DNA from: Ornithinicoccus hortensis
GTDB taxonomy: Bacteria > Actinomycetota > Actinomycetes > Actinomycetales > Dermatophilaceae
DNA length: 64,000 nucleotides
Assembly: GCF_006716185.1 (NCBI RefSeq)
Contig: NZ_VFOP01000001.1
Location: 992,001 to 1,056,000 of the forward strand
Direction of reading: 5' to 3'
Part shown: positions 1 through 64,000 of the stretch, in pieces
How positions within the stretch are numbered: the first letter of the stretch is position 1
How the letters are laid out: the number at the start of each line of letters is the position of its first letter
The notes under the pieces: generated by a model
What the model was told of the DNA's origin: nothing
Database searches by the model: none
What the model saw: the letters and a program-made list of their open reading frames with translations, nothing else
Program-made: the position numbers and the translations under genes

Positions 1-59
1 GACAGGATAGGTGCCGGACCGGTGCGGGCTGTCACCGAGCGGCCCGGGGTGATGACACC

Positions 60-869
60 ATGAGACCCGTGCAGCAGCGCAACCCAGTCCTGACCCCCGC
101 GGTCCACGTCGCCCTGGCGACCGTGGCGCTGGGTGCCGTGCTGACCCTCGGCGCGGTGGCCGGACCCCGCCAGCTGGCCGCGGGCGTGCTGCTCCTGGGC
201 CTGGTCGTGGCGTGGGGGTGGCCCGGGGCGCTGGGCCTGCCCAGCCGCGTCGGGACCTCCGTCGTCGTGGCGCTCGGCGCCGTCCTGCTGGTCGGCAGCG
301 TCGTGCCCGGACTCGTCCGGCTCCGCGGACCGGAGGGCGGCCTGGGCTGGTTGCCGGCCGCGGTGAGCCTGAGCTTCCTGCTCGCCTTCGCCCACCAGCT
401 GGTGCGCCGGGACGGGCGGCCCCGGGTGGTGGAGTCGGTCAGTTCCGTCGTGCTCGCCCTGGCCGTCGTCGCCGGGGGGAGTCTGCTGGTGCCCCTGGCT
501 GGCACCCAGGTCGGCACCGACCTGGTGGTGTCCGCCCTGGCCGCGGCCGCGGCCTCGGCGGTGGCCGACATCACCGGGCGGTGGATGGCCTCGCGGGCCT
601 GGCTGACGCCGCTGTCGATGGTGGCCGGTGGCGGGGCGGCCGTCGGGGCCGCGGTCCTGGTCGGCGCCGACGTTGCCTGGACAACCTGCCTGCTGCTGGG
701 CGTTGCGGTCGGCGTCACCAGCCAGGCGGCGCGGGCGCTGCTGGCCGTGCTGCCGACCATGGCCGGCACCCGCCCACGGCTGGTCGCCGCCGCCGTGGCC
801 CTCCTCGTGGCCGGGCCGCTGGTCTACACGGTCGCCCGGGTGCTGGTGCCCGCGGCGCTGCCGGCCTGA
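60..869 (+). CDS. Polytopic membrane protein of unknown function
   Basis: I do not recognise this 269-residue protein. It is almost wholly hydrophobic and Ala/Val/Leu/Gly-rich, with about eight or nine predicted membrane segments (roughly residues 15-35, 37-60, 66-87, 95-111, 122-145, 148-168, 183-200, 205-225 and 240-265). Short Arg-rich loops such as RLRGPEGG and HQLVRRDGRPR separate them. There is no signal peptide or catalytic motif. The ATG start has no clear Shine-Dalgarno sequence. The stop lies 87 bp before the start of the nitrobindin-like gene, which has its own promoter signature. It is likely a real gene because the frame stays open in a coherent membrane pattern. Confidence 0.7.
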   Translation: MRPVQQRNPVLTPAVHVALATVALGAVLTLGAVAGPRQLAAGVLLLGLVVAWGWPGALGLPSRVGTSVVVALGAVLLVGSVVPGLVRLRGPEGGLGWLPAAVSLSFLLAFAHQLVRRDGRPRVVESVSSVVLALAVVAGGSLLVPLAGTQVGTDLVVSALAAAAASAVADITGRWMASRAWLTPLSMVAGGGAAVGAAVLVGADVAWTTCLLLGVAVGVTSQAARALLAVLPTMAGTRPRLVAAAVALLVAGPLVYTVARVLVPAALPA

Positions 870-883
870 ACGGGGGGCGTGAC

Positions 884-948
884 CGACCGGCCGGACCTCG
901 CCTTGGCATACGCGCGACCGACAGGTCGGACCCTCGCCTCGGCATACG
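884..948 (+). repeat. Imperfect ~30-bp tandem duplication at a promoter
   Basis: Two adjacent imperfect copies (884-912 and 915-948) both run from a CGACCG half through a CTCGCC core to GGCATACG. The second copy supplies the TACGAT -10 box of the next gene, and the first ends in a non-promoter GGCATACGCG. It could be a duplicated promoter or operator. Each copy carries one instance of the over-represented heptamer GGCATAC. Confidence 0.55.
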
Positions 949-956
949 ATGGTGCC

Positions 957-1454
957 GTGCCTTTCGAACTCGACCCGACCATGCACCCCGACCTCGCGCC
1001 GCTGGCCTGGCTGATCGGCCACTGGGAGGGCGCCGGCGTCGTGGGATACCCGACCATCGAGTCCCACAACTTCGGGCAGGAGGTCTCGGTCACCCACGAC
1101 GGGCGACCCTTCCTGCGGTGGGAGTCCCAGTCCTGGCTGCTCGACGAGGAGGGCAACAAGGTCCGGCCCTCGGGCACCGAGCTGGGGTTCTGGCGGCCGC
1201 TGCCTGACAACGAGGTCGAGCTGCTGCTCACCCACCCGACCGGGATCGTGGAGATGTATGCCGGGACCACCAGCCCGGCCAAGATCGAGCTGAGGACCGA
1301 CGGGGTGATGCGCAGCCCGCACGCCAAGGAGTACAACGCCGGCCACCGGCTCTACGGCTACGTCAACTCCAACCTGATGTGGGCGATGGACATGGCCGCC
1401 ATGGGGCAGTCGATCACCAGCCACCTGTCGGCGGAGCTCAAGCGGGTCGGCTGA
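957..1454 (+). CDS. Nitrobindin-like (FABP/DUF1794 family) beta-barrel protein
   Basis: The 165-residue protein has the N-terminal signature of the THAP4/nitrobindin family: HPDLAPLAWLIGHWEGAG followed by GYP (GxWxGxG-YP pattern). Family members are ten-stranded barrels that bind haem b or small hydrophobic ligands and have been linked to nitric oxide and peroxynitrite chemistry. The GTG at 957 is preferred over the upstream in-frame GTG at 879. It lies 7 nt after TACGAT (945-950), a leaderless arrangement, and it gives the usual family N-terminus beginning MPFELDP. The gene converges on the LCP gene with a 9-bp gap. Confidence 0.85.
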   Translation: MPFELDPTMHPDLAPLAWLIGHWEGAGVVGYPTIESHNFGQEVSVTHDGRPFLRWESQSWLLDEEGNKVRPSGTELGFWRPLPDNEVELLLTHPTGIVEMYAGTTSPAKIELRTDGVMRSPHAKEYNAGHRLYGYVNSNLMWAMDMAAMGQSITSHLSAELKRVG

Positions 1455-1463
1455 CCCGGGCGC

Positions 1464-2627
1464 TCAGCCGCCGAAGCCGGACTTGGGGGAGACGTCGTCG
1501 ACGTACTCGTCCATCGTGTCGTTCTGCAGGTGCTCGGCGAGCACCGCGAACTGGTCCTCGGCCGGCAGCACGATCGAGCCGGCGTAGGAGTCGTTGCCGA
1601 TCCCGGTCCACGGGGCGGTGACGAAGTGGATGTCGCCGCCGCGCACGCCGCGCATGGCGAAGGCCAGGTCCCGCATGTCGCCGACCTCGAGGGCCTCGTC
1701 GACGACGAGGTTGGTGGTGGCCGCGTCCACGAAGTTCGCCAGGCGGGCCGGGTTCGTCAGCGTCGACCCGGAGAGCGCCTTGAGCATGATCGCCTTGATG
1801 AAGGCCTGCTGGCGCTGTCCGCGTGAGATGTCGCCCTGGCTGAGCGCGTAGCGCTCCCGGACGAACTTCAGCCCGGTCTCACCGTCCATGTGCGTGGTGC
1901 CCTCGGGGAAGTCGGGGCTGCCCTCGGCGACGTTCACGTCGACCCCGCCGATGGCGTCCGTCATCGCCTTGAAGCTCTCGAAGTTCACGATCGCCACGTG
2001 GTCGATCGGCACCCCGATCAGGGGCTGGACCGTCTCCACCAGGAGCGGGGCCCCGCCGAAGGCGTAGGAGGCGTTGAGCTTGTTCTTGCGCGAGTAGCCG
2101 GGGATCTCCACGAACAGGTCGCGGGGGAAGTGCACCAGGTGGACCGAGTCGCGGTCGTGGCTGATGTGGACCAGGACCATGACGTCGGAGCGCCCGCGTT
2201 CCTGGCTCAGGTCGCGGCTGTCCGAGCCGATCACCAGGAAGTTCAGCGCGTCGCCGGCGGCGTCGGACCGTGGCGGCGCGGAGGGGGTGACCATCTCCCC
2301 GTCCTCCCCCTCGAACGGCAGCATGGGGTCCGGGAGCAGCCGGTCGTGGCTGATGTTGGAGGAGACGGTGTGGTTCAGGAAGGCCACGTATGCCGCGACC
2401 GCCCCGATGCCCAGGAGCACCACGGTGACGAAACCGACGAGCAGGATCCGGAGGCCCCTGCGCCGCTTGCGGGGCGGCGCCGCACCCGCACCGGCCGCGT
2501 CGTAGCCTCCGTCGTCAGCCCTCTCGTCGAAGGGACCGTCGTCATAGGCCCCGTCGTCGTAACTGTCGTCGAGATACCCCTCGTCACCCCGCCCGCCGCC
2601 GTCGTAGCGGTCGTCTCGTCCTGCCAT
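1464..2627 (-). CDS. LytR-CpsA-Psr (LCP) family cell-wall glycopolymer ligase
   Basis: The 387-residue protein has a cytoplasmic Asp/Gly/Tyr-rich tail (residues ~1-50), a basic stop-transfer KRRRG, one membrane anchor (~57-83, LLVGFVTVVLLGIGAVAAY) and an extracellular LCP domain. LCP hallmarks are LVIGSDSRD, GRSDVMVLVHI, the basic/acidic pair in FPRDLFV and the late R-rich HMDGETGLKFVRERY with SRGQRQQ. LCP enzymes transfer polyprenyl-phosphate-linked polymers such as arabinogalactan or teichoic acids onto peptidoglycan. The ATG at 2627 sits 7 nt after TAGACT on the minus strand (2635-2640 on plus), so it is probably leaderless. The acidic N-terminal tail is longer than in most homologues. Confidence 0.93.
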   Translation of the reverse strand: MAGRDDRYDGGGRGDEGYLDDSYDDGAYDDGPFDERADDGGYDAAGAGAAPPRKRRRGLRILLVGFVTVVLLGIGAVAAYVAFLNHTVSSNISHDRLLPDPMLPFEGEDGEMVTPSAPPRSDAAGDALNFLVIGSDSRDLSQERGRSDVMVLVHISHDRDSVHLVHFPRDLFVEIPGYSRKNKLNASYAFGGAPLLVETVQPLIGVPIDHVAIVNFESFKAMTDAIGGVDVNVAEGSPDFPEGTTHMDGETGLKFVRERYALSQGDISRGQRQQAFIKAIMLKALSGSTLTNPARLANFVDAATTNLVVDEALEVGDMRDLAFAMRGVRGGDIHFVTAPWTGIGNDSYAGSIVLPAEDQFAVLAEHLQNDTMDEYVDDVSPKSGFGG

Positions 2628-2689
2628 GCGCGGGAGTCTACGACCACTTCCCGGGGAATCTTCCACGTCGCGGCTGCCTTGACGCTGAT

Positions 2690-3763
2690 GTGACTGTCGA
2701 AACGCCCGAGGACCCCAGGAACGCCAACGACCAGGCGGCCCCGGCCGCGCGGAGCCCGTTGCTGGACCGGCCCGGCGCCGTCGAGGCGGTCGGCGTCGAC
2801 GCGGGGGTGGCTGCGCACTACGGCGACCCGCACCGCGAGCAGCGCCTGCTGGCCGAGGGGCTGGCCTGCGTGGACCTGTCCCACCGGGGGGTCGTCACCG
2901 TCACCGGGCCGGACCGTCTCTCCTGGTTGCACTCGCTGACCAGCCAGCACCTCACCGGGCTGCCGCCCCACCGGTCCACCGAGACGCTCATCCTCACGCC
3001 GAAGGGACACATCGAGCACGCCCTGCACGTCGTGGACGACGGGGAGACGACCTGGCTCGGCACCGAGCCGGGGGCGGCCCCGCAGGTCGTCGCGTGGTTG
3101 GACTCGATGCGCTTCATGCTCCGCGTCGAGGTCGCGGACCGCACGGTCGACTACGCCACCGTCGGCGAGCCGGTCCGCGCCGAGTCGGTCCCGGGTGAAC
3201 CGATCGCCTGGGTCGACCCGTGGCCCGGGCCGGTGGGCGACACCGCGACCTACGGCCCCGAGGAGGACCACCCCGGCAGCGACCGCCCCTGGCGGGAGGT
3301 CCTGGTGCCCCGGTCCGAGCTCGAGGAGTTCGTCGGGGACCGCCCACTCGCCGGGACCTGGGCCGCCGAGGCCCTGCGGGTCCTCGCCTGGCGCCCCCGC
3401 GCCGGCGTCGACACCGACCACCGCACGATCGCCCACGAGGTGGACTGGCTGCGCACCGCGGTGCACCTGCACAAGGGCTGCTACCGCGGGCAGGAGACCA
3501 TCGCCCGGGTGCACAACCTGGGCCGGCCGCCGCGCCGCCTGGTGTTCCTGCACCTGGACGGTTCCGGGCACGTGCTGCCGGAGGAAGGCGCCGACCTGAC
3601 CCTGGCCGAGGGCGGCCGCGCCCTGGGGCGGGTCACCTCGGTCGCCCGCCACTACGAGGACGGGCCCATCGCGCTCGCGGTCATCAAGCGCAACACCGAC
3701 CCCGCGGCAGTGCTCGCCAGCGGGAGCATCAGCGCGGCGCAGACGCTCGTCGTCCAGCCCTGA
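2690..3763 (+). CDS. ygfZ: YgfZ/GcvT-like folate-binding protein
   Basis: At 357 residues it matches the YgfZ family, tetrahydrofolate-binding homologues of the glycine-cleavage T protein that help assemble or repair certain Fe-S proteins. The diagnostic motif KGCYRGQE is at residues 262-269, with the conserved Cys. The N-terminal GcvT-like fold includes GVVTVTGPDRLSWLHSL and LTPKGHIEHAL. The C-terminal barrel includes LGRVTSVARHY. The start is GTG with no obvious Shine-Dalgarno. It diverges from the LCP gene across a ~60-bp gap. The N-terminal ~30 residues are low-complexity and could be trimmed if a downstream start is used. Confidence 0.9.
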   Translation: MTVETPEDPRNANDQAAPAARSPLLDRPGAVEAVGVDAGVAAHYGDPHREQRLLAEGLACVDLSHRGVVTVTGPDRLSWLHSLTSQHLTGLPPHRSTETLILTPKGHIEHALHVVDDGETTWLGTEPGAAPQVVAWLDSMRFMLRVEVADRTVDYATVGEPVRAESVPGEPIAWVDPWPGPVGDTATYGPEEDHPGSDRPWREVLVPRSELEEFVGDRPLAGTWAAEALRVLAWRPRAGVDTDHRTIAHEVDWLRTAVHLHKGCYRGQETIARVHNLGRPPRRLVFLHLDGSGHVLPEEGADLTLAEGGRALGRVTSVARHYEDGPIALAVIKRNTDPAAVLASGSISAAQTLVVQP

Positions 3764-3794
3764 GTCGGTGCTGTCACGCACGGCGGGGATTCCT

Positions 3795-3917
3795 GCTAGC
3801 ACCTGGCGGGTTCGCCAATCAGATAGGGGCACAGGCGATATCGCTGAATGTGATGGACGTCATAGCGCTCCTCGCTAGCCAGGATTTGCAATCTGCTAGC
3901 AGTTGCAAGCACACTAG
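3795..3917 (+). promoter_or_regulatory. Cluster of GCTAGC palindromes, likely operator of the XRE/HbhA operon
   Basis: GCTAGC occurs at 3795-3800, 3874-3879 and 3895-3900. A CTAG half-site follows at 3914, and CTAGCAC recurs at 4350 just before the HbhA-like gene. The third site is the centre of a larger inverted repeat: TTGCAA (3886-3891), then the perfect 10-bp palindrome CTGCTAGCAG (3893-3902), then TTGCAA (3903-3908). CTAG is generally rare in high-G+C genomes, so this density just upstream of a helix-turn-helix gene suggests autoregulation. A separate palindrome, GCGATATCGC, lies in the same spacer. No clean -10 box was assigned. Confidence 0.6.
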
Positions 3918-3922
3918 GGGAC

Positions 3923-4324
3923 ATGAAGCAACTACCCGTTCCCGACCTGGGGGGCTACCTGCGCGAGCAGCGTGAGGCCGCCCAGCTGTCGCTGCGCCAG
4001 GCGGCCAAGGCCGCGGGGATCTCCAACCCCTACCTGTCGCAGATCGAGCGGGGTCTGCGCCGGCCCAGCGCCGAGATCCTGCAACAGCTGGCCAAGGGCC
4101 TGCGGATCTCCGCGGAGCAGTTGTACGTCCGGGCCGGCATCCTGGACGACTCTGCGGCCGGGGCTCCCGAGCCCGCGGACGTGACCGTCGCGATCCTGGC
4201 CGACCCGAGGCTCAACGACCGGCAGCGCCGGGCGCTCCTGGACGTCTACCACTCGTTCGTGGGGGATCCCGCGGACGAGCCGGAGGCCACCGACGCCCGG
4301 GACGCGACCGGCACCGACGGCTGA
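3923..4324 (+). CDS. Small XRE-family helix-turn-helix regulator upstream of hbhA-like gene
   Basis: A 133-residue protein with a Cro/CI-type HTH at about residues 10-65 (LGGYLREQREAAQLSLRQAA, then SNPYLSQIERGLRRPS). An Asp/Glu-rich C-terminal tail of about 55 residues follows. The YLSQIERG helix is typical of XRE proteins that read palindromic operators. In Mycobacterium the same pair, an XRE gene followed by hbhA (Rv0474-Rv0475), is conserved, and Rv0476-like DUF2516 is also found nearby here. The gene is 53 bp upstream of the HbhA-like gene and probably co-transcribed. It likely binds the GCTAGC cluster in its own promoter; that is inference. Confidence 0.88.
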   Translation: MKQLPVPDLGGYLREQREAAQLSLRQAAKAAGISNPYLSQIERGLRRPSAEILQQLAKGLRISAEQLYVRAGILDDSAAGAPEPADVTVAILADPRLNDRQRRALLDVYHSFVGDPADEPEATDARDATGTDG

Positions 4325-4377
4325 CCCACCCAGACCACCCGACACACCACTAGCACCCAACCCGAAGGGAGCCCACC

Positions 4378-5454
4378 ATGGCTACCAACCTCAAGACCAT
4401 CCGCAACCAGGCCGAGAAGCGCGCCGGCGCCGTCACCACCGAGGTAACCGAGCGCGCCCAGGCGCTGACCTCCGAGGCCACCAAGCGCGCCTCCGACCTC
4501 ACCCCCGTCTACGCCGTCGTCGGCCTGACCGACGCCGTCGTCGAGCGGGTCCGCGAGGCCGGCGAGGCCGTCGCCCACCTCAGCAAGTCGCTCACCCCCC
4601 AGGCCGTGACCGGCCAGGTCACCAAGGCCGCGAACGAGGTCACCAGCAAGGTCACCAAGTCCGCCGGCGAGGTCACCGCCGAGGTGCAGAACGCGCCCGC
4701 CGCGGCCGTGTCCGGGGTCACCGAGCGCCTGGGCAAGGTTCAGGAGGGCTACCAGGGCCTGGCCGACCGCGGTGAGGGCCTGGTCGGTCGCGTCCGCAAG
4801 CAGCAGGCCACCAAGGACCTGCTGGCCCAGGTCGACACCGCCGTGAAGCAGGGCAAGGCGCTGCTGACCACCACGCGCAAGGGTGTCTCCGAGACCCGGA
4901 CCGCGGCCAAGGCCACCGTCACCTCCGGCCGCAAGCAGGCCGCCGAGGTTGCCTCCGAGGTCATCTCCGGTGAGACCAAGCCCGCCGCGAAGACCACCGC
5001 GCGCAAGGCGACCACCACGAAGACCACGGCGCGCAAGACTGCCGCCAAGAAGGCCCCGGTCGCCAAGACCAGCACCACCAAGACCAGCACCGCCAAGCCG
5101 GCTGCCAAGAAGGCCAGCACCACCAAGAGCACCACCAAGGCGAGCACCGCCAAGCCGGCCGCGAAGAAGGCCAGCTCCACCAAGGCCACCACGACCAAGG
5201 CGAGCACGGCCAAGCCGGCCGCGAAGAAGGCCAGCACCACCAAGGGCAGCGCCGCTCCGGCTGCGAAGGCGACCGGCACCACCCGGACCGCCGCGGACAA
5301 CACCCAGGCCGCCGCCAAGCGGACCGTGACCACCGCCAGCAACCGCGCCGAGGACACCGCGACCGCCGCCCGCGCCGCGACCACCTCGGTCACCAAGGTC
5401 GCCGAGAAGGCCGTGGACGCCGTCGAGGCCACCGCCGCCAAGGTCGGCAACTGA
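4378..5454 (+). CDS. HbhA-like heparin-binding haemagglutinin homologue with Lys/Ala repeat tail
   Basis: The 358-residue protein has an HbhA-like N-terminal half (about 1-200). It is predicted to be alpha-helical and coiled-coil, starting with KTIRNQAEKRAGAVTTEV and containing TPVYAVVGLTDAVVERVREA, which resembles the mycobacterial start. The second half is a Lys/Ala/Thr/Ser tail that includes three 19-20-residue units of the type STAKPAAKKAS. Mycobacterial HbhA binds heparan sulfate through such a lysine-rich tail, and similar tails also bind DNA, as in histone H1-like proteins. A good Shine-Dalgarno (GAAGGGAG) precedes the ATG. Conservation of the XRE-hbhA-DUF2516 context supports orthology. 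Here an adhesin, a membrane organiser or a DNA-binding role are all possible. Confidence 0.85.
   Translation: MATNLKTIRNQAEKRAGAVTTEVTERAQALTSEATKRASDLTPVYAVVGLTDAVVERVREAGEAVAHLSKSLTPQAVTGQVTKAANEVTSKVTKSAGEVTAEVQNAPAAAVSGVTERLGKVQEGYQGLADRGEGLVGRVRKQQATKDLLAQVDTAVKQGKALLTTTRKGVSETRTAAKATVTSGRKQAAEVASEVISGETKPAAKTTARKATTTKTTARKTAAKKAPVAKTSTTKTSTAKPAAKKASTTKSTTKASTAKPAAKKASSTKATTTKASTAKPAAKKASTTKGSAAPAAKATGTTRTAADNTQAAAKRTVTTASNRAEDTATAARAATTSVTKVAEKAVDAVEATAAKVGN
5086..5244 (+). repeat. In-frame tandem repeats coding the basic tail of the HbhA-like protein
   Basis: Three consecutive units start at 5086, 5143 and 5203, so the period is 57 then 60 bp. Each encodes STAKPAAKKAS followed by a Thr/Lys spacer. 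The units are nearly identical at DNA level, so copy number can change by slippage or recombination. That would alter the length of the cationic tail. Confidence 0.8.
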
Positions 5455-5519
5455 GCCAACGCGGGACCGGCGCACTGAGCGCAGCACCGCACGGCGCGTG
5501 AGCGCCGTCCGCGCCTGAC

Positions 5520-5561
5520 GGGGCGCCGTACCGTCCGGGAGACCGGGCCGTGCGGCGCCCC
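5520..5561 (+). terminator. Strong hairpin after the HbhA-like gene
   Basis: GGGGCGCCG (5520-5528) pairs perfectly with CGGCGCCCC (5553-5561), and the interior can extend around a GAGA loop. It sits between the HbhA-like stop and the asparaginase start. There is no T-tract, as is common in actinobacterial terminators. The -10 box of the asparaginase gene begins 3 bp after it. Confidence 0.7.
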
Positions 5562-5577
5562 GTTAGGCTTTCCGGCT

Positions 5578-6546
5578 GTGACTACCCCCAGCCCGCTCCA
5601 GTCCGCGCCCGTCCTCGCCCACGTCGTCCGCTCCGGGTTCGTGGAGTCGGTGCACCACGGGGTGGTCGCCGGCACCGCCCCCGACGGGTCGGTGGAGCTG
5701 GCCCGCGGACCGGTCGACGTCCCGATCTTCCCCCGGTCGTCCAACAAGCCGATGCAGGCGGTCGGGATGCTGCGCAGCGGGCTGGACCTGGACGGGGAGC
5801 TGCTGGCCCTGGCCGCCGCCAGCCACTCCGGCGAGCCGTTCCACCTGGAGGGTGCCCAGCGCATCCTCGCGGGGGCCGGGCTGACCGAGGCCGACCTGCA
5901 GAACACCCCCGACCGGCCGATCGACGAGGCCGAACGCGAGCGGTGGATCGCCGAGGGCCGGGGGCCCACGTCCCTGGCGCAGAACTGCTCGGGCAAGCAC
6001 TCGGCGATGCTGGCGACCTGCGTGGCCGCGGGGTGGGACACGGCGACCTACCGGGACCCGGAGCACCCGCTGCAGCAGGCCATCGGCGAGGCGCTCGCCG
6101 ACCTGGCGGGTGAGGAGGTCGCGGCCACCGGGGTCGACGGGTGCGGGGCGCCGGTCATGGCGATCAGCACGGCCGGTCTGGCACGCGCGTTCGGCCGGCT
6201 GGCCGCCGCGGACGCCTCGACGCCGGAGGGGCGAGTCGCCGCCGCGATCCGCGACAACCCGCAGTGGCTCGGCGGCACCCACCGCGACGTGACCGCGCTC
6301 ATCCGCGGGGTCCCCGGCCTGATCGCCAAGGACGGTGCCGAGGCCGTGTATGCCGTGGGCCTGCCCGACGGGCGCGGCCTGGCGGTGAAGATCACCGACG
6401 GCAACCAGCGGGCCCGCACCGTGGTCACCGCCGCCGCCCTGCGGCAGCTGGGCCTCACGGCATACGAGGTCCTCGCCGAGCTGGAGGCGTCGCCGGTGCT
6501 CGGGCACGGGGACCCGGTCGGCGCGGTCGTCGCCACCGGCATCTGA
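5578..6546 (+). CDS. Class 3 (Rhizobium-type) L-asparaginase family protein
   Basis: A 322-residue member of the asparaginase family PF06089, unrelated to E. coli AnsA/AnsB. The catalytic SxxK and metal-site segments are visible: RSSNKPMQA (about residues 52-60), [11 protein letters not shown] and GVDGCGAPV. In the Rhizobium etli class 3 enzyme, the Ser/Lys pair of the first motif and the Cys/Lys of the second form the active site. It hydrolyses asparagine to aspartate and ammonia in the cytoplasm. The GTG start is 8 nt after TAGGCT (5564-5569), so it is leaderless. The dtd gene starts 1 bp after its stop and is probably translated in coupling. Confidence 0.9.
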
Positions 6547-6547
6547 G

Positions 6548-6982
6548 GTGCGCGCCGTCCTGCAACGGGCCACCCGGGCCCGCGTCACGGTCGGTGACGA
6601 GACGGTCGGGCAGATCGACCGCCCCGGCCTGGTCGCGCTCGTCGCCGCCACCCACGACGACACCGCGAAGGACGTGGCCACGATGGCCCGCAAGATCGCC
6701 GACCTGCGGATCCTGCACGACGAGGCGTCGGTCGCCGACACCGGGGCGGCCGTGCTCGTGGTCAGCCAGTTCACCCTCTACGGCTCCACCCGCAAGGGGC
6801 GCCGCCCCTCCTGGGGTGCCGCCGCACCCGGCCCCGTTGCCGAACCCCTGGTGGACGCGGTCGTCGCGGACCTGCGCGGCCGCGGCCTGGAGGTCGCCAC
6901 CGGCCGGTTTGGGGCGATGATGCAGGTGGAGCTGGTCAACGACGGGCCGTTCACCGTCATCGTGGACACCCGCGAAAGTTAG
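6548..6982 (+). CDS. dtd: D-aminoacyl-tRNA deacylase
   Basis: A 144-residue protein, the usual DTD length, which removes D-amino acids mischarged on tRNA. Both active-site signatures are present: [17 protein letters not shown] and the C-terminal [11 protein letters not shown], the latter matching the family NxGPxT gatekeeper region with a Phe-Thr variant. The start is GTG immediately after the asparaginase stop. The next gene has its own leaderless promoter, whose -10 box overlaps the end of this gene. Confidence 0.95.
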
Positions 6983-6991
6983 GCTGGTCCC

Positions 6992-7321
6992 ATGGCGACG
7001 ATCTTCGAGGTGCAGGGCTGGATCCAGCTGGTGCTGGGCGTGGCCGCCCTCGCCGTGCAGGTGTGGGCCCTGGTCGACGCGGCGATGACCCGGCCCGACG
7101 CCTTCGTCGCGACCGGCAAGCGGACCAAGCAGTTCTGGGTCGTCGTCACCGGGATCGCCGCGCTCATCGGGTTCGTCTTCTTCACCAACCCGTTCAACAT
7201 CTTCAGCCTCATCGCGATCGTCGCCGCCGCGATCTACCTGACCGATGTGCGCCCGGCGGTCGCGCCGATCCGGGGCGGTCGCCGCGGCGGCGGGTCCTCG
7301 GGTCCCTACGGCCCCTGGTGA
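6992..7321 (+). CDS. DUF2516 family membrane protein
   Basis: A 109-residue protein with three predicted membrane segments (about residues 7-28, 46-66 and 69-87) and a Gly/Arg-rich tail ending SSGPYGPW. It matches the DUF2516 family, found next to hbhA in Mycobacterium as Rv0476. The ATG is 6 nt after TAGGCT (6980-6985), giving a leaderless start. Its stop overlaps the start of the hydrolase gene (GTGA). Its function is unknown. The conserved neighbourhood suggests an envelope role tied to the HbhA-like protein. Confidence 0.88.
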   Translation: MATIFEVQGWIQLVLGVAALAVQVWALVDAAMTRPDAFVATGKRTKQFWVVVTGIAALIGFVFFTNPFNIFSLIAIVAAAIYLTDVRPAVAPIRGGRRGGGSSGPYGPW

Positions 7322-8118
7322 GCGCGCCGCGCACCCGGGTGGTGCCCGGCCCGACGGGGGGCCTCGAGGTCCTCAGCGCCGGACGGGGCGCACCGCACAC
7401 GCTCTTCGCGCACGGGCTGGCCGGGTCCATCCCGACCACCCGCCCGTATGCCGCGAAGGTGCCCGGCACGCGCTCCTTCCTGCACTTCCGCGGGCACGGT
7501 GCCTCACCCGTCCCGGTCCCCGGCGCGCCCTGGCCGTATGCCGAGCTGGCGGCCGAGGTGGAGGCCGTGGCCGACGCGGTGGGCGCCACCCAGGCGCTCG
7601 GCATCAGCATGGGGGCGGGCTCGTTGTGCGCCGGGCTGGTGGAGCGGCCCGACCGGTTCGACCGGGTCGCGCTGGTGCTGCCCGCGGTGATCGACCGCCC
7701 GCGGCCCGAGGCGGCGACGGGCCGGTTCGCGGTGCTCGCCGACCTGGTGGAGTCCGGCGACGTGGAGGCGGCCGCCGCACACCTGCTGGAGGAGCAACCA
7801 CCCGGCGTGCGGGCCGATCCCGCGGTGCGGGCCTGGTGCCGTGACCAGGCTGGCCGGTTGGTCGGGACCGACCTCGCCGACGGGCTGCGCTCCCTGCCGC
7901 ACCAGGTCGCGGTGCCGGACCGAGAGGCGCTGCGACGGGTCACCGCCCCGGTGCTGGTCCTGGCCCAGGAGGACGACCTGGCACACCCGGTCGACGTGGC
8001 GGTCGAGCTGGCCGAGCTGTTCCCCGGGGCAAAGCTGCACGTCCTCGGACCGGGCGGCATCATGTGGGCGCACCGCGCCCGGGTGCGTGACCTGGTGGGG
8101 GAGTTCTTCACCCCGTAG
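7318..8118 (+). CDS. Alpha/beta hydrolase
   Basis: A 266-residue alpha/beta-hydrolase fold protein. The oxyanion segment is FAHGLAGS and the nucleophile elbow is GISMGAGS, with Ser in GxSxG. The acid region is APVLVLAQEDD, and the distal His is probably in IMWAHRARV rather than the usual GH. The substrate cannot be predicted. The GTG start overlaps the DUF2516 stop (GTGA), which implies translational coupling. The 3' end overlaps the convergent methyltransferase gene by 11 bp. Confidence 0.88.
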   Translation: MSAPRTRVVPGPTGGLEVLSAGRGAPHTLFAHGLAGSIPTTRPYAAKVPGTRSFLHFRGHGASPVPVPGAPWPYAELAAEVEAVADAVGATQALGISMGAGSLCAGLVERPDRFDRVALVLPAVIDRPRPEAATGRFAVLADLVESGDVEAAAAHLLEEQPPGVRADPAVRAWCRDQAGRLVGTDLADGLRSLPHQVAVPDREALRRVTAPVLVLAQEDDLAHPVDVAVELAELFPGAKLHVLGPGGIMWAHRARVRDLVGEFFTP

Positions 8119-8947
8119 CGCGCGGGGCGACCGCCGCCCAGTCCACGGTCAGCTCGCCCAACCGCCACCGGCGGGGTCCGTCCAGCACCGGCCAGCCCTG
8201 TCCGCGCAGGTCCCGGACCGCCGCCTGGAACCGTTGCCGGGCCCCGAACGAGGCGAGCGGCGCGGCGACCTCCCAGGCCCGGTCCAGTGCCCGCATCAGG
8301 TCGTGCACCCGCTCACCGGGGACGTTGCGGTGGATCAGCGCCTTGGGCAGCCGCTCGGCGATCACCGAGGGGTGGTCCAGCCCGGTCAGCCGCCAGGACA
8401 GGCTCAACGTCCGGGGCCGCGCCGCACCGTCGGCGTCCCGCCGGACGTCCACCCAGCTGCTGAGCCGGCCGATCTCGTCGCAGGTGCCCTCCACCAGGAC
8501 CCCGCCGGGGGCCAGCGCCCCGCACACCCGGTCCCACGCCCCCGCGACCTCGTCCTCGTCGTACTGCCGCAGCACGTTGAACGCCCGCACCAGGACCGGG
8601 GCCCGCCCCTGCGGGACCGGCACCTCGAAGCCCCCGTGGGTGAACCGCACGGCGGGCGGATCGGCATACGGCTGGGCGGTGCGCACCCGCTCGGGGTCGA
8701 TCTCGACCCCGACCACCTCGACGTCCGGGCGCACCGCCGCGAGGCGCCGGCGCAGCTCGAGCACGGTCACCGCCGACGCCCCGTAGCCGAGGTCGACCAC
8801 GACCGGCGGTCCGGCGGACCCGCGCAGCACGGGCGCCAGGGAGTGCACCATCCAGCGGTCGACCCGGCGCAACCGGTTGGGATTGGTGGTGCCGCGGGTG
8901 ACCGACCCCACCGGCCGACCCGGCTGCGCTCCGCGGGGACCACTCAC
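8108..8947 (-). CDS. Class I SAM-dependent methyltransferase-like protein
   Basis: A 279-residue protein with the Rossmann SAM-binding loop [20 protein letters not shown], a motif II-like [13 protein letters not shown] and a post-motif [17 protein letters not shown]. The catalytic target is not evident. It is transcribed divergently from mshA. The GTG at 8947 is chosen because TAAGGT lies exactly 7 nt upstream on the minus strand; an upstream in-frame start at 9025 would run through the shared promoter. A conserved actinobacterial neighbour of mshA is plausible, but a role in mycothiol chemistry is only a guess. Confidence 0.8.
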
Positions 8948-8955
8948 CCGGACCA

Positions 8956-8967
8956 CCTTACGTAAGG
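8956..8967. promoter_or_regulatory. Perfect 12-bp palindrome in the mshA divergent promoter
   Basis: CCTTACGTAAGG is a perfect palindrome midway between the divergent methyltransferase and mshA starts. It contains the TAAGGT -10 box of the minus-strand gene. A dimeric regulator bound here would block at least that promoter and could also act on mshA. No cognate regulator is evident nearby. Confidence 0.55.
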
Positions 8968-8985
8968 CGTGCGAGGATATCGGGA

Positions 8986-10332
8986 GTGAGGACGCAGCAC
9001 GCACCCGACGCCGTGCGCGGCGCACAGACCGGCCGCGGGCCGCTGCGCCGCGTCGCGATGATCAGCGTCCACACCTCGCCCCTGGAGCGTCCCGGCACCG
9101 GCGACGCCGGCGGGCTCAACGTCTACGTCGTGGAGACCGCGCGACGGTTGGCCGCACGGGGCACCGAGGTCGAGATCTTCACCCGGGCCACCGACGGGGC
9201 GCTGCCGGAGACGGTGCGGATGGACGACCGGGTGCTGGTGCACCACGTGCCCGCCGGTCCGTTCGAGGGCCTGGGCAAGGACGACCTGCCGGGGCAGTTG
9301 TGCGCCTTCGCGGCCGGCATGATGCGGACGGCCGCGGCCCGGCCCGAGGGGTGGTACGACCTCGTGCACAGCCACTACTGGTTGTCCGGCCAGGTCGGCT
9401 GGTTGTGCGCCGACCGGTGGAACACCCCGCTGGTGCACACCATGCACACCATGGCGCGGGTCAAGAACGCCGGCCTGGCCGAGGGGGACTCCCCGGAGCC
9501 GATGGGCCGGGAGATCGGGGAGGCCCAGGTGGTGCAGGCCGCGAGCGTGCTGGTGGCCAACACCGACCAGGAGGCGCGCCAGCTCGTCGACCTCTACGAC
9601 GCCGACCCGGCAAAGGTCCGGGTCGTCCAGCCGGGCGTGGACCTGCACACCTTCGCACCGGGCGACCAGGCCGCAGCGCGGCGCCGGGTGGGGCTGCCCG
9701 AGGACGCGCTGGTGGTCCAGTTCGTCGGCCGGATCCAGCCGCTGAAGGCCCCTGACGTGCTGCTGCGCGCCGCCGCCGAGCTGGTGCGAGCGTCCCCCGA
9801 CCTGACCGAGCGCCTCGTCGTGCCGGTGCTGGGCGGGCCGTCCGGCAGCGGGCTGGCGCACCCGGAGTCCCTGCAACAGCTCGCCGACGAACTGGGGATG
9901 ACCGAGCGGGTGCGGTTCGTGCCGCCGGTGAGCCGCGCCGAGCTCGCCGACTGGTACCGCGCCGCCGACCTGGTGGCAGTGCCCTCGCACAACGAGTCCT
10001 TCGGCCTGGTGGCCGTGGAGTCGCTGGCCAGCGGCACCCCGGTCGTGGCCGCCCGGGTCGGCGGCCTGCCGGTCGCGGTCGGCGACGGAGGCGTCCTGGT
10101 GGACGGGCACGACCCGGTCCGGTGGGCCGCCGAGCTGGGCAGGTTGCTGGCCGATCCCGGCCTGCGCCAGCAGTTGTCCGCCCGGGCTGTGGTGCACGCC
10201 AAGTCCTTCAGCTGGGAGCACACCGTGGACCAGCTGGAGGAGGTCTACGCGCGGGCCTGCCGGGGTGGCGAGCCCTCCTCGATCGACGGAGCGTCGGCCC
10301 TGCAGGGCATCCCCGCGGCTGTGGTCCCGTGA
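8986..10332 (+). CDS. mshA: D-inositol-3-phosphate N-acetylglucosaminyltransferase (mycothiol step 1)
   Basis: A 448-residue GT4-family glycosyltransferase that joins UDP-GlcNAc and 1-L-myo-inositol 1-phosphate in the first committed step of mycothiol synthesis. MshA-specific features are [20 protein letters not shown] near the N-terminus, [25 protein letters not shown], and the donor-binding EX7E region beginning [19 protein letters not shown]. The start is GTG at 8986. In Mycobacterium the same order, mshA, YbjN-like, phosphoglycerate mutase, senX3, regX3, is seen at Rv0486-Rv0491. The 3' end overlaps the YbjN-like gene by 4 bp. Confidence 0.96.
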
Positions 10333-10865
10333 CCGCCCCGGGCCCGGACGCCGCCCCGGACGCCGCCGAGCGCGTCGTCACCGCCATCCGGGAGTATGCG
10401 CGGGCCGCCGAGCTGGAGTGCGAGGACGGCACCCGCGACGGCGAGCTGGTGCTGACCCTGCCCGGCGAGCGCAAGCTCAAGACGGTGACCTCCCTCGTGG
10501 TCGGCGAGGACCGGTTGAGCGTGCGCGCCTTCGTGGTGCGCAACCCGGACGAGAACCATGAAAAGGTCTACCGCTACCTGTTGCGGCGCAACCTGCGGCT
10601 GCCCGGCCTGGCCTACGCGATCGACCGCTCCGGCGACGTCTTCCTCACCGGCCAGGTGCCCCTCGCCGGCATCGACGAGGACTACCTCGACCACCTGTTC
10701 GGCGCCGTCCTGACCGCCTGCGACGAACCGTTCAACGAGCTGCTGGTCCTGGGCTTCCTGACCTCGATGCGCCGCGAATGGGCCTGGCGCGTCGACCGCG
10801 GGGAGTCCACCGCCAACCTGGAGGCCTTCCGGCACCTCCTGGAGAACCCCCCCGACCCCTCCTGA
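10329..10865 (+). CDS. YbjN-domain protein
   Basis: A 178-residue protein with the YbjN/type III chaperone-like fold: [36 protein letters not shown], then [19 protein letters not shown] and ending near [13 protein letters not shown]. YbjN proteins are thought to act as small chaperone-like stabilisers; the bacterial role is poorly defined. It is coupled to mshA through GTGA and occupies the same position as Rv0487 in Mycobacterium. The IS110 element lies 40 bp beyond its stop, so the transcript may run into the repeat. Confidence 0.88.
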
Positions 10866-10889
10866 CCGCCCGACGTCGCGCGGTCGCGG

Positions 10890-10905
10890 CTGCAGGATTA
10901 TCGGG
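10890..10905 (+). repeat. Left fragment of the palindromic intergenic repeat, split by the IS
   Basis: Sixteen bases ending TTATCGGG are identical to the start of the intact repeat at 44392. Together with the fragment beyond the right end of the IS, they rebuild a near-perfect palindrome with arms CAGGATTATCGGGT and ACCCGATAATCCTG. The break lies in the loop of the palindrome. Confidence 0.85.
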
Positions 10906-10921
10906 ACGCTCCTATGGACCG

Positions 10922-11983
10922 TCAAGGCCTGATCGGGCCTGCTTCGAGCAGGCGGTAGAGATCGCGAGCGATGTAGCGCTTGAGGCAGCGTGTGATTTCG
11001 CGGTTGGTCTTGCCCTCGGCGGTGCGACGGGTGACGTATTCGCGGGTGGTTTGGTCGTAGTGGATGCGGGAGAGCGCGATGGTGTGCAGTGCCCGGTTGA
11101 GCTGTCGGTCGCCGTACCGGTTGAGGCGGTGTCGGGTGGTGACCTGGCCGCTGTTGGCCGGGATCGGGGCTACGCCGGCGAGCATCGCGAAGGCGGCCTC
11201 GGAGTGGATCCGGCCTGGGTGGGACCAGGCGCACAGCACGGTCGCGGCCACGATCGGCCCGACACCGGGCTGGGCCAGGACGTCGGGGCGCCAGGCCAGC
11301 ACGATCGCCCGGATGGCGTTCTCGTGCTCGGCGGCCTCCTTCGACAGGGCACGTGCCCGCCGGGCCAGGGCGCGCAAGGTCCTGACGGTCGTAGTGGTCT
11401 CCAGGTCCCACGTGGAGTTCAGACGCATTTTCGCCGCGGTCCTGATCATCGCCGGGACCTTCTGGCCGCGGAACCGCTCGCGGATCGGCTCGGGCGCGGC
11501 GATGAGGAGGCTGAACAGCTGGCGTTGGGCGTCGGTGGAGGCGTTGACTGCGGACCGGCGCGCGGCCAGCAGCACCGAGAGCGCCTGGCGGTCCCCGCCA
11601 CTGCGCGGGGTGCCGAGCTTCGCGCGGGACAGTGCTTCGCGGGCGGCGCGGATCGCGTCGAGCGGGTCGGACTTGGCGCCGTTACGTCGCTTAGCGCGTT
11701 CGGGACGGTCGAGCTCGACCACGACCTCCTGGTTGCGCTCGAGGTGCCGGGTCAGGCCGGCGCCGTGCCCGCCGGTGCCTTCGATCGCCCACGCCCGCAG
11801 TGCTGCGTGCTCGTTAGCGAACTCCACCAGTCGGGCATAGCCGTCGGTCGTGGCTTCGACGGTGATCTCCTCAAGCACACCGCCGGTCCGCGCGTCGACC
11901 ACGGCCGCTGAGTGAGTCTGGACGTGGGTGTCGACGCCGATGACGGTATCGACGACGTCACGTAGATCGGTCACACTGGTCAT
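10922..11983 (-). CDS. IS110-family DEDD transposase (bridge-RNA-type recombinase)
   Basis: A 353-residue transposase that appears intact. The N-terminal RuvC-like DEDD domain includes IGVDTHVQTHSAAVVD with the first Asp, AIEGTGGHGAGL with the Glu, and KSDPLDAIRAA with the paired Asp residues. The C-terminal Transposase_20 domain includes AQPGVGPIVAATVLCAWSH, AGVAPIPANSG and YGDRQLNRALHTIALSR, which contains the likely catalytic Ser. The ATG at 11983 is favoured by AAGGAGAG six bases upstream and by the family N-terminus. In-frame codons further upstream would lie in the non-coding end. No frameshift or stop is seen. Confidence 0.95.
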   Translation of the reverse strand: MTSVTDLRDVVDTVIGVDTHVQTHSAAVVDARTGGVLEEITVEATTDGYARLVEFANEHAALRAWAIEGTGGHGAGLTRHLERNQEVVVELDRPERAKRRNGAKSDPLDAIRAAREALSRAKLGTPRSGGDRQALSVLLAARRSAVNASTDAQRQLFSLLIAAPEPIRERFRGQKVPAMIRTAAKMRLNSTWDLETTTTVRTLRALARRARALSKEAAEHENAIRAIVLAWRPDVLAQPGVGPIVAATVLCAWSHPGRIHSEAAFAMLAGVAPIPANSGQVTTRHRLNRYGDRQLNRALHTIALSRIHYDQTTREYVTRRTAEGKTNREITRCLKRYIARDLYRLLEAGPIRP

Positions 11984-12242
11984 GCGTTCTCTCCTTGCCT
12001 GGGAGCGGATGTGGTTCCGGTCCGGGGCGGAGACTCGGCAGGACTGTGATGAGACACGACCGGTGCGTGAACACCGGACGGTCAAGCTCCTGATCAGGCC
12101 AACTGCTCCGACCGGGCCGGGGCCGGCAACCCCAAGCGGACAAGTCCCGAGAAAGGCACAAAGCCAGTCACCCGAAGGGTCACACTCACGGTCACCGACC
12201 AACAGCCCAGCACCATCAGGGCTGCAAAGGGAATCCTCACAG
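11984..12242 (-). ncRNA. Candidate bridge RNA region of the IS110 element
   Basis: The non-coding left end (transposase orientation) is where IS110-group elements encode the bridge RNA that pairs with donor and target DNA. Two stem-loops are visible: CAGCCC/GGGCTG at 12203-12208 and 12219-12224, and CCGGTG/CACCGG at 12060-12065 and 12072-12077. A 10-mer AGTCACCCGA (plus strand) at 12166-12175 is repeated exactly at 12241-12250, across the junction with the target palindrome. It is therefore a good candidate for a target guide. RNA ends and loops were not computed. Confidence 0.55.
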
Positions 12243-12310
12243 TCACCCGATAATCCTGTGCTTCGTAGCAGAACCTTCCCGGGACGAAGCGCCAGGTTCC
12301 GGGGTGGAGC
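12243..12310 (+). repeat. Right fragment of the palindromic intergenic repeat
   Basis: From the IS boundary onward the sequence aligns with the intact copy at 44392-44475. It shows ACCCGATAATCCTG, then a conserved block centred on GAACCTTCCCGGGACGAAG, then GCGCCAGGTT and GGGG-rich DNA ending near GGAGC. Differences are scattered substitutions, so the two copies have diverged. The remaining spacer to the DUF488 gene (12311-12382) shows no gene. Confidence 0.85.
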
Positions 12311-12382
12311 GCCCGGCCACCGGGCCGGACGACCGAGTCCTCCGTATGCCGTGCCGCTGCCGCTCTCGCGGCCGGGAGGGCA

Positions 12383-12928
12383 CTACCCACCGGGCGGATA
12401 GGTCACGACGCCGTCCGGGTCCACGTGGGGCGTCGCGCCCCAGGCGCCGAGTTCGTGTCGGCGCGGGGGAGCCGTGGTGCTCAGGTGCCACACGGTCCAG
12501 CCGCGGGCGACGAGGGTGTTCGAGATGAGCAGCCGGTGACAGCGCCACGGCATGGGTTCGCCGCACATGATGGCGACCCGGTGCTCCCGGGCCAGCTCGC
12601 CCAGCGCGGCCACGCCGGCCTCGTAGGCCGGGGTCAGCGTGTAGTCGGCGTAGTTCTTGAAGCTCTGGTTCTGCCACCCGTCGTTGGCGCCGGCTGGGGC
12701 GTCCGGTTGTCGGGGTCGGCGGCCCGCCAGCTCCGTCAGGTGCCGGTAGCCGATGCCCTCGGCAGTCAGCCAGTCCGGCATGGCGTCGACGCCGAACTGG
12801 GGGCTGCGCCGCGACCCCGGCTGGGCGCGCACGTCCACCAACTGGTCGACCTCCGCGCCGTGCAGGGTCCCCAGGAAGACGTCCTGGGGACAGACCCAGT
12901 GGCCGATGGTCCAGAGCTCGCGGGCCAA
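12383..12928 (-). CDS. DUF488 family protein
   Basis: A 181-residue protein of the DUF488 family. It opens with WTIGHWVCPQDVFLGTL, contains VDVRAQPGSRRSPQFG and the hallmark CGEPMPWRCHRLLIS, a Cys/His motif similar to metal or thiol chemistry sites, and ends with WHLSTTAPPRRHELGAWG. The function is unknown. The start is TTG at 12928, supported by GAGGAGG nine bases upstream; no ATG or GTG fits the family N-terminus. It lies downstream of gpmI on the same strand with a ~50-bp gap and could be co-transcribed. Confidence 0.85.
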   Translation of the reverse strand: MARELWTIGHWVCPQDVFLGTLHGAEVDQLVDVRAQPGSRRSPQFGVDAMPDWLTAEGIGYRHLTELAGRRPRQPDAPAGANDGWQNQSFKNYADYTLTPAYEAGVAALGELAREHRVAIMCGEPMPWRCHRLLISNTLVARGWTVWHLSTTAPPRRHELGAWGATPHVDPDGVVTYPPGG

Positions 12929-12979
12929 AAGTGCCGACCTCCTCGTGGCGGGCCCCCGCGGGGAGGCCCGTGCCGGACG

Positions 12980-14623
12980 TCAGCCCGCGGGCTCGACCAG
13001 GCTGGGCCGGTAGTCGTCCGGGACCTGCAGGCCCAGCAGGGTCAGCAGGGTGGCCGCCAGGTTGCTCAGCCCGGGGGCCTCCACGCCCTCGACGGCCCGC
13101 CAGTCCTGCCCGGAGTAGTCGACGACGTGCAGCGGCACCAGGTTGGTGGAGTGCGCGGTCTTCCACAACGGCCGGCCGTCGTCGTCGGTGCGCGGGGCAC
13201 CGGACTTGTCGCGTTCGACCATGTCCTCGCTGTTGCCGTGGTCGGCGGTGACGACGAGGCAGCCTCCGGCGGCCTTCACCTGACGGGCCAGCCGGCCGAT
13301 CGCCAGGTCGACCGCCTCGACCGCGATGACCGTGGACTCGAAGTTGCCGGTGTGGCCGACCATGTCGCCGCCGGCCAGGTTGGAGCGCAGGAAGGTGTAG
13401 CCGCCCTCCTGCAGCGCCTCGATGACGTAGTCGACGGTCTCGGCCGACTTCATCCACGGCCGCTGGTCGAACTCCACCTGGTCGGAGGGGATGTCGATGT
13501 AGGTCTCGGTGGCCGGGTCGAACGGGTCGGAGCGGTTGCCGTTCCAGAAGTAGGTCATATGGCCGTACTTCTGGGTCTCCGACGCGGCCAGCTGGCGCAA
13601 CCCGGCCCGAGCGATCACCTCGCTCACCGTGTCCTCGATGAGCGGCGGCTGGACCAGCCGGACCGGCGGCATGTTGGTGTCGCCGTCGTAGAGGGTCATG
13701 CCGGCGAAGAGGACGTCGGGCCAGTCGCCCCGGTCGAAGCCGGTGAAGCCGTCGCCCTCCACGAAGGCGCGGGTCAGCTCGATCGCCCGGTCCCCGCGGA
13801 AGTTGAAGATGACCACGGCGTCGCCGTCCCGCACCGGGCCGACCGCTTCGCCGTCCCCGTCGACCACGGTGAACGCACCGAGCAACTGGTCGCTGATGCC
13901 CGGGGTCTCCTCGCGCATCGTGGTGATCGCCTCGTCGGCCGACCCGAACGGCCGGGCGGTGCCCTGCACGTGGGCCTTCCAGCCCTGCTCCACGACACCC
14001 CAGTTCGCCTCGTAGCGGTCCATCGTGGTGACCATGCGGCCGCCCCCGGACGCGATCCGCCAGTCCAGGTCGGTGCCCTCGGTGAGCTCGGCGAGCTTGG
14101 CCTCCAGGTCGGCGACGTAGCGGTGGGCCGTGCGGTCCTCCACGTCGCGACCGTCGAACAGGCCGTGTACCCGCAGCCGGCTCACGCCGTCGGCCTTCGC
14201 GTGCTCCAGGAGCAGCACCAGGTGCTCCCACGAGGAGTGCACGTTGCCGTCGCTGAGCAGCCCGATCAGGTGCAGCTGGGCCCCGTCCTGGCTGGCCTGT
14301 GCGACCACGTCGCGCCAGGCACCCTCCCAGATCTCGCCGTTGGTGACGGCGTCGTCGACCCGCTTGGCCCCCTGCGGGATGATCCGCCCGGCGCCCATCG
14401 TGTTGTGCCCGACCTCGGAGTTGCCCATGTCGCTGTCGCTGGACAGGCCGACGTGGGTGCCGGACCCGAAGATCTCGCGGTAGACCCCCTCCTCGCGCAG
14501 ACCGTCCAGGGTCGGGGTGCGGGCGGTGTGCACCGCGTCGTACTCGTCGCCGGTGCCGACCCCGACACCGTCCATCACCACGAGCACGACGGGGCGGCCA
14601 CTGGCGGCCTCGGCATTCGTCAC
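12980..14623 (-). CDS. gpmI: 2,3-bisphosphoglycerate-independent phosphoglycerate mutase, plant/trypanosomatid-like
   Basis: About 547 residues; interconverts 2- and 3-phosphoglycerate with a Mn-dependent phosphoserine intermediate. Key segments are VVMDGVGVG, the catalytic Ser in SDSDMGNSEVGHNTMGAGR, GLLSDGNVHSS, HGLFDGRD, FFRGDRA-like NFRGDRAIEL, and the metal-binding VTADHGNSEDM. The DMGNSEVGHN form resembles plant and trypanosomatid enzymes more than E. coli GpmM. GTG at 14623 is chosen because GGAGG is six bases upstream; the ATG at 14629 abuts the GGAGG. It lies directly after regX3 on the same strand, where Mycobacterium has the unrelated cofactor-dependent gpm1. Confidence 0.94.
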   Translation of the reverse strand: MTNAEAASGRPVVLVVMDGVGVGTGDEYDAVHTARTPTLDGLREEGVYREIFGSGTHVGLSSDSDMGNSEVGHNTMGAGRIIPQGAKRVDDAVTNGEIWEGAWRDVVAQASQDGAQLHLIGLLSDGNVHSSWEHLVLLLEHAKADGVSRLRVHGLFDGRDVEDRTAHRYVADLEAKLAELTEGTDLDWRIASGGGRMVTTMDRYEANWGVVEQGWKAHVQGTARPFGSADEAITTMREETPGISDQLLGAFTVVDGDGEAVGPVRDGDAVVIFNFRGDRAIELTRAFVEGDGFTGFDRGDWPDVLFAGMTLYDGDTNMPPVRLVQPPLIEDTVSEVIARAGLRQLAASETQKYGHMTYFWNGNRSDPFDPATETYIDIPSDQVEFDQRPWMKSAETVDYVIEALQEGGYTFLRSNLAGGDMVGHTGNFESTVIAVEAVDLAIGRLARQVKAAGGCLVVTADHGNSEDMVERDKSGAPRTDDDGRPLWKTAHSTNLVPLHVVDYSGQDWRAVEGVEAPGLSNLAATLLTLLGLQVPDDYRPSLVEPAG

Positions 14624-14639
14624 GGTCATCCTCCGTCGC

Positions 14640-15323
14640 TCAGGGGGTCTCGAACTTGTAGCCCAGTCCCCGCACCGTGACGATGTGGGTCGGGTTGGCC
14701 GGGTCCGGCTCGATCTTGGAGCGCAGCCGCTTGACGTGCACGTCCAGGGTCTTGGTGTCGCCGACGTAGTCGCTGCCCCACACCCGGTCGATGAGCTGAC
14801 CGCGGGTGAGCACCCGGCCGGCGTTGCGCAGCAGCATCTCCAGCAGCTCGAACTCCTTGAGCGGCAGCGCCAGGTTGGTGCCGTTGACGGTGACCGTATG
14901 CCGTTCCACGTCCATCCGCACGGGCCCGGCCTCGACGGTGGTCGGCAGCAGGTCCTCCGGCTCGCTGAGCCGGCGCAGGACGGCCTTGATCCGGGCCAGC
15001 AGCTCCCGGCCGGAGTAGGGCTTGGTGACGTAGTCGTCGGCGCCGATCTCCAGGCCGACCACCTTGTCCACCTCGCTGTCCTTGGCGGTGAGCATGATGA
15101 CCGGCACGCTGGAGCGTTGCCGCAGCGCACGGCATACGTCCACCCCGGACAGCCCCGGCAGCATCAGGTCGAGCAGCACCAGGTCGGCCCCGCTGCGGTC
15201 GAACTCGGCCAGCGCGTCGGGCCCGGTGGCGGCGACGGCCACCTCGTAGCCCTCCTTGCTCAGCATGTAGGACAACGGGTCGGAGAAGGACTCTTCGTCC
15301 TCCACGACCAGGATGCGGGTCAT
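14640..15323 (-). CDS. regX3: OmpR/PhoB-type response regulator RegX3
   Basis: A 227-residue response regulator. The receiver domain (1-120) has ILVVEDEESF, phospho-acceptor Asp in LVLLDLMLPG, Thr in IMLTAKD and Lys in DDYVTKPYS. The winged-helix DNA-binding domain (~130-225) has LKEFELLEMLLRNAGRVLTR and VHVKRLRSKIE ending GLGYKFETP. It is the partner of the adjacent SenX3 and controls the phosphate-starvation response in actinobacteria. The ATG overlaps the senX3 stop (ATGA). A Shine-Dalgarno (GAGAGG) also precedes it. The PHO-box repeat upstream of phoU is a likely target. Confidence 0.95.
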   Translation of the reverse strand: MTRILVVEDEESFSDPLSYMLSKEGYEVAVAATGPDALAEFDRSGADLVLLDLMLPGLSGVDVCRALRQRSSVPVIMLTAKDSEVDKVVGLEIGADDYVTKPYSGRELLARIKAVLRRLSEPEDLLPTTVEAGPVRMDVERHTVTVNGTNLALPLKEFELLEMLLRNAGRVLTRGQLIDRVWGSDYVGDTKTLDVHVKRLRSKIEPDPANPTHIVTVRGLGYKFETP

Positions 15324-16645
15324 CGGATTACCTCTCGTCCGGTGGAAGCCGATTCGGACCCTACCCGTCCGGGTCCGGCGGTGGGCAGGGGGACCGATCC
15401 GTCGCCGGCGTCGGAGTGCTCGGCCACCCGTGCGACGTCGGACCGGCCGAGCGTGGGCAGCACGGGCCGCTGCGACTCCGGTGGGGCCTTGGCCCCCGCC
15501 GCCCGGTGGTCCTCGACGGCGGGCAACCGGATGGTGAAGGTGGAGCCGTGCCCCTCCTTGCTCCACACCACGACGTCCCCGCCGTGGTTGGCGCAGATGT
15601 GCTTCACGATCGACAGGCCGAGGCCGGTGCCGCCGGTGGAGCGGGAGCGGGCGGCGTCCACCCGGTAGAAGCGCTCGAAGATGCGTTCCTGGTCCTCCCG
15701 GGAGATCCCGGTGCCCTGGTCGCTGACCCCGACCTCGACGATCCCGTCCGGCGCCCGGCGGACCACGACGGTGACCCGGGTGCGGTCGTCGGAGTAGTTG
15801 ATCGCGTTGGCGACCAGGTTGCGGATCGCGGTGACCAGGAGCTCCTTGTCTCCGTAGACCCGAAGGTCCCCATCGCCGTCGGCGGCGGACAGCGTGATCG
15901 TGCGGCTCTGGGCGACCAGGCGGGTCTGCTCGACCGCGAGCCGGGCGCACTCGGGCACGTCGACCACCACCATCTGCTGGTCCTTGTCCGGAGCCTGGAG
16001 CCGGGAGAGTTCGACGATCTCCTGGACCAGGTGGGACAACCGGGTCGTCTCGGACTTCATCCGGCCGGCGAACCGGGTGACGGCCACCGGGTCGTCCGCG
16101 GCGTCCTCGATCGCCTCGGCCAGCAGGGCGATCCCGCCGACCGGGGTCTTCAGCTCGTGGCTGACGTTGACCACGAAGTCGCGGCGCACCTCCTCGACCC
16201 GGTGCGCCTGGGTGCGGTCGTCGACCAGGATCAGGAGCAGGCCGCCGGACAGCGGGGCGACCCGGATGCTGACGACCAGACGTCCGTGACCGAGCGGCCC
16301 GCGGGGCAGCTCCAGCTCGGTCTCCCGGATGACGCCGTCGCCGGCGACCTGCCGCACCAGCTCGCGCAGCTCGGGGTGGCGCAGGTCCTCCCCGCGGACC
16401 AGGCCCAGGGAGACCGCCGACGAGCTCGACTTGAGCACCCGTCCGCCCGCCCCCTCGAGGACCACCGCCCCCGACCGCAGCACGGCCAGCACGTCGGCGA
16501 CGCCGGGGGAGACCGCGGGCGGGGTGGCCTCCGCATCGTCACCCAGGTCCCGGCTGCGTTCGGAGACCCGCACCAGCACGAGGGCGAGGGCACCGAGCAA
16601 CAGCCCGGCGGTCACGCCGAGTGCGGCGGCGGTGAGGGGTGTCAC
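15320..16645 (-). CDS. senX3: Sensor histidine kinase SenX3
   Basis: A 441-residue histidine kinase. One or two N-terminal membrane segments (~5-26) precede a PAS-like domain (~45-140). The H-box FVVNVSHELKTPVG follows, then the catalytic ATPase with N-box VANAINYS, G1 DQGTGIS and G2 GGTGLGLSIVKHI. The ~60-residue tail after the ATPase is low-complexity. It senses phosphate status with PhoU and the Pst transporter in relatives. The GTG start is 6 nt after TAGTCT (16652-16657 on plus), so it is probably leaderless. senX3-regX3-gpmI read as one operon. Confidence 0.94.
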   Translation of the reverse strand: MTPLTAAALGVTAGLLLGALALVLVRVSERSRDLGDDAEATPPAVSPGVADVLAVLRSGAVVLEGAGGRVLKSSSSAVSLGLVRGEDLRHPELRELVRQVAGDGVIRETELELPRGPLGHGRLVVSIRVAPLSGGLLLILVDDRTQAHRVEEVRRDFVVNVSHELKTPVGGIALLAEAIEDAADDPVAVTRFAGRMKSETTRLSHLVQEIVELSRLQAPDKDQQMVVVDVPECARLAVEQTRLVAQSRTITLSAADGDGDLRVYGDKELLVTAIRNLVANAINYSDDRTRVTVVVRRAPDGIVEVGVSDQGTGISREDQERIFERFYRVDAARSRSTGGTGLGLSIVKHICANHGGDVVVWSKEGHGSTFTIRLPAVEDHRAAGAKAPPESQRPVLPTLGRSDVARVAEHSDAGDGSVPLPTAGPGRVGSESASTGREVIR

Positions 16646-16716
16646 GGTTCCAGACTACGGTGGCGACCAGGGCCGAACGTCCTCCGCGCGCGGTTTTCGC
16701 GGGAGCGGCCGACAGT

Positions 16717-16749
16717 GTTCACCTGGCGGCCGTATGGCGTTCACCGCCC
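16717..16749 (+). promoter_or_regulatory. PHO-box-like 11-bp direct repeats
   Basis: Three contiguous 11-bp units are GTTCACCTGGC, GGCCGTATGGC and GTTCACCGCCC. The first and third match the actinobacterial PHO-box unit GTTCACC exactly at its start, with the middle unit degenerate. The site sits in the senX3-phoU divergent region, 41 bp upstream of phoU. It is a probable binding site for the phosphate regulator encoded next door. Confidence 0.75.
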
Positions 16750-16790
16750 GCTGACAGCCTGCTTGCCGGACACCACCCGAGAGGAGCCCC

Positions 16791-17534
16791 ATGCGCAAGG
16801 CATTCGACGAGGAACTGCAGTTCATCTCCGACCAGTTGGTCGAGATGACCCGGTTGGCCGCGTCGGCGCTGACCCGGGCGACCCAGGCGCTGCTGGACGC
16901 GGACCTGGAGCTCGCCGAGAGCGTGATCACCGCCGACGAGCACATCGACGAGGTGCGCCGCCAGCTGGACCTGCGGGCGATCGACACGCTGGCCCGCCAG
17001 CAGCCGGTCGCGACCGACCTGCGGATCCTGGTGACCTCGATGCGGATGAGCTCGGACCTGGAGCGGATGGGGGACCTGGCCCGGCACATCGCCAAGCTGA
17101 CCCGGTTGCGCTACCCGAACTCGGTCGTGCCGCCCTCGCTGCGCTCGACGTTCACCGAGATGTCGCAGGTGGCCATCCGGATGACCGCCAAGACGGGGCA
17201 GATCCTGGCCACTTCCAACCCCGCCGGCGCGGCCGAGCTGCACCGGGACGACGACACGATCGACGAGCTGCACCGGCAGGTGTTCGCCGAGTTGTTGTCG
17301 GAGAACTGGGAGCACGGCGTGGAGGCGGCGATCGATGCCACGCTGCTGAGCCGCTACGTCGAGCGGTTCGCCGACCACGCGGTGTCGGTGGCCGAGCGGG
17401 TGGTCTACCTGGTCACCGGCACGTATGACGGGGAGGACGAGCTGGACGACCGGCTCGACGCGCGCACCGCGCGGAGCGCGAGCAGCACCGCGCCGGTCAG
17501 GGCTCCCCGGGACGGGGAACTGAGCCGCCGCTGA
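16791..17534 (+). CDS. phoU: Phosphate signalling regulator PhoU
   Basis: A 247-residue all-alpha PhoU protein with two PhoU repeats. The first includes LVEMTRLAASALTRATQALLDAD, the metal-binding E/D-rich DLRILVTSMRMSSDLERMGDLARHIAK and its later counterpart ATLLSRYVERFADHAVSVAERV. PhoU restrains PhoR/SenX3-type kinases through the Pst transporter when phosphate is ample. The ATG is preceded by GAGAGGAG. It is transcribed divergently from senX3-regX3 and carries the PHO-box-like repeat upstream. The C-terminal ~35 residues are a polar extension. Confidence 0.95.
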   Translation: MRKAFDEELQFISDQLVEMTRLAASALTRATQALLDADLELAESVITADEHIDEVRRQLDLRAIDTLARQQPVATDLRILVTSMRMSSDLERMGDLARHIAKLTRLRYPNSVVPPSLRSTFTEMSQVAIRMTAKTGQILATSNPAGAAELHRDDDTIDELHRQVFAELLSENWEHGVEAAIDATLLSRYVERFADHAVSVAERVVYLVTGTYDGEDELDDRLDARTARSASSTAPVRAPRDGELSRR

Positions 17535-17612
17535 CGGGGGAGAGGGCGCGCCGCCGGGGTAGGGGGGGTAGGTCAGGTACCGACCCCGGGCCCAGCCCTC
17601 GGAGGTGCTCGC

Positions 17613-18146
17613 TCAGTCCTCGGAGGTGCTCTCCGCCTGGTCGGCGCCGTCCTGGGCGTACGGGCCCTCAGGGGTCAGGATCGGCACCGAGGCGGACTCG
17701 GCGGAGCCACCGTCCACGACCACCCGGAGGGTGGTGTAGGAGCCGGGCTCCCCGGGCACCTGGGGAATCGTCATCGGCTCGCCGGGCTCGCCGGTGGTCT
17801 GGCCGTCCAGGCGCACGGCCTGGCCCGGCCCGATCTCCAGCGTGGGGGCCAGGTCCGTCGGGCCCTCACCCAGTTGCAGTGTGACGCTGACGGGTTCGGA
17901 TCCCTTGTTGGCCACCAGGCCGGTGACCGTGCCCTCGGAGCCGGCCGCGTCGCCGAGCACGATGAGGTCGCGCACGACCACGTCGTCGACGTAGACCGAG
18001 ACGCCGTCGGCGGGCTCGTAGTCCAGGTCGGTCGTCAGCGGGGAGGCCAGCTGGCACGCGGCCAGGGCAGGGGCGGCCGCCAGGGCCAGCGCGGCGGCCG
18101 CGGTGCGTCCCGGGCCGGTGCTCAGCAGTCCACGTCGAGTCCTCAC
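17613..18146 (-). CDS. LpqE-like lipoprotein
   Basis: A 177-residue predicted lipoprotein. An Arg-rich n-region and hydrophobic stretch end in the lipobox LAAC at residues 28-31. The mature domain contains VYVDDVVVRDLIVLGD, VTGLVANKGSEPVSVTLQL and a beta-rich layout typical of the LpqE family. In Mycobacterium, lpqE (Rv3584) is divergent from carD exactly as here. The GTG start follows TAGGCT by 6 nt (18153-18158 on plus) and is leaderless. An acidic tail (DGADQAESTSED) ends the protein. The function is unknown. Confidence 0.85.
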   Translation of the reverse strand: MRTRRGLLSTGPGRTAAAALALAAAPALAACQLASPLTTDLDYEPADGVSVYVDDVVVRDLIVLGDAAGSEGTVTGLVANKGSEPVSVTLQLGEGPTDLAPTLEIGPGQAVRLDGQTTGEPGEPMTIPQVPGEPGSYTTLRVVVDGGSAESASVPILTPEGPYAQDGADQAESTSED

Positions 18147-18401
18147 GGGGCCAGCCTACCGCCCACGCGCGGGAGGGGCGGTAGGTGTCCCGCGAGCCCC
18201 GGGACGAGTGCCTCACCGGGGGCCGGCAGGACCGTCGCGGAGCCTCGCGCCACTCCTCCCTCGCGGCGTGGGAAACCCGCTCGATAGGCGACGGATGCGC
18301 CCGGGCACGCGCGGCGACATACCTGCCCTTTCCGACCCTGTCAAGCCCCTCTTAAGGCCCTGACCAGCGAAAATGTCACCGCTGTCATTTAGTGATCCAC
18401 G

Positions 18402-18417
18402 CCACGCGTGGTATCCT
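18402..18417 (+). promoter_or_regulatory. carD promoter with overlapping palindrome
   Basis: TATCCT (18412-18417) is a good -10 hexamer 28 bp before the carD ATG. The perfect palindrome CCACGCGTGG (18402-18411) abuts its upstream edge, over the -10/-35 spacer. A repressor bound there would occlude RNA polymerase. The rest of the ~300-bp lpqE-carD spacer shows no gene. Confidence 0.55.
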
Positions 18418-18445
18418 TGAAGTCCGCGAAAGGGGCTCACTGAAG

Positions 18446-18928
18446 ATGACGTTCAAGGTCGGCGAGACTGTTGTGTACCCGCACCACGGGGCCGCACTTA
18501 TCGAAGAAATGAAGACGCGCACGATCAAGGGTGAGGAGAAGCTCTACCTCAAGCTCAAGGTAGCCCAGGGGGACCTCACGATCGAGGTTCCAGCCGAGAA
18601 CTGCGACCTGGTCGGCGTGCGTGACGTCGTCGGCAAGGAGGGTCTGGACAAGGTGTTCGAGGTGCTGCGCGCCGAGCACACCGAGGAGCCGACCAACTGG
18701 TCCCGCCGCTACAAGGCGAACCTGGAGAAACTGGCCTCCGGCGATGTCGTCAAGGTGGCCGAGGTCGTGCGCGACCTCTGGCGCCGGGACAAGGACCGTG
18801 GGCTGTCGACCGGCGAGAAGCGGCTGCTGAACAAGGCCCGCCAGATCCTGGTCTCCGAGCTGGCCCTGGCCGAGAAGACCAACGAGGACAAGGCCGAGGC
18901 GACGCTCGACGAGGTCCTGGCCTCCTGA
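18446..18928 (+). CDS. carD: CarD-family RNA polymerase-binding transcription factor
   Basis: A 160-residue CarD protein. The N-terminal RNAP-interaction domain starts [19 protein letters not shown], the conserved CarD opening, and contains [16 protein letters not shown]. The C-terminal helical DNA-binding domain has the conserved Trp in [20 protein letters not shown]. CarD stabilises the open promoter complex and is essential in mycobacteria. The start agrees with mycobacterial orthologues. Its stop overlaps the apparent CTG start of the next gene (CTGA). lpqE, carD, ispD, ispF follow the mycobacterial order. Confidence 0.97.
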
Positions 18929-20148
18929 ACGTCGGGGTCATCCTGGTCGCCGCCGGCCAGGGCACCCGACTCGGGGCGGACCGCCCCAAGGGGCTCGTCC
19001 CCCTGCACGACACCCCGCTCGTGACGCATGCGTTGCGCGGGGTGTTGTCGTGTCCGGACGTCCGCGAGGTCGTCGTGGTGGTCCCGGGCGACTCGGTCGA
19101 GGAGTTCCGGGCCGCCTGCGACCTGGCCGCCGCTCCCAGGGGAGGAAGCACCTCCCACGCCGCCACGGCCCCCGTCACGATCGTGCGGGGAGGCGCCGAG
19201 CGGACCGACTCCGTGGCCGCTGGGCTGGCGGCGCTGACCGACGAGGTCGGGATCGTGCTGGTGCACGATGCGGCCCGGGCGCTGACCCCGGTCGACGTCT
19301 TCGACCGGGTCGTGCACGCGGTCCGGGCCGGCCACGCCGCCGTGGTGCCCGGCCTGCCGGTCACCGACACGATCAAGACCGTCGACGACGAGGACCGTGT
19401 CGTCGCGACGCCGGACCGCGCGGCGCTGCGGGCGGTGCAGACCCCGCAGGGCTTCCTGCGGGAGACCCTGGAGCGCGCCCATGCGGAGGCCGGGGACGGG
19501 CCGGTGACCGACGACGCGGGCCTGGTGGAACGCCTCGGGCCGGCCGTCCACGTCGTCCCGGGGGACCTGCGCTCGCTGAAGGTCACGACCGCGGCCGACC
19601 TCCGGACCGTGGAGGGGTTGCTCGGCGACCGCAGCGCGCACGCGGGCAGGCCGGTGCTGCTGGTGCTGGCCGGGCTGCCGGGGGTGGGCAAGACCACGAC
19701 CGCGCGGGCCTGGGCGCGGCGGCACCGGGCGGTGCACGTGCGGATCGACACGCTGGAACAGGCACTGGTGCGGGCGGATGCGTTCTCGGACGTGGGCGTC
19801 CTGGGGTATGCCGCTGGGTACGAGCTGGCCGCCGACCAGCTGCGGCTGGGCCTGTGGGTCGTGGCCGACTCGGTCAACCCCGTGCCGGAGACCCGCCGCG
19901 CGTGGGCGCAGGTGGCCGAGCGCACCGGTGCCCGCCTGGTGGAGGTCGAGCTGACCTGTCACGACCCCGCCGAGCACCAGCGCCGCGTCGAGGAGCGGCC
20001 GGCGGACATCGCCGGGCACGAGCCGCCCGGCTGGGACGCGGTGCGGGCGCACGACTACCGCGCCTGGACGGGCGCGCCGCTCACCATCGACACCGGGCAG
20101 CACGGCGTCGAGGCCGTGGTCGCGCTCATCGAGGAGGCCCTGGAGTGA
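18925..20148 (+). CDS. ispD: Fusion of IspD (CDP-ME synthase) with a P-loop kinase-like domain
   Basis: A 407-residue protein. Residues 1 to ~235 are IspD, which makes 4-diphosphocytidyl-2-C-methyl-D-erythritol in the MEP isoprenoid pathway: [46 protein letters not shown] and LKVTTAADL are all present. Residues ~245-407 are a P-loop domain with Walker [10 protein letters not shown] (250-258), a RIDTLEQAL acceptor-side segment and [13 protein letters not shown], resembling AAA_33-type small kinases. The NTP-binding loop requires a start upstream of the GTG at 19021. The only candidate is CTG at 18925, overlapping the carD stop. It is overlapped by ispF (GTGA). The kinase substrate is unknown. 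Confidence 0.85.
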
Positions 20149-20675
20149 CCGGACAGCAAGGAGCCGCGGGGACACCCCCCCCGCCGCGCGTGGGCACCGG
20201 GGTCGACGTCCACCGGTATGCCGAGGACGACCGGCCGCTGCACCTCGCCTGCCTCGAGTGGCCGGGTGTGCGGGGCATCGAGGGGCACTCCGACGGGGAC
20301 GTCGCCGCGCACGCGGCGTGCGACGCCCTGCTCAGCGCGGCGGGCCTGGGCGACCTGGGCTCGGTCTTCGGCACGGACCGCCCCGAGATGGCCGGCGCCT
20401 CCGGGACCCGGATGCTCGGCGAGGTGCTCCGGCTGCTCGACGAGGCCGGCTGGGCGGTCGGCAACGTCGCCGTCCAGGTCATCGGCAACCGGCCGAAGGT
20501 CGGGCCGCGCCGGCAGGAGGCCGCGGAGGCGATGGGTGCCGCGCTCGGGGGTGCGCCGGTGTCCGTGTCGGCCACCACCACGGACGGCCTGGGACTCACC
20601 GGCCGCGGCGAGGGGGTCGCCGCCATCGCGACCGCCCTGGTCGTCCCGGTCGCGGCGACCTCACGCCACGGGTGA
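20145..20675 (+). CDS. ispF: 2-C-methyl-D-erythritol 2,4-cyclodiphosphate synthase
   Basis: A 176-residue IspF that cyclises CDP-ME 2-phosphate to MEcPP. Zinc and substrate motifs are TGVDVHRY, with the metal Asp and His, [26 protein letters not shown] with the second His, and the C-terminal [18 protein letters not shown] Pro-rich N-terminal extension of ~15 residues precedes the core. The GTG start overlaps the ispD-kinase stop. Its 3' end overlaps the convergent methyltransferase gene by 15 bp. Confidence 0.95.
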
Positions 20676-21287
20676 GGCCGTCCCGAGCGACAGGTAGCCC
20701 CAGGGGCGGCTGACCGCCGGCCCGGGCAGGTAGCCGGACTCGGCGACGTCCACCGTGAAGCCGGCCGCGCCCGCCAGGTCGGGCAGGCTCCGGGTCAGGT
20801 GGCAGCCACCGGCCAGGGCGCGCTGGGCGGGCTCGATGCGGCGCTGCCACCGACGGACCCCGGCCTCCGGGGCCAGGCCGTGCTCCAGGAAGTGCAGCGT
20901 GCCGCCGGGCCGCAGCACGCGGTGCAGCTCCCGCAGCGCCCGCACGGGGTCCGGCACGGTGCAGAGGGTGAAGGTGCACAGTGCCGCGTCCACGCTGTCG
21001 TCCGGCAGGTCCAGCTGCTGGGCGTCGCCGCCCGCACGACGCACCGTGACCGGGCTGGCCGAGATCGCCCCCTGGGCCATGGACCAGGCCACGTCGGAGG
21101 GCTCGACCGCGGCCAGCGACCGGACCGCGGCCGGCAGGTGGGGCAGGTTCAGCCCGCTGCCGAAGCCGATCTCCAGCACCTCCCCGGACAGCCCCGCACA
21201 GACCCGCTTCCGGTAGGTCCGGACGAGCCGGTTGTCCAGGGTCCGGTGGGTCAGCCGCGGCACCACCTGCGTGCTCCACCAGTTCAT
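20661..21287 (-). CDS. UbiE-like class I SAM-dependent methyltransferase
   Basis: A 208-residue methyltransferase of the Methyltransf_11 type. Motif I is [16 protein letters not shown], motif [13 protein letters not shown] and motif [20 protein letters not shown], with [23 protein letters not shown] between. The HFLEHG segment is common in small-molecule or lipid methyltransferases of this group, but the substrate is not predictable. The ATG start is supported by the family N-terminus [12 protein letters not shown]. It is convergent with ispF and divergent from mscR. Confidence 0.85.
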
Positions 21288-21410
21288 GCCACCCAGCCTG
21301 CCACCGACCGCCCTGCGGGGCGCGGCCGCGGGTGGGTGACCCCCCTGCGCGACGGAAGCTGCACGGCATACATTGTGGGCAGACCCCACCACGCAAGCGC
21401 AGGAGGAGCC

Positions 21411-22496
21411 ATGCCCAGCACGGTCAAGGGCGTCATCGCCCGCAGCAAGGGAGCCGACGTCGAGGTCGTCGACATCGTCGTGCCCGACCCCGGACCCGGT
21501 GAGGCGGTGGTCAAGGTCGAGGCGTGCGGCGTGTGCCACACCGACCTGCACTACCGCGATGGTGGGATCAACGACGAGTTCCCGTTCCTGCTCGGCCACG
21601 AGGCGGCCGGCACGGTCGAGGCCGTGGGCGAGGGCGTGACCGACGTCGCCCCCGGTGACTTCGTCATCCTGAACTGGCGCGCCGTCTGCGGGCAGTGCCG
21701 GGCCTGCGCCAAGGGTGAGCCGTGGTACTGCTTCGACACCGCGAACGCCACCCAGAAGATGACGCTGACCGACGGCACGGAGCTCTCGCCCGCCCTCGGG
21801 ATCGGCGCCTTCATCGAGAAGACCCTGGTCGCGGCCGGGCAGTGCACCAAGGTCGACCGGGAGGCCTCCGCCGCGGCCGCCGGCCTCCTCGGGTGCGGGG
21901 TGATGGCCGGCTTCGGCGCCGCGGTGAACACCGGCGGCGTGCGCCGGGGCGACTCCGTGGCCGTGATCGGCTGCGGCGGGGTCGGCAACGCCGCGATCGC
22001 CGGGGCGGCGCTGGCCGGGGCGACCACGGTCATCGCCGTCGATGTGGACGACCGCAAGCTGGTGGGCGCCAAGGCCTTCGGGGCCACGCACACCGTCAAC
22101 AGCAAGGACGTCGACCCGGTCGAGAAGATCCGCGAGCTCACCGGCGGGTTCGGCGCCGACGTGGTCGTCGAGGCGGTCGGCCGTCCGGAGACCTACGAGC
22201 AGGCGTTCTACGCCCGTGACCTCGCCGGCACCGTCGTGCTGGTCGGCGTCCCCACCCCGGACATGGAGGTGATGCTGCCGCTGCTGGAGATCTTCGGCCG
22301 GGGCGGCGCGCTGAAGTCCAGCTGGTACGGCGACTGCCTGCCGTCCCGCGACTTCCCGATGCTCATCGACCTCTACCGGCAGGGCAAGTTCGACCTGGAC
22401 GCCTTCGTCACCGAGAAGATCGCGCTCGACCAGGTGGAGAGCGCCTTCGAGAAGATGCACGGTGGTCAGGTGCTGCGCTCGGTGGTGGAGCTGTGA
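21411..22496 (+). CDS. mscR: S-(hydroxymethyl)mycothiol dehydrogenase
   Basis: A 361-residue zinc alcohol dehydrogenase that oxidises the formaldehyde-mycothiol adduct and can reduce S-nitrosomycothiol. It has the catalytic zinc site [13 protein letters not shown] and GHEAAG, the four-Cys structural site [15 protein letters not shown] and the cofactor fold [25 protein letters not shown] precedes the ATG, and a TACATT -10 box is 36 nt upstream. It is overlapped (GTGA) by an MBL-fold gene, a pairing also seen at Rv2259-Rv2260. With mshA in the same window this is strong evidence for mycothiol use. Confidence 0.92.
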
Positions 22497-23125
22497 GCGG
22501 GGAGCTGCGGGTCGACCACGCCGTCACCTCCGGGACCTTCTCCCTGGACGGCGGCACCTGGGAGGTCGACAACAACGTGTGGGTGCTCGGCGACGACACC
22601 CAGTGCGTCGTGATCGACGCCCCCCACGACGCGGACGCGATCGCAGCGGTGGTGGGTGAGCGCGAGCTGGTGGCCGTGCTGTGCACGCACGCGCACGACG
22701 ACCACATCGGCGCCGTCGGCGACATCTTCGACCGGACCCGCGCCCCGTCATACCTGCATCCCGAGGACCGGGTGCTGTGGGACCGGGTCTACCAGGTGGG
22801 TCCGGACCACGAGCTCGCCGACGGACAGGTCATCACCGTGGCGGGCACGGAGGTGCGGGTGCTGCACACGCCGGGGCACAGCCCGGGCGCGGTCTGCTTC
22901 TACGTGCCGGCGCTGGGCGTGCTCTTCACCGGGGACACCCTGTTCCAGGGCGGGCCGGGGGCCACCGGCCGCTCGTACAGCGACTTCCCGACGATCATCG
23001 ACTCGATCCGCGACAAGCTCCTCGTGCTGCCGCCGGAGACCGTCGTGCACACCGGGCACGGCGACTCGACCACGATCGGGGACGAGGCGCCGCACCTGCA
23101 GGAGTGGATCGACCGCGGGCACTGA
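22493..23125 (+). CDS. MBL-fold hydrolase, partner of mscR
   Basis: A 210-residue metallo-beta-lactamase-fold protein with the glyoxalase II-like metal motif [34 protein letters not shown] and [11 protein letters not shown]. All four metal motifs are intact. It is translationally coupled to mscR. Together they may form a formaldehyde detoxification module in which this enzyme hydrolyses S-formylmycothiol to formate and mycothiol. That step is inferred from the pairing and has not been read from the sequence. Confidence 0.9.
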
Positions 23126-23176
23126 GCCCCCGCGAGGTCGGAACGTCCGGGTCACGTCCCCGGTAGACTCGCGGGC

Positions 23177-23488
23177 GTGACGACGCTGGAGAGAGCCTAC
23201 GCGCGGTCCGTGCTGGCCGTGCTGCTCGGCGCGCTCCTGGGCTCGTTGCTGGTGTGGTCCGGCGACCCGGCCTCCCTGGTGCTCAGCGTCGGCGTGGTGC
23301 TCCTCACCGGGATGCTCCGGCGGTCGGCCGCGGCGCCGTCCTGGCGGGCCGGGCTGGTCCGCAGCGACGGGGTGGGTCGCCGCCGGTATGCCTGGAGCCG
23401 GCTCCCGCTGCCGCTGCGCGACCCCGGCCTGCCCGGCCGCCCGCAGCCACGCGCCCCGGGACTGCTGACCGTGGGGGTCCCTGCCTGA
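23177..23488 (+). CDS. DUF6412-like small membrane protein
   Basis: A 103-residue protein with two close hydrophobic segments (~11-27 and 31-46) followed by an Arg/Pro-rich cytoplasmic tail. It resembles the DUF6412 family that accompanies YidC-like genes in actinobacteria. The GTG start lies 7 nt after TAGACT (23164-23169), a leaderless arrangement. The YidC-like gene follows after 55 bp. The function is unknown; an accessory to the insertase is possible. Confidence 0.75.
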   Translation: MTTLERAYARSVLAVLLGALLGSLLVWSGDPASLVLSVGVVLLTGMLRRSAAAPSWRAGLVRSDGVGRRRYAWSRLPLPLRDPGLPGRPQPRAPGLLTVGVPA

Positions 23489-23543
23489 ACGCCGGCGGAC
23501 CCCCAGACGCGTCCTGATCCAGCACCGTCCCGGAGGTCCCTTC

Positions 23544-24251
23544 GTGTTCGCCTTTCTCGACCCTGTCATGCTCCCGGTCCACGATCTCATCGAGGCCGTG
23601 TCCCAGTGGGTGCCGATGCCGCTGTGCATCGTGCTCCTCACCGTCCTCGTCCGGCTCGCCCTGCACCCGTTGAACCGGGCCACCTACCGCGCCGGCCTGC
23701 ACCGCAGACGCATCTCGCCGCAGGTGCGCGAGCTGCAGGAGTTGCACCGCAAGAACCCGGAGAAGCTGCGCGCCGAGCTGATGGAGCTGCACACCCGCGA
23801 GGGGGTGTACCCGGCCGCGGGGTGCCTGCCCGCCCTCCTGCAGCTGCCGGTGCTCGGCGTGGTCTACCGGCTGTTCAGCGCACCGCAGTTCGCCGGGACC
23901 GCCAACGCCCTGCAGCACCACACCCTCGCCGGGGTGCCGCTGACCGCGCACCTGACCACGGCCGGCAGCGGGGTCTGGGTGTTCGCCCTCTTGATCGCCG
24001 TCGCGTTGGTCGTGGCCTGGCTGATCATGCGACAGACCCGGGACACCATGGCCGAAGCCCAGCAGATGACCCCGGCCGACCCGCGCCAGGCCGAGGTCAC
24101 GGCGACGATGAACCGGATCCTGCCGATGATGTCCTTCGGCACGGTCGCCGCCGTGGCCGTGCTGCCCCTGGCCACCGGGCTCTACCTGGCGGTGAGCGCG
24201 TCCTGGACCTACTGTGAGCGGCTCCTGGTGCGCCGCACCGTCACCGTCTGA
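23544..24251 (+). CDS. YidC/Oxa1-family membrane insertase (short paralogue)
   Basis: A 235-residue YidC/Oxa1 protein with the family core: first membrane segment near VPMPLCIVLLTVLVRLALHPLN, the cytoplasmic helical hairpin ISPQVRELQELHRKNPEKLRAELMELHTREGVYPAAGCLP, and further segments LPVLGVVYRLF, GVWVFALLIAVALVVAW and MMSFGTVAAVAVLPLATGLYLAVS. It lacks the large periplasmic domain of E. coli YidC. In the main locus YidC lies beside rpmH and rnpA; this copy is elsewhere and so is likely a second, specialised insertase. The start is GTG with GGAGG upstream. Confidence 0.88.
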   Translation: MFAFLDPVMLPVHDLIEAVSQWVPMPLCIVLLTVLVRLALHPLNRATYRAGLHRRRISPQVRELQELHRKNPEKLRAELMELHTREGVYPAAGCLPALLQLPVLGVVYRLFSAPQFAGTANALQHHTLAGVPLTAHLTTAGSGVWVFALLIAVALVVAWLIMRQTRDTMAEAQQMTPADPRQAEVTATMNRILPMMSFGTVAAVAVLPLATGLYLAVSASWTYCERLLVRRTVTV

Positions 24252-24834
24252 GGCGCGGCGTCGCTCGCCCCCGCGCGGCATCGGTCTCGGCGCGCGGCAT
24301 ACGTCCCTGTAGGCGGCAAATGTCCCCGCGCGCGGCATATGTCGCGACATTTGGCGCTTGCAGGGCAGGAAGGCGCTTGCGGGGCAGGAAGGCGCTGACG
24401 TCATGACGGAGCGGGGTTCGGTCGGCGTCGTGGGTACCCGGCGGGAGCGACGTGCGCTGGGCCAGGTGGGCGGTATACGTCCCTGTAGGCGGCAAGTTTC
24501 TCTGTGAGCGGCAAACTTCCCCGCGTGCGGCAGATGTCGCGATATTTGCCGCTTGTGGGGACGGAAGGCGCTCGTGGCGCGGTGCGCAGAGCGAGGTATG
24601 CCGGGGGCGCCAGGATCGGGCCGCCCCCTCCAACGCTGCCCGATCCCGGCGCCCCGCCCGACCTGTGCTGAGCACGCGGGCACCCGTCCTCCGGACGCGC
24701 TGGAGGGGCCGAGGTATTGCACGGTGCCGGACCTGGCCTCCGGCACCAGCCCTCAGACGGTGCCGTGCGTCGGCTGGTTCCCGGCCGCCCACCGACCGCG
24801 CGCGGCCGGGGTAGGAGAACTCCGCGAGGAGTCG
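24252..24834. repeat. 583-bp intergenic region with palindromic GCGGCA repeats
   Basis: No convincing gene. Two related modules lie at ~24294-24391 and ~24470-24572. Both begin GCGG(C/T)ATACGTCCCTGTAG, continue with GGCGGCAA and end in GGAAGGCGCT. Each contains a palindrome: ATGTCGCGACAT (24339-24350), and an imperfect GCGGCAGATGTCGCGATATTTGCCGC arm pair at 24526-24552. A 19-bp tandem repeat sits at 24357-24375 and 24376-24394. The palindromes could form hairpins or bind a dimeric protein. Confidence 0.8.
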
Positions 24835-25527
24835 TCAGCTGCCGGCGCCGAACATCGCGACGCCGACGCCGACGACCATGGCGGTCTGCATGCTCCGGAT
24901 GGCACCGCGGGAGGCCTCGGAGGCCCACTCGCCGTCCGCGATGTCGGCCGCCCGCCCGCGCAGTTCCTTGTCGGAGAGACCGCCCGCCCCCGCGAACACG
25001 GTGTGGATGCTGCTGGCGGCGTGGAGGAGTGCGATCAGCGAGCCGGTCCGCGTGGTGGGCGGCTGCTCGCCGAGCAGGACGGCCTGCACCTCGCGATGGA
25101 GCGCGTCGCGCCCCGCAGGATCCGTCAGGTGGCGCCGGGTGTCCGGGATGAAGCCGAGGGCGTTGTGCTTCTCCTCCTCGGCGGCACCGGAAGCCAGGAG
25201 CGCGTCGTAGGCCAGCGCCTCACAGCGACGGGCCACCACCGGCATGATCGCCTTCGGCTTGCGTCCCTCGTGCTTGGCAAACAGTGCCATGGCCTCCTCG
25301 AGCGACTCAGGCAGCGGTTCGGCGGGCGTTCCACCGGGCGATTCGGCGCCGGTCGGGGCACCGTCGGTCACCATGAGGCGGCCTGCGTCGTCGAGCCGTA
25401 GGCGCCCGGCGAGTTCCAGTTCGAGCAGGAGGGCGCCGGTGCACACGGTCCGCGTGGCGCGGGGCGTGGAGACGGCCCTGCCCTCGGTGTCGGTGAGCAG
25501 GATCAGGACTTCCTCTGCGATCAACAT
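24835..25527 (-). CDS. GPP34/GOLPH3-fold phospholipid-binding protein
   Basis: A 230-residue protein of the GOLPH3/VPS74 (GPP34) family: IAEEVLILLTDTEGR, CTGALLLELELAGRLRLDDAGRLMV, VARRCEALAYDALLASG and a mid-protein NALGFIPDTRRHLTDP. Eukaryotic members bind PI4P and Golgi glycosyltransferases; actinobacteria carry many homologues of unknown role. The ATG at 25527 gives the family start and sits 7 nt after TAGCGT (25535-25540 on plus), so the upstream in-frame codons are not used. The C-terminus is hydrophobic (MVVGVGVAMFGAG). Confidence 0.85.
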   Translation of the reverse strand: MLIAEEVLILLTDTEGRAVSTPRATRTVCTGALLLELELAGRLRLDDAGRLMVTDGAPTGAESPGGTPAEPLPESLEEAMALFAKHEGRKPKAIMPVVARRCEALAYDALLASGAAEEEKHNALGFIPDTRRHLTDPAGRDALHREVQAVLLGEQPPTTRTGSLIALLHAASSIHTVFAGAGGLSDKELRGRAADIADGEWASEASRGAIRSMQTAMVVGVGVAMFGAGS

Positions 25528-25670
25528 GTCACCGACGCTACGGGGGATCGCGGACGGGCACATCCGTCGCAGTGGGGGACCTGGCTCCGCCGCGGGTTTG
25601 GTTCCCGACTCCCCACCGCGAGGGAGGAAAACCCCGTGCCGGCCCCCTGAGTCCGTGTGATCCTGGCCCG

Positions 25671-26324
25671 ATGACGACCCTGTCCGACCTCTGGCCCGTC
25701 TTCGGGCTCCGGATCACCGCCGGCCCGCTGGAACTGCGAGCCCTCACCGACGAGGACCTCATCGCCCTGTGCGACCTGGCGGCGCGGGGCATCCACCCGC
25801 CGGAGCGGATGCCGTTCTACTTCCCGTGGACCGACGCCCCGCCCGAGGAGCTGGTGCGCAACACCGCCGCCTACCACTGGCGGGCCCGCGCCGACTTCCG
25901 GCCCGCGGAGTGGAGCCTGCAGCTCGGGGTGTGGCATGAGGGGGTGCTGGTGGGCAGTCAGGGGCTGGAGGCCAGCAACTATCCCGTCACCCGCACCGCC
26001 GAGACCGGCTCGTGGCTGGGGCAGGCGCACCAGGGCCGCAGGATCGGCACCGCGATGCGCCAGGTCATCTGCGCCTTCGCCTTCGACCACCTGGACGCGG
26101 CCGAGGTGACCTCCGGTGCCTTCCTGGACAATCCCGCGTCGCTCGCGGTGAGCCGCAAGGTCGGCTACCGGGAGGACGGGGTGCGCCGGCTGCAGCGCCG
26201 CGAGGGCGAGCTCGCCCACAACCAGACGCTCGTGCTGACGCCGGAGACACTCGTCCGCGGTGAGCACGAACTGCGGGTCGAGGGGCTGGAGCCGGTGCGC
26301 CGGGCCGTCGGTCTGGACGGCTGA
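25671..26324 (+). CDS. GNAT-family N-acetyltransferase (RimJ/RimL-like)
   Basis: A 217-residue GNAT protein. The acetyl-CoA loop is [22 protein letters not shown], preceded by GSWLGQAHQ and followed by [27 protein letters not shown], the usual RimJ/L pattern in which N-P-A-S-x-x-V-x-x-K-x-G-Y marks the final strand-helix. The substrate may be a protein N-terminus, an amino acid or an antibiotic; the sequence does not say. It is transcribed alone between GPP34 (divergent) and cysS. Confidence 0.9.
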
Positions 26325-26397
26325 GCACCGATATCCGTATGCCGTGCCGGTGCCCGTCGGTCCTCGGGCACCCCCCGGCGCTTGTAACCTTGCCAGC

Positions 26398-27819
26398 GTG
26401 ACTCTGCGCCTGTACGACACCGCCACCCGTGCCCTGCGGGACTTCCAGCCCCTCGAGCCGGGGAAGGTCGGCATCTACATCTGCGGGCTCACCACCCAGG
26501 GGGACCCGCACATCGGGCACGTGCGCTTCACGGTCGCCTTCGACGTGCTGCGCCGCTGGCTGGTCCGGGGCCACGGCTACGACGTCACGCTGGTGCGCAA
26601 CGTCACCGACATCGACGACAAGATCCTGAACAAGTCGTCCGACCACGACACCCCGTGGTGGGCGTGGAGCTACACCCACGAGCGCGCCACCAGCCAGGCC
26701 CTGGACACGCTGGGGGTGCTGCCGCCGACCTACGAGCCCCGCGCCACCGGCCACATCACCGAGATGGTCGAACTCATCGACCTGCTCGTCGAGCGGGGCC
26801 ACGCCTACCCGGCGGAGGACGGCAGCGGCGACGTCTATTTCGACGTGCGCTCCTTCCCCGACTACGGCGCGCTGACCCGGCAGCGGATCGAGGACATGGA
26901 GCCGGCGGCCGACGCCGACCCGCGGGGCAAGCGCGACCCCCGCGACTTCGCGCTGTGGAAGGGGGCCAAGCCGACCGAGCCGGCGACGGCCAGCTGGCCC
27001 ACGGCATACGGCAGGGGCCGTCCCGGCTGGCACCTGGAGTGCTCGGCGATGGCCCGCAAGTACCTCGGGGACACCTTCGACATCCACGGCGGTGGCGTCG
27101 ACCTGCGCTTCCCGCACCACGAGAACGAGCAGGCCCAGTCGCGGGCCGCCGGGCTGGGCTTCGCGCAGTTCTGGCTGCACAACGCGTGGGTCACCATCAG
27201 CGGCGAGAAGATGAGCAAGTCGCTGGGCAACTCCCTGGTCGTCTCCGAGCTGACCCGGCACGTGCGACCGCTGGTGCTGCGCTACTACCTGACCGCCGTG
27301 CACTACCGGTCCACCATCGAGTACGGCGAGGACTCGTTGGCCGAGGCGCAGGCCGCGGTCGAGCGGATCGAGTCGTTCGTCCAGCGGGCGGTGGAGGCCG
27401 TCGGCGAGCCGGCGGGCGAGCTCGCCGAGATCGAGCTGGACAGCGGGTTCGCCGACGCGCTGGACGACGACCTCAACGTGTCCGAGGCGCTCGCGGTGCT
27501 GTTCGGCCTGGTGCGCGAGGGCAACCGCGCCCTCGAGGCGGGCGCGGCGGAGGAGGCGACCGTGCGGCATACCCTCGGGCAGGTCCTGGCGATGACCGAC
27601 GTCCTCGGGGTGAACCCGCGCTCGCCCCAGTGGGCGCGGGAGGGGTCCGGCAGCACGGACGTCCTGGACGCGCTGGTGCAATCCCGGCTGGACGCCCGCG
27701 CGGCGGCCCGCGCGGACAAGGACTTCGCCACCGCCGACGCCATCCGCGACGAGCTCACCGGGCTCGGCATCGTCATCGAGGACACCCCGACCGGCGCGCG
27801 CTGGTCGCTGGGTGGCTGA
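26398..27819 (+). CDS. cysS: Cysteinyl-tRNA synthetase
   Basis: A 473-residue class I aminoacyl-tRNA synthetase. Visible are the zinc Cys in [16 protein letters not shown] with the HIGH signature, [18 protein letters not shown] and WHLECSA with further zinc ligands, HHENEQAQS, and KMSKS in [10 protein letters not shown]. The GTG start is 7 nt after TAACCT (26385-26390), so it is leaderless. The mycothiol enzyme MshC is a paralogue, but the full-length tRNA-binding tail and the ~470-residue length favour CysS. rlmB follows, as in Mycobacterium. Confidence 0.95.
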
Positions 27820-27847
27820 GCAACCACGACCGAAAGAGGTATGTCGA

Positions 27848-28819
27848 ATGGCCGGCAACTCCCGCCGCCGTGGTGCGGTGCGCAAGACGAGCAAGAAGGG
27901 TCCGACCGTCGGCAGCGGGGGCCAGCGCCGACGCGGCCTGGAAGGGCGGGGACCCACCCCCAAGGCCGCCGAGCGGCGACCCAGCCACCCCGCGGCCCGG
28001 GCGGCACGACGGGCCGAGAAGGCCGCTGACGGACGGGGCGGCCAAGGCCGTGGCGGCAGCCGCAAGGCCGCCAAGGGCTCCACCGAGATCGTGGCCGGCC
28101 GCAACTCCGTGCTCGAGGCGCTGCGCACCCAGGTGCCCGGGAGCACCCTCTACGTCGCGTCCCGGATCGACTCCGACGACCGGGTGCGCGAGGCGATCAC
28201 CCTGGCCACCGAGCGGGACATCCCGGTCCTGGAGACTCCGCGCGGGGAGTTGGACCGGTTGACCGACGGCGCCGTCCACCAGGGGTTGGCGATGCAGGTG
28301 CCGCCGTATGACTACCTGCACCCGGACGACCTGCTCGAGGTTGAGCTGCCCGGGCTGCCGCTGATCGTCGCGCTGGACGGGATCACCGATCCCCGCAACC
28401 TGGGCGCGATCATCCGCTCCGCCGGGGCGTTCGGCGCGCACGGGGTGGTGGTGCCCGAGCGCCGCTCCGCCGGGATGACCGCGGCCGCCTGGAAGACCTC
28501 GGCCGGTGCCGCGGCCCGGATCCCGGTCGCGCTGGCCACCAACCTCACCCGGGCCCTGGAGGGCTACCGCAAGGCCGGCTTCTTCGTGATCGGGCTGGAC
28601 GCCGACGGCGACGTCGAGCTGCCCGGCCTGGCGCTCGCCGACCAGCCGCTCGTGGTCGTGGTCGGGTCGGAGGGCAAGGGCCTGTCCCGGCTGGTCGCCG
28701 AGACCTGCGACCAGATCGTGTCGATCCCGATGAGCTCGGTCACCGAGTCGCTGAACGCGGGGATCGCGGCCGGCGTGAGCCTCTACGAGATCGCCCGGCA
28801 GCGGGCGGGCCTGCCCTGA
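27848..28819 (+). CDS. rlmB: 23S rRNA (guanosine-2'-O)-methyltransferase RlmB-like
   Basis: A 323-residue SpoU/TrmH-family protein. A basic, disordered N-terminal ~75 residues (many Arg, Lys, Gly) precede the substrate-binding domain [14 protein letters not shown]. The SPOUT core contains [48 protein letters not shown] and [22 protein letters not shown], the three SpoU motifs. It modifies G2251-equivalent residues of 23S rRNA or a related site. GAAAGAGG precedes the start, 28 bp after cysS. Confidence 0.9.
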
Positions 28820-28838
28820 CCCGACCGACCGCCCGGCG

Positions 28839-30092
28839 TCAGCCGGTGTAGCCGCCGGGGGCGCGGATCGGGATCTCCTGGGTGTCGATGCCGAGCACCG
28901 CCACCTCGTCGGGCTTGGTGGACAGCACCGTGTCGGTGTAGTCGCGCAGCGTCTCCTCCAGCGAGACGTCGTGGCCGGCCTGCTCCGACAGGTACCACCG
29001 GTGCTCCAGCAGCTCGTGGAACAGCTCGGCCGGCTCCAGCTTGTTGCGCAGCTCGCGGGGGACCCCGCGGGTGATCGGCTCGTAGATCGTCGTGAGCCAG
29101 TCGTGCGCGACCAGTTCCTCGTCCTCGTTCTGCCGGTCCAGGGCCGCGGTGTAGGCGTCGAGGTCGTTGAGCAGCCGGCGGGCCTGGTTCTCCTCGACGT
29201 CGAGCCCGGTCAGCCGCAGCAGCCGCCGGGCGTGGTGGCCGGCGTCCACGATCTTGGGCTCGATCTGCAGGTGGGTCCCGTCCACGTCCGTGGCGATCGC
29301 GAGCTCGCCGACGTCGAAGCCGAGGTTGTTCAACCGCCGGATCCGGTCCTCGACCCGCCAGCGGTCGCCCTGCTCGAAGCGTTCCGGGGCGGTGAGCTCG
29401 GACCAGAGCAGCTCGTACCGGTGCATGATCAGGTCGGCGATCTCCAGCGGGTCGACGTCCTCGTCGAAGTAGCCGCCGGCCTCGAGGTCCATCAGCTCAC
29501 CGGCGATGTTGCCGTGGGCGATGAACAGGTCGTGCTCGCGCTGGCCGTCGCTGAGCTTGGTGTGCAGCTCCGCGGTCTCCGCGTCGACCAGGTATGCCGA
29601 GAAGTCGCCGGCATCGCGCCGGAACAGGGTGTTGGACAGCGAGACGTCGCCCCAGAAGCAGCCGGCCAGGTGCAGCCGGACCAGCAGCACGGCGAGGGCG
29701 TCCAGCACCCGTCGGGCGGTGTCGGGCCGCAACCGCTGGCTGAACAGGGCGCGGTAGGGCAGCGAGAACTTCAGGTGGCGGGTGAGCAGGCACGCGTCCA
29801 GGGGGTTGCCGTCGGCGTCGGTGCGACCGCTGATCACCGCCAGCGGCTCCACGGCCGGCTGGCCCAGGCGGCCGAGCACGTGCAGCGTGGTGTACTCCCG
29901 CCGGGCCAGGTCCGCCTTGATCTCCTTGACCGCGATCACCCGGCCGGACAGCTTGACGAACCGGACGACGTGGCGGGAGATGCCGCGGGGGAGGGCGGCC
30001 AGGTGGCTCTCCGGCCAGTCCTCGAGCGGGACCGACCAGGGCAGGTCGAGCAGGGCCGGGTCGGGGCGCCTCGCCGTGATGTCGAGCGGCAT
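28839..30092 (-). CDS. DUF4032 protein with kinase-like N-terminal fold
   Basis: A 417-residue protein. Its N-terminal part resembles lipopolysaccharide kinase/protein-kinase folds: FVKLSGRVIAVKEIK for the nucleotide-binding Lys, then HLAGCFWGDVSLSNTLF as a catalytic-loop-like HxxxxxxGDxSxxN and YLVDAETAEL as a DxE site. The C-terminal half is the DUF4032 domain. It may be a small-molecule or polymer kinase, but no substrate can be named. The ATG is 7 nt after TAGGGT (30100-30105 on plus), a leaderless start. It is convergent with rlmB. Confidence 0.85.
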   Translation of the reverse strand: MPLDITARRPDPALLDLPWSVPLEDWPESHLAALPRGISRHVVRFVKLSGRVIAVKEIKADLARREYTTLHVLGRLGQPAVEPLAVISGRTDADGNPLDACLLTRHLKFSLPYRALFSQRLRPDTARRVLDALAVLLVRLHLAGCFWGDVSLSNTLFRRDAGDFSAYLVDAETAELHTKLSDGQREHDLFIAHGNIAGELMDLEAGGYFDEDVDPLEIADLIMHRYELLWSELTAPERFEQGDRWRVEDRIRRLNNLGFDVGELAIATDVDGTHLQIEPKIVDAGHHARRLLRLTGLDVEENQARRLLNDLDAYTAALDRQNEDEELVAHDWLTTIYEPITRGVPRELRNKLEPAELFHELLEHRWYLSEQAGHDVSLEETLRDYTDTVLSTKPDEVAVLGIDTQEIPIRAPGGYTG

Positions 30093-30171
30093 GGACACGA
30101 CCCTAGACCCGTTCGCCGCGGGTCGGGGCCGGTTCCGTCCCGGAATCCACCCTGCGTCTTCCCGGAAACGA

Positions 30172-30209
30172 CCCTGCGCCGCCGCCCCGGTCGGGGCGAC
30201 GGCGCAGGG
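30172..30209 (-). terminator. Perfect hairpin terminator downstream of the ABC ATPase gene
   Basis: CCCTGCGCCG and CGGCGCAGGG are complementary ends of a long GC stem with CCGCCCCG/CGGGGCGA inside and a GT loop. It begins 18 bp after the msiK-like stop on the minus strand. It has no U-run but is very stable. Confidence 0.8.
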
Positions 30210-30226
30210 AGCGTGACGAAATCCGG

Positions 30227-31309
30227 TCAGGCGCCGAGCCGCTCGCCGGAGTCGCTGTTGAACAGGTGGACGTGGTCGGCCTTTGGGGTGAAGTGGACGA
30301 CGTCGCCCTTCATCGGGGGCGTGCGGCCGTCGACCCGGGCGATGAACGGCTTGGCGTCCGGGGCGGCGCCGGGCTGGCGGCCGTAGATGTAGGCGTCGGC
30401 GCCGAGCTCCTCGACGACGTCCACCTCGATCGGCAGGCCGGTGCCCTGGTCGTTCAGCGTCAGGTCCTCGGGGCGCACGCCGACCACCACGCTGCCGTTG
30501 GCCTGGGCGAGGGAGTCCCGCTCCACCGGGTGCACGGTCTCCCCGAACTTGATGCCGCCGTCGGTGACCGGGACGTCCATCAGGTTCATCGCCGGTGAGC
30601 CGATGAAGCCGGCCACGAAGACGTTGTTCGGGTGGTCGTACATCCGCCGCGGGGTGTCGCACTGCTGCAGGATGCCGTCCTTGAGCACGGCCACCCGGTC
30701 GCCCATGGTCATCGCCTCGATCTGGTCGTGGGTGACGTAGACGGTGGTGACGCCCAGGCGGCGCTGCAACGAGGCGATCTGGGTGCGGGTCTGCACGCGC
30801 AGCTTGGCGTCCAGGTTGGACAGCGGCTCGTCCATCAGGAAGACCTGCGGCTGGCGCACGATCGCCCGGCCCATGGCCACGCGCTGGCGCTGGCCACCGG
30901 AGAGGGCCTTGGGCTTGCGCTCCAGGAACGGCTCCAGGTCCAGGATCTTGGCGGCCTCCTCGACCCGCTGCCGGATCTCGGCCTTGGACTTGCCCGCGAT
31001 CTTCAGGGCGAAGCCCATGTTGTCCGCGACGGTCATGTGAGGGTAGAGCGCGTAGTTCTGGAACACCATCGCCACGTCCCGGTCCTTGGGCGGTAGCGCA
31101 GTGACGTCCCGGTCGCCGATCAGGATGCGCCCGGAGCTCACCTCCTCCAGGCCCGCGAGCATCCGCAGGCTGGTGGACTTGCCGCATCCGGAGGGACCGA
31201 CCAGGACGAGGAACTCCCCGTCGGCGATCTCGATGTTGAGGTTGTCCACCGCGGGGGTCTCGCTCCCGGGATAGACGCGCGTCGCGCTGTCGTACGTCAC
31301 TGTTGCCAT
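30227..31309 (-). CDS. Sugar ABC transporter ATPase, MsiK/UgpC-like
   Basis: A 360-residue ABC ATPase with a C-terminal TOBE/regulatory domain. Motifs are Walker A GPSGCGKST, Q-loop VFQNYALYPHMTV, signature LSGGQRQRVAMGRAIV, Walker B VFLMDEPLSNLDAKLR and H-loop YVTHDQIEAMTMGD. MsiK-type ATPases power several carbohydrate importers at once in actinobacteria. It is transcribed divergently from the maltose-type binding protein and permeases, which carry no ATPase of their own, so it is the likely energiser. GAAGGAAGG precedes the ATG. Confidence 0.93.
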   Translation of the reverse strand: MATVTYDSATRVYPGSETPAVDNLNIEIADGEFLVLVGPSGCGKSTSLRMLAGLEEVSSGRILIGDRDVTALPPKDRDVAMVFQNYALYPHMTVADNMGFALKIAGKSKAEIRQRVEEAAKILDLEPFLERKPKALSGGQRQRVAMGRAIVRQPQVFLMDEPLSNLDAKLRVQTRTQIASLQRRLGVTTVYVTHDQIEAMTMGDRVAVLKDGILQQCDTPRRMYDHPNNVFVAGFIGSPAMNLMDVPVTDGGIKFGETVHPVERDSLAQANGSVVVGVRPEDLTLNDQGTGLPIEVDVVEELGADAYIYGRQPGAAPDAKPFIARVDGRTPPMKGDVVHFTPKADHVHLFNSDSGERLGA

Positions 31310-31473
31310 GACTGATGCCTTCCTTCACCGGCAGGAACGTGCCGGACGGTCCGTTGTAAAGGATCCCCCGCGGCGGGCGCCCCGGGAGCTCGTCCCGGAA
31401 GCGGCGTCCGGGCCGGCTGAGCATCAGCCGTCACGCGCGACGCTGCCGTGACTGTCTGTTACCGTACTGCAAT

Positions 31474-31489
31474 CTGCAAGATCTTGCAG
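31474..31489. promoter_or_regulatory. Perfect 16-bp palindromic operator of the mal-type operon
   Basis: CTGCAAGATCTTGCAG is a perfect palindrome with a further CTGCAA half-site at 31467-31472. It lies in the divergent region between the ATPase gene and the binding-protein gene. CTTGCAG/CTGCAAG is the half-site used by Streptomyces MalR-type LacI regulators. The LacI gene at the end of the operon is the likely ligand. Confidence 0.8.
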
Positions 31490-31603
31490 CACGTTGTGAG
31501 GTAGGTCATGCTGATGCGTGACCCACGGACCAGTGAATCACTCACCGGGGCCGATGACCATCCCTTGGCCTCGGACCGATCCGTTCTGTTCAAAGGAGAA
31601 CCC

Positions 31604-32959
31604 ATGAAGCGCACCTCTGGTGCCGTCGCGATGTTCGGCATCGCGGCCCTGTTGCTCAGCGCCTGCGGCGGTGGCGACGACGAGCCCACCGACACCACCT
31701 CCGCGGACGCCGGCGACGCGGGCGACGCGGGGGATGACGGGGCCGAGGAGTCGGCCGACGCCGGCGACGGCGCCGAGGAGACCGAGGCCGCCGGGGGCGA
31801 GGAAGAGGAGGAGGCTCCGGTCCGCGACCAGAGCGCGGAGCTGGTGATCTGGGCGGACGACGTCCGCGCCCCCATCCTGACCGAGTTCGCGGACCAGTTC
31901 GGCGAGGAGTTCGGCGTCACGGTCCAGGTGCAGGTCGCCACGGACGTGCGCGAGCAGTTCAAGAACGCCACCAACGTCGACCAGGGCCCTGACGTGATCG
32001 TCGGCGCCCACGACTGGCTCGGTGAGCTGGTCCAGAACGGCACCGTGTCCCCGATCCAGATGTCGGAGGACGTGCAGGCCGCGTTCGTCCCGGAGGCGCT
32101 GGAGGCCACCAAGTTCGACGGCCAGATCTACGGCGTGCCGTATGCCACCGAGAGCCTCGGTCTGATCCGCAACACCGCCCTCGCGCCGGACGAGCCCGAG
32201 TCGATGGAGGCGCTGGTCGCCCACGGCAAGGAGCTGGTGGAGTCCGGTGAGGCCGAGGAGGTCATGCTCTCCCCGGTCGGCCAGACCGGTGACGCCTACA
32301 ACGCCTTCCCGTGGCTGTCCGCATACGGCGGTGGCATCTTCGGGCTGAACGACGAGGGCGGCTGGGATGCCGACAACGTCATCGTCGGCTCGGACGAGAC
32401 CATCCAGGGCGGCGAGAAGATGGCGTGGCTCGCCGAAGAGGGTGCGCTCAACGTCAACGTCGGTCACGACAACCTGGAGGCGCTGTTCTCCGAGGGCAAG
32501 TCCGCCTACGTGATCGGGGGCCCGTGGACCATCGCGGCCGCCGAGGGCGCCGGCATCGACTACGCGATCAGCCCGATCCCGGACTTCGAGGACGGCGGCG
32601 AGACCGTGCCGTTCCTGGGCGTGCAGATGTTCTACGTCTCCAGCAAGGCCAAGAACCCGACCCTGGCCCAGGAGTTCGTCAACAAGTACGTCCCGAATGC
32701 CGACCTGCAGGTCGCGCTGTACGAGGCGGGCGACCGTCCGCCGGCCCTGCAGGAGGCGCTGGACACCGTCTCCGCGGAGGACGAGGACATCGCCGCGTGG
32801 GCGACCGCCGGTGAGGGCGCCCCGCCGATGCCGAACATCCCGGCCATGAACTCGGTGTGGGGCCCGCTGGGGCAGGCCACCTCCGACATCGTCGGCGGCG
32901 ACGACCCGGCCGAGCGGTTGACGGCGGCCCAGGACGAGATCGTCTCGGCCATCGGCTGA
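31604..32959 (+). CDS. malE: Maltose/maltodextrin-type extracellular solute-binding lipoprotein
   Basis: A 451-residue binding protein. A signal peptide ends in lipobox LLSAC (residue ~21). It is followed by a ~50-residue highly acidic Asp/Glu/Ala linker. The type 1 solute-binding core starts at ELVIWADDVRAPILTEF and contains GPDVIVGAHDWLGELVQNG, FDGQIYGVPYATESLGL and AYVIGGPWTIAAAE. These match cyclodextrin/maltodextrin-binding proteins. AAAGGAG precedes the ATG. It leads the operon with two permeases, a GH13 enzyme and LacI. Maltose or maltodextrin is the likely cargo; trehalose is possible. Confidence 0.9.
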   Translation: MKRTSGAVAMFGIAALLLSACGGGDDEPTDTTSADAGDAGDAGDDGAEESADAGDGAEETEAAGGEEEEEAPVRDQSAELVIWADDVRAPILTEFADQFGEEFGVTVQVQVATDVREQFKNATNVDQGPDVIVGAHDWLGELVQNGTVSPIQMSEDVQAAFVPEALEATKFDGQIYGVPYATESLGLIRNTALAPDEPESMEALVAHGKELVESGEAEEVMLSPVGQTGDAYNAFPWLSAYGGGIFGLNDEGGWDADNVIVGSDETIQGGEKMAWLAEEGALNVNVGHDNLEALFSEGKSAYVIGGPWTIAAAEGAGIDYAISPIPDFEDGGETVPFLGVQMFYVSSKAKNPTLAQEFVNKYVPNADLQVALYEAGDRPPALQEALDTVSAEDEDIAAWATAGEGAPPMPNIPAMNSVWGPLGQATSDIVGGDDPAERLTAAQDEIVSAIG

Positions 32960-32975
32960 CGCGGGTATCGCCCGC

Positions 32976-33010
32976 GCCCGCCCGGACCGTCCCGCACCGT
33001 CCGGGCGGGC
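32976..33010 (+). terminator. Intercistronic hairpin after the binding-protein gene
   Basis: GCCCGCCCGGAC pairs perfectly with GTCCGGGCGGGC (12-bp stem, 11-nt loop) between malE and malF. Such hairpins usually attenuate transcription or protect the upstream mRNA, so that the binding protein is made in excess over the permeases. Confidence 0.8.
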
Positions 33011-33061
33011 AGGGTGCGCCCGCCCCCGCATACACCTCCTCCCACCCCGACGGAGACGACG

Positions 33062-34669
33062 ATGTCCCAACCCTCGGCACCGACAGACCGGTTGCCCGAC
33101 CTGACCGACCCCGAGCACCTGGAGTTCCGCTCCCGCACGCCGCTGTGGCTGATCGTGCTGAAGTGGCTGCTGCTGGCCGTGCTGGCGGGCGTCCTGGTCT
33201 ACGTCTCGATGCAGCTGGCCGAGGCGGGCCACGTGGTCTGGGTGGTGCTGGTGGCCTTCGTGGGCCTGTGCGTCCTGGCCGTCTACGGCACCCGCCGCGC
33301 GGTGCCGCTGAAGTACCTGCTGCCGGGGCTGCTGCTGATGCTGACCCTGCAGATCTGGCCGCTGGCCTACACGGTGGCGCTGTCGTTCACCAACTACGGC
33401 GACGGGCACATGGTCACCAAGGAGGAGGCGATCGGGGCGATCGAGGCCAACTCGGTGCGCCCGGTGGAGGGGTCGGCCCGCTACCAGCTGAACATCGCGG
33501 TCCCGGAGGGCCAGGACCCCGCCGACGGTGACCTGGTCTACCTGCTGACCGATCCCGACGGCGTCTTCCTCGCCGGGGACCTCGAGGGCGTCACCGAGCT
33601 GGACCCGGAGACGGTCGAGACCGGGCTGACCGGCCGGATCACATCCGCCGAGGGCTTCACCGTGCTGAGTGCCTCCGAGGTGAACGCCCGCACGGCGGAC
33701 CTCAACGAGTTCGCGGTGCCGACCGAGACCGGCGGGATCAAGGCGATCGGGCTCTCCGAGGCGTTCATCGGCGAACCCACCAAGGTCTACGACCCCGAGA
33801 CCGACACCGTCACCGACACCCTGACCGGCACGGTCTACGTGGCCGAGGGGGCCAGTTTCGTGCCGCAGGACGGGCAGGGCGCCCGGTTGCCGCAGGGCTG
33901 GCAGGAGAACGTCGGGTTCGACAACTACACCCGGGCGCTGACCGATCCGGTCCTGCGGGACGGGTTCATCAAGGTCTTCGTCTGGAACGTGGCGTTCGCC
34001 CTGATCACCGTGGGCAGCACGTTCCTGCTCGGGATGGCGCTGGCCCTGCTGATGAACGACGAGCGGCTCAAGGGCAAGGGCATCTACCGGTCCCTGCTGA
34101 TCCTGCCGTACGCCCTACCGGTCTACGTCACGGCGTTGGTCTGGGCGTCCATGTTCAACCAGGACTTCGGCCTGATCAACGACCTCACCGGGTTGCACAT
34201 CAACTGGCTGGGCGACGGCAACTGGGCCAGGTTCTCGCTGCTGCTGACCAACCTCTGGCTCGGCTTCCCCTACATGTTCATCGTCTGCACGGGCGCGTTG
34301 CAGGCCATCCCGAACGACGTCCGCGAGGCCGCCCAGATCGACGGGGCCGGCCCGCTGCGCACGGTGCGCTCGGTGATCATGCCGCTGCTGCTGGTGGCCG
34401 TCGGCCCGCTGCTGATCGCCTCGTTCGCGTTCAACTTCAACAACTTCGGCCTGATCTACCTGATGACCGAGGGCGGGCCGTTCGAGGGCGGCCAGAGCCA
34501 GGTGGGGTCCACCGACCTGCTGATCACCTGGGCCTTCCGGTTGGCGCTCGGCGGCACCCAACCCAACTTCGGGCTGGCCTCGGCGATCGCCGTCTTCATC
34601 TTCATCATCGTGGCCCTGATCAGCTATGAGGGCTTCCGCCGCACCAAGGCCCTGGAGGACGTGAACTGA
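33062..34669 (+). CDS. malF: Maltose-type ABC permease with large periplasmic loop
   Basis: A 535-residue MalF-like permease. Three or so N-terminal membrane segments precede an external P2-like loop of about 170 residues (after YTVALSFTNYGDGH), as in E. coli MalF. The permease core then carries membrane segments and the EAA cytoplasmic loop EAAQIDGAGPLRTVRSVIMPLL, which contacts the ATPase. The substrate is inferred from its neighbours. It is 102 bp after the binding protein. Its stop overlaps malG (ATGA). Confidence 0.93.
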   Translation: MSQPSAPTDRLPDLTDPEHLEFRSRTPLWLIVLKWLLLAVLAGVLVYVSMQLAEAGHVVWVVLVAFVGLCVLAVYGTRRAVPLKYLLPGLLLMLTLQIWPLAYTVALSFTNYGDGHMVTKEEAIGAIEANSVRPVEGSARYQLNIAVPEGQDPADGDLVYLLTDPDGVFLAGDLEGVTELDPETVETGLTGRITSAEGFTVLSASEVNARTADLNEFAVPTETGGIKAIGLSEAFIGEPTKVYDPETDTVTDTLTGTVYVAEGASFVPQDGQGARLPQGWQENVGFDNYTRALTDPVLRDGFIKVFVWNVAFALITVGSTFLLGMALALLMNDERLKGKGIYRSLLILPYALPVYVTALVWASMFNQDFGLINDLTGLHINWLGDGNWARFSLLLTNLWLGFPYMFIVCTGALQAIPNDVREAAQIDGAGPLRTVRSVIMPLLLVAVGPLLIASFAFNFNNFGLIYLMTEGGPFEGGQSQVGSTDLLITWAFRLALGGTQPNFGLASAIAVFIFIIVALISYEGFRRTKALEDVN

Positions 34670-35589
34670 TGAGCACCACACCCACGGACCTGACCGCCCT
34701 GGAGGCGGCCACCGGCGACGACCCTGGGCAGCGCGCGGCCACCGGCAACCGCTGGGGCGGGGTCTGGTGGCGGCACGCACTGGCCCTGCTCGCGCTGGCC
34801 TTCGCGCTGTTCCCGATCCTGTTCATCGTGTCCTCGGCGTTCAACAACGCCGGGACGCTGTCCACCTCCGGCCTGATGCCCACCGTGATCGGCCTGGACA
34901 ACTTCCACGACCTGTTCAACGACCCCGCCCGACCCTACTGGAACTGGTACCGCAACTCCGTGGTGATCTGCGTGGTCGCGACCCTGTGCACCCTGTTCCT
35001 CGGGGCGAGCGCCGCGTATGCCTTCTCCCGGCTGCGCTGGCAGGGCCGCCGGGCGGGGCTGTTGTTCATCCTGCTGATGCAGATGTTCCCCGCCGTGCTC
35101 GCCTTCGGCGCGCTCTACATCACCTTCGCCAACATCGGCCAGGTGCTGCCCGCCCTGGGCCTGAACACCCTGCTCGGTCTGATCCTGGTCTACCTGGGCG
35201 GCGCGATGGGCTCCAACATCTGGCTGCTCAAGGGCTACTTCGACACGGTGCCCAAGGAGCTGGACGAGGCCGCCTACATCGACGGCGCCTCCCACGCCCG
35301 CATCTTCTTCACCGTCACGCTGCGCCTGGTCACCCCGATCCTGGCGACCGTCGCGATGCTGGCCTTCGTCGGCCTGTGGGGGGAGTTCCTGCTGGCCAGC
35401 ATCTTCCTGACCGACGTCGACCAGCAGACCCTCGCGGTCGGTCTCTGGCAGACCCGCAACGCCGACCAGAACGCCTACTTCGGCCAGTTCGTCGCCGGTG
35501 CGGTGCTCGCCTCCATCCCGGTCGTGCTGGTCTACCTGGGGCTGCAGCGGCAGCTGATCGGCGGGCTCACCCAGGGGTCGGTGAAGTAG
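34669..35589 (+). CDS. malG: Maltose-type ABC permease
   Basis: A 306-residue MalG-like permease with six predicted membrane segments and the EAA motif DEAAYIDGASHARIFFTVTLRLVTPIL. The first ~30 residues are a polar cytoplasmic extension. The pair with MalF should form the heterodimeric channel for the acidic-linker binding protein. The ATG overlaps the malF stop. The GH13 gene follows 4 bp after its stop. Confidence 0.93.
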   Translation: MSTTPTDLTALEAATGDDPGQRAATGNRWGGVWWRHALALLALAFALFPILFIVSSAFNNAGTLSTSGLMPTVIGLDNFHDLFNDPARPYWNWYRNSVVICVVATLCTLFLGASAAYAFSRLRWQGRRAGLLFILLMQMFPAVLAFGALYITFANIGQVLPALGLNTLLGLILVYLGGAMGSNIWLLKGYFDTVPKELDEAAYIDGASHARIFFTVTLRLVTPILATVAMLAFVGLWGEFLLASIFLTDVDQQTLAVGLWQTRNADQNAYFGQFVAGAVLASIPVVLVYLGLQRQLIGGLTQGSVK

Positions 35590-35593
35590 CGGC

Positions 35594-37597
35594 GTGCTGG
35601 ACCAACCGCACCACGACGGGTCGCCCCTCTACGTCTCGGACCGCGTGCCCCGCCCGGGCGGCACCGTGTCGGTGCGGATCCGGATCCCCCGCGCCGCGGG
35701 CACCACCGGCGTCCACGTCCGGACCGCCCCCGACGGGGAGCAGGCCTTCACCGACGCCCGGCGGGTGCACCGCGACGCCCGCGAGGAGTGGTGGCAGGCG
35801 GAGCTGACCTGCCACAACCCGGTGACCCACTACCGCTTCCTGCTCGACGGGGGCAGCAACGGCTACGCCTGGGTCAACGGCACCGGGCTGCACCTGCGCG
35901 ACGTGCCGGACGCGGCCGACTTCCGGATCCTCACCCACCCGGCGCCGCCGGAGTGGGCCGAGCGCGCGGTCGTCTACCAGGTGTTCCCCGACCGGTTCGC
36001 CCGGGACGCCTCGGTCGAGCCCGACGGTGACCCGGACGGCCCCCTGCCGGACCTGCCGGGTTGGGCCCGGGCCGCGGCCTGGGGCGACCCGGTCGACCTC
36101 GGCCGCGACGGCGCCACGCAGGTCTACGGGGGCACCCTGGACGGGGTGGTCGGCCACCTGGACCACCTGGTGGACCTCGGGGTCGACGTGCTCTACCTGA
36201 CCCCGTTCTTCCCCGCACGGTCCAACCACCGCTACGACGCCAGCACCTTCGAGGACGTCGACCCGCTCCTGGGCGGCACCGCCGCGCTGCTGCGGCTGCA
36301 GGAGGCCGCGCACGCCCGTGGCCTGCGGGTGCTCGGTGACATCACCACCAACCACACCGGCGACCAGCACGAGTGGTTCCGCACGGCCCGCGCGCACCCG
36401 GACGGCCCCTACGGATCCTGGTACGTGCGCGACCCGCAGGCCCGCCGGGAGTGGGTCACCTGGTTCGACGTGCCCAGCCTGCCCAAGCTGGACTACCGCA
36501 ACCAGGCGCTGCGCGCCGCGATGTATGCCGCACCCGACTCCGTCGTCCAACGCTGGCTGGGACCCGGGGCAGGCCTGGACGGCTGGCGGGTCGACGTGGC
36601 GAACATGACCGGCCGCTACAAGGACGTGGACCTGGCCCAGGAAGTCGCCCGGGAGATCCGCGAGGCGGTCGACGCGGTCGGCGCCCGGACCGGGACGAGC
36701 CCGCTCCTGGTCGCCGAGCACGTCCACGACCACAGCGCCGACCTCGCCGGCGACGGGTGGCACGGGGTGATGAACTACTCCGGCTTCACCAAGCCGTTGT
36801 GGACCTGGCTGCGGCACGAGGAGTTCGCCCCCAAGTTCCTGGGCAGCCCGGTCCGGGTGCCCCGGCTGGGTGGCACCGCCGTCGCCGAGACGATCGACGA
36901 GTTCGGCTCCCTCGTGCCGTGGTGCGCGCGGGCCACCTCCTTCACCCTGATCGGCTCGCACGACACGACCCGGCTGAACACCCTCGTGGGCGGCGACCGG
37001 GCGGTCGCCCAGGTGGCCGCCGCGATGCTGTTCACGCTCCCCGGCATCCCCATGGTCACCTACGGCGACGAGATCGGGATGCCCGGCGACTTCGGCGAGG
37101 CCGGTCGCCGTCCCATGCCGTGGGCGGCCCGCGGGACCGACCCGCAGCAGTGGGACGAGGAGCTGTATGCCGCCTACCGCACCCTGATCCGGGCGCGGCG
37201 GGACAACCCGGCCCTGTATGCCGGGGGGTTGCGCTGGGTGCACACCGGCGAGGACGACCTGGTGTTCCTGCGCGAGCACCCCGAACAGTCCGTGCTGGTG
37301 CACCTCGCCCGGGCGGCCCACGACCCCGTGCGCCTGCCGATGGAGTTGCTGCCGGGCGTTACTGACGGGGCGTGCCTGGCGGGTCCTGCTCCCGAGTTCG
37401 CCGGGGCGGACCTGGTGCTGAGCGCGCCGGGCCCGGTGGCCCGGCTCTGGGCGTTTCGGCCGGACCTGCCAGGGTGGGCGGACCCGACCGACGGCACGCA
37501 GGGCGCCCACGCGCAGATCGCCGGCGCGGACGGCATACCCGAGGACGGGGCACGCGCGGGCGAGGGGCACGACATACCGGAGGGGAGGCGGGCATGA
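35594..37597 (+). CDS. GH13 alpha-glucosidase/neopullulanase-type enzyme
   Basis: A 667-residue GH13 glycosidase with an N-terminal carbohydrate-binding-like domain (~1-125), as in maltodextrin glucosidases and neopullulanases. Catalytic regions are visible: I DITTNHTG, II GLDGWRVDVANM with the nucleophile Asp, III LLVAEHVHD with the general acid Glu, and IV IGSHDTTR with the stabilising Asp. No signal peptide, so it acts in the cytoplasm on imported maltodextrins. The C-terminal ~40 residues are low-complexity. The GTG start is a few bases after malG; the stop overlaps lacI. Confidence 0.9.
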   Translation: MLDQPHHDGSPLYVSDRVPRPGGTVSVRIRIPRAAGTTGVHVRTAPDGEQAFTDARRVHRDAREEWWQAELTCHNPVTHYRFLLDGGSNGYAWVNGTGLHLRDVPDAADFRILTHPAPPEWAERAVVYQVFPDRFARDASVEPDGDPDGPLPDLPGWARAAAWGDPVDLGRDGATQVYGGTLDGVVGHLDHLVDLGVDVLYLTPFFPARSNHRYDASTFEDVDPLLGGTAALLRLQEAAHARGLRVLGDITTNHTGDQHEWFRTARAHPDGPYGSWYVRDPQARREWVTWFDVPSLPKLDYRNQALRAAMYAAPDSVVQRWLGPGAGLDGWRVDVANMTGRYKDVDLAQEVAREIREAVDAVGARTGTSPLLVAEHVHDHSADLAGDGWHGVMNYSGFTKPLWTWLRHEEFAPKFLGSPVRVPRLGGTAVAETIDEFGSLVPWCARATSFTLIGSHDTTRLNTLVGGDRAVAQVAAAMLFTLPGIPMVTYGDEIGMPGDFGEAGRRPMPWAARGTDPQQWDEELYAAYRTLIRARRDNPALYAGGLRWVHTGEDDLVFLREHPEQSVLVHLARAAHDPVRLPMELLPGVTDGACLAGPAPEFAGADLVLSAPGPVARLWAFRPDLPGWADPTDGTQGAHAQIAGADGIPEDGARAGEGHDIPEGRRA

Positions 37598-38607
37598 GCA
37601 GCGGCCGGTTGGCGGACATCGCCTCCTACGCGGGCGTCAGCGAGGCGACGGTGAGCCGCGTCCTGAACGACAAGCCGGGGGTGGCCGCGGCGACCCGGCA
37701 GGCGGTGATCACCGCCCTCGACGTGCTCGGCTACGAGCGGCCCAGCCGGCTGCGGCGCAGCAGCGCCGGGCTCGTGGGACTGGTCGTGCCGGAGCTGACC
37801 AACCCGATCTTCCCGGCCTTCGCACAGGCGGTCGAGACGCACCTGGCCGCGGCCGGCTACACCCCGGTGCTGTGCACCCAGACGCCCGGCGGGGTGCACG
37901 AGGACGAGTACGTGCAGATGCTGCTGGACCGCGGCGTGGCCAGCATCGTCTTCATCAGCGGCTACCACGCCGACACCCGGGCGGAGGTCGACCGCTACAC
38001 CAAGCTGCGCGAGCTCGGCCTGCCGATCGTGCTGGTCAACGGGTACCGCGAGGACATCGAGGCGCCCTTCATCAGTCACGACGACGTCGCCGGGGTCGCT
38101 CTCGGGGTCAGTCACCTGCGCCAGCTCGGGCACAGCCGGATCGGGCTGGCGACCGGGCCCGCCCGGTACGTCCCCGTGCAGCGCAAGATCGAGGGTTTCC
38201 GGCAGGCGATGTCCGGCGTGCTCGCCGAGGCGGACCTCGAGGACCTCGTGGTCACCACCATGTTCAGCGTCGAGGGCGGCCGGTCGGCCGGTCAGCAGCT
38301 GGTCGAGCGGGGCGCGACGGCGGTGGTCTGCGGCTCGGACCTGATGGCCCTCGGCGTGGTGCGCGCGGCCCGACAGGCGGGCCTGGAGGTGCCGCGGGAC
38401 CTGTCGGTGGTGGGCTCCGACGACTCGCAGCTGATCGGGTTCACCGACCCTCCGCTCACCACCGTCCGGCAGGACGTGCTGGGCATGAGCGAGGCCGCGG
38501 TCGCCGCGGTCCTGGAGGAGATCGGGGGCGCCGCGCCGGGCCACCGGGAGTACCTGTTCTCCCCGGAGCTGGTGCTGCGCGGCTCCACCGGGTCCGCTCC
38601 CCGCTGA
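37594..38607 (+). CDS. LacI-family regulator of the maltose-type operon
   Basis: A 337-residue LacI regulator. The HTH is LADIASYAGVSEATVSRVLNDKPGVAAATRQ with hinge helix LGYERPSRLRR, followed by the periplasmic-binding-like sensor domain (LVGLVVPELTNPIFPAFAQAV, AVVCGSDLMALGVVRAARQAGLEVP, SVVGSDDSQLIGF). The ATG overlaps the GH13 stop and GGAGGGGAGG precedes it. It probably represses the divergent promoter through the perfect CTGCAAGATCTTGCAG site and is relieved by maltose-like ligands. It converges with otsB. Confidence 0.93.
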   Translation: MSSGRLADIASYAGVSEATVSRVLNDKPGVAAATRQAVITALDVLGYERPSRLRRSSAGLVGLVVPELTNPIFPAFAQAVETHLAAAGYTPVLCTQTPGGVHEDEYVQMLLDRGVASIVFISGYHADTRAEVDRYTKLRELGLPIVLVNGYREDIEAPFISHDDVAGVALGVSHLRQLGHSRIGLATGPARYVPVQRKIEGFRQAMSGVLAEADLEDLVVTTMFSVEGGRSAGQQLVERGATAVVCGSDLMALGVVRAARQAGLEVPRDLSVVGSDDSQLIGFTDPPLTTVRQDVLGMSEAAVAAVLEEIGGAAPGHREYLFSPELVLRGSTGSAPR

Positions 38608-38636
38608 CTGGCCTCCCCGTTGGGTGGCCCCCGCCG

Positions 38637-39533
38637 TCAGGGGCGGTCGCGGGTCAGGACCTCCAGCAGGTCCGAGAGCAGCGCCAGCACCTGCGGCTCG
38701 TCGGGCACCCGCAGGTCGGCCTCGGACGTGCCCGGTCCCACCTTGACGGTGCGGCTGGTCAGCCCGGCGTCCGCGGCGTGGGCCGCCAGGTGGGCGAAGG
38801 CCCGTTCGTCCGTGACGTCGTCGCCCAGGTAGAGCACCGACCCGGCCCCCAGGCGCTGCGCCAGGGCGAGCAGCGCCGGGCCCTTGCCGGCCTCGGTCAC
38901 CGCGAGTTCCAGGACGTCCTTGCCGGGCGTCACGTGGACCCCGGGATGCTGCCTCGCCAGCGCCGAGGCCGCCTGGACCGCGTCGGCGGCCACGTCGCCG
39001 GGCAGGCCACGGGTATGCATTGCCAGCGCCGTGGGCTTGCGCTCCAGCCGGATCCCGGGGTGGGTGCCCGCGATCCGCTCCAGCCCGTGCGCCAGCGCCT
39101 CGAGCCGTTCGAGTGCGTCGGCGTCCGGGGCGCCATCCTGCTCCCACGACGCCTCGGCGCCGTGCGACCCGATGAGCAGCAGGGGCTCCGCGGCGCCGCT
39201 GAGCTGTCGGAGCACCGCGAGCTCGCGCCCGGACACGACCGCGACCGCGACCCCCTCGACGTCCGCCAGCGCGTGCAACAGGGCGATCGAGTCCGGCAGC
39301 GGCCGGGCCTGCATCGGGTCGTCGACCAGGGGGGCCAGGGTCCCGTCGAAGTCCACCCCCACCAGGAGGGGTCGGGCCCGGGCCAGCGCCAGCAGCTCCC
39401 CGGTCCCGTCGGCGGAAGGCTCCGCCGGTTCGGCCTCCGGCCGGACGACCTGTTCGGGGGACCGTCCCGGCTCCTGGTCCGGGGCCCCCAGCGGGCCGGG
39501 GGGTCGTGCCTGGTCAGTCCTTCCGGCCGTCAC
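38637..39533 (-). CDS. otsB: Trehalose-6-phosphate phosphatase
   Basis: A 298-residue HAD phosphatase with a disordered Pro/Ala/Glu-rich N-terminus (~1-45). HAD motif I is VGVDFDGTLAPLV, with the nucleophile and acid Asp pair; VSGRELAVLRQL, IGSHGAE, the Lys of LERKPTALAMHTR and YLGDDVTDERAF (motif IV) complete the TPP signature. It removes phosphate from trehalose 6-phosphate. The GTG start overlaps the end of otsA by 20 bp, so translation is coupled. Confidence 0.92.
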   Translation of the reverse strand: MTAGRTDQARPPGPLGAPDQEPGRSPEQVVRPEAEPAEPSADGTGELLALARARPLLVGVDFDGTLAPLVDDPMQARPLPDSIALLHALADVEGVAVAVVSGRELAVLRQLSGAAEPLLLIGSHGAEASWEQDGAPDADALERLEALAHGLERIAGTHPGIRLERKPTALAMHTRGLPGDVAADAVQAASALARQHPGVHVTPGKDVLELAVTEAGKGPALLALAQRLGAGSVLYLGDDVTDERAFAHLAAHAADAGLTSRTVKVGPGTSEADLRVPDEPQVLALLSDLLEVLTRDRP

Positions 39534-40986
39534 CGGACCTCCTCTGTGGGCGTTCGGGGGCCATCGCCAGGGCGTCCAGGTAGCGGCGTGCCCAGGCCTC
39601 CACGTCGTGCGAGAAGACCCGGCGGCGCATCGCCTGCATCCGGCGCCGCTTCTGCTCCGGGTCGTCCCGCATCGCGAGGAGGATTCTACGCTTCAACCCG
39701 ACGATGTCGTGCGGGTTGCACAGGTAGGCCTGCCGCAACTCGTGGGCGGCGCCGGTGAACTCGCTGAGCACCAGCGCACCGCCCAGGTCGTGCCGGCAGG
39801 CGACGTACTCCTTGGCGACCAGGTTCATCCCGTCCCGCAGCGGCGTCACCAGCATCACGTCGGCGGCCTGGAACAGGGCCGCCATCTCCTCGCGGGGGTA
39901 GGACTGGTGCAGGTAGTGCACGGCCGCGTGCCCGATCCCGGAGTAGTCCCCGTTGATCCGTCCCACCATCCCGTCGATCTGGTGGCGCAGCTCCTGGTAT
40001 GCGGCGACCCGCTCCCGGCTGGGGGTGGCGACCTGGACCAGGGTGACCTGGGGCGGGGCGATCTCCCCGTCGTCCAGCAGCTCGGCGACGGCGCGCAACC
40101 GGTGTCGGATCCCCTTGGTGTAGTCCAACCGGTCGACCCCCAGGAGGACCGTCTCCGGGTCGCCCAGCGAGGCGCGGATCTCGGCGGCGCGCTGTTGCAC
40201 GGCCGGGGTCTTGGCCAGCTGTTCCAGGTCGGCGGCGTCGATCGAGATCGGCACCGCCGCCGCCCGGACGGTCCTCGGCGCCGCGCCGAGCAGGTCGTCG
40301 TCGGCGCCTTCCCAGCGGATCACCTCGCCCTTGCTCGTGGTGCCGAGCAGCTGCCGGCAGGCCCGGATGAAGTTGCCGGCGTCGGTGGTGCGCTGGAATC
40401 CAAGGAAGTCGGCGCCCAGCAGGCCGCGGAGCAGCTCCTCGCGCCAGGGCAGCTGGCCGAACAGCTCGACCGGGGGGAACGGGATGTGGTCGAACCACCC
40501 GATCCGCAGGTCGGGGCGCAGGTCCCGCAGGAGGGCGGGGACCAGTTGCAGCTGGTAGTCGTGCACCCACACGGTCGCGCCCTCGGCGGCCACGCCGGCC
40601 GTCACCTCGGCGAACCGCCGGTTGACCGCCTCGTAGGTGGCCCACCAGCGCCGGTGGAAGGTCGGCGGGACGATCACGTCGTGGTAGATCGGCCACAGCG
40701 TCGCGTTGCTGAAACCCTCGTAGAACTCCTCCACCTCCGCCGCGCCGAGCGCGACGGGATAGAGGTGCATGCCACTGTCACCTTCGAACGGTTCCGGGGC
40801 CTCGCCGGTGTCGCCCACCCAGCCGACCCAGGCGCCACCGCGGTGTCTCATGACGGAGTCCATCGCCGTCACCAGGCCGCCGGGGCTGGTCCGCCAGTGG
40901 GTCTGCCCCTGGGCGTCGACCTCACGGTCCACGGGCAGCCGGTTGGCTACGACAACGGTGTCGAAGGTGCGTCCGCGTGAAACCAT
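39514..40986 (-). CDS. otsA: Trehalose-6-phosphate synthase
   Basis: A 490-residue GT20 enzyme that makes trehalose 6-phosphate from UDP-glucose (or ADP-glucose) and glucose 6-phosphate. Visible: [66 protein letters not shown] and the acceptor-site [12 protein letters not shown]. It is full length. GAGGAG lies upstream of the ATG. TAGGCT about 35 nt upstream may be the -10. Lying next to the maltose operon, it links maltodextrin-derived glucose to trehalose, but the two operons face each other. Confidence 0.96.
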
Positions 40987-41081
40987 CCGTGCTCCTCAGG
41001 CGTTCGCTTCTTCGGACCCGAGCCTAGTCGAACAGGCGCAGGTACGAGACCTGGAGGAGGAGAGCGCATACCGTGGACACC

Positions 41082-42953
41082 ATGACGACCGACGACGCGT
41101 GGCAGGACGGGGACGTGGTGCCCCGTCAGCTCGGTCGGTACGCCCTGGGGGCCAAGATCGGCGAGGGCGGGATGGGCGTGGTCTACCGGGCACGCCGGGA
41201 CGACGGCACCGAGGTCGCGATGAAGGTGCTGCGCCCGCACATCGCGCACGACCCGTCCGCCCGGGCGCGGTTGGAGCGCGAGGTGCACACGCTGTCCCGG
41301 GTGCACCACCCGCGGGTCGCGGCGGTGCTCGACGCCGACGTGACGGGCGACGCGCCCTACATCGTCACCGAGTACGTGCCCGGGGCACCGCTGGACACGG
41401 TCGTGAGCGAGAACGGCCCGATCCGGGGCGAGGCCCTGGTCCGGCTCGGCAGGGGGCTGGCGGAGGCGCTCAGCGCGATCCACCAGGTCGGTATCGTGCA
41501 CCGGGACCTCAAGCCCGGCAACGTGCTGATGGTCGGCCGCGACCCGGTCGTGATCGACTTCGGCATCGCCCAGGTCGCCGACGACGTCCGGCTGACCATG
41601 ACCGGCATGGTGATGGGCACCCCCGGCTACCTCTCGCCCGAGGTGGTGGAAGGGGGCCGGGTCACCGAGGCGACCGACTGGTGGGGCTGGGCGGCGACGC
41701 TGGCCTTCGCCAACAGCGGCGAGCCGCCGTTCGGGCGCGGGCCGATGAGCGTGGTGCTGGACCGGGTGATCCGCGGGCGCGGCCAGCTGGGCGGGGTCGA
41801 CCCCGAGCTGCAGCCACTGCTGGCGGCCGCGCTGGACACGGTGCCCTCGCGGCGACCTCCGGCGCACGAGGTGATCCAGGCGCTGGAGCTGTATGCCGAC
41901 CACCGCCCCGTGACGATGGCGCTGACCCGGCCGGTCCCGCCGGCGTCCGAGAGCCGGGAGGACACCCCGGAGAACCCGTGGGCCGCCGGCTCCGCCTCCG
42001 GCGCGGGTGCCGGGGGAGCGGCGGGGATGGCCGGGGCGGCAGGAGCGTCCGGAGCGGCAGGGGTCGCGGACCCGACCATGGTGCAGCCGGTCGACCGCAC
42101 CATGGTCCAACCGGTCGCCGGGACGCCCGCGACCCGGCAGCAGCCGCGCCCGCCGCAGCAGGGCTACCCGCCGGCCCAGGGATACCCGGGCCAGGACCCC
42201 GGGGCCGGTCAGCCCGGGAGTTACCCCCCGGGGCAGGGCGCGCAGCCCTACCCGCTCACCGGTGCCGCCGGGGGACAGGCGGGCCCCACGGCATACCCGC
42301 AGGTGCCGGGCCAGGCCCAGGGTGCGGGTGACCCGCGCATCGGGCGGCCGGCCAGGAGCGGGACCCTCGCCGCGCTGCTCGTCGCGTTCGTCGGGCTGGC
42401 CGCCGTCGTGCCGCTCGTCGCCTGGGGTGCGCTCGCGGTGTGGTCCGTCCTGGCGCGGACCACCGACCAGGCGGTGACCTCCCTGGTGCTGCGCCGGCAC
42501 GAGATCGGCCGGCGCAAGTCGGACCTGCCGGTCGCGATCATCTCCGGTCCCTGGCACCTGGCGCTCGCCGCGTTCTTCACCGTGTTGGCCCTGGTGCTGC
42601 CGCTCGCCGTCGGCATCGGCGCCACCGTCGTCACCGCCGGCGGGCTCACCGAGTTCACCTCGATGTCGGCGGGCAACGAGCACCCCGTCCCGGTCGCGGT
42701 CGGGTCGCTGCTCGGCGCCGTCATCGCGTGGTGGGGCCCGGGCGGGCTGTCGCTGCGGCGGGGTTCGCGCACCGTGCTGCGGGCTGTGGTGCCCGGCGGC
42801 CTGGCCACCCAGGTGGCCGCCGTCTTCCTGGTCGCCGGTGGCCTCGCGCTCCTCGGCTGGGCGGTGGTGGAGGGTCTGGACGTCTCCTGGTGGCCGACGG
42901 CCGACGGGCAGGCGCCGTTCCGCGACCTCATCCCGCAGGTGCTGCGCCAGTAG
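41082..42953 (+). CDS. Membrane Ser/Thr protein kinase (PknB-type)
   Basis: A 623-residue protein. The kinase domain (~17-275) has GEGGMGVVYRA, VAMKVL with the catalytic Lys, HRDLKPGN and DFGIA, all intact. A Pro/Gln/Gly/Ala-rich linker (~285-430) follows, then about four or five membrane segments to the C-terminus. There are no PASTA repeats. The ATG at 41082 is 7 nt after TACCGT (41069-41074); an upstream GTG at 41073 would lie within that -10 box. Divergent from otsA. Its substrates are unknown. Confidence 0.88.
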   Translation: MTTDDAWQDGDVVPRQLGRYALGAKIGEGGMGVVYRARRDDGTEVAMKVLRPHIAHDPSARARLEREVHTLSRVHHPRVAAVLDADVTGDAPYIVTEYVPGAPLDTVVSENGPIRGEALVRLGRGLAEALSAIHQVGIVHRDLKPGNVLMVGRDPVVIDFGIAQVADDVRLTMTGMVMGTPGYLSPEVVEGGRVTEATDWWGWAATLAFANSGEPPFGRGPMSVVLDRVIRGRGQLGGVDPELQPLLAAALDTVPSRRPPAHEVIQALELYADHRPVTMALTRPVPPASESREDTPENPWAAGSASGAGAGGAAGMAGAAGASGAAGVADPTMVQPVDRTMVQPVAGTPATRQQPRPPQQGYPPAQGYPGQDPGAGQPGSYPPGQGAQPYPLTGAAGGQAGPTAYPQVPGQAQGAGDPRIGRPARSGTLAALLVAFVGLAAVVPLVAWGALAVWSVLARTTDQAVTSLVLRRHEIGRRKSDLPVAIISGPWHLALAAFFTVLALVLPLAVGIGATVVTAGGLTEFTSMSAGNEHPVPVAVGSLLGAVIAWWGPGGLSLRRGSRTVLRAVVPGGLATQVAAVFLVAGGLALLGWAVVEGLDVSWWPTADGQAPFRDLIPQVLRQ

Positions 42954-43211
42954 GACCCGGGCGCTGACCCGCGCTGTCCCAGGCGCTGCCCCCCGTGCAC
43001 CACCTGTCACACGGGCCCCAGGCGACCCGCGCGCAGGGGTACCCCCCGGAGGTTGTCAAGAGTTTCGTCGGCCCTGTGACCTGCGTCTTTCCTTCCCGGA
43101 CTCCACAACCGGCCAAGTCTTGGGTACCGTGGAGGCGTTTGATGCCCGTCTCCCCGTAGTGGCCGCGTTCCCCTGCGTGGCCCCGCCATGACCGGAAGGA
43201 CTACCCACCTC

Positions 43212-44177
43212 ATGGCCCATTCCAAGCACCGCCCTGCCCCCCTGCCCACTACCTGGCGCCGTCGTGCGCTCGGGATGGGACTGGCCGGGGCAGCCGCCAT
43301 CGCCACCTTCGGACTGACCGCTCCCGCCGCCCAGGCGGACGGGGTCTGGGACCGTGTCGCCCAGTGCGAGTCCGGTGGCAACTGGTCGATCAACACCGGT
43401 AACGGCTACTACGGCGGACTCCAGTTCGCCCACTCCACCTGGGTCGGCTTCGGCGGCCAGTCCTACGCCGCCTACGCGCACCAGGCCTCCAAGGGCCAGC
43501 AGATCGCGATCGCCCAGAAGGTGCTCGCCGTGCAGGGCCCCGGCGCCTGGCCGGTCTGCTCGGTCGTCGCCGGCCTGACCCGCGAGAACGGCGGGGCGCC
43601 GATCAGCTCCCCGCCGCCCTCCAGCCCGCCCGTGTCCTCCCCGCCGGTCAGCTCCCCGCCGGAGAGCGCGCCGCCGGCCTGGGGCGGCACCCCGGTCACC
43701 CGCTACGTGTCCGGCAACGGCTCGGTCAACGTCCGCTCCGGCCCCGGCACCGGCTATCGCGTGGTCGGCAGCCTGTCCGCCGGCGCCCAGGTCAACGGCA
43801 CCCTGGCCCGCGGCTGGGTCAAGATCGCCGACGGCCGCTTCGTGAGCGACTCGGTGCTGTCCTCCGGCGGCGACCGCGGCGTCACCCCGCCCTCGCGCGG
43901 CGTCGGCCGGCTCCTGGTGCAGGACGGCATCCGCGGCCCGCTGACCACCGTGGCGATCCAGCAGTGGGTCGGGACCACCCAGGACGGCATCTTCGGCCCG
44001 ATCACCACCAAGGCGCTGCAGACCAAGGTCGGCACCCCGGCGGACGGCATCTGGGGCCCGAAGTCGCAGGCCGCGCTGCAGGACTACCTGGGCATCTCCC
44101 GGGACGGCTCGACCTCGATGAACGCCCGCACCGTCAAGGCGCTGCAGGGTTACCTGAACAACAACGTCATCGGCTGA
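43212..44177 (+). CDS. Resuscitation-promoting factor-like muralytic enzyme
   Basis: A 321-residue exported protein. Signal peptide (~1-40, [19 protein letters not shown] to AQA), Rpf transglycosylase-like domain [27 protein letters not shown] with the catalytic Glu, a Pro/Ser linker, an SH3-like domain ([21 protein letters not shown]) and C-terminal peptidoglycan-binding repeats. Rpf enzymes cleave peptidoglycan and wake dormant actinobacteria. ATG at 43212 (GGAAGGA eleven bases upstream) is preferred over the ATG at 43188. The 258-bp upstream spacer holds TACCGT near 43125 and no recognisable riboswitch. Confidence 0.92.
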
Positions 44178-44192
44178 CCCAGTCGGCGACCC

Positions 44193-44233
44193 CCACGGGC
44201 CCGGCGCGGACACTGTCCGTGCCGGGCCCGTGG
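44193..44233 (+). terminator. Strong hairpin terminator after the Rpf-like gene
   Basis: CCACGGGCCCGGC pairs perfectly with GCCGGGCCCGTGG. A second inner stem of GCGGAC/GTCCGT forms the apical part. It lies 15 bp after the stop and separates the gene from the tRNA. Confidence 0.85.
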
Positions 44234-44297
44234 CCGTCATTGGGTAGCATCGTCGTCGGCCATCCGGACCCACCGCGGGACCGGACGGACGGCATAC

Positions 44298-44373
44298 GCC
44301 CCTGTAGCTCAGTTGGTAGAGCATCCGCCTTGTAAGCGGACGGTCGCGGGTTCGACTCCTGTCGGGGGCTCCA
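44298..44373 (+). tRNA. tRNA-Thr (anticodon TGT)
   Basis: The cloverleaf is readable: acceptor GCCCCTG/CGGGGGC, D-arm GCTC-AGTTGGTAGA-GC, anticodon stem TCCGC/GCGGA with loop CTTGTAA giving TGT, a five-base variable loop, and T-arm GCGGG-TTCGACT-CCTGT. The discriminator base is T and CCA is encoded. TGT reads ACA and, by wobble, ACG threonine codons. Directly after it lies the intact palindromic repeat. Confidence 0.96.
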
Positions 44374-44391
44374 CGCAGGCGTGCTGGGGGA

Positions 44392-44475
44392 CTGCAGGAT
44401 TATCGGGTGACCCGGTAATCCTGCGCCTCGTGGGAGAACCTTCCCGGGACGAAGCGCCAGGTTTCGGGGTGAAGC
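44392..44475 (+). repeat. Intact copy of the palindromic intergenic repeat
   Basis: This 84-bp copy begins with a hairpin of imperfect arms CAGGATTATCGGGT and ACCCGGTAATCCTG, then a conserved segment around GAACCTTCCCGGGACGAAG and GCGCCAGGTTT. It is the empty-site counterpart of the copy broken by the IS110 element at 10905/12243. It stands between tRNA-Thr and the SDR gene. No coding frame is evident. Confidence 0.88.
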
Positions 44476-44509
44476 AGCCGGTGAGCCGGGGCCGCCCGGC
44501 CGTATGCCG

Positions 44510-45274
44510 TCAGCGCGGGGGCATCCGCAACGCGCCGTCGAGGCGGATCACCTCGCCGTTCAGCAGCGGGTTGTCCACGATGTGCCTCACCAGCGAGGCG
44601 TACTCCTCGGGCTTGCCGAGCCGGGAGGGGTGGGGGACCAGCGCCTCGAGGGAGGACTTCACGTCCTCACCGAGGCCGGCCATCATCGGGGTCTCGAACA
44701 CCCCCGGGGCGATCGTCATCACCCGGATGCCCTTGTCGGCCAGGTCGCGGGCCGCCGGGAGGGTGAGCCCGGCGACGCCGGCCTTCGACGAGGCGTAGGC
44801 TGCCTGGCCGATCTGCCCGTCGAAGGCCGCGACGGAGGCGGTCATCACGATCACGCCGCGGTCCCCGTCGGCCGGCTCGTTGCCGGCCATCGCCTCGGCG
44901 GCCAGCCGCAGCACGTTGAAGGTGCCGATCAGGTTGATCTCGACCACCGTCCGGTAGCCCTCGAGCGGCAACGTCCCGCGCCGGGAGAGGATCCGGCCCG
45001 GGGTGGCGACGCCGGCGCAGTTCACCACGACCCGTAGTTCCCCGAACCCGGTGGCGCTCTCCACGGCCGCCCGCACCTGGTCCTCGTCCCGGACGTCGGC
45101 GCCGGCGAACAGGGCCTGCTCGCCCAACTCGCTGGCCAGCTCCTCGCCGCGGCCGCCCGGGAGGTCGACCAGGACGACCTTGCCGCCGTCGGCCAGGAAG
45201 CGGCGGGCGGTGGCCTCCCCGAGGCCGCTGGCCCCGCCGGTGATGAGTGCGACGGTGCTCTCGGTGATCTGCAC
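44510..45274 (-). CDS. SDR dehydrogenase, 3-hydroxyacyl-CoA dehydrogenase type-2-like
   Basis: A 254-residue short-chain dehydrogenase. The NAD fold is [14 protein letters not shown], followed by [12 protein letters not shown], catalytic Ser in [13 protein letters not shown], and YxxxK as [10 protein letters not shown], ending in [13 protein letters not shown]. The pattern with FETPM and the [26 protein letters not shown] tail matches HSD10-type 3-hydroxyacyl-CoA dehydrogenases of beta-oxidation. AGGAGG precedes the GTG. It follows an acyl-CoA dehydrogenase on the same strand (85-bp gap), so the pair suits fatty or branched-chain acyl-CoA breakdown. Confidence 0.9.
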
Positions 45275-45359
45275 GGGTGCTGCCTCCTGTTGCGGGTGGG
45301 TGCGCCGACGTCCTGCCGGGCGGTTCGGGTCGGTGCCGGCGGGGTGCGCCGGCGGCTGC

Positions 45360-46505
45360 TCAATCCTTGAGCAGGTGGCGGGAGATGACCAGCCGCTGGA
45401 TCTGGTTGGTCCCCTCGAAGATCTGGGTCACCTTGGCCTCCCGCATGAACCGTTCGAGCGGGAAGTCCTTGGTGTAGCCGTAGCCGCCGAGGACCTGCAC
45501 GGCGTCGGTGGTGACGCGCATCGCCGCGTCCGTGGCGACCAGCTTGGCGACCGACGCCTCCTGGGAGTGCGGCAGCCCCGCGTCCTTGAGTCGCGCCGCC
45601 AGCAGATAGGTGGACCGGGCCGCCCCGACGGCCGCGGCCATGTCCGCCAGCAGGAACGCCAGCCCCTGGTTGTCGGCGATCGGCCGGCCGAACTGCTCCC
45701 GCTCCTTGCTGTATGCCGTGGCCTCCTCCAGCGCCCGCTGCGCCAGTCCCGTGGCCGCGGCCGCGATGCCGAGCCGGCCGGCGTCCAGGGCGGCCAGGGC
45801 GATCTGCATGCCCTGACCCTCCCGGCCGATCAGCCGGTCCTGCTCGACCGGCACCTTGTCGAAGAGCACCTCCCGCACCGTGTCGCAGTCCAGCCCCATC
45901 TTGCGCTCGGGCTCGGCGAAGGTGAGACCGTCGGCGTCCGGGGGGACCAGGAAGCAGCTCAGGCCCCGGCCGCCCTCGTCGGAGGTGCGGGCGAAGGTGG
46001 TGTAGAAGTCCGCGTGCCCGGCATGGGAGATCCAGGACTTGCCGCCGGTGATCTGGTAGCCGTCGTCGGTCGGCGTGGCCCGGGTGCGGATGCTGGCGAC
46101 GTCCGAGCCGGCCTGCGGCTCGGAGAGGCAGTAGGCGCCCAGCTGGTCGCCGGAGAGCATCCCGGTCAGGTACTTCTCCTGCTGCTCCGGGGTGCCGAAG
46201 TGGGCCAGCGGCGCGCAGGTCAGGGAGTGCACGGAGACCCCGACGGCCACGGACATCCACGCGTAGGCGATCTCCTCGACCACCTGGAGGTAGACCTCGT
46301 AGGGCTGGCCCCCACCACCCAGCTCCTCGGCATACGGCAGGGAGAGCAGGCCGGACCGTCCCAGGAGCTCGAAGGCCTCCCGTGGGAAGCGCGCCTGTGC
46401 CTCGGCAGCGTCCGCCTCGGGGAGCAGTTTCGTGCGGGCGATGTCGCGGACCAACTCGATGAGTTCGCCAGCTTCCTCGCTGGGCATCAGACGGTGCACT
46501 GCCAT
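45360..46505 (-). CDS. Acyl-CoA dehydrogenase
   Basis: A 381-residue flavin acyl-CoA dehydrogenase: [82 protein letters not shown], with the catalytic Glu in [10 protein letters not shown]. It resembles short/branched-chain dehydrogenases. The ATG at 46505 is 6 nt after TACAGT on the minus strand (46512-46517 on plus); longer in-frame starts are not needed. Divergent from the HTH-Mop regulator gene. Confidence 0.93.
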
Positions 46506-46573
46506 GGGCGCACTGTACCGACTGGTCGGGACCCTCATGTACACAGCGCAGGTGCGCTTATATGATCCGGAAC

Positions 46574-46969
46574 ATGCCGCAGTTGAGGATCAGTGAAGCC
46601 GCTGCCCTGCTCGGGGTCAGCGACGATACGCTCCGCCGCTGGGCCGACCAGGGCCGGCTCCCGGTCCACCGCTCCGAGACCGGTCGACTCCAGGTGGAGG
46701 GCAGCGATCTGGCGGTCCTCGCCCAGGAGATCGCCGTGGACCACCCCTCCGGCTTGCGGGCTTCGGCCCGCAACCAACTGACCGGCATCGTGACCAAGGT
46801 GACCACCGACACGGTGATGGCCCAGGTCGAGATGCAGTGCGGCCCCTACCGGGTCGTGTCCTTGATGAGCAGCGAGGCGGTGACGGAGCTGGGCCTGGAG
46901 CCCGGGGTCGTCACGGTCGCCTCGATCAAGGCCACGCACGTCGTCGTCGCACTACCCCCTGAAAGCTGA
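46574..46969 (+). CDS. Helix-turn-helix plus Mop-domain molybdate regulator
   Basis: A 131-residue protein joining a MerR/excisionase-type HTH (~1-50, RISEAAALLGVSDDTLRRWADQGRLPVHRSETGR) to a TOBE/Mop molybdate-binding domain (~62-130, SARNQLTGIVTKVTTDTVMAQVEMQC and VTELGLEPGVVTVASIKATHVVVAL). It heads the modABC operon, so it likely senses molybdate and controls uptake. The ATG at 46574 is 7 nt after TATGAT (46561-46566), a leaderless start that excludes the ATG at 46562. It ends 8 bp before modA. Confidence 0.9.
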   Translation: MPQLRISEAAALLGVSDDTLRRWADQGRLPVHRSETGRLQVEGSDLAVLAQEIAVDHPSGLRASARNQLTGIVTKVTTDTVMAQVEMQCGPYRVVSLMSSEAVTELGLEPGVVTVASIKATHVVVALPPES

Positions 46970-46977
46970 GGTCCACC

Positions 46978-47892
46978 ATGACATCGACCCGTACCCTGCG
47001 CCGGCTGACCGTCCTGGCCTCCGTCCCGCTCCTGGCCCTCACCCTCGCCGCCTGCGGCGGTGACGATGGCGACGACGCCGGGTCCGGGGACGACTCGAGC
47101 GAGAACGCCGAGGACGCCGACGCGGGCGCGGACAGCGACGCCGACGACGGCGCCGACACGGATACCGATGACGAGGCGGAGAGCTCTGAGGACGCCGACG
47201 AGGCGGCCGGCGGGGTCTCCGGCGACATCGTGGTGTTCGGCGCGGCCTCGCTGACCGACACCTTCACCGAGCTGGGCGAGCAGTTCGAGGCGGAGAACCC
47301 GGACGCCACGGTGACCTTCAACTTCGGGGCGAGCTCGGCACTCGCCCAGCAGATCATCTCCGGGGCGCCGGCGGACGTCTTCGCCTCCGCCTCGCCGGCC
47401 ACGATGCAGCAGGTCACCGACGAGGACCTGGCGGCCGGGGAGCCCGTGGTCTTCGTCAGCAACCGCCTGGAGATCGTGGTCCCCGCCGGGAACCCCGCGG
47501 GTATCACCGGGCTGGAGGACTTCACCAACGAGGACCTGACCATCGCCCTGTGCGCCGAGGAGGTGCCGTGCGGCGCCGCCTCGGTGAAGGTGTTCGAGGC
47601 GGCCGGGCTGACGCCCGCGCCGGACACCTACGAGGAGGACGTGCGCGCGACCCTGACCAAGGTCGAGCTGGACGAGGTGGACGCGGCGCTGGTCTACCGG
47701 ACGGACGTGATCGTCGCCGGGGACTCCGTCGAGGGCATCGACTTCCCGGAGTCGGGAGAGGCGGTCAACGACTACCCGATCGCGTTGCTCTCCGAGGCCC
47801 CGAACAGCGAGGCGGGGCAGGCGTTCATCGACTTCGTCCTGTCCGAGGCCGGGCAAACGGTGCTGGGCGACGCTGGTTTTGACCTCCCCTGA
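46978..47892 (+). CDS. modA: Molybdate ABC transporter binding lipoprotein
   Basis: A 304-residue lipoprotein with lipobox LAAC (~24-27) and a ~50-residue Asp/Glu/Ser linker. The ModA domain starts IVVFGAASLTDTFTELGEQF and contains the oxyanion-binding SSALAQQIISGAPADVFASAS and late VYRTDVIVAGDSVEGIDFP. ModA captures molybdate or tungstate outside the cell. The 3' end overlaps the TTG start of modB by 14 bp. The acidic linker is similar to the one in the malE-like lipoprotein. Confidence 0.94.
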   Translation: MTSTRTLRRLTVLASVPLLALTLAACGGDDGDDAGSGDDSSENAEDADAGADSDADDGADTDTDDEAESSEDADEAAGGVSGDIVVFGAASLTDTFTELGEQFEAENPDATVTFNFGASSALAQQIISGAPADVFASASPATMQQVTDEDLAAGEPVVFVSNRLEIVVPAGNPAGITGLEDFTNEDLTIALCAEEVPCGAASVKVFEAAGLTPAPDTYEEDVRATLTKVELDEVDAALVYRTDVIVAGDSVEGIDFPESGEAVNDYPIALLSEAPNSEAGQAFIDFVLSEAGQTVLGDAGFDLP

Positions 47893-48691
47893 GCCCCGGG
47901 GCCGGGGGACCGGCATCCCGCCGGTCCTCCTGGTCCCCGCCGCGCTCGGGCTGCTCTTCCTGATCCTGCCCCTGGTGGGGCTGCTGCTCCGCACCCCCTG
48001 GGCCGACCTGGGGGAGCACCTGGGCCGCCCGGCGGTCCTGGAGGCGCTGCGCCTCTCCCTGGTCTCGGCGGTGCTGGCGACCGGGATCTGCCTGGTCCTG
48101 GGGGTGCCGTTGGCCTGGGTGCTGGCCCGGGCCACCATCCCGGGGATCCGGCTGGTCCGGGCGCTGCTCACCCTGCCGCTGGTGCTCCCACCGGTCGTCG
48201 GCGGCGTGGCGCTGCTCCTGCTGCTGGGCCGGCGCGGCCTGATCGGGCAGCACCTGTACGAATGGTTCGGGCTCAGCCTGCCGTTCACCACCCCGGCGGT
48301 CGTGATCGCCGAGGCGTTCGTGGCGATGCCGTTCCTGGTGATCGCGGTCGAGGGCGCGTTGCGCGGTGCCGACCGGCGCTACGAGGACGCGGCCGCCACG
48401 CTGGGGGCCGGCCGGTGGCTCACCTTCCGCCGGGTCACCCTGCCCCTGGTCGCCCCGGGGATCTCGGCCGGGGCGGTCCTGTGCTTCGCCCGGGCGCTGG
48501 GCGAGTTCGGGGCCACGATCACCTTCGCCGGCAACTTCCCGGGGGTGACCCGGACCATGCCGTTGGCCGTCTACCTCGCGCTGGAGACCGACCCGGAGGC
48601 GGCGATCGTGCTCGCCCTCGTCCTGCTCCTGGTGTCGGTGGCGGTCCTGGTCAGCCTGCGGGGTCGCTGGATCACGGGGACGTCCTCGTGA
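47879..48691 (+). CDS. modB: Molybdate ABC transporter permease
   Basis: A 270-residue ModB permease with about six membrane segments (LVPAALGLLFLILPLVGLL and others) and the inner-membrane EAA loop YEDAAATLGAGRWLTFRRVTLPLVAPG. The FARALGEFGATITFAGN segment is the ModB signature. It starts at TTG, as the only reasonable start, inside the end of modA. Its end overlaps modC. Confidence 0.93.
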   Translation: MTSPEPRGRGTGIPPVLLVPAALGLLFLILPLVGLLLRTPWADLGEHLGRPAVLEALRLSLVSAVLATGICLVLGVPLAWVLARATIPGIRLVRALLTLPLVLPPVVGGVALLLLLGRRGLIGQHLYEWFGLSLPFTTPAVVIAEAFVAMPFLVIAVEGALRGADRRYEDAAATLGAGRWLTFRRVTLPLVAPGISAGAVLCFARALGEFGATITFAGNFPGVTRTMPLAVYLALETDPEAAIVLALVLLLVSVAVLVSLRGRWITGTSS

Positions 48692-49749
48692 GCGGGGTGC
48701 AGGCGGCGCTCACGATCAGGCGGGGCTCCTTCGACCTCGCGCTGGACCTGACCGTCGCCCCGGGCGAGATCGTGGCCCTCATCGGACCCAACGGGGCGGG
48801 CAAGACGACCGCGCTGCACGCCCTGGCCGGCCTGCTCCGGCTGTCGACCGGCTGGATCCGGATCGGCGACCGCGCCGTGGACGACCCCGGGGCCGGGATC
48901 TTCGTGCCGACCGAGCGCCGTCGGGTGGGCGTGGTCTTCCAGGACTACCTGCTCTTCCCGCACCTCACCGCGCTGGACAACGTCGCCTTCGGGCTGCGCA
49001 CCCAGGGCCGCTCCAGGGCCGAGTCGCGCGAGGCGGCCCGGACCTGGCTGGAGCGGGTCGGCGTCGCCCGCCACGCCCACTCCCGGCCCGCCGAGCTCTC
49101 CGGCGGCCAGGCGCAGCGGGTGGCGCTGGCCCGGGCGCTGGTCACCCACCCCCGCCTCCTGCTGCTCGACGAGCCACTCGCCGCGCTGGACGCGGGGACC
49201 CGGATGGAGGTCCGCTCCGAGCTCACCCGCCACCTGCGCGACTACGACGGCGCGACCCTCCTGGTGACGCACGACCCGCTGGACGCGATGGCGATGGCGA
49301 GCCGGATCGTGGTGCTCGAGGGCGGACGGGTCGTGCAGGACGGTCCCCCGGTCGAGGTGGCCCGCGCCCCGCGCACGGAGTATGTCGCCACCCTGGTCGG
49401 TCTGAACCTGCACCGCGGTCGGGCCACGGACACCGTCGTGCAGGTGGACGGCGGGGGAGAGCTGCACGTGGCCGAACCCACCACCGGGCCCGTCCTGGTG
49501 AGCTTCCCCCCGTCGGCGGTGACCCTGCACGTCCACCGACCGGAGGGGTCGGCGCGCAACGTCTGGCCGGGACGGATCGTCAGCCTGGAGCAGCAGGCCC
49601 ACACCGTGCGCGTGCAGGTGGACGGTGAGGGGCACCCCACCGTGCTCTCCGACGTCACGGCGCTGGCCGTGGCCGAGCTGGACCTGGCGGTCGGCGCACC
49701 GGTGTGGGTGTCGTTCAAGGCCGCCGAGACGCACGTCTACCCGGCCTGA
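48688..49749 (+). CDS. modC: Molybdate ABC transporter ATPase
   Basis: A 353-residue ModC: Walker A GPNGAGKTT, Q-loop VFQDYLLFPHLTAL, signature ELSGGQAQRVALARAL, Walker B LLLLDEPLAALDAGTR, then H-loop VTHDPLDAMAM. The C-terminal Mop domain (~290-350) completes the molybdate-sensing architecture. The GTG start overlaps the modB stop. It converges with the SGNH gene across 23 bp. Confidence 0.94.
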   Translation: MSGVQAALTIRRGSFDLALDLTVAPGEIVALIGPNGAGKTTALHALAGLLRLSTGWIRIGDRAVDDPGAGIFVPTERRRVGVVFQDYLLFPHLTALDNVAFGLRTQGRSRAESREAARTWLERVGVARHAHSRPAELSGGQAQRVALARALVTHPRLLLLDEPLAALDAGTRMEVRSELTRHLRDYDGATLLVTHDPLDAMAMASRIVVLEGGRVVQDGPPVEVARAPRTEYVATLVGLNLHRGRATDTVVQVDGGGELHVAEPTTGPVLVSFPPSAVTLHVHRPEGSARNVWPGRIVSLEQQAHTVRVQVDGEGHPTVLSDVTALAVAELDLAVGAPVWVSFKAAETHVYPA

Positions 49750-49772
49750 CCGGGCAGCCTGGTCGGCAGCCC

Positions 49773-50642
49773 CTACCGCTCCAGCTCCGGCGGGGGGCTG
49801 AGCGAGGGACGCTTGGGCTCGACGTGGTCGCCGGAGGAACGGCCGGTGAGCCGCCGGTGCACCCAGGGCGCGGCATACTCGCGGGCCCAGGCCGCGTTGT
49901 CCCGGAGGGCGTCGATCCGGCCCGGTTTCGGCTGCGGGGGCAGCGGCACCCGCCAGTCGGCCGTCTCGGGCGCGTGGCCGAGCGTCTCGTATGCCGCGAG
50001 CGCCACCCGACGGTGCCCCTCCTCGGTCATGTGGATCCGGTCCGGCGCCCACATCCGCCAGTCCCGGAGGAAGTCGAAGGACCACTGGTTCATCACGTAG
50101 CAGCCGTGCCGCTCGGCGATGGTCCAGATGTGCGCGACGTAGACGCCCACCCGGGGCCGGGTGCGTTCGATGACCGGGGCCCCGACGGGGTCGGTGGGGG
50201 TGGCCAGCAGGACGTCGGCACCCGTGGACCGGATGCGGGTGACCGCGGCCTCGAGCTGGTCGGCGATGGCGTCGACGTCGGCCTTGGGGCGCAGGATGTC
50301 GTTGCCGCCGCCGACCATGCTGACCAGGTCGGGTTCGAGTGCCAGCGCCGCCTCGACCTGGCGGGTGGTGATGTCCCCGATCTTGCGTCCCCGGATCGCG
50401 AGGTTGGCGTAGCTGAAGCCCTCGGCGTGCACCGACAGCAGGGCGGAGAGGCGGTCCGCCCAGCCGATGAAGCTGTCCTCGGTGTCGGGGTCGGCGTCGC
50501 TCATCCCCTCGGTGAAGGAGTCGCCGATCGCCACGTAGCGGGACCAGGCCCGGGGGGCGGGGCGGACCGAGCCGGCGCCCTGGCGTGCGTCGGGCTCCTC
50601 CTGGCCGGTGCGTTGCTGGTGGGCCGGGGCCTCTGGGGTCAT
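49773..50642 (-). CDS. SGNH/GDSL-family lipase or esterase
   Basis: A 289-residue SGNH hydrolase without a signal peptide. Block I is YVAIGDSFTEGMSD with the nucleophile Ser, block III is VSMVGGGNDILRP with the oxyanion Asn, and block V is DRIHMTEEGHRRVA with the Asp-x-x-His dyad. The N- and C-termini are Pro/Gln-rich. The substrate may be an acyl ester of a lipid or glycan. GGAGGAG precedes the ATG. It is next to ung on the same strand. Confidence 0.88.
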   Translation of the reverse strand: MTPEAPAHQQRTGQEEPDARQGAGSVRPAPRAWSRYVAIGDSFTEGMSDADPDTEDSFIGWADRLSALLSVHAEGFSYANLAIRGRKIGDITTRQVEAALALEPDLVSMVGGGNDILRPKADVDAIADQLEAAVTRIRSTGADVLLATPTDPVGAPVIERTRPRVGVYVAHIWTIAERHGCYVMNQWSFDFLRDWRMWAPDRIHMTEEGHRRVALAAYETLGHAPETADWRVPLPPQPKPGRIDALRDNAAWAREYAAPWVHRRLTGRSSGDHVEPKRPSLSPPPELER

Positions 50643-50704
50643 CTCTCCTCCGGGATCTCTGTGGGGCGTATGCAGGGTGCGGGCGTATGCAGGGCGGGCG
50701 GTGG

Positions 50705-51388
50705 TCAGGGCAGGGACCAGTCCAGCGGCTGCCCGCCCTGGTCGGTGAGCAGCGTGTCGGCGCGGCTGAACGGCCGGGAGCCGAAGAACCCGCCCCGCGC
50801 GGACAGCGGGGAGGGGTGCGCGCTCTGGATCGTGGGGACGTCCCCCAGCGCGGGGGCCAGCGACCTGGCGTCCCGGCCCCACAGGATCGCCACCAGCGGC
50901 CCGCCACGCCGGGCGAGTGCCCCGATCGCCAGGTCGGTCACCTGCTCCCACCCCTTGCCGCGGTGGCTCGCCGGGGCGCCCGGACGCACCGTGAGGACCC
51001 GGTTGAGCAACAGCACGCCGCGCTCGGCCCACGGGGACAGGTCGCCCGTGGTCGGCGCCGGCACCCCGAGGTCGTCCACCAGCTCGGCGTAGATGTTCTG
51101 CAGGCTGCGCGGGATCGGCCGCACGTCGGGGGCGACCGAGAAGGAGAGCCCGACCGCGTGCCCCACGGTGGGGTAGGGGTCCTGCCCGACGATCAGCACC
51201 CGGACCGCGTCGAGTGGTTGCTCGAAGGCCCGCAGGACGTGTCCGCCCGCCGGGAGGTAGCCGCGGCCGGCCGCCAGCTCCGCCCGGAGGAACCGGCCCA
51301 GCTCGCCCACGGTCTGCGCGGCAGGTGCGAGCACGGACGCCCACGTCGGGTGGACCAGGTCGGTCAGCGGTGCGGCCTCCGGAGTCAC
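50705..51388 (-). CDS. ung: Uracil-DNA glycosylase
   Basis: A 227-residue family-1 UDG that removes uracil from DNA. The water-activating motif [18 protein letters not shown] and the Leu-loop [14 protein letters not shown] are both intact, with LLLNRVLTV between. The GTG start is 6 nt after TACAGT on the minus strand and so is leaderless. It is alone on its transcript except for the SGNH gene 62 bp downstream. Confidence 0.96.
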
Positions 51389-51490
51389 CCCGGCACTGTA
51401 TGACGAGGGGCCCGGCTCCGGTAATCACAGTCCTGTCATTCGGTGCGCTAGAGTGGCCCGAGCAGCACCGCCATCGAGGAGGACCAGCAC

Positions 51491-51781
51491 ATGGGAGCAG
51501 CGCCCGAGGTCGACACCGCCCAGTCGGTCGCCGAACTCAGCGACCGTGACCGCCGGATCATCGACTTCGAACGCCAGTGGTGGAAGTATGCCGGGGCCAA
51601 GGAGCAGGCCATCAAGGACCTGTTCGACATGAGTGCCACCCGCTACTACCAGGTGCTCAACCAGCTCGTGGACTCCCCGGCCGCCCTGGCGCACGACCCG
51701 ATGCTGATCAAGCGGCTGCGCCGGATGCGCGCCCAGCGGCAGAAGAGCCGGTCGGCGCGCCGGTTGGGCTTCGAGCTCTGA
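51491..51781 (+). CDS. DUF3263 family protein
   Basis: A 96-residue protein of the actinobacterial DUF3263 family: LSDRDRRIIDFERQWWKYAGAKEQAIKDLF and YYQVLNQLVDSPAALAHDPMLIKRLRRMRAQRQ. It resembles a small sigma-70 region 4-like or HTH fold and may bind DNA; this has not been shown. GAGGAGG precedes the ATG. The gene is often near groEL in actinobacteria; here groEL is 3 kb away. Two hairpins follow. Confidence 0.9.
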   Translation: MGAAPEVDTAQSVAELSDRDRRIIDFERQWWKYAGAKEQAIKDLFDMSATRYYQVLNQLVDSPAALAHDPMLIKRLRRMRAQRQKSRSARRLGFEL

Positions 51782-51786
51782 GACAC

Positions 51787-51810
51787 CGGCCGCCGGCACG
51801 ACGGCGGCCG
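51787..51810 (+). terminator. Hairpin terminator after the DUF3263 gene
   Basis: CGGCCGCCG and CGGCGGCCG form a perfect 9-bp stem with loop GCACGA, 5 bp after the stop. Confidence 0.75.
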
Positions 51811-51826
51811 CCCCCCCGGACACGAG

Positions 51827-51860
51827 GAGGCGGGGCCACCCTGATGGGTGGCCCCGCCTC
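51827..51860. terminator. Bidirectional 14-bp hairpin terminator
   Basis: GAGGCGGGGCCACC and GGTGGCCCCGCCTC are perfectly complementary (loop CTGATG). It can end both the DUF3263 transcript and the minus-strand cluster, which converge here. Confidence 0.8.
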
Positions 51861-51894
51861 TGCATACCCCGCGGTCCTCGCGGAGGTCTGGCGG

Positions 51895-52044
51895 TCAGCG
51901 GCGACCGGCCCGGCTCCGGCGGGCGGCCGTCCCGCTGAGCGCCAGCGGGTCGCGGCTGAGGGCGCGGGCGTTGTCGAGTTCGAGCTCGTGGCTGCGCTCC
52001 CGGGCCCGGTCACGGGCGAGGTCGGCGTTCATCATGTGGAACAT
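51895..52044 (-). CDS. 49-residue basic small protein
   Basis: This 49-codon frame starts at an ATG preceded by AAGGAGA six bases upstream, a strong Shine-Dalgarno. The protein, starting MFHMMNADLARDRARERSHE, is rich in Arg and Ala and helical, ending RSRAGRR. It lies 70 bp after DUF4097 on the same strand and before the bidirectional terminator, so it is probably the last gene of that operon. It resembles short unannotated proteins seen in actinobacteria, but I cannot assign a family. Confidence 0.6.
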   Translation of the reverse strand: MFHMMNADLARDRARERSHELELDNARALSRDPLALSGTAARRSRAGRR

Positions 52045-52114
52045 GGGGTTCTCCTTCAATCTCTGGTGTGGTGCGTACGGGTGTCGCTGTCTGGGATGGG
52101 TCCGGGGTGCCGGG

Positions 52115-52972
52115 TCAGCCGGGCTGGTGGGCTGCCTGGCGGTCCTGCGGGGCCGGCACGTGCCGGACGTGCACGTCGCCGCTGACCGTCCTGGTCCGCA
52201 GCTCGACGTAGTCCTGGTCCTCGGCCGGCTCGCCGAGTGATTCCAGCTCGGAGCGGACGGTGCCGGAGACGGTGTTCAGGTCGGTCCAGACCGGCACGCC
52301 GGCCAGCACCCCGACGGTGACGTCCCCGGACGCGGTGCGGGCCTGGATGGCGCCCCGGCGGGCCAGCCGGATGTGCAGGTCGCCGCTGGCGCCGGTGGCC
52401 GAGACCTCCTCGCCGGACTCCTCGATCCGGATGGTGCCGGACCCGGTCTTGGCGCTGAGCCGGCCGACGGAGCGGCTGACGGTGAGGTCGCCGCTGCCGC
52501 TGACGACCTGGGAGTCCCCGCCCAGCACGCCGACGACCAGGTCCCCGGACCCCGACTTGCTGGACAGGTCGTGCTCGATGTGCTCGATCCGCACGTCCCC
52601 GGACCCGGCCGTGACCTCGACCAGCTGGGCCCGCTCGAGGGTGACGTCGCCGGATCCGCTCCGCAACGAGCAGTCGCCCACCCGGCCGGTGACCGCCAGG
52701 TCGGCGGAGCCGAGCACGGTGCTCAGGTCGCTGCCCGTCGGGACGGTCGCCGTGACCCGCAGCCCGTTGCTGCCGAAGATCGAGGTGCCGCGCTGCTTGG
52801 GGGCGATGACCGAGATGGTCCGTCCGTCCTGCTCGACCCGGGTCTCCTCGGCGAGCTTGCCGGTCACCTCGATGGTGGTCTCGGTGGTGTCGGTCGCGTG
52901 CACGGTGACCTGGCCGGCGCCGAGCTCGGTGTGCAACACGATGGGCTCGGGGGTGCTGAAGGTGCGGTTCAT
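52115..52972 (-). CDS. DUF4097 beta-repeat protein
   Basis: A 285-residue DUF4097 protein composed of repeated beta strands of the form SGSGDVTLER and SGDLxV, as in TGASGDLHIRLA and SGSGDLTVSRS. This is a right-handed beta-helix/adhesin-like fold with no signal peptide. It may be cytoplasmic. It is 55 bp after an RHH gene and probably co-transcribed with it. The function is unknown. Confidence 0.88.
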   Translation of the reverse strand: MNRTFSTPEPIVLHTELGAGQVTVHATDTTETTIEVTGKLAEETRVEQDGRTISVIAPKQRGTSIFGSNGLRVTATVPTGSDLSTVLGSADLAVTGRVGDCSLRSGSGDVTLERAQLVEVTAGSGDVRIEHIEHDLSSKSGSGDLVVGVLGGDSQVVSGSGDLTVSRSVGRLSAKTGSGTIRIEESGEEVSATGASGDLHIRLARRGAIQARTASGDVTVGVLAGVPVWTDLNTVSGTVRSELESLGEPAEDQDYVELRTRTVSGDVHVRHVPAPQDRQAAHQPG

Positions 52973-53027
52973 GATGGCTGTCCTCGTCTGTGTGATGTCA
53001 GCGTGGTGTCAGGGTGGCGGCGGCGGG

Positions 53028-53597
53028 TCAGGCCCAACCGGTCACTCGGCGGCTCCGGCCGCGGGGCTGGCCGGGTCGACCCGGCGGGGTGGGTGGTGCC
53101 GGTGGGGTGAATCCGGGGATGTTGGGCAGGTCGACGCTCCACCCGGTGCCACCCAGGTGGATCCCGCTGCCGCGCGTGGCGGTGCGGACGGCCTCGACCA
53201 GCCAGCTGTTCAGCGAGGTCCCGGTCTCGGTGGCCAGTTCCTCGGCCCGGACCTTCAGGTTCTCCGGCAGCCGCAGCGTGATCCGGACCTGTGCTCCCGA
53301 GTCCTCGACCTCGGTGTCCGCCGGGCCCCGGCTCTCTGGCTCGTCCTCGGCCGGGGCGATCGACTCGACGACGAACTCGACGCCACGGCCGCGCAGCCGG
53401 GTGTCCACGTTGCCGGCGGGGAGCTCGGCGCTGATCTCCGCGGCCGCGTCGGTGATCGCCTCCATCAGGGTGAGGCGGACGGCTGGCTCGAGGGCCAGCA
53501 GCAGGCGGTCGGCACCGGCGACGACCTCGGGACCACCGAGCTCGGTGGCGGCGGCGACCTCCTGGCGAAGCCGGGCGATGTATGTGCTGAGTTCCAT
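53028..53597 (-). CDS. Ribbon-helix-helix (HicB/Arc-like) DNA-binding protein
   Basis: A 189-residue protein with an N-terminal alpha-helical domain (~1-90) and a ribbon-helix-helix at ~102-140 (VRITLRLPENLKVRAEELATETGTSLNSWLVEAVRTA). The Pro/Arg-rich C-terminus is ~45 residues. It could be an antitoxin-like autorepressor or an ordinary regulator. No toxin gene is adjacent, so a TA system is not supported. Its probable operator lies just upstream (TATGAC and GTGGTGTC repeats). Confidence 0.82.
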   Translation of the reverse strand: MELSTYIARLRQEVAAATELGGPEVVAGADRLLLALEPAVRLTLMEAITDAAAEISAELPAGNVDTRLRGRGVEFVVESIAPAEDEPESRGPADTEVEDSGAQVRITLRLPENLKVRAEELATETGTSLNSWLVEAVRTATRGSGIHLGGTGWSVDLPNIPGFTPPAPPTPPGRPGQPRGRSRRVTGWA

Positions 53598-53603
53598 GAC
53601 GCA

Positions 53604-53647
53604 ACTATGACACCACTATGACGTCATGTCAACGTCAACGTGGTGTC
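53604..53647. promoter_or_regulatory. Probable RHH operator with nested repeats
   Basis: Immediately upstream of the RHH start, ACTATGAC occurs at 53604-53611 and 53615-53622 (11-bp spacing). ATGACGTCAT is a perfect palindrome at 53618-53627. An 8-bp inverted repeat GACACCAC/GTGGTGTC spans 53609-53616 and 53640-53647. Such nested TGAC half-sites are typical of RHH autoregulators. The region also holds the promoter side of the divergent MBL-fold gene. Confidence 0.65.
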
Positions 53648-53707
53648 GACTGCGTCTGGGTGGGGTCCGCCCCGGCCCGGGAGGAGTGGACCGCCTACCC
53701 TGGAGGC

Positions 53708-54553
53708 ATGCAGGAGAGCACCTGGCGCGAGCTCGCCCCAGGGGTCTACGTGCGTCACCACGAGGAGCTGGAGCTCAACTGCGGCCTGGTCGTCGGGCGG
53801 GAGCGCGCCCTGGTCATCGACACCCGGAGCACGGCCGCCAGGGGGCGGGAACTAGCCGTCGCGGTCCGTGAGGTCACCGACCTAGAGCAGGTGGTCGTCA
53901 ACACCCACGCGCACTACGACCACTGCTTCGGCAACGTCGCCTTCCGGGAGTCCCAGATCTACGCGCACGCCGACGCCGTCGAGGACCTGCGCAGCACCGC
54001 GGAGTACCAGCGGGAGCAGGTCGTGGCGCACCTGCGCCGCACGGACCGCGAGGAACTCGCCCAGACCTACCTGGACACCGAGGTCGTACTGCCCTTCTAC
54101 CTGATCGAGGAGGACACCGAGATCGACCTCGGGGACCGCACGGCGCACCTGCACCACGCCGGCCCCGGGCACACCAACCACGACCTCGTTGTGTCGGTGC
54201 CCGACGCGGGTGTGGTCTTCTGGGCGGACCTCATCGAGCAGGGCGCTGACCCGGCGATGGAGGACAGCTATCCGCTGGTCTGGGCGGACACGCTCCGGGT
54301 GCTCCTGGAGCGGCCCGAGATCGCCGGGGCGGACATCCACGTGCCCGGGCACGGGGCCGTGGTCGACACCGCGTTCGTGGAGCGCCAGCAGGCCACCCTG
54401 GGAGCGCTCGCCGCGGCGCTGGCCGAGGGGCTGCTGGCCGGGGTGCGGGACGTGGACGCGCTGGTGGCCAAGACCAGGGGCCTCGGGCTGCAGGACGCCA
54501 CGCTGCGCGACGCGGCCGTGCGAGCCCTCGAGACGGGGCGCTCGGAGCGCTGA
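53708..54553 (+). CDS. MBL-fold metallohydrolase
   Basis: A 281-residue MBL protein with the metal motif NTHAHYDHCFGN, HHAGPGHTNHDLVV and HVPGHGAVVD, all with their histidines. It is similar to quinoprotein-relay SoxH-type hydrolases but the substrate is unclear. The ATG at 53708 is 6 nt after TACCCT (53696-53701), a leaderless start. Divergent from the RHH cluster; groEL follows. Confidence 0.9.
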   Translation: MQESTWRELAPGVYVRHHEELELNCGLVVGRERALVIDTRSTAARGRELAVAVREVTDLEQVVVNTHAHYDHCFGNVAFRESQIYAHADAVEDLRSTAEYQREQVVAHLRRTDREELAQTYLDTEVVLPFYLIEEDTEIDLGDRTAHLHHAGPGHTNHDLVVSVPDAGVVFWADLIEQGADPAMEDSYPLVWADTLRVLLERPEIAGADIHVPGHGAVVDTAFVERQQATLGALAAALAEGLLAGVRDVDALVAKTRGLGLQDATLRDAAVRALETGRSER

Positions 54554-54557
54554 CGCA

Positions 54558-54584
54558 TTTGCACTCAGGGGGTCCGAGTGCTAA
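54558..54584 (+). promoter_or_regulatory. CIRCE element 1 (HrcA operator)
   Basis: TTTGCACTC, nine bases, GAGTGCTAA matches the CIRCE inverted repeat TTAGCACTC-N9-GAGTGCTAA with one substitution in the left arm. It is ~155 bp upstream of groEL, right after the MBL stop. Confidence 0.92.
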
Positions 54585-54592
54585 TCATGGAC

Positions 54593-54619
54593 CTAGCACT
54601 CGGACCATCCGAGTGATAA
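54593..54619 (+). promoter_or_regulatory. CIRCE element 2 (HrcA operator)
   Basis: CTAGCACTC, nine bases, GAGTGATAA is a second CIRCE, 8 bp after the first. The two tandem sites bracket the probable groEL promoter, so HrcA could bind cooperatively. Confidence 0.9.
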
Positions 54620-54625
54620 CAGTGA

Positions 54626-56371
<1,746 letters not shown>

Positions 56372-56413
56372 TCCACCGCACCTGATCCACCGCGTTTCTC
56401 GCGGAAAGCACGG

Positions 56414-56445
56414 CGGGGCGGTCTCCCTTCGGGGAGGCCGCCCCG
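56414..56445 (+). terminator. Hairpin terminator after groEL
   Basis: CGGGGCGG pairs with CCGCCCCG, and an inner CTCCC/GGGGAG stem with TTC loop extends it; TTGTC follows. It is 42 bp after the stop. Confidence 0.85.
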
Positions 56446-56501
56446 TTGTCATGCCCGGGCCGGAGCCGGGGGAGGGGAAAGGCCCCCGGCCCCGGCACCG
56501 G

Positions 56502-56798
56502 TCACTGCGGCGTGAACCGCATCCGGTTGGCCTGCTCGACCAGCTCGTAGTCCTGGCCGGCCAGCTTCAGGGCGGCCGAGATGTTCTGCAACGACACCCG
56601 CACCTTCTCCTGGGTGGCGTTCCACTCCTGTGTGACGCCGGCGAAGTTGGCGGCCGCCCCGCCGCGCCAGCAGTCCTGCAGCGCGTTCAGCTTGCCCATC
56701 ATGGCCCGGACGTCGCCCTCGATCTGGGCGGCGATCCGCTCGATGTCTCCCGAGGCCGCCGCGATCCGTGCGGTGTCCACGGCAAAGGTGTTGCTCAT
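56502..56798 (-). CDS. WXG100-family (ESAT-6-like) secreted protein
   Basis: A 98-residue helical protein with the WxG turn in LQDCWRGGAAANFAGV near the centre. It is the size of type VII secretion (ESX) substrates. WXG100 proteins usually pair with a partner and an EccC ATPase; none is nearby, so it may be an orphan using a distant secretion system. GGGAGGG precedes the ATG. Convergent with groEL. Confidence 0.88.
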   Translation of the reverse strand: MSNTFAVDTARIAAASGDIERIAAQIEGDVRAMMGKLNALQDCWRGGAAANFAGVTQEWNATQEKVRVSLQNISAALKLAGQDYELVEQANRMRFTPQ

Positions 56799-56928
56799 GA
56801 GCCCTCCCTGGTGATCTGGCGCGACCCCCACGGCCGGCACCTGTCCACGACACTAGGCCGACGACGGGGTGCTCGTGCGCGTTGTCCACAGGCGCCCTAG
56901 AAATCGCCTGTCGCTAGGGTCGGGAGGT

Positions 56929-57273
56929 ATGACGGTGACCCGCTCCATCCTGCTCTTCGTGCTGGCGGCACTCCTGGAGATCGGGGGCGCCTGGATGGTG
57001 TGGCAGGGGCTGCGCGAGCACCGCGGCTGGGTGTGGGTCGGGTTGGGCGCCATCTGCCTCGGCCTGTACGGCGCGGTCGCGACCCTCCAGCCGGACGCCA
57101 ACTTCGGGCGCATCCTGGCGGCATACGGCGGGGTCTTCGTCGCGGGGTCGCTGCTCTGGGGGATGGTCGTCGACGGTTTCCGGCCGGACCGCTACGACCT
57201 GATCGGGGCGGCCATCTGCCTGGTCGGGGTCGCCGTCATCATGTACGCCCCGCGGGCGGTGGACGCCGGGTGA
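56929..57273 (+). CDS. YnfA/UPF0060-family small membrane protein
   Basis: A 114-residue four-segment membrane protein: [63 protein letters not shown] and [21 protein letters not shown]. These match the YnfA/UPF0060 family of small DMT-like transporters. The ATG is 8 nt after TAGGGT (56915-56920) and also has GGGAGG, so leadered or leaderless use is possible. The stop overlaps the next gene (GTGA). Confidence 0.9.
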
Positions 57274-58049
57274 GCATCTGGATCGATCCGCCGATGTGGC
57301 CGGCCCACGACAGGCTCTGGTCCCACGTCATCAGCGACACCTCGCTGGAGGAGCTGCACGAGTTCGCCCGCACCGTCGGGCTGCCCGCCCGCTCCTTCGA
57401 GGGGGACCACTACGACGTGCCGCAGGAGCGGTATGCCGACCTGGTGGCGGCCGGCGCGACGCGCACCGGGGCGACCGACCTGGCCCGGAGGCTGCGGGCC
57501 AGCGGGCTGCGATTCCGCAAACGCAAGGGGGAACGACCGCTGGCCAGGGTCGTCGACGGGCTGTCCGCCGTCCACGGGGCCCACGTGCTCGACGTCGTGG
57601 CCTCACCGCACGAGCCGCCGGCGGATGCCGGTGCCGCGGTGGTCCTGGTCAGGGCCGGCGACGGGTCGCTGCTCCTGGTGCGCAGCGTCGGTCGGTCCGG
57701 CTGGGCACCGCCCGGTGGCAAGGCCGAGACCGGGGAGAGCGTCCGGGAGACCGCGGTCCGGGAGGTGCACGAGGAGACCGGGCTGTCCCTCGACCCTGCC
57801 GTGCTACGTCCGGTGGGCTACGAACGGATCACCATCAGGGCGGGGGAGGAGACCGGCCCGTGGCGTGCCGGCGACAACCACATCGGGGTCTTCGGCACTC
57901 ACCTCGAGGACCGCCCACCGGTCGCGCCCGTGGAGGACGACGTCGACGCCGCCGAGTGGGCGACCGTGGCGCAGGCCCGCCGCCGGTGCGGTGACCAGCC
58001 GTGGTGGCTGCTCGTCGAGGGCTGGCTCGACCACGGTTTCCCGCGGTAG
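57270..58049 (+). CDS. DUF4031-NUDIX fusion hydrolase
   Basis: A 259-residue protein with a DUF4031 domain (~1-85: [37 protein letters not shown]) and a C-terminal NUDIX domain (~112-258). The NUDIX box [24 protein letters not shown] is complete. NUDIX enzymes hydrolyse nucleoside diphosphate derivatives. The DUF4031 domain may recognise the base or sugar; that is inference. Coupled to the YnfA-like gene by GTGA. Confidence 0.9.
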
Positions 58050-58097
58050 GGGCGGGCAGGCACGGAGGCGGTCAGCAGGGGCTCCGGCGCAGCAGGA

Positions 58098-58796
58098 TCA
58101 GCCGGTGCCCAGCCGGGCCAGCTCCCGGGCGACGTTCGCCTCCGCCGCGTCCTGCCAGGCACCCGCGCCGTGCGCGGTGCGGTAGATCGGCCCCCGCCCG
58201 ACGAGCGAGCGCAGGATGTCGCCCCGGGCCGCGGCATACAGCGGGTCCGGGACGTGGGCGAACTCCTCCCGCACCTGGGCGCAGTACTCGTCGAACCGGT
58301 CGGCGGGAGCGGCCAGGATCCACAGGTCCGCGTCGTGGAAGGCCGCCCGGGCAGCGGTCCCGCCGGCCGGTCCCGCAGGGAACCCCTGGTGGTCCAGGGT
58401 GAGCAGGATGAGCGACTCGATGAGTTCTACCGCCGGCCCGGCGACCCCCAGGCCGCGCAGGCGGTCCGTCGCGATCCCGGCGCTCCCGCGCTCGTTGTCA
58501 CCGGGCTCGGCCCGCGGGTCGTAGACGAGGTCGTGGTACCACCCGGCGATCCGCGCCACGCGCGCCTCGGCCGGTGCCAGCGCGCCGACCGACTCCAACT
58601 CGGCGAGCACGGCGAACATCTCCGCCAGGTGGTCCAGCGTGTGGTACCGGCGGTGCGGCTCGCTCCACCCCCGCGCCAGGGCCTCGCCCTCGGCCGCGCA
58701 GCGGGCCGCGTCGGCGGACGGGGCGAGGGCGGCGATGTCGGTCCGCCACCGCTCCAGCAGGGCGGAGGGTCCGGTGCCCGGACTCACCGGGGACAC
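58098..58796 (-). CDS. HD-domain phosphohydrolase-like protein
   Basis: A 232-residue protein of the predicted HD superfamily hydrolases: YHTLDHLAEMFAVL, GWYHDLVYDP with the HD pair, and FHDADLWILAAPADRFDEYCAQVREEF. The GTG at 58796 is one option; another GTG at 58787 is in frame. It lies 10 bp after the DoxX-type gene on the same strand and is probably co-transcribed. The substrate is unknown. Confidence 0.85.
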   Translation of the reverse strand: MSPVSPGTGPSALLERWRTDIAALAPSADAARCAAEGEALARGWSEPHRRYHTLDHLAEMFAVLAELESVGALAPAEARVARIAGWYHDLVYDPRAEPGDNERGSAGIATDRLRGLGVAGPAVELIESLILLTLDHQGFPAGPAGGTAARAAFHDADLWILAAPADRFDEYCAQVREEFAHVPDPLYAAARGDILRSLVGRGPIYRTAHGAGAWQDAAEANVARELARLGTG

Positions 58797-58806
58797 CGGC
58801 CTGCGC

Positions 58807-59307
58807 TCATGCGCTGAACGGCAGGCTCTCCCGGGCGCTCTGGCCGAGGTCGCTCGCCTTCGCCTTGGCGCTGCGGGAGGCGCTCTTGGCCGCCGACTTG
58901 GCGCCGCTGAGGAAGCTCTGGGTGGCCAGGGTGAGGCCGGCACCCACGAGCCAGATGTCCTTGGCGATCGGCACGCCGTCCGGCGTGGGGCGGATGCCGT
59001 CGTCCTGGGTCAGGCCGGGGGTCCGCAGGTACATCCCGATCAGCCCGGCACCGAAGCCCGCCAGGGCCGCGCCGGCCACCGCCGAGGGGACCTTCGGGAA
59101 GAGCAGGGCCGCGCCGAGGGCGGTCTCGCCCGCCGCGAGGAGCTGGGCGAAGTCGGTGGGCTTGAGCGAGGACAGGAAGGGGTAGGCGCCGGAGGCCATC
59201 CCGTGCAGGCCGGCCGCGGTCTCCTCGTCGGCGCCCCACTTGGACAGGCCCGAGTTCAGGATGTAGGCGCCGGTGGCCAGGCGCAGCGGGATGTGGGTCG
59301 GGTGCAT
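58807..59307 (-). CDS. DoxX-like membrane protein
   Basis: A 166-residue protein with about four membrane segments and a Lys/Ser/Ala-rich C-terminal tail (FLSGAKSAAKSASRSAKAKAS). It resembles DoxX/SURF4-type proteins that sit with thiol-redox systems. CGAGGAG precedes the ATG. Its own role is unknown. Confidence 0.8.
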   Translation of the reverse strand: MHPTHIPLRLATGAYILNSGLSKWGADEETAAGLHGMASGAYPFLSSLKPTDFAQLLAAGETALGAALLFPKVPSAVAGAALAGFGAGLIGMYLRTPGLTQDDGIRPTPDGVPIAKDIWLVGAGLTLATQSFLSGAKSAAKSASRSAKAKASDLGQSARESLPFSA

Positions 59308-59416
59308 GGGTGAACTCCTCGCATCGTGGATGAAGCGGTCAGGCGTCGTTGCCCGCCCCGATCATGCCCCGAGAACACGGGTGAACTCCACCCGGGGGGC
59401 GTGACAGGATCGGCCC

Positions 59417-60460
59417 ATGGGTGAGGTGAGGGCCTGGGGACGGACTGACGTGACCGCGCTGGCGCGGGCCCACCCGGAGTGGTTCGCCACGGGTGACCCG
59501 CGGGACGATAACGCGCTCGACGGTGACCTGCACGTCACCGTCACGCTGCTCGGCTCGGGGGAGTCGTATGCCGCCTGGCTGGCGGTCGCGCTCGCCGGCG
59601 ACGAGCTGCACAGGCGAGGTCGCAGGACGGCCGTCATCCGGGTCCCGCGCCGTTCCCCGGACGACCTACCCCGGCCGATGGCCGAGGAGTTCGCCGCCCT
59701 GCTGCTGGCTCCCGAGGGGGTCGGCCCCCGACCCATCCATCTGCAGGAGCCGGGCGGCGGGGAGACCGGCCCCCCGGCATACCTGGTGGTGGACCAGGTG
59801 CCGGGCCAGGTCCGCCCCCGGGGGTCGTGGACCGACGAGCTGCTGGTGGCGCACGCGGGGCAACTCGCCCGGTTGCACACGCGGCAGTATGCCGGGCACG
59901 GCGCGGTCACCGAGATCTCGACCGGCCTGGTCCCGCGCCTGAGTATCGTCGAGAGCGGCGCGGCCTCCTGGGAGTGGTGGCGGCGGGCGCACCCGGAGAT
60001 CACCGCGCTGCCCGAGGTCTCCCGGCTGTGGGACGGGGTGCGGCGGTGCTTCGACGAGGCGGAGCCGGCCTTCGCGGCGCTCACCACGTTCAGCCTGGTC
60101 CACGGTGACGCGGCGGTCCCCAACATCCTGGTGTCCGGCGGGGTGCCGCGCTACGTCGACTGGGAGTGGGCCTGCATCGGGGACCCGGCCCGCGACCTGG
60201 GCTACCTCGGCGGGCCGGTCTGGGCCGACCCCTGGTACCTCCCCCTGGAGCCGGGGCGGGTGGACCTGCTGCTCGATGCGTATGTCGATGCCGCCGGCCC
60301 TCCGCGCGACCGGGAGACGCTCGCGGTCCGACGGCTGGCGTGGCTGGTCCACGAGACGTTCTTCGTCACCCTCCACCTGCGCAGGCAGGAGGACCGCGAC
60401 CGGTACGGCCGGGCCATCGCCCGGATCGAGGAGGGCCTGACCGACCTGCTGGTGCGGTAG
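59417..60460 (+). CDS. APH/ChoK-fold phosphotransferase
   Basis: A 347-residue phosphotransferase-fold protein. Brenner-like motif is LVHGDAAVPNILV with the catalytic Asp and Asn, and the DxD metal loop is RYVDWEWACIGDPARDLGYL. The nucleotide-binding region is GSGESYAAW and RTAVIRVPRR. It is similar to choline, ethanolamine, aminoglycoside or fructosamine kinases, and no substrate can be named. The genes on each side are unrelated, so no pathway is indicated. Confidence 0.88.
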   Translation: MGEVRAWGRTDVTALARAHPEWFATGDPRDDNALDGDLHVTVTLLGSGESYAAWLAVALAGDELHRRGRRTAVIRVPRRSPDDLPRPMAEEFAALLLAPEGVGPRPIHLQEPGGGETGPPAYLVVDQVPGQVRPRGSWTDELLVAHAGQLARLHTRQYAGHGAVTEISTGLVPRLSIVESGAASWEWWRRAHPEITALPEVSRLWDGVRRCFDEAEPAFAALTTFSLVHGDAAVPNILVSGGVPRYVDWEWACIGDPARDLGYLGGPVWADPWYLPLEPGRVDLLLDAYVDAAGPPRDRETLAVRRLAWLVHETFFVTLHLRRQEDRDRYGRAIARIEEGLTDLLVR

Positions 60461-60475
60461 CCGGCGAAGGATCGG

Positions 60476-60940
60476 TCAGGACGAGGACGACGCCGCGGCG
60501 GCCGCGGCCCGCCGCCGGATGATGTGCGAGACCCACAGCAGGAACAGCTGGTGGGCCGGCGGGACCGAGTCGTCGAGGTCGAGGGTGGCCCTGCCCGACC
60601 AGAAGGTCGCGGGGTCGCCGCTGCCCACCTGCCGGCCGTCCCGCAGCACCACGTGGGTGCGCCCGGTGAAGCCCTGCGGCTTCACCTCGTAGCGCACCCC
60701 GTCACCCTCGACGGTCCAGCTGCTGCCCCAGAATCCGGTCTTGGCGGCCCGGAGCACCGGGACGTCCGAGCCGGCGAGACGGGCCACCCGGTCCCGGCCG
60801 TCCCGCCCGAAGAGCCAGGTCTGCCCGGCGACCTGCAGCTCGGCACCCTCGCGCCAGAACTCCGGGTCGACCAGGGCGACCTGATGCCCGTCCAGCAGGA
60901 TCGGCACCAGTCCGTCGCGCTTGGCTCCCCATTCCAACAT
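60476..60940 (-). CDS. Hypothetical protein
   Basis: A 154-residue protein with beta-rich sequence ([38 protein letters not shown]). The C-terminal part [28 protein letters not shown] contains a hydrophobic/amphipathic helix and a polyalanine-polyserine end. It may be a LURP-one-like lipid-binding fold, but I do not recognise it with confidence. It is convergent with the phosphotransferase gene. Confidence 0.7.
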
Positions 60941-61042
60941 GGGTCCACCCAAGCACGGTTCGTGCCGGTCCTGACGGGCGACCGTCGTCGCGGCGGGTCG
61001 GTCCGGCGTCCCGCTGTCCGGACCAGCGGCTACCGTCGGGGT

Positions 61043-61843
61043 ATGTCCACGCTCATCGGTGCCCACGTCGACCAGACCGACCCGATCGCGCAGGCCCGCG
61101 CCCGCGGGGCGGACGCCGCGCAGATCTTCCTCGGCGACCCCCAGGACTACAAGGGCCCGCAGATCCGGTACCCCGGCGGCGCCGACGCCCTGCGGGCCGC
61201 GGCGGCGGAGGCCGGGATCCTGCTCTACGTCCACGCCCCCTATGTGATCAACGTGGCCACGACCAATAACCGGATCCGCATCCCCAGCCGCAAGCTGCTC
61301 CAGCAGCACGTCAGCGCCGCCGCCGAGATCGGGGCCGCGGGCGTCATCGTGCACGGCGGCCACGTCCTGGCCAAGGACGACCCGGAGAAGGGCTTCGACA
61401 ACTGGCGCAAGGCGATCGACCAGCTGGACGCGGCCGTCCCCGTCCTCATCGAGAACACCGCCGGCGGTGACAACGCGATGGCCCGTGGCGTGTCGAAGCT
61501 CGAGCGGCTCTGGGCGAGCGTGCTGCAAGCCGACGGTGGCGACGAGGTGGGATTCTGCCTTGACACCTGCCACGCCTACGCCGGCGGGGAGGACCTCGCG
61601 GGCCTGGTCGACCGGGTGCGGGCCGCGACCGGACGGATCGACCTGGTGCACGCCAACGACAGCCGGGACGAGCAGGGGTCCGGCGCCGACCGGCACGCCA
61701 ACCTCGGCCACGGCACGCTGCCCCCCGAGGAACTCGTGGAGGTGGTCCGGGAGGCGGGTGCGCCGGTCATCGTGGAGACCCCGGGCGGGGAGGCCGAGCA
61801 CACCGCGGACATCTCCTGGTTGCGGGAGCGCCTGGACCCTTAG
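61043..61843 (+). CDS. nfo: Endonuclease IV (AP endonuclease)
   Basis: A 266-residue AP-endonuclease family 2 protein with the TIM-barrel zinc ligands: [73 protein letters not shown] and the late VIVETPGG. It incises DNA at abasic sites in base-excision repair and complements ung in the window. The ATG is 6 nt after TACCGT (61031-61036), so it is leaderless. The stop overlaps the convergent helicase stop by 4 bp. Confidence 0.93.
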
Positions 61844-63888
61844 GCGAGGGGGCCCGGCAAGGGCTCGGCATGCAGGACGGTGAGGCCGGAGACGGCCCGG
61901 GTCAGCACGACGTAGAGCCGGCGCAAGCCGGTCCGTTCGTCCGGCTCCGCGGCGGCGATCGCCGCGGGCTCGACGACGATCACCCGGTCGAACTCCAGCC
62001 CCTTGGCCACCGTCGCCGGGACGAGTTGCACCTGGTGCACCTCGTCGTGTTCGGTCCCCAGCACGTCGTGCGCCACTCCCGCGGCCGTGAGTGCCCGAGC
62101 GGTCGCTGCCACCCGGTCGTCGGGCACGATGAGGCCGACCGAGCCGGGTTGGCGGGCCAGCCCCGCAGCCCGGTCGACGACGGCCGCTACCAGGTCGGCC
62201 GCGGCCACCCGGTCGAGGTCGAGCCGGCCCCGGTTCTCCCGGACGGAGACCGGTGCCCCGAGGCCGGGGGCCATGTGCGGGAGCAGCCGGGCGGCATACT
62301 CGATCACGGCGGCGGGCACCCGGAAGCCGCGGTCCAGCACCTCCACGTGGGCGCCGTCCTTGCCCAGGTGGCGCAGCGACTCCTGCCACGAGCCGGTCGC
62401 CCACGGGGTCGTGCCCTGCGCGATGTCTCCCAGGACGGTCAACGAGCCGGTCGCCGCGCGGCGACCCACCGCGCGCAGCTGCATGGGGGAGAGGTCCTGC
62501 GCCTCGTCCAGCACGATGTGCCCCAGGCTCGGCGTGCGCTCGAGGATGTCCCCGAGCTCGTCCAGCAACACCGTGTCGGCCGCTGTCCACCGCGCCGCAC
62601 CCTTGGTGCGCGGGGGCCTGTCCCACAGCAGCAGCTCCTGCTCCTCCGCGGTGAGGTCGCTGCCCGCAGCCGCCGCCAGGGCCCCGGGTGAGGACCACAG
62701 CTCCCACAACACCTGACGGGGGTCGACGCGCGGCCACAACGTCGTCACGTAGTCCCGGACCGGTTTCGACCGGGCGACCGCGTCCTGCACCCGGTCGTCC
62801 GGGGTGTCCCCGGCCCGCTCCATCCGGACCAGCACGGCGTGCGCCAGCCGCTGCGGGAGCATCGCCCTGGCCGCGTCGTACCGGACGCCGCGGGTGCCCA
62901 GCTCGTCCAGGATCTCCTGGACCTCGAACGCGCCCACCCGCCACTTGCGGGCACCCCGGGGCACGACCAGCGGTTCCCCGGCACTCCCCACCCTCGCCCA
63001 GACGGCCCGGCGCAACACGTCCGCCAGGCGGGCATCGCCCTTCAGCGTCGCCACCCGGGGGTCGTCCGTGGCGCGGACCGGCACGTCCCCCACCAGCTCC
63101 TCGATCGTGGTGTGCCGCACCTCGATCTCGCCGAGCGCCGGGAGCACGGCGCCGATGTGTTCCAGGAAGGCCCGGTTCGGCCCGACCACGAGGACCCCGG
63201 TGCGGGACAACCGCTCGCGGAAGGCATAGAGCAGCCAGGCCGCCCGGTGCAGGCCGACCGCGGTCTTGCCCGTGCCCGGTGCACCCTGCACGCAGACAGT
63301 GCTGGAGACGTCGGCCCGCACGATCTGGTCCTGCTCGGGCTGGATGGTGGCCACGATGTCGCGCATCGGCCCGATCCGGGGTCGCTCGATCTCGCGGGCC
63401 AGGATGGCCGATCCCCCGGTCTCCCCGGCATCGACGTCACCATCCTGCGGGGCGAGCAGGTGCTCGTCCTCGTATGCCGTGAGCTCGCCCCCGTCGACCC
63501 CGAACCGGCGGCGCAGGACGACCCCCATCGGATAGGTGCGGGACGCCCGGTAGAAGGCAGTGGAGACCTCGGCCCGCCAGTCGATGACGACCGGGTCCCC
63601 CGCGGGGTCGGACACGTGCCGACGTCCGATGTAGTGGGGGCGGGCGGCGGAGCCATCGGTCAGGTCGACGCGGCCGAAGAACAGGGCGCTGCCAGGGTCG
63701 TCCAGCAAGGCCTTGGCCCGCTGCCACAGCGTGTAGGCGAGGTGCTCACCGGCGATCTTGTCGCCGGCGTCGGCCTGCAGGGAGAGGGTGTGCTCGCGCA
63801 TCCGGGCGAGCTCGGAGCGGGCCCTGGCCAGGTGGGCCTGCTCCCGGGCGAGTTCGTGGGCAGGGTCGGGGGCGGGCGGAACGGACAT
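61840..63888 (-). CDS. HelD/HelR-like UvrD-type ATPase
   Basis: A 682-residue helicase-like ATPase of the HelD group. An N-terminal coiled-coil (~15-45) matches the secondary-channel arm. Walker A is [20 protein letters not shown], Walker B is [14 protein letters not shown], and motifs [28 protein letters not shown] and [10 protein letters not shown] follow. HelD strips stalled RNA polymerase from DNA. HelR proteins of this group confer rifampicin tolerance in Streptomyces; either name could apply. The ATG at 63888 is preceded by a large inverted repeat instead of a normal Shine-Dalgarno. Confidence 0.9.
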
Positions 63889-63892
63889 GGAA

Positions 63893-63957
63893 AGGCCACC
63901 TCGGATCGACCAGGCGAAAGGGGGGAGACAAAGACCTTAGCCGATCCGAGGTGGCCT
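63893..63957 (-). promoter_or_regulatory. 16-bp perfect inverted repeat before the HelD-like gene
   Basis: AGGCCACCTCGGATCG (63893-63908) is exactly complementary to CGATCCGAGGTGGCCT (63942-63957). The 33-nt loop holds TAAGGT on the minus strand (63934-63939 on plus), a -10 box that would start the mRNA inside the loop. The repeat then covers the probable Shine-Dalgarno region, ending 4 nt before the ATG. It could be an operator pair, a terminator of the upstream gene or an attenuator. Confidence 0.65.
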
Positions 63958-63968
63958 GGCTGGGGGAA

Positions 63969-64000
63969 TTACTGCTGCTGGTCGTCCGGCCGGGCGTCCA
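63969..64000 (-). CDS. Partial gene running out of the window (C-terminus only)
   Basis: On the minus strand the last codons read DARPDDQQQ followed by TAA at 63969-63971. The gene body lies beyond the window. It is directly upstream of the inverted repeat and the HelD-like gene in the same orientation. The identity cannot be told from nine residues. Confidence 0.35.
   Translation of the reverse strand, partial: DARPDDQQQ

Follow-up and report, generated by a model that had tools for sequence, protein, structure and literature searches.

This locus raises the question of how an insertion sequence comes to interrupt a palindromic repeat of its host, and whether an RNA from its own upstream end could name that site. 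In the window, i.e., the whole analysed stretch of 64,000 nucleotides of Ornithinicoccus hortensis DNA, the element is very probably an IS110-group element with a bridge RNA whose guides read the host palindrome. The positions of the features are collected in Table 1.

Table 1. Features of the element, its predicted RNA and its target (positions are those of the window).
Feature	Position	Strand	Remark
IS110-group insertion sequence, 1337 bp	10906..12242	minus	Identical ends in six copies
Transposase/recombinase, 353 aa	10922..11983 including stop (codons 10925-11983; stop 10922-10924)	minus	IS110 domains
Left non-coding end (LE), 259 nt	11984..12242	minus	Source of predicted bridge RNA
Modelled part of predicted bridge RNA: 5' stem-loop, target-binding loop, donor-binding loop	12036..12228	minus	32-element alignment
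Left target guide (LTG) TCGGGTGACT	12166..12175	minus	Letters 1-9 match left target and shared C; last T is the next LE base
Right target guide (RTG) TCGGG then AC	12144..12150	minus	Complementary to GT (element end) and CCCGA (right target)
Candidate left donor guide AGGAGC	12086..12091	minus	Letters equal RE terminus AGGAGC at 10908-10913; invariant
Candidate right donor guide CTCATCACAG	12044..12053	minus	Complementary to LE terminus CTGTGA(G); nearly invariant
Left target (LT) TCGGGTGA	12243..12250	minus	Runs on into shared C at 12242
Right target (RT) CCCGA	10901..10905	minus	
Left part of interrupted repeat (palindrome arm and asymmetric part)	12243..12320	minus	37 genome matches including itself
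Right arm of interrupted palindrome	10893..10905	minus	
Uninterrupted repeat copy	44390..44475	minus	3' of tRNA gene (44298-44370)
Palindrome variants TGAC, TAAC, TCAC, CCGGGTGAC			
Hybrid outward promoter-like site TTGACG (10925-10920, element), 17 nt, GATAAT (10902-10897, target)	10897..10925	minus	

The element has 259 non-coding nt upstream of its gene, the length that a sequence-only reading of this DNA had given as approximate, and 16 nt after the stop codon. The encoded recombinase matches PF01548 (DEDD_Tnp_IS110; E 5.8e-14, 52.6 bits, cut-off 29) and PF02371 (Transposase_20; E 3.4e-20, 72.7 bits, cut-off 21.3), and 16 aligned proteins show no variation at D18, E68, D106, D109 and S278, so that all DEDD motifs are kept, as that reading had claimed, and the serine is present as well. 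In a profile comparison, the catalytic letters align with those of the IS621 structure 8wt6, firmly in the C-terminal part (i-E 9e-7) and weakly in the N-terminal part (0.04); the comparison is one of aligned letters. The recombinase gives E 2.3e-4 against IS621 in a single-sequence comparison, 5.5e-5 against ISCro4 and 1.8e-11 as a profile. Judged by both domains, the DEDD residues with the serine, the long upstream and short downstream ends, and insertion without target duplication, the element is a member of the IS110 family, IS110 group. Assignment to the IS1111 group was rejected, as the element is without subterminal inverted repeats and without a downstream non-coding region; the only terminal inverted repeat seen is part of the target palindrome and not of the IS. 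The IS621-like subgroup, with a CT core in target and donor, was rejected as well, the right-flank base after C being variable.

Six copies of the element are present in the genome (3.94 Mb, one contig), of which three are identical and two are one base off each, while the window copy departs from the other five by an additional C and a substitution. This near identity is consistent with activity, and the element may be mobile. The extra C lies in a run at 12219-12221 (element positions 22-24), with three C in the window copy and two in the other five, and falls in the 5' part of the predicted RNA. A search of the genome for other copies had been proposed as the test of the guide idea, and all six copies found interrupt the same palindromic repeat (about 84 bp) at one and the same base; all have one orientation with respect to the asymmetric part of the repeat, and their outer flanks are unrelated to each other. 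The flanks of every copy sum to an intact repeat sequence with one common base and no target duplication. Around the window element, 13-bp inverted arms CAGGATTATCGGG and CCCGATAATCCTG lie at 10893-10905 and 12246-12258, the joined flanks read ...TCGGGTGAC/CCCGATAATCC with one C in common, and the palindrome CAGGATTATCGGGTGACCCGATAATCCTG is split after TGAC. This common C, at 12242 on the element strand, is assignable to the element or to the target side. The insertion therefore lies at the border of loop and right arm and not exactly in the middle of the loop; the earlier view that the element interrupts a palindromic repeat stands. The uninterrupted copy that the same reading had seen in the window is also there (Table 1).

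The interrupted repeat belongs to a family in the host genome, with 29 uninterrupted palindromes when three mismatches are allowed and none for a reversed control pattern. A DNA search with the left part of the repeat returned 37 matches, which comprise 35 repeats (29 empty and 6 filled) and two partial tandem units near 2212037-2212159. The partial units are arranged in tandem with a 62-bp period at G000:C1:2211957-2212159, where one of the three matches is a full copy, and another two repeat copies lie 144 bp apart at G000:C1:1196061-1196288. By a rough count on crude gene calling, the repeat lies between convergent genes at 14 of the 31 places listed, among which two repeats appear twice. 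The repeat folds into a hairpin with no compensatory pair, and its Rfam matches are only far below the family cut-offs; therefore, no RNA function of the repeat is claimed. A Y1_Tnp (RAYT-type) partner gene for the family was sought in the genome and none was found. Neither a pattern search (two mismatches) nor a DNA search (E <= 0.001) detected the repeat in 30 other genomes of the genus. One of these genomes contains a related element with 81% protein identity (by its contig position probably locus L023, Ornithinimicrobium pekingense), with a different guide and a different left target; no other genome passes E 1e-100. The host thus has both a repeat that these 30 congeners lack and an element with a guide that fits it.

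The 10-mer AGTCACCCGA, noticed in the sequence-only reading at 12166-12175 and 12241-12250, is indeed repeated there, and the match is really 11 nt long (CAGTCACCCGA, 12165-12175 and 12240-12250). The 10-mer alone is statistically weak, with 3 matches found when one mismatch is allowed and an average of 6.4 in shuffles of the window. It consists of the left target guide and one base of the element's own end, and therefore matches the recombined junction rather than the empty site. A second guide patch (12144-12150), unnamed in that reading, also follows its target across relatives. The two guides occupy element positions 68-77 (LTG) and 93-99 (RTG); LTG copies the top strand and RTG the bottom strand, and in the relatives parsed each keeps its place in a conserved fold, the two facing each other across an internal loop. 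The interpretation of the 10-mer as a target guide is thus supported by the six copies in one repeat, the patches that follow targets across relatives and the conserved RNA fold. The element's own DNA at LTG itself forms a perfect left target; self-insertion would then presumably be prevented by the right guide.

Within the genome, the exact 13-mer TCGGGTGACCCGA occurs uninterrupted nine times in 3.94 Mb, always inside the repeat family, and its one-mismatch versions occupy 50 further strand-places. Among the 35 repeats with a readable palindrome (29 empty and 6 filled), 13 match the left guide perfectly in the orientation used, and all six insertions are among these (hypergeometric P = 0.0011); when both strands are counted, 18 of 70 strand-sites match (P = 0.00014), both site counts being taken by eye. 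Repeats in which TAAC, TCAC or CCGGG replaces the guide letters are all empty. Seven repeats in the used orientation and five on the opposite strand are still empty despite a perfect left match.

Strong evidence for the guides comes from relatives with 60-86% protein identity, in which left ends and flanks were read. Conservation of their left ends is strong and is broken by a few variable stretches, of which two show the behaviour of guides. One patch precedes a conserved GACTGGC and has the same letters as the end of the left flank; the other precedes a conserved GAC(N)TGTCC and is the complement of the start of the right flank. In 25 elements (the window element and 24 relatives with complete junctions), LTG and LT agree at 132 of 150 places over six variable positions (shuffled mean 68.7, maximum 99), and RTG and RT at 73 of 100 over four positions (shuffled mean 40.0, maximum 60); in neither case did any of 20,000 shuffles reach the observed score. 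Keeping one element per distinct left guide (n = 18) gave 96/108 on the left and 50/72 on the right, again with 0/20000 shuffles each, and sliding the LTG register of these 18 by one to three bases lowered the score from 96 to 15-37. Right-side matches by base after C were 24, 22, 14 and 13 of 25, i.e., they fade past two bases. The usually constant GAC is GGC in relative L046, in guide and flank alike. Poor left matching (six to eight of ten letters) was seen in relatives L048, L155, L153, L081, L052 and L044. These 25 element-target pairs, among them 18 distinct left guides, make a compact set, and their quantified covariation indicates, from sequence, how an RNA-guided IS of Actinomycetota follows its target.

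The 25 elements remain from a first parse of 37 after removal of seven duplicates and five elements whose flanks were cut by contig ends. A looser parse of 36 elements gave 185/216 on the left and 88/128 on the right (32 with a right flank), with 0/20000 shuffles as high. It includes four plasmid-borne Rhodococcus and Pseudonocardia elements fetched afterwards, with 6, 4, 6 and 3 matches on the six variable left positions; these come from four of the ten plasmid records listed out of 128, rows with near-identical scores being omitted. The first guide parse missed L023, L027, L036, L037, L047 and L051, of which the wider parse recovered the first four. In the wider parse, 26 of 62 entries were left out (seven duplicates; the others truncated at a contig end, incomplete, or lacking an end or guide anchor that could be read), the gene start of L154, for which no gene is annotated, was placed by comparison with L153, and L035, L022 and L078 were misread, which lowers its score. 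GACT and GAC served as anchors, with CTGTGAGG and AGGAGCGT as ends, to locate the patches, so the constancy of these anchors and ends is not evidence in those parses; the GT before the right flank was added by script in both guide parses. L022 and L024 come from one genome with a common left flank and are therefore not fully independent. At a contig end of L022 (about 2640-2745), two left ends of one IS are separated by about 100 bp and an N adjoins the second, which reflects either a nested insertion or an assembly join.

The upstream end, in which hairpins had been noted, was found to have a conserved fold with compensatory pairs, from which a covariance model based on relatives was built. 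The consensus fold of 32 elements (alignment A2) consists of a 5' stem-loop, a long stem with an internal loop and a further stem-loop. The internal loop carries LTG on its 5' side and RTG on its 3' side, around a GGC/GCC hairpin, so that fold and guide matches together give the structured RNA with a target loop expected of a bridge RNA. Compensatory change occurs in 13 of 56 pairs, against 5.2 (sd 1.3) in shuffles, none of 500 being as high, and slid structures pair 34-45% of cells against 96.6% for the consensus fold. The single sequence of the window copy gives a modest signal (z = -2.4; 4 of 200 shuffles are as stable). No bridge-RNA family was matched in Rfam by the window or, at a lenient threshold, by the element, hence the model was built from relatives; an msiK RNA motif was found elsewhere in the window, at 31313-31371 on the minus strand (RF01747, 59.7 bits), unrelated to the element. 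In the host genome, covariance model R1 finds six places, exactly the six element copies, and no RNA copy outside them was seen among the 150 of 6682 first-look candidates that were scored. At 25 IS110 loci outside the model, R1 matched 20 at E <= 0.01, each upstream of the transposase and on its strand; of the other five, L092 is borderline (0.035), and L051, L086, L087 and L096 have no credible match. A second match in L056, a Nocardioides MAG, is located beside the first on the other strand (2416-2608, minus) and suggests neighbouring or nested IS110 elements.

The further stem-loop of the fold carries candidate donor guides. The left one has six letters only and is predicted to be partly paired in the consensus fold. 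Both are invariant or nearly so, which leaves no room for covariation.

Other explanations of the pattern were weighed. The six copies might stem from duplication of a repeat-plus-element unit or from homologous recombination between repeats, since they are nearly identical and share one orientation relative to the repeat. The repeats around them nevertheless differ, e.g., GGATTATCGGG and GGATTCTCGGG, or CTTCGTCCCGGG and CTATCGACCGGG, and the outer flanks are unrelated; gene conversion between repeats, possible in principle, leaves the guide-target covariation in other genera unexplained. We regard this origin of the copies as quite improbable. It is very unlikely that the recombinase itself recognises the palindrome, by DNA structure or by sequence, with the 10-mer a coincidence: the target is indeed a near-perfect, cruciform-prone palindrome and the 10-mer alone is not striking, whereas relatives with 60-86% identity use very different targets that track the RNA patches, and the filled repeats all have a perfect left match. 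The matches between LE and flank could also be target letters captured by imprecise excision, in keeping with the identity of the LTG letters to the left target; against this, LTG and RTG occupy fixed places of the fold in the relatives parsed, LTG copying the top strand and RTG the bottom strand, which makes capture exceedingly remote.

With guides that read the host palindrome, the repeat family of about 84 bp would be a set of ready landing sites, six of them filled. By analogy with the published IS621 system, the circular form of the element would join its ends and thereby make a junction promoter, from which the upstream end would be transcribed into the bridge RNA. One internal loop of this RNA would read the palindrome halves with two short guides (TCGGGTGAC and CCCGA, on opposite strands), while a second loop would read the element's own joined ends. 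The RNA would bind the recombinase, and this complex would exchange strands site-specifically at the shared C, top strand before bottom strand, so that circle and palindrome are joined with no target duplication. The circular intermediate, junction-promoter transcription, RNA-protein complex, strand-exchange chemistry and any present-day activity are taken over here from IS621.

Most parts of this scheme have counterparts in described systems. According to the IS621 reports (PMC11208160, PMC11208158), IS621 likewise has a DEDD recombinase with a serine, an RNA from the left end with the order 5' stem-loop, target loop and donor loop, a 5'-side LTG that pairs with the bottom strand and a 3'-side RTG that pairs with the top strand, and extragenic palindromes as targets; the RTG followed by donor-matching bases resembles the handshake guide described in PMC11208158. 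Different from IS621 and its orthologues, for which these reports give CT in target and donor, one C is shared here; moreover, the protein is weakly similar, and the target repeat looks by eye unrelated to the enterobacterial REP sequences quoted there. A study on seekRNA of ISEc21, of IS110 type (PMC11187229), also describes an upstream non-coding region, no target duplication and an RNA that matches both target strands, apparently in the same order, and reports natural retargeting in the ISEc21 relative ISMch6. The target of ISEc21 is described there as linear, in IS3-family transposase genes, whereas the present one is a palindromic intergenic repeat. A repeated extragenic palindrome as landing site is also known from REP-inserting IS elements, described in a 2006 paper, before guide RNAs were known (PMC1525189). 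Taken together, the element appears to be a natural case of an already described RNA-guided mechanism, for which the sequence-only support is unusually good, and the novelty, which is modest, would be in a one-base core and a hybrid promoter.

On these two points a further, tentative reading is proposed, which we consider somewhat less probable than an even chance: in this clade, the visible crossover may be confined to one C, the target guides may largely fit the recombined products (LT-C-T and GT-C-RT), and each insertion in the host repeat may add an outward promoter. Compared with intact repeats, the six left junctions read as target up to GAC and then the element's T, and the six right junctions as element up to GT and then C plus target. 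Among the 25 elements, the left-end base after C is T in all (25/25, the end being sought with at most one mismatch to CTGTGAGG), and the right-flank base after C is G in 15, C in seven, A in two and T in one. In all 50 related right junctions, T stands before and C at the start of the flank; the right end carries GT, except that L079 and its duplicate L034 have TT and seven Nonomuraea fragments AT. These exceptions lower the odds for a crossover at C. Across 32 elements the right guide has an invariant GAC at its end, which complements the GTC of the element, though the target of the window element has GAC there; the left guide closes with CT, whatever base (G, C, A or T) follows C in the target. 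Guides written to the recombined products would thus mismatch the empty target beside C.

Target and element visibly share C alone, preceded by A in the target and by T in the element, and since they differ at both neighbours, natural junctions narrow the visible exchange to one base, while the shared CT of IS621 hides the place of exchange within two. We read this as top-strand cleavage directly after C, with C as the conserved base of the core. Staggered cuts and handshake pairing are described for IS621 in PMC11208158, and therefore one visible base need not equal a one-base stagger; a longer heteroduplex with biased repair could also be behind the one visible shared base. If the reading of a crossover at C is true, the guides of the clade would naturally be of a "post-exchange" kind, with C as the core in place of CT, and the clade would offer a divergent C-core recombinase group for bridge-recombination work.

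As for promoters, TTGAC is kept in the right end of 50/50 related junctions, as expected for a circle-junction promoter, and would serve there as -35 box. The left end offers GAGGAT as a possible but weak -10 partner, and no box pair with at least four of six consensus letters each turned up when the circle junction was scanned, so this step is taken from the published system by analogy. In addition, the element end and the target together make an outward promoter-like site, which agrees with the consensus at 10 of 12 positions, with one such site found against 0.1 in shuffles. This hybrid site is present in 6/6 copies in the host (the window copy and L002-L006) and in 0/50 related junctions, seven of which are duplicates.
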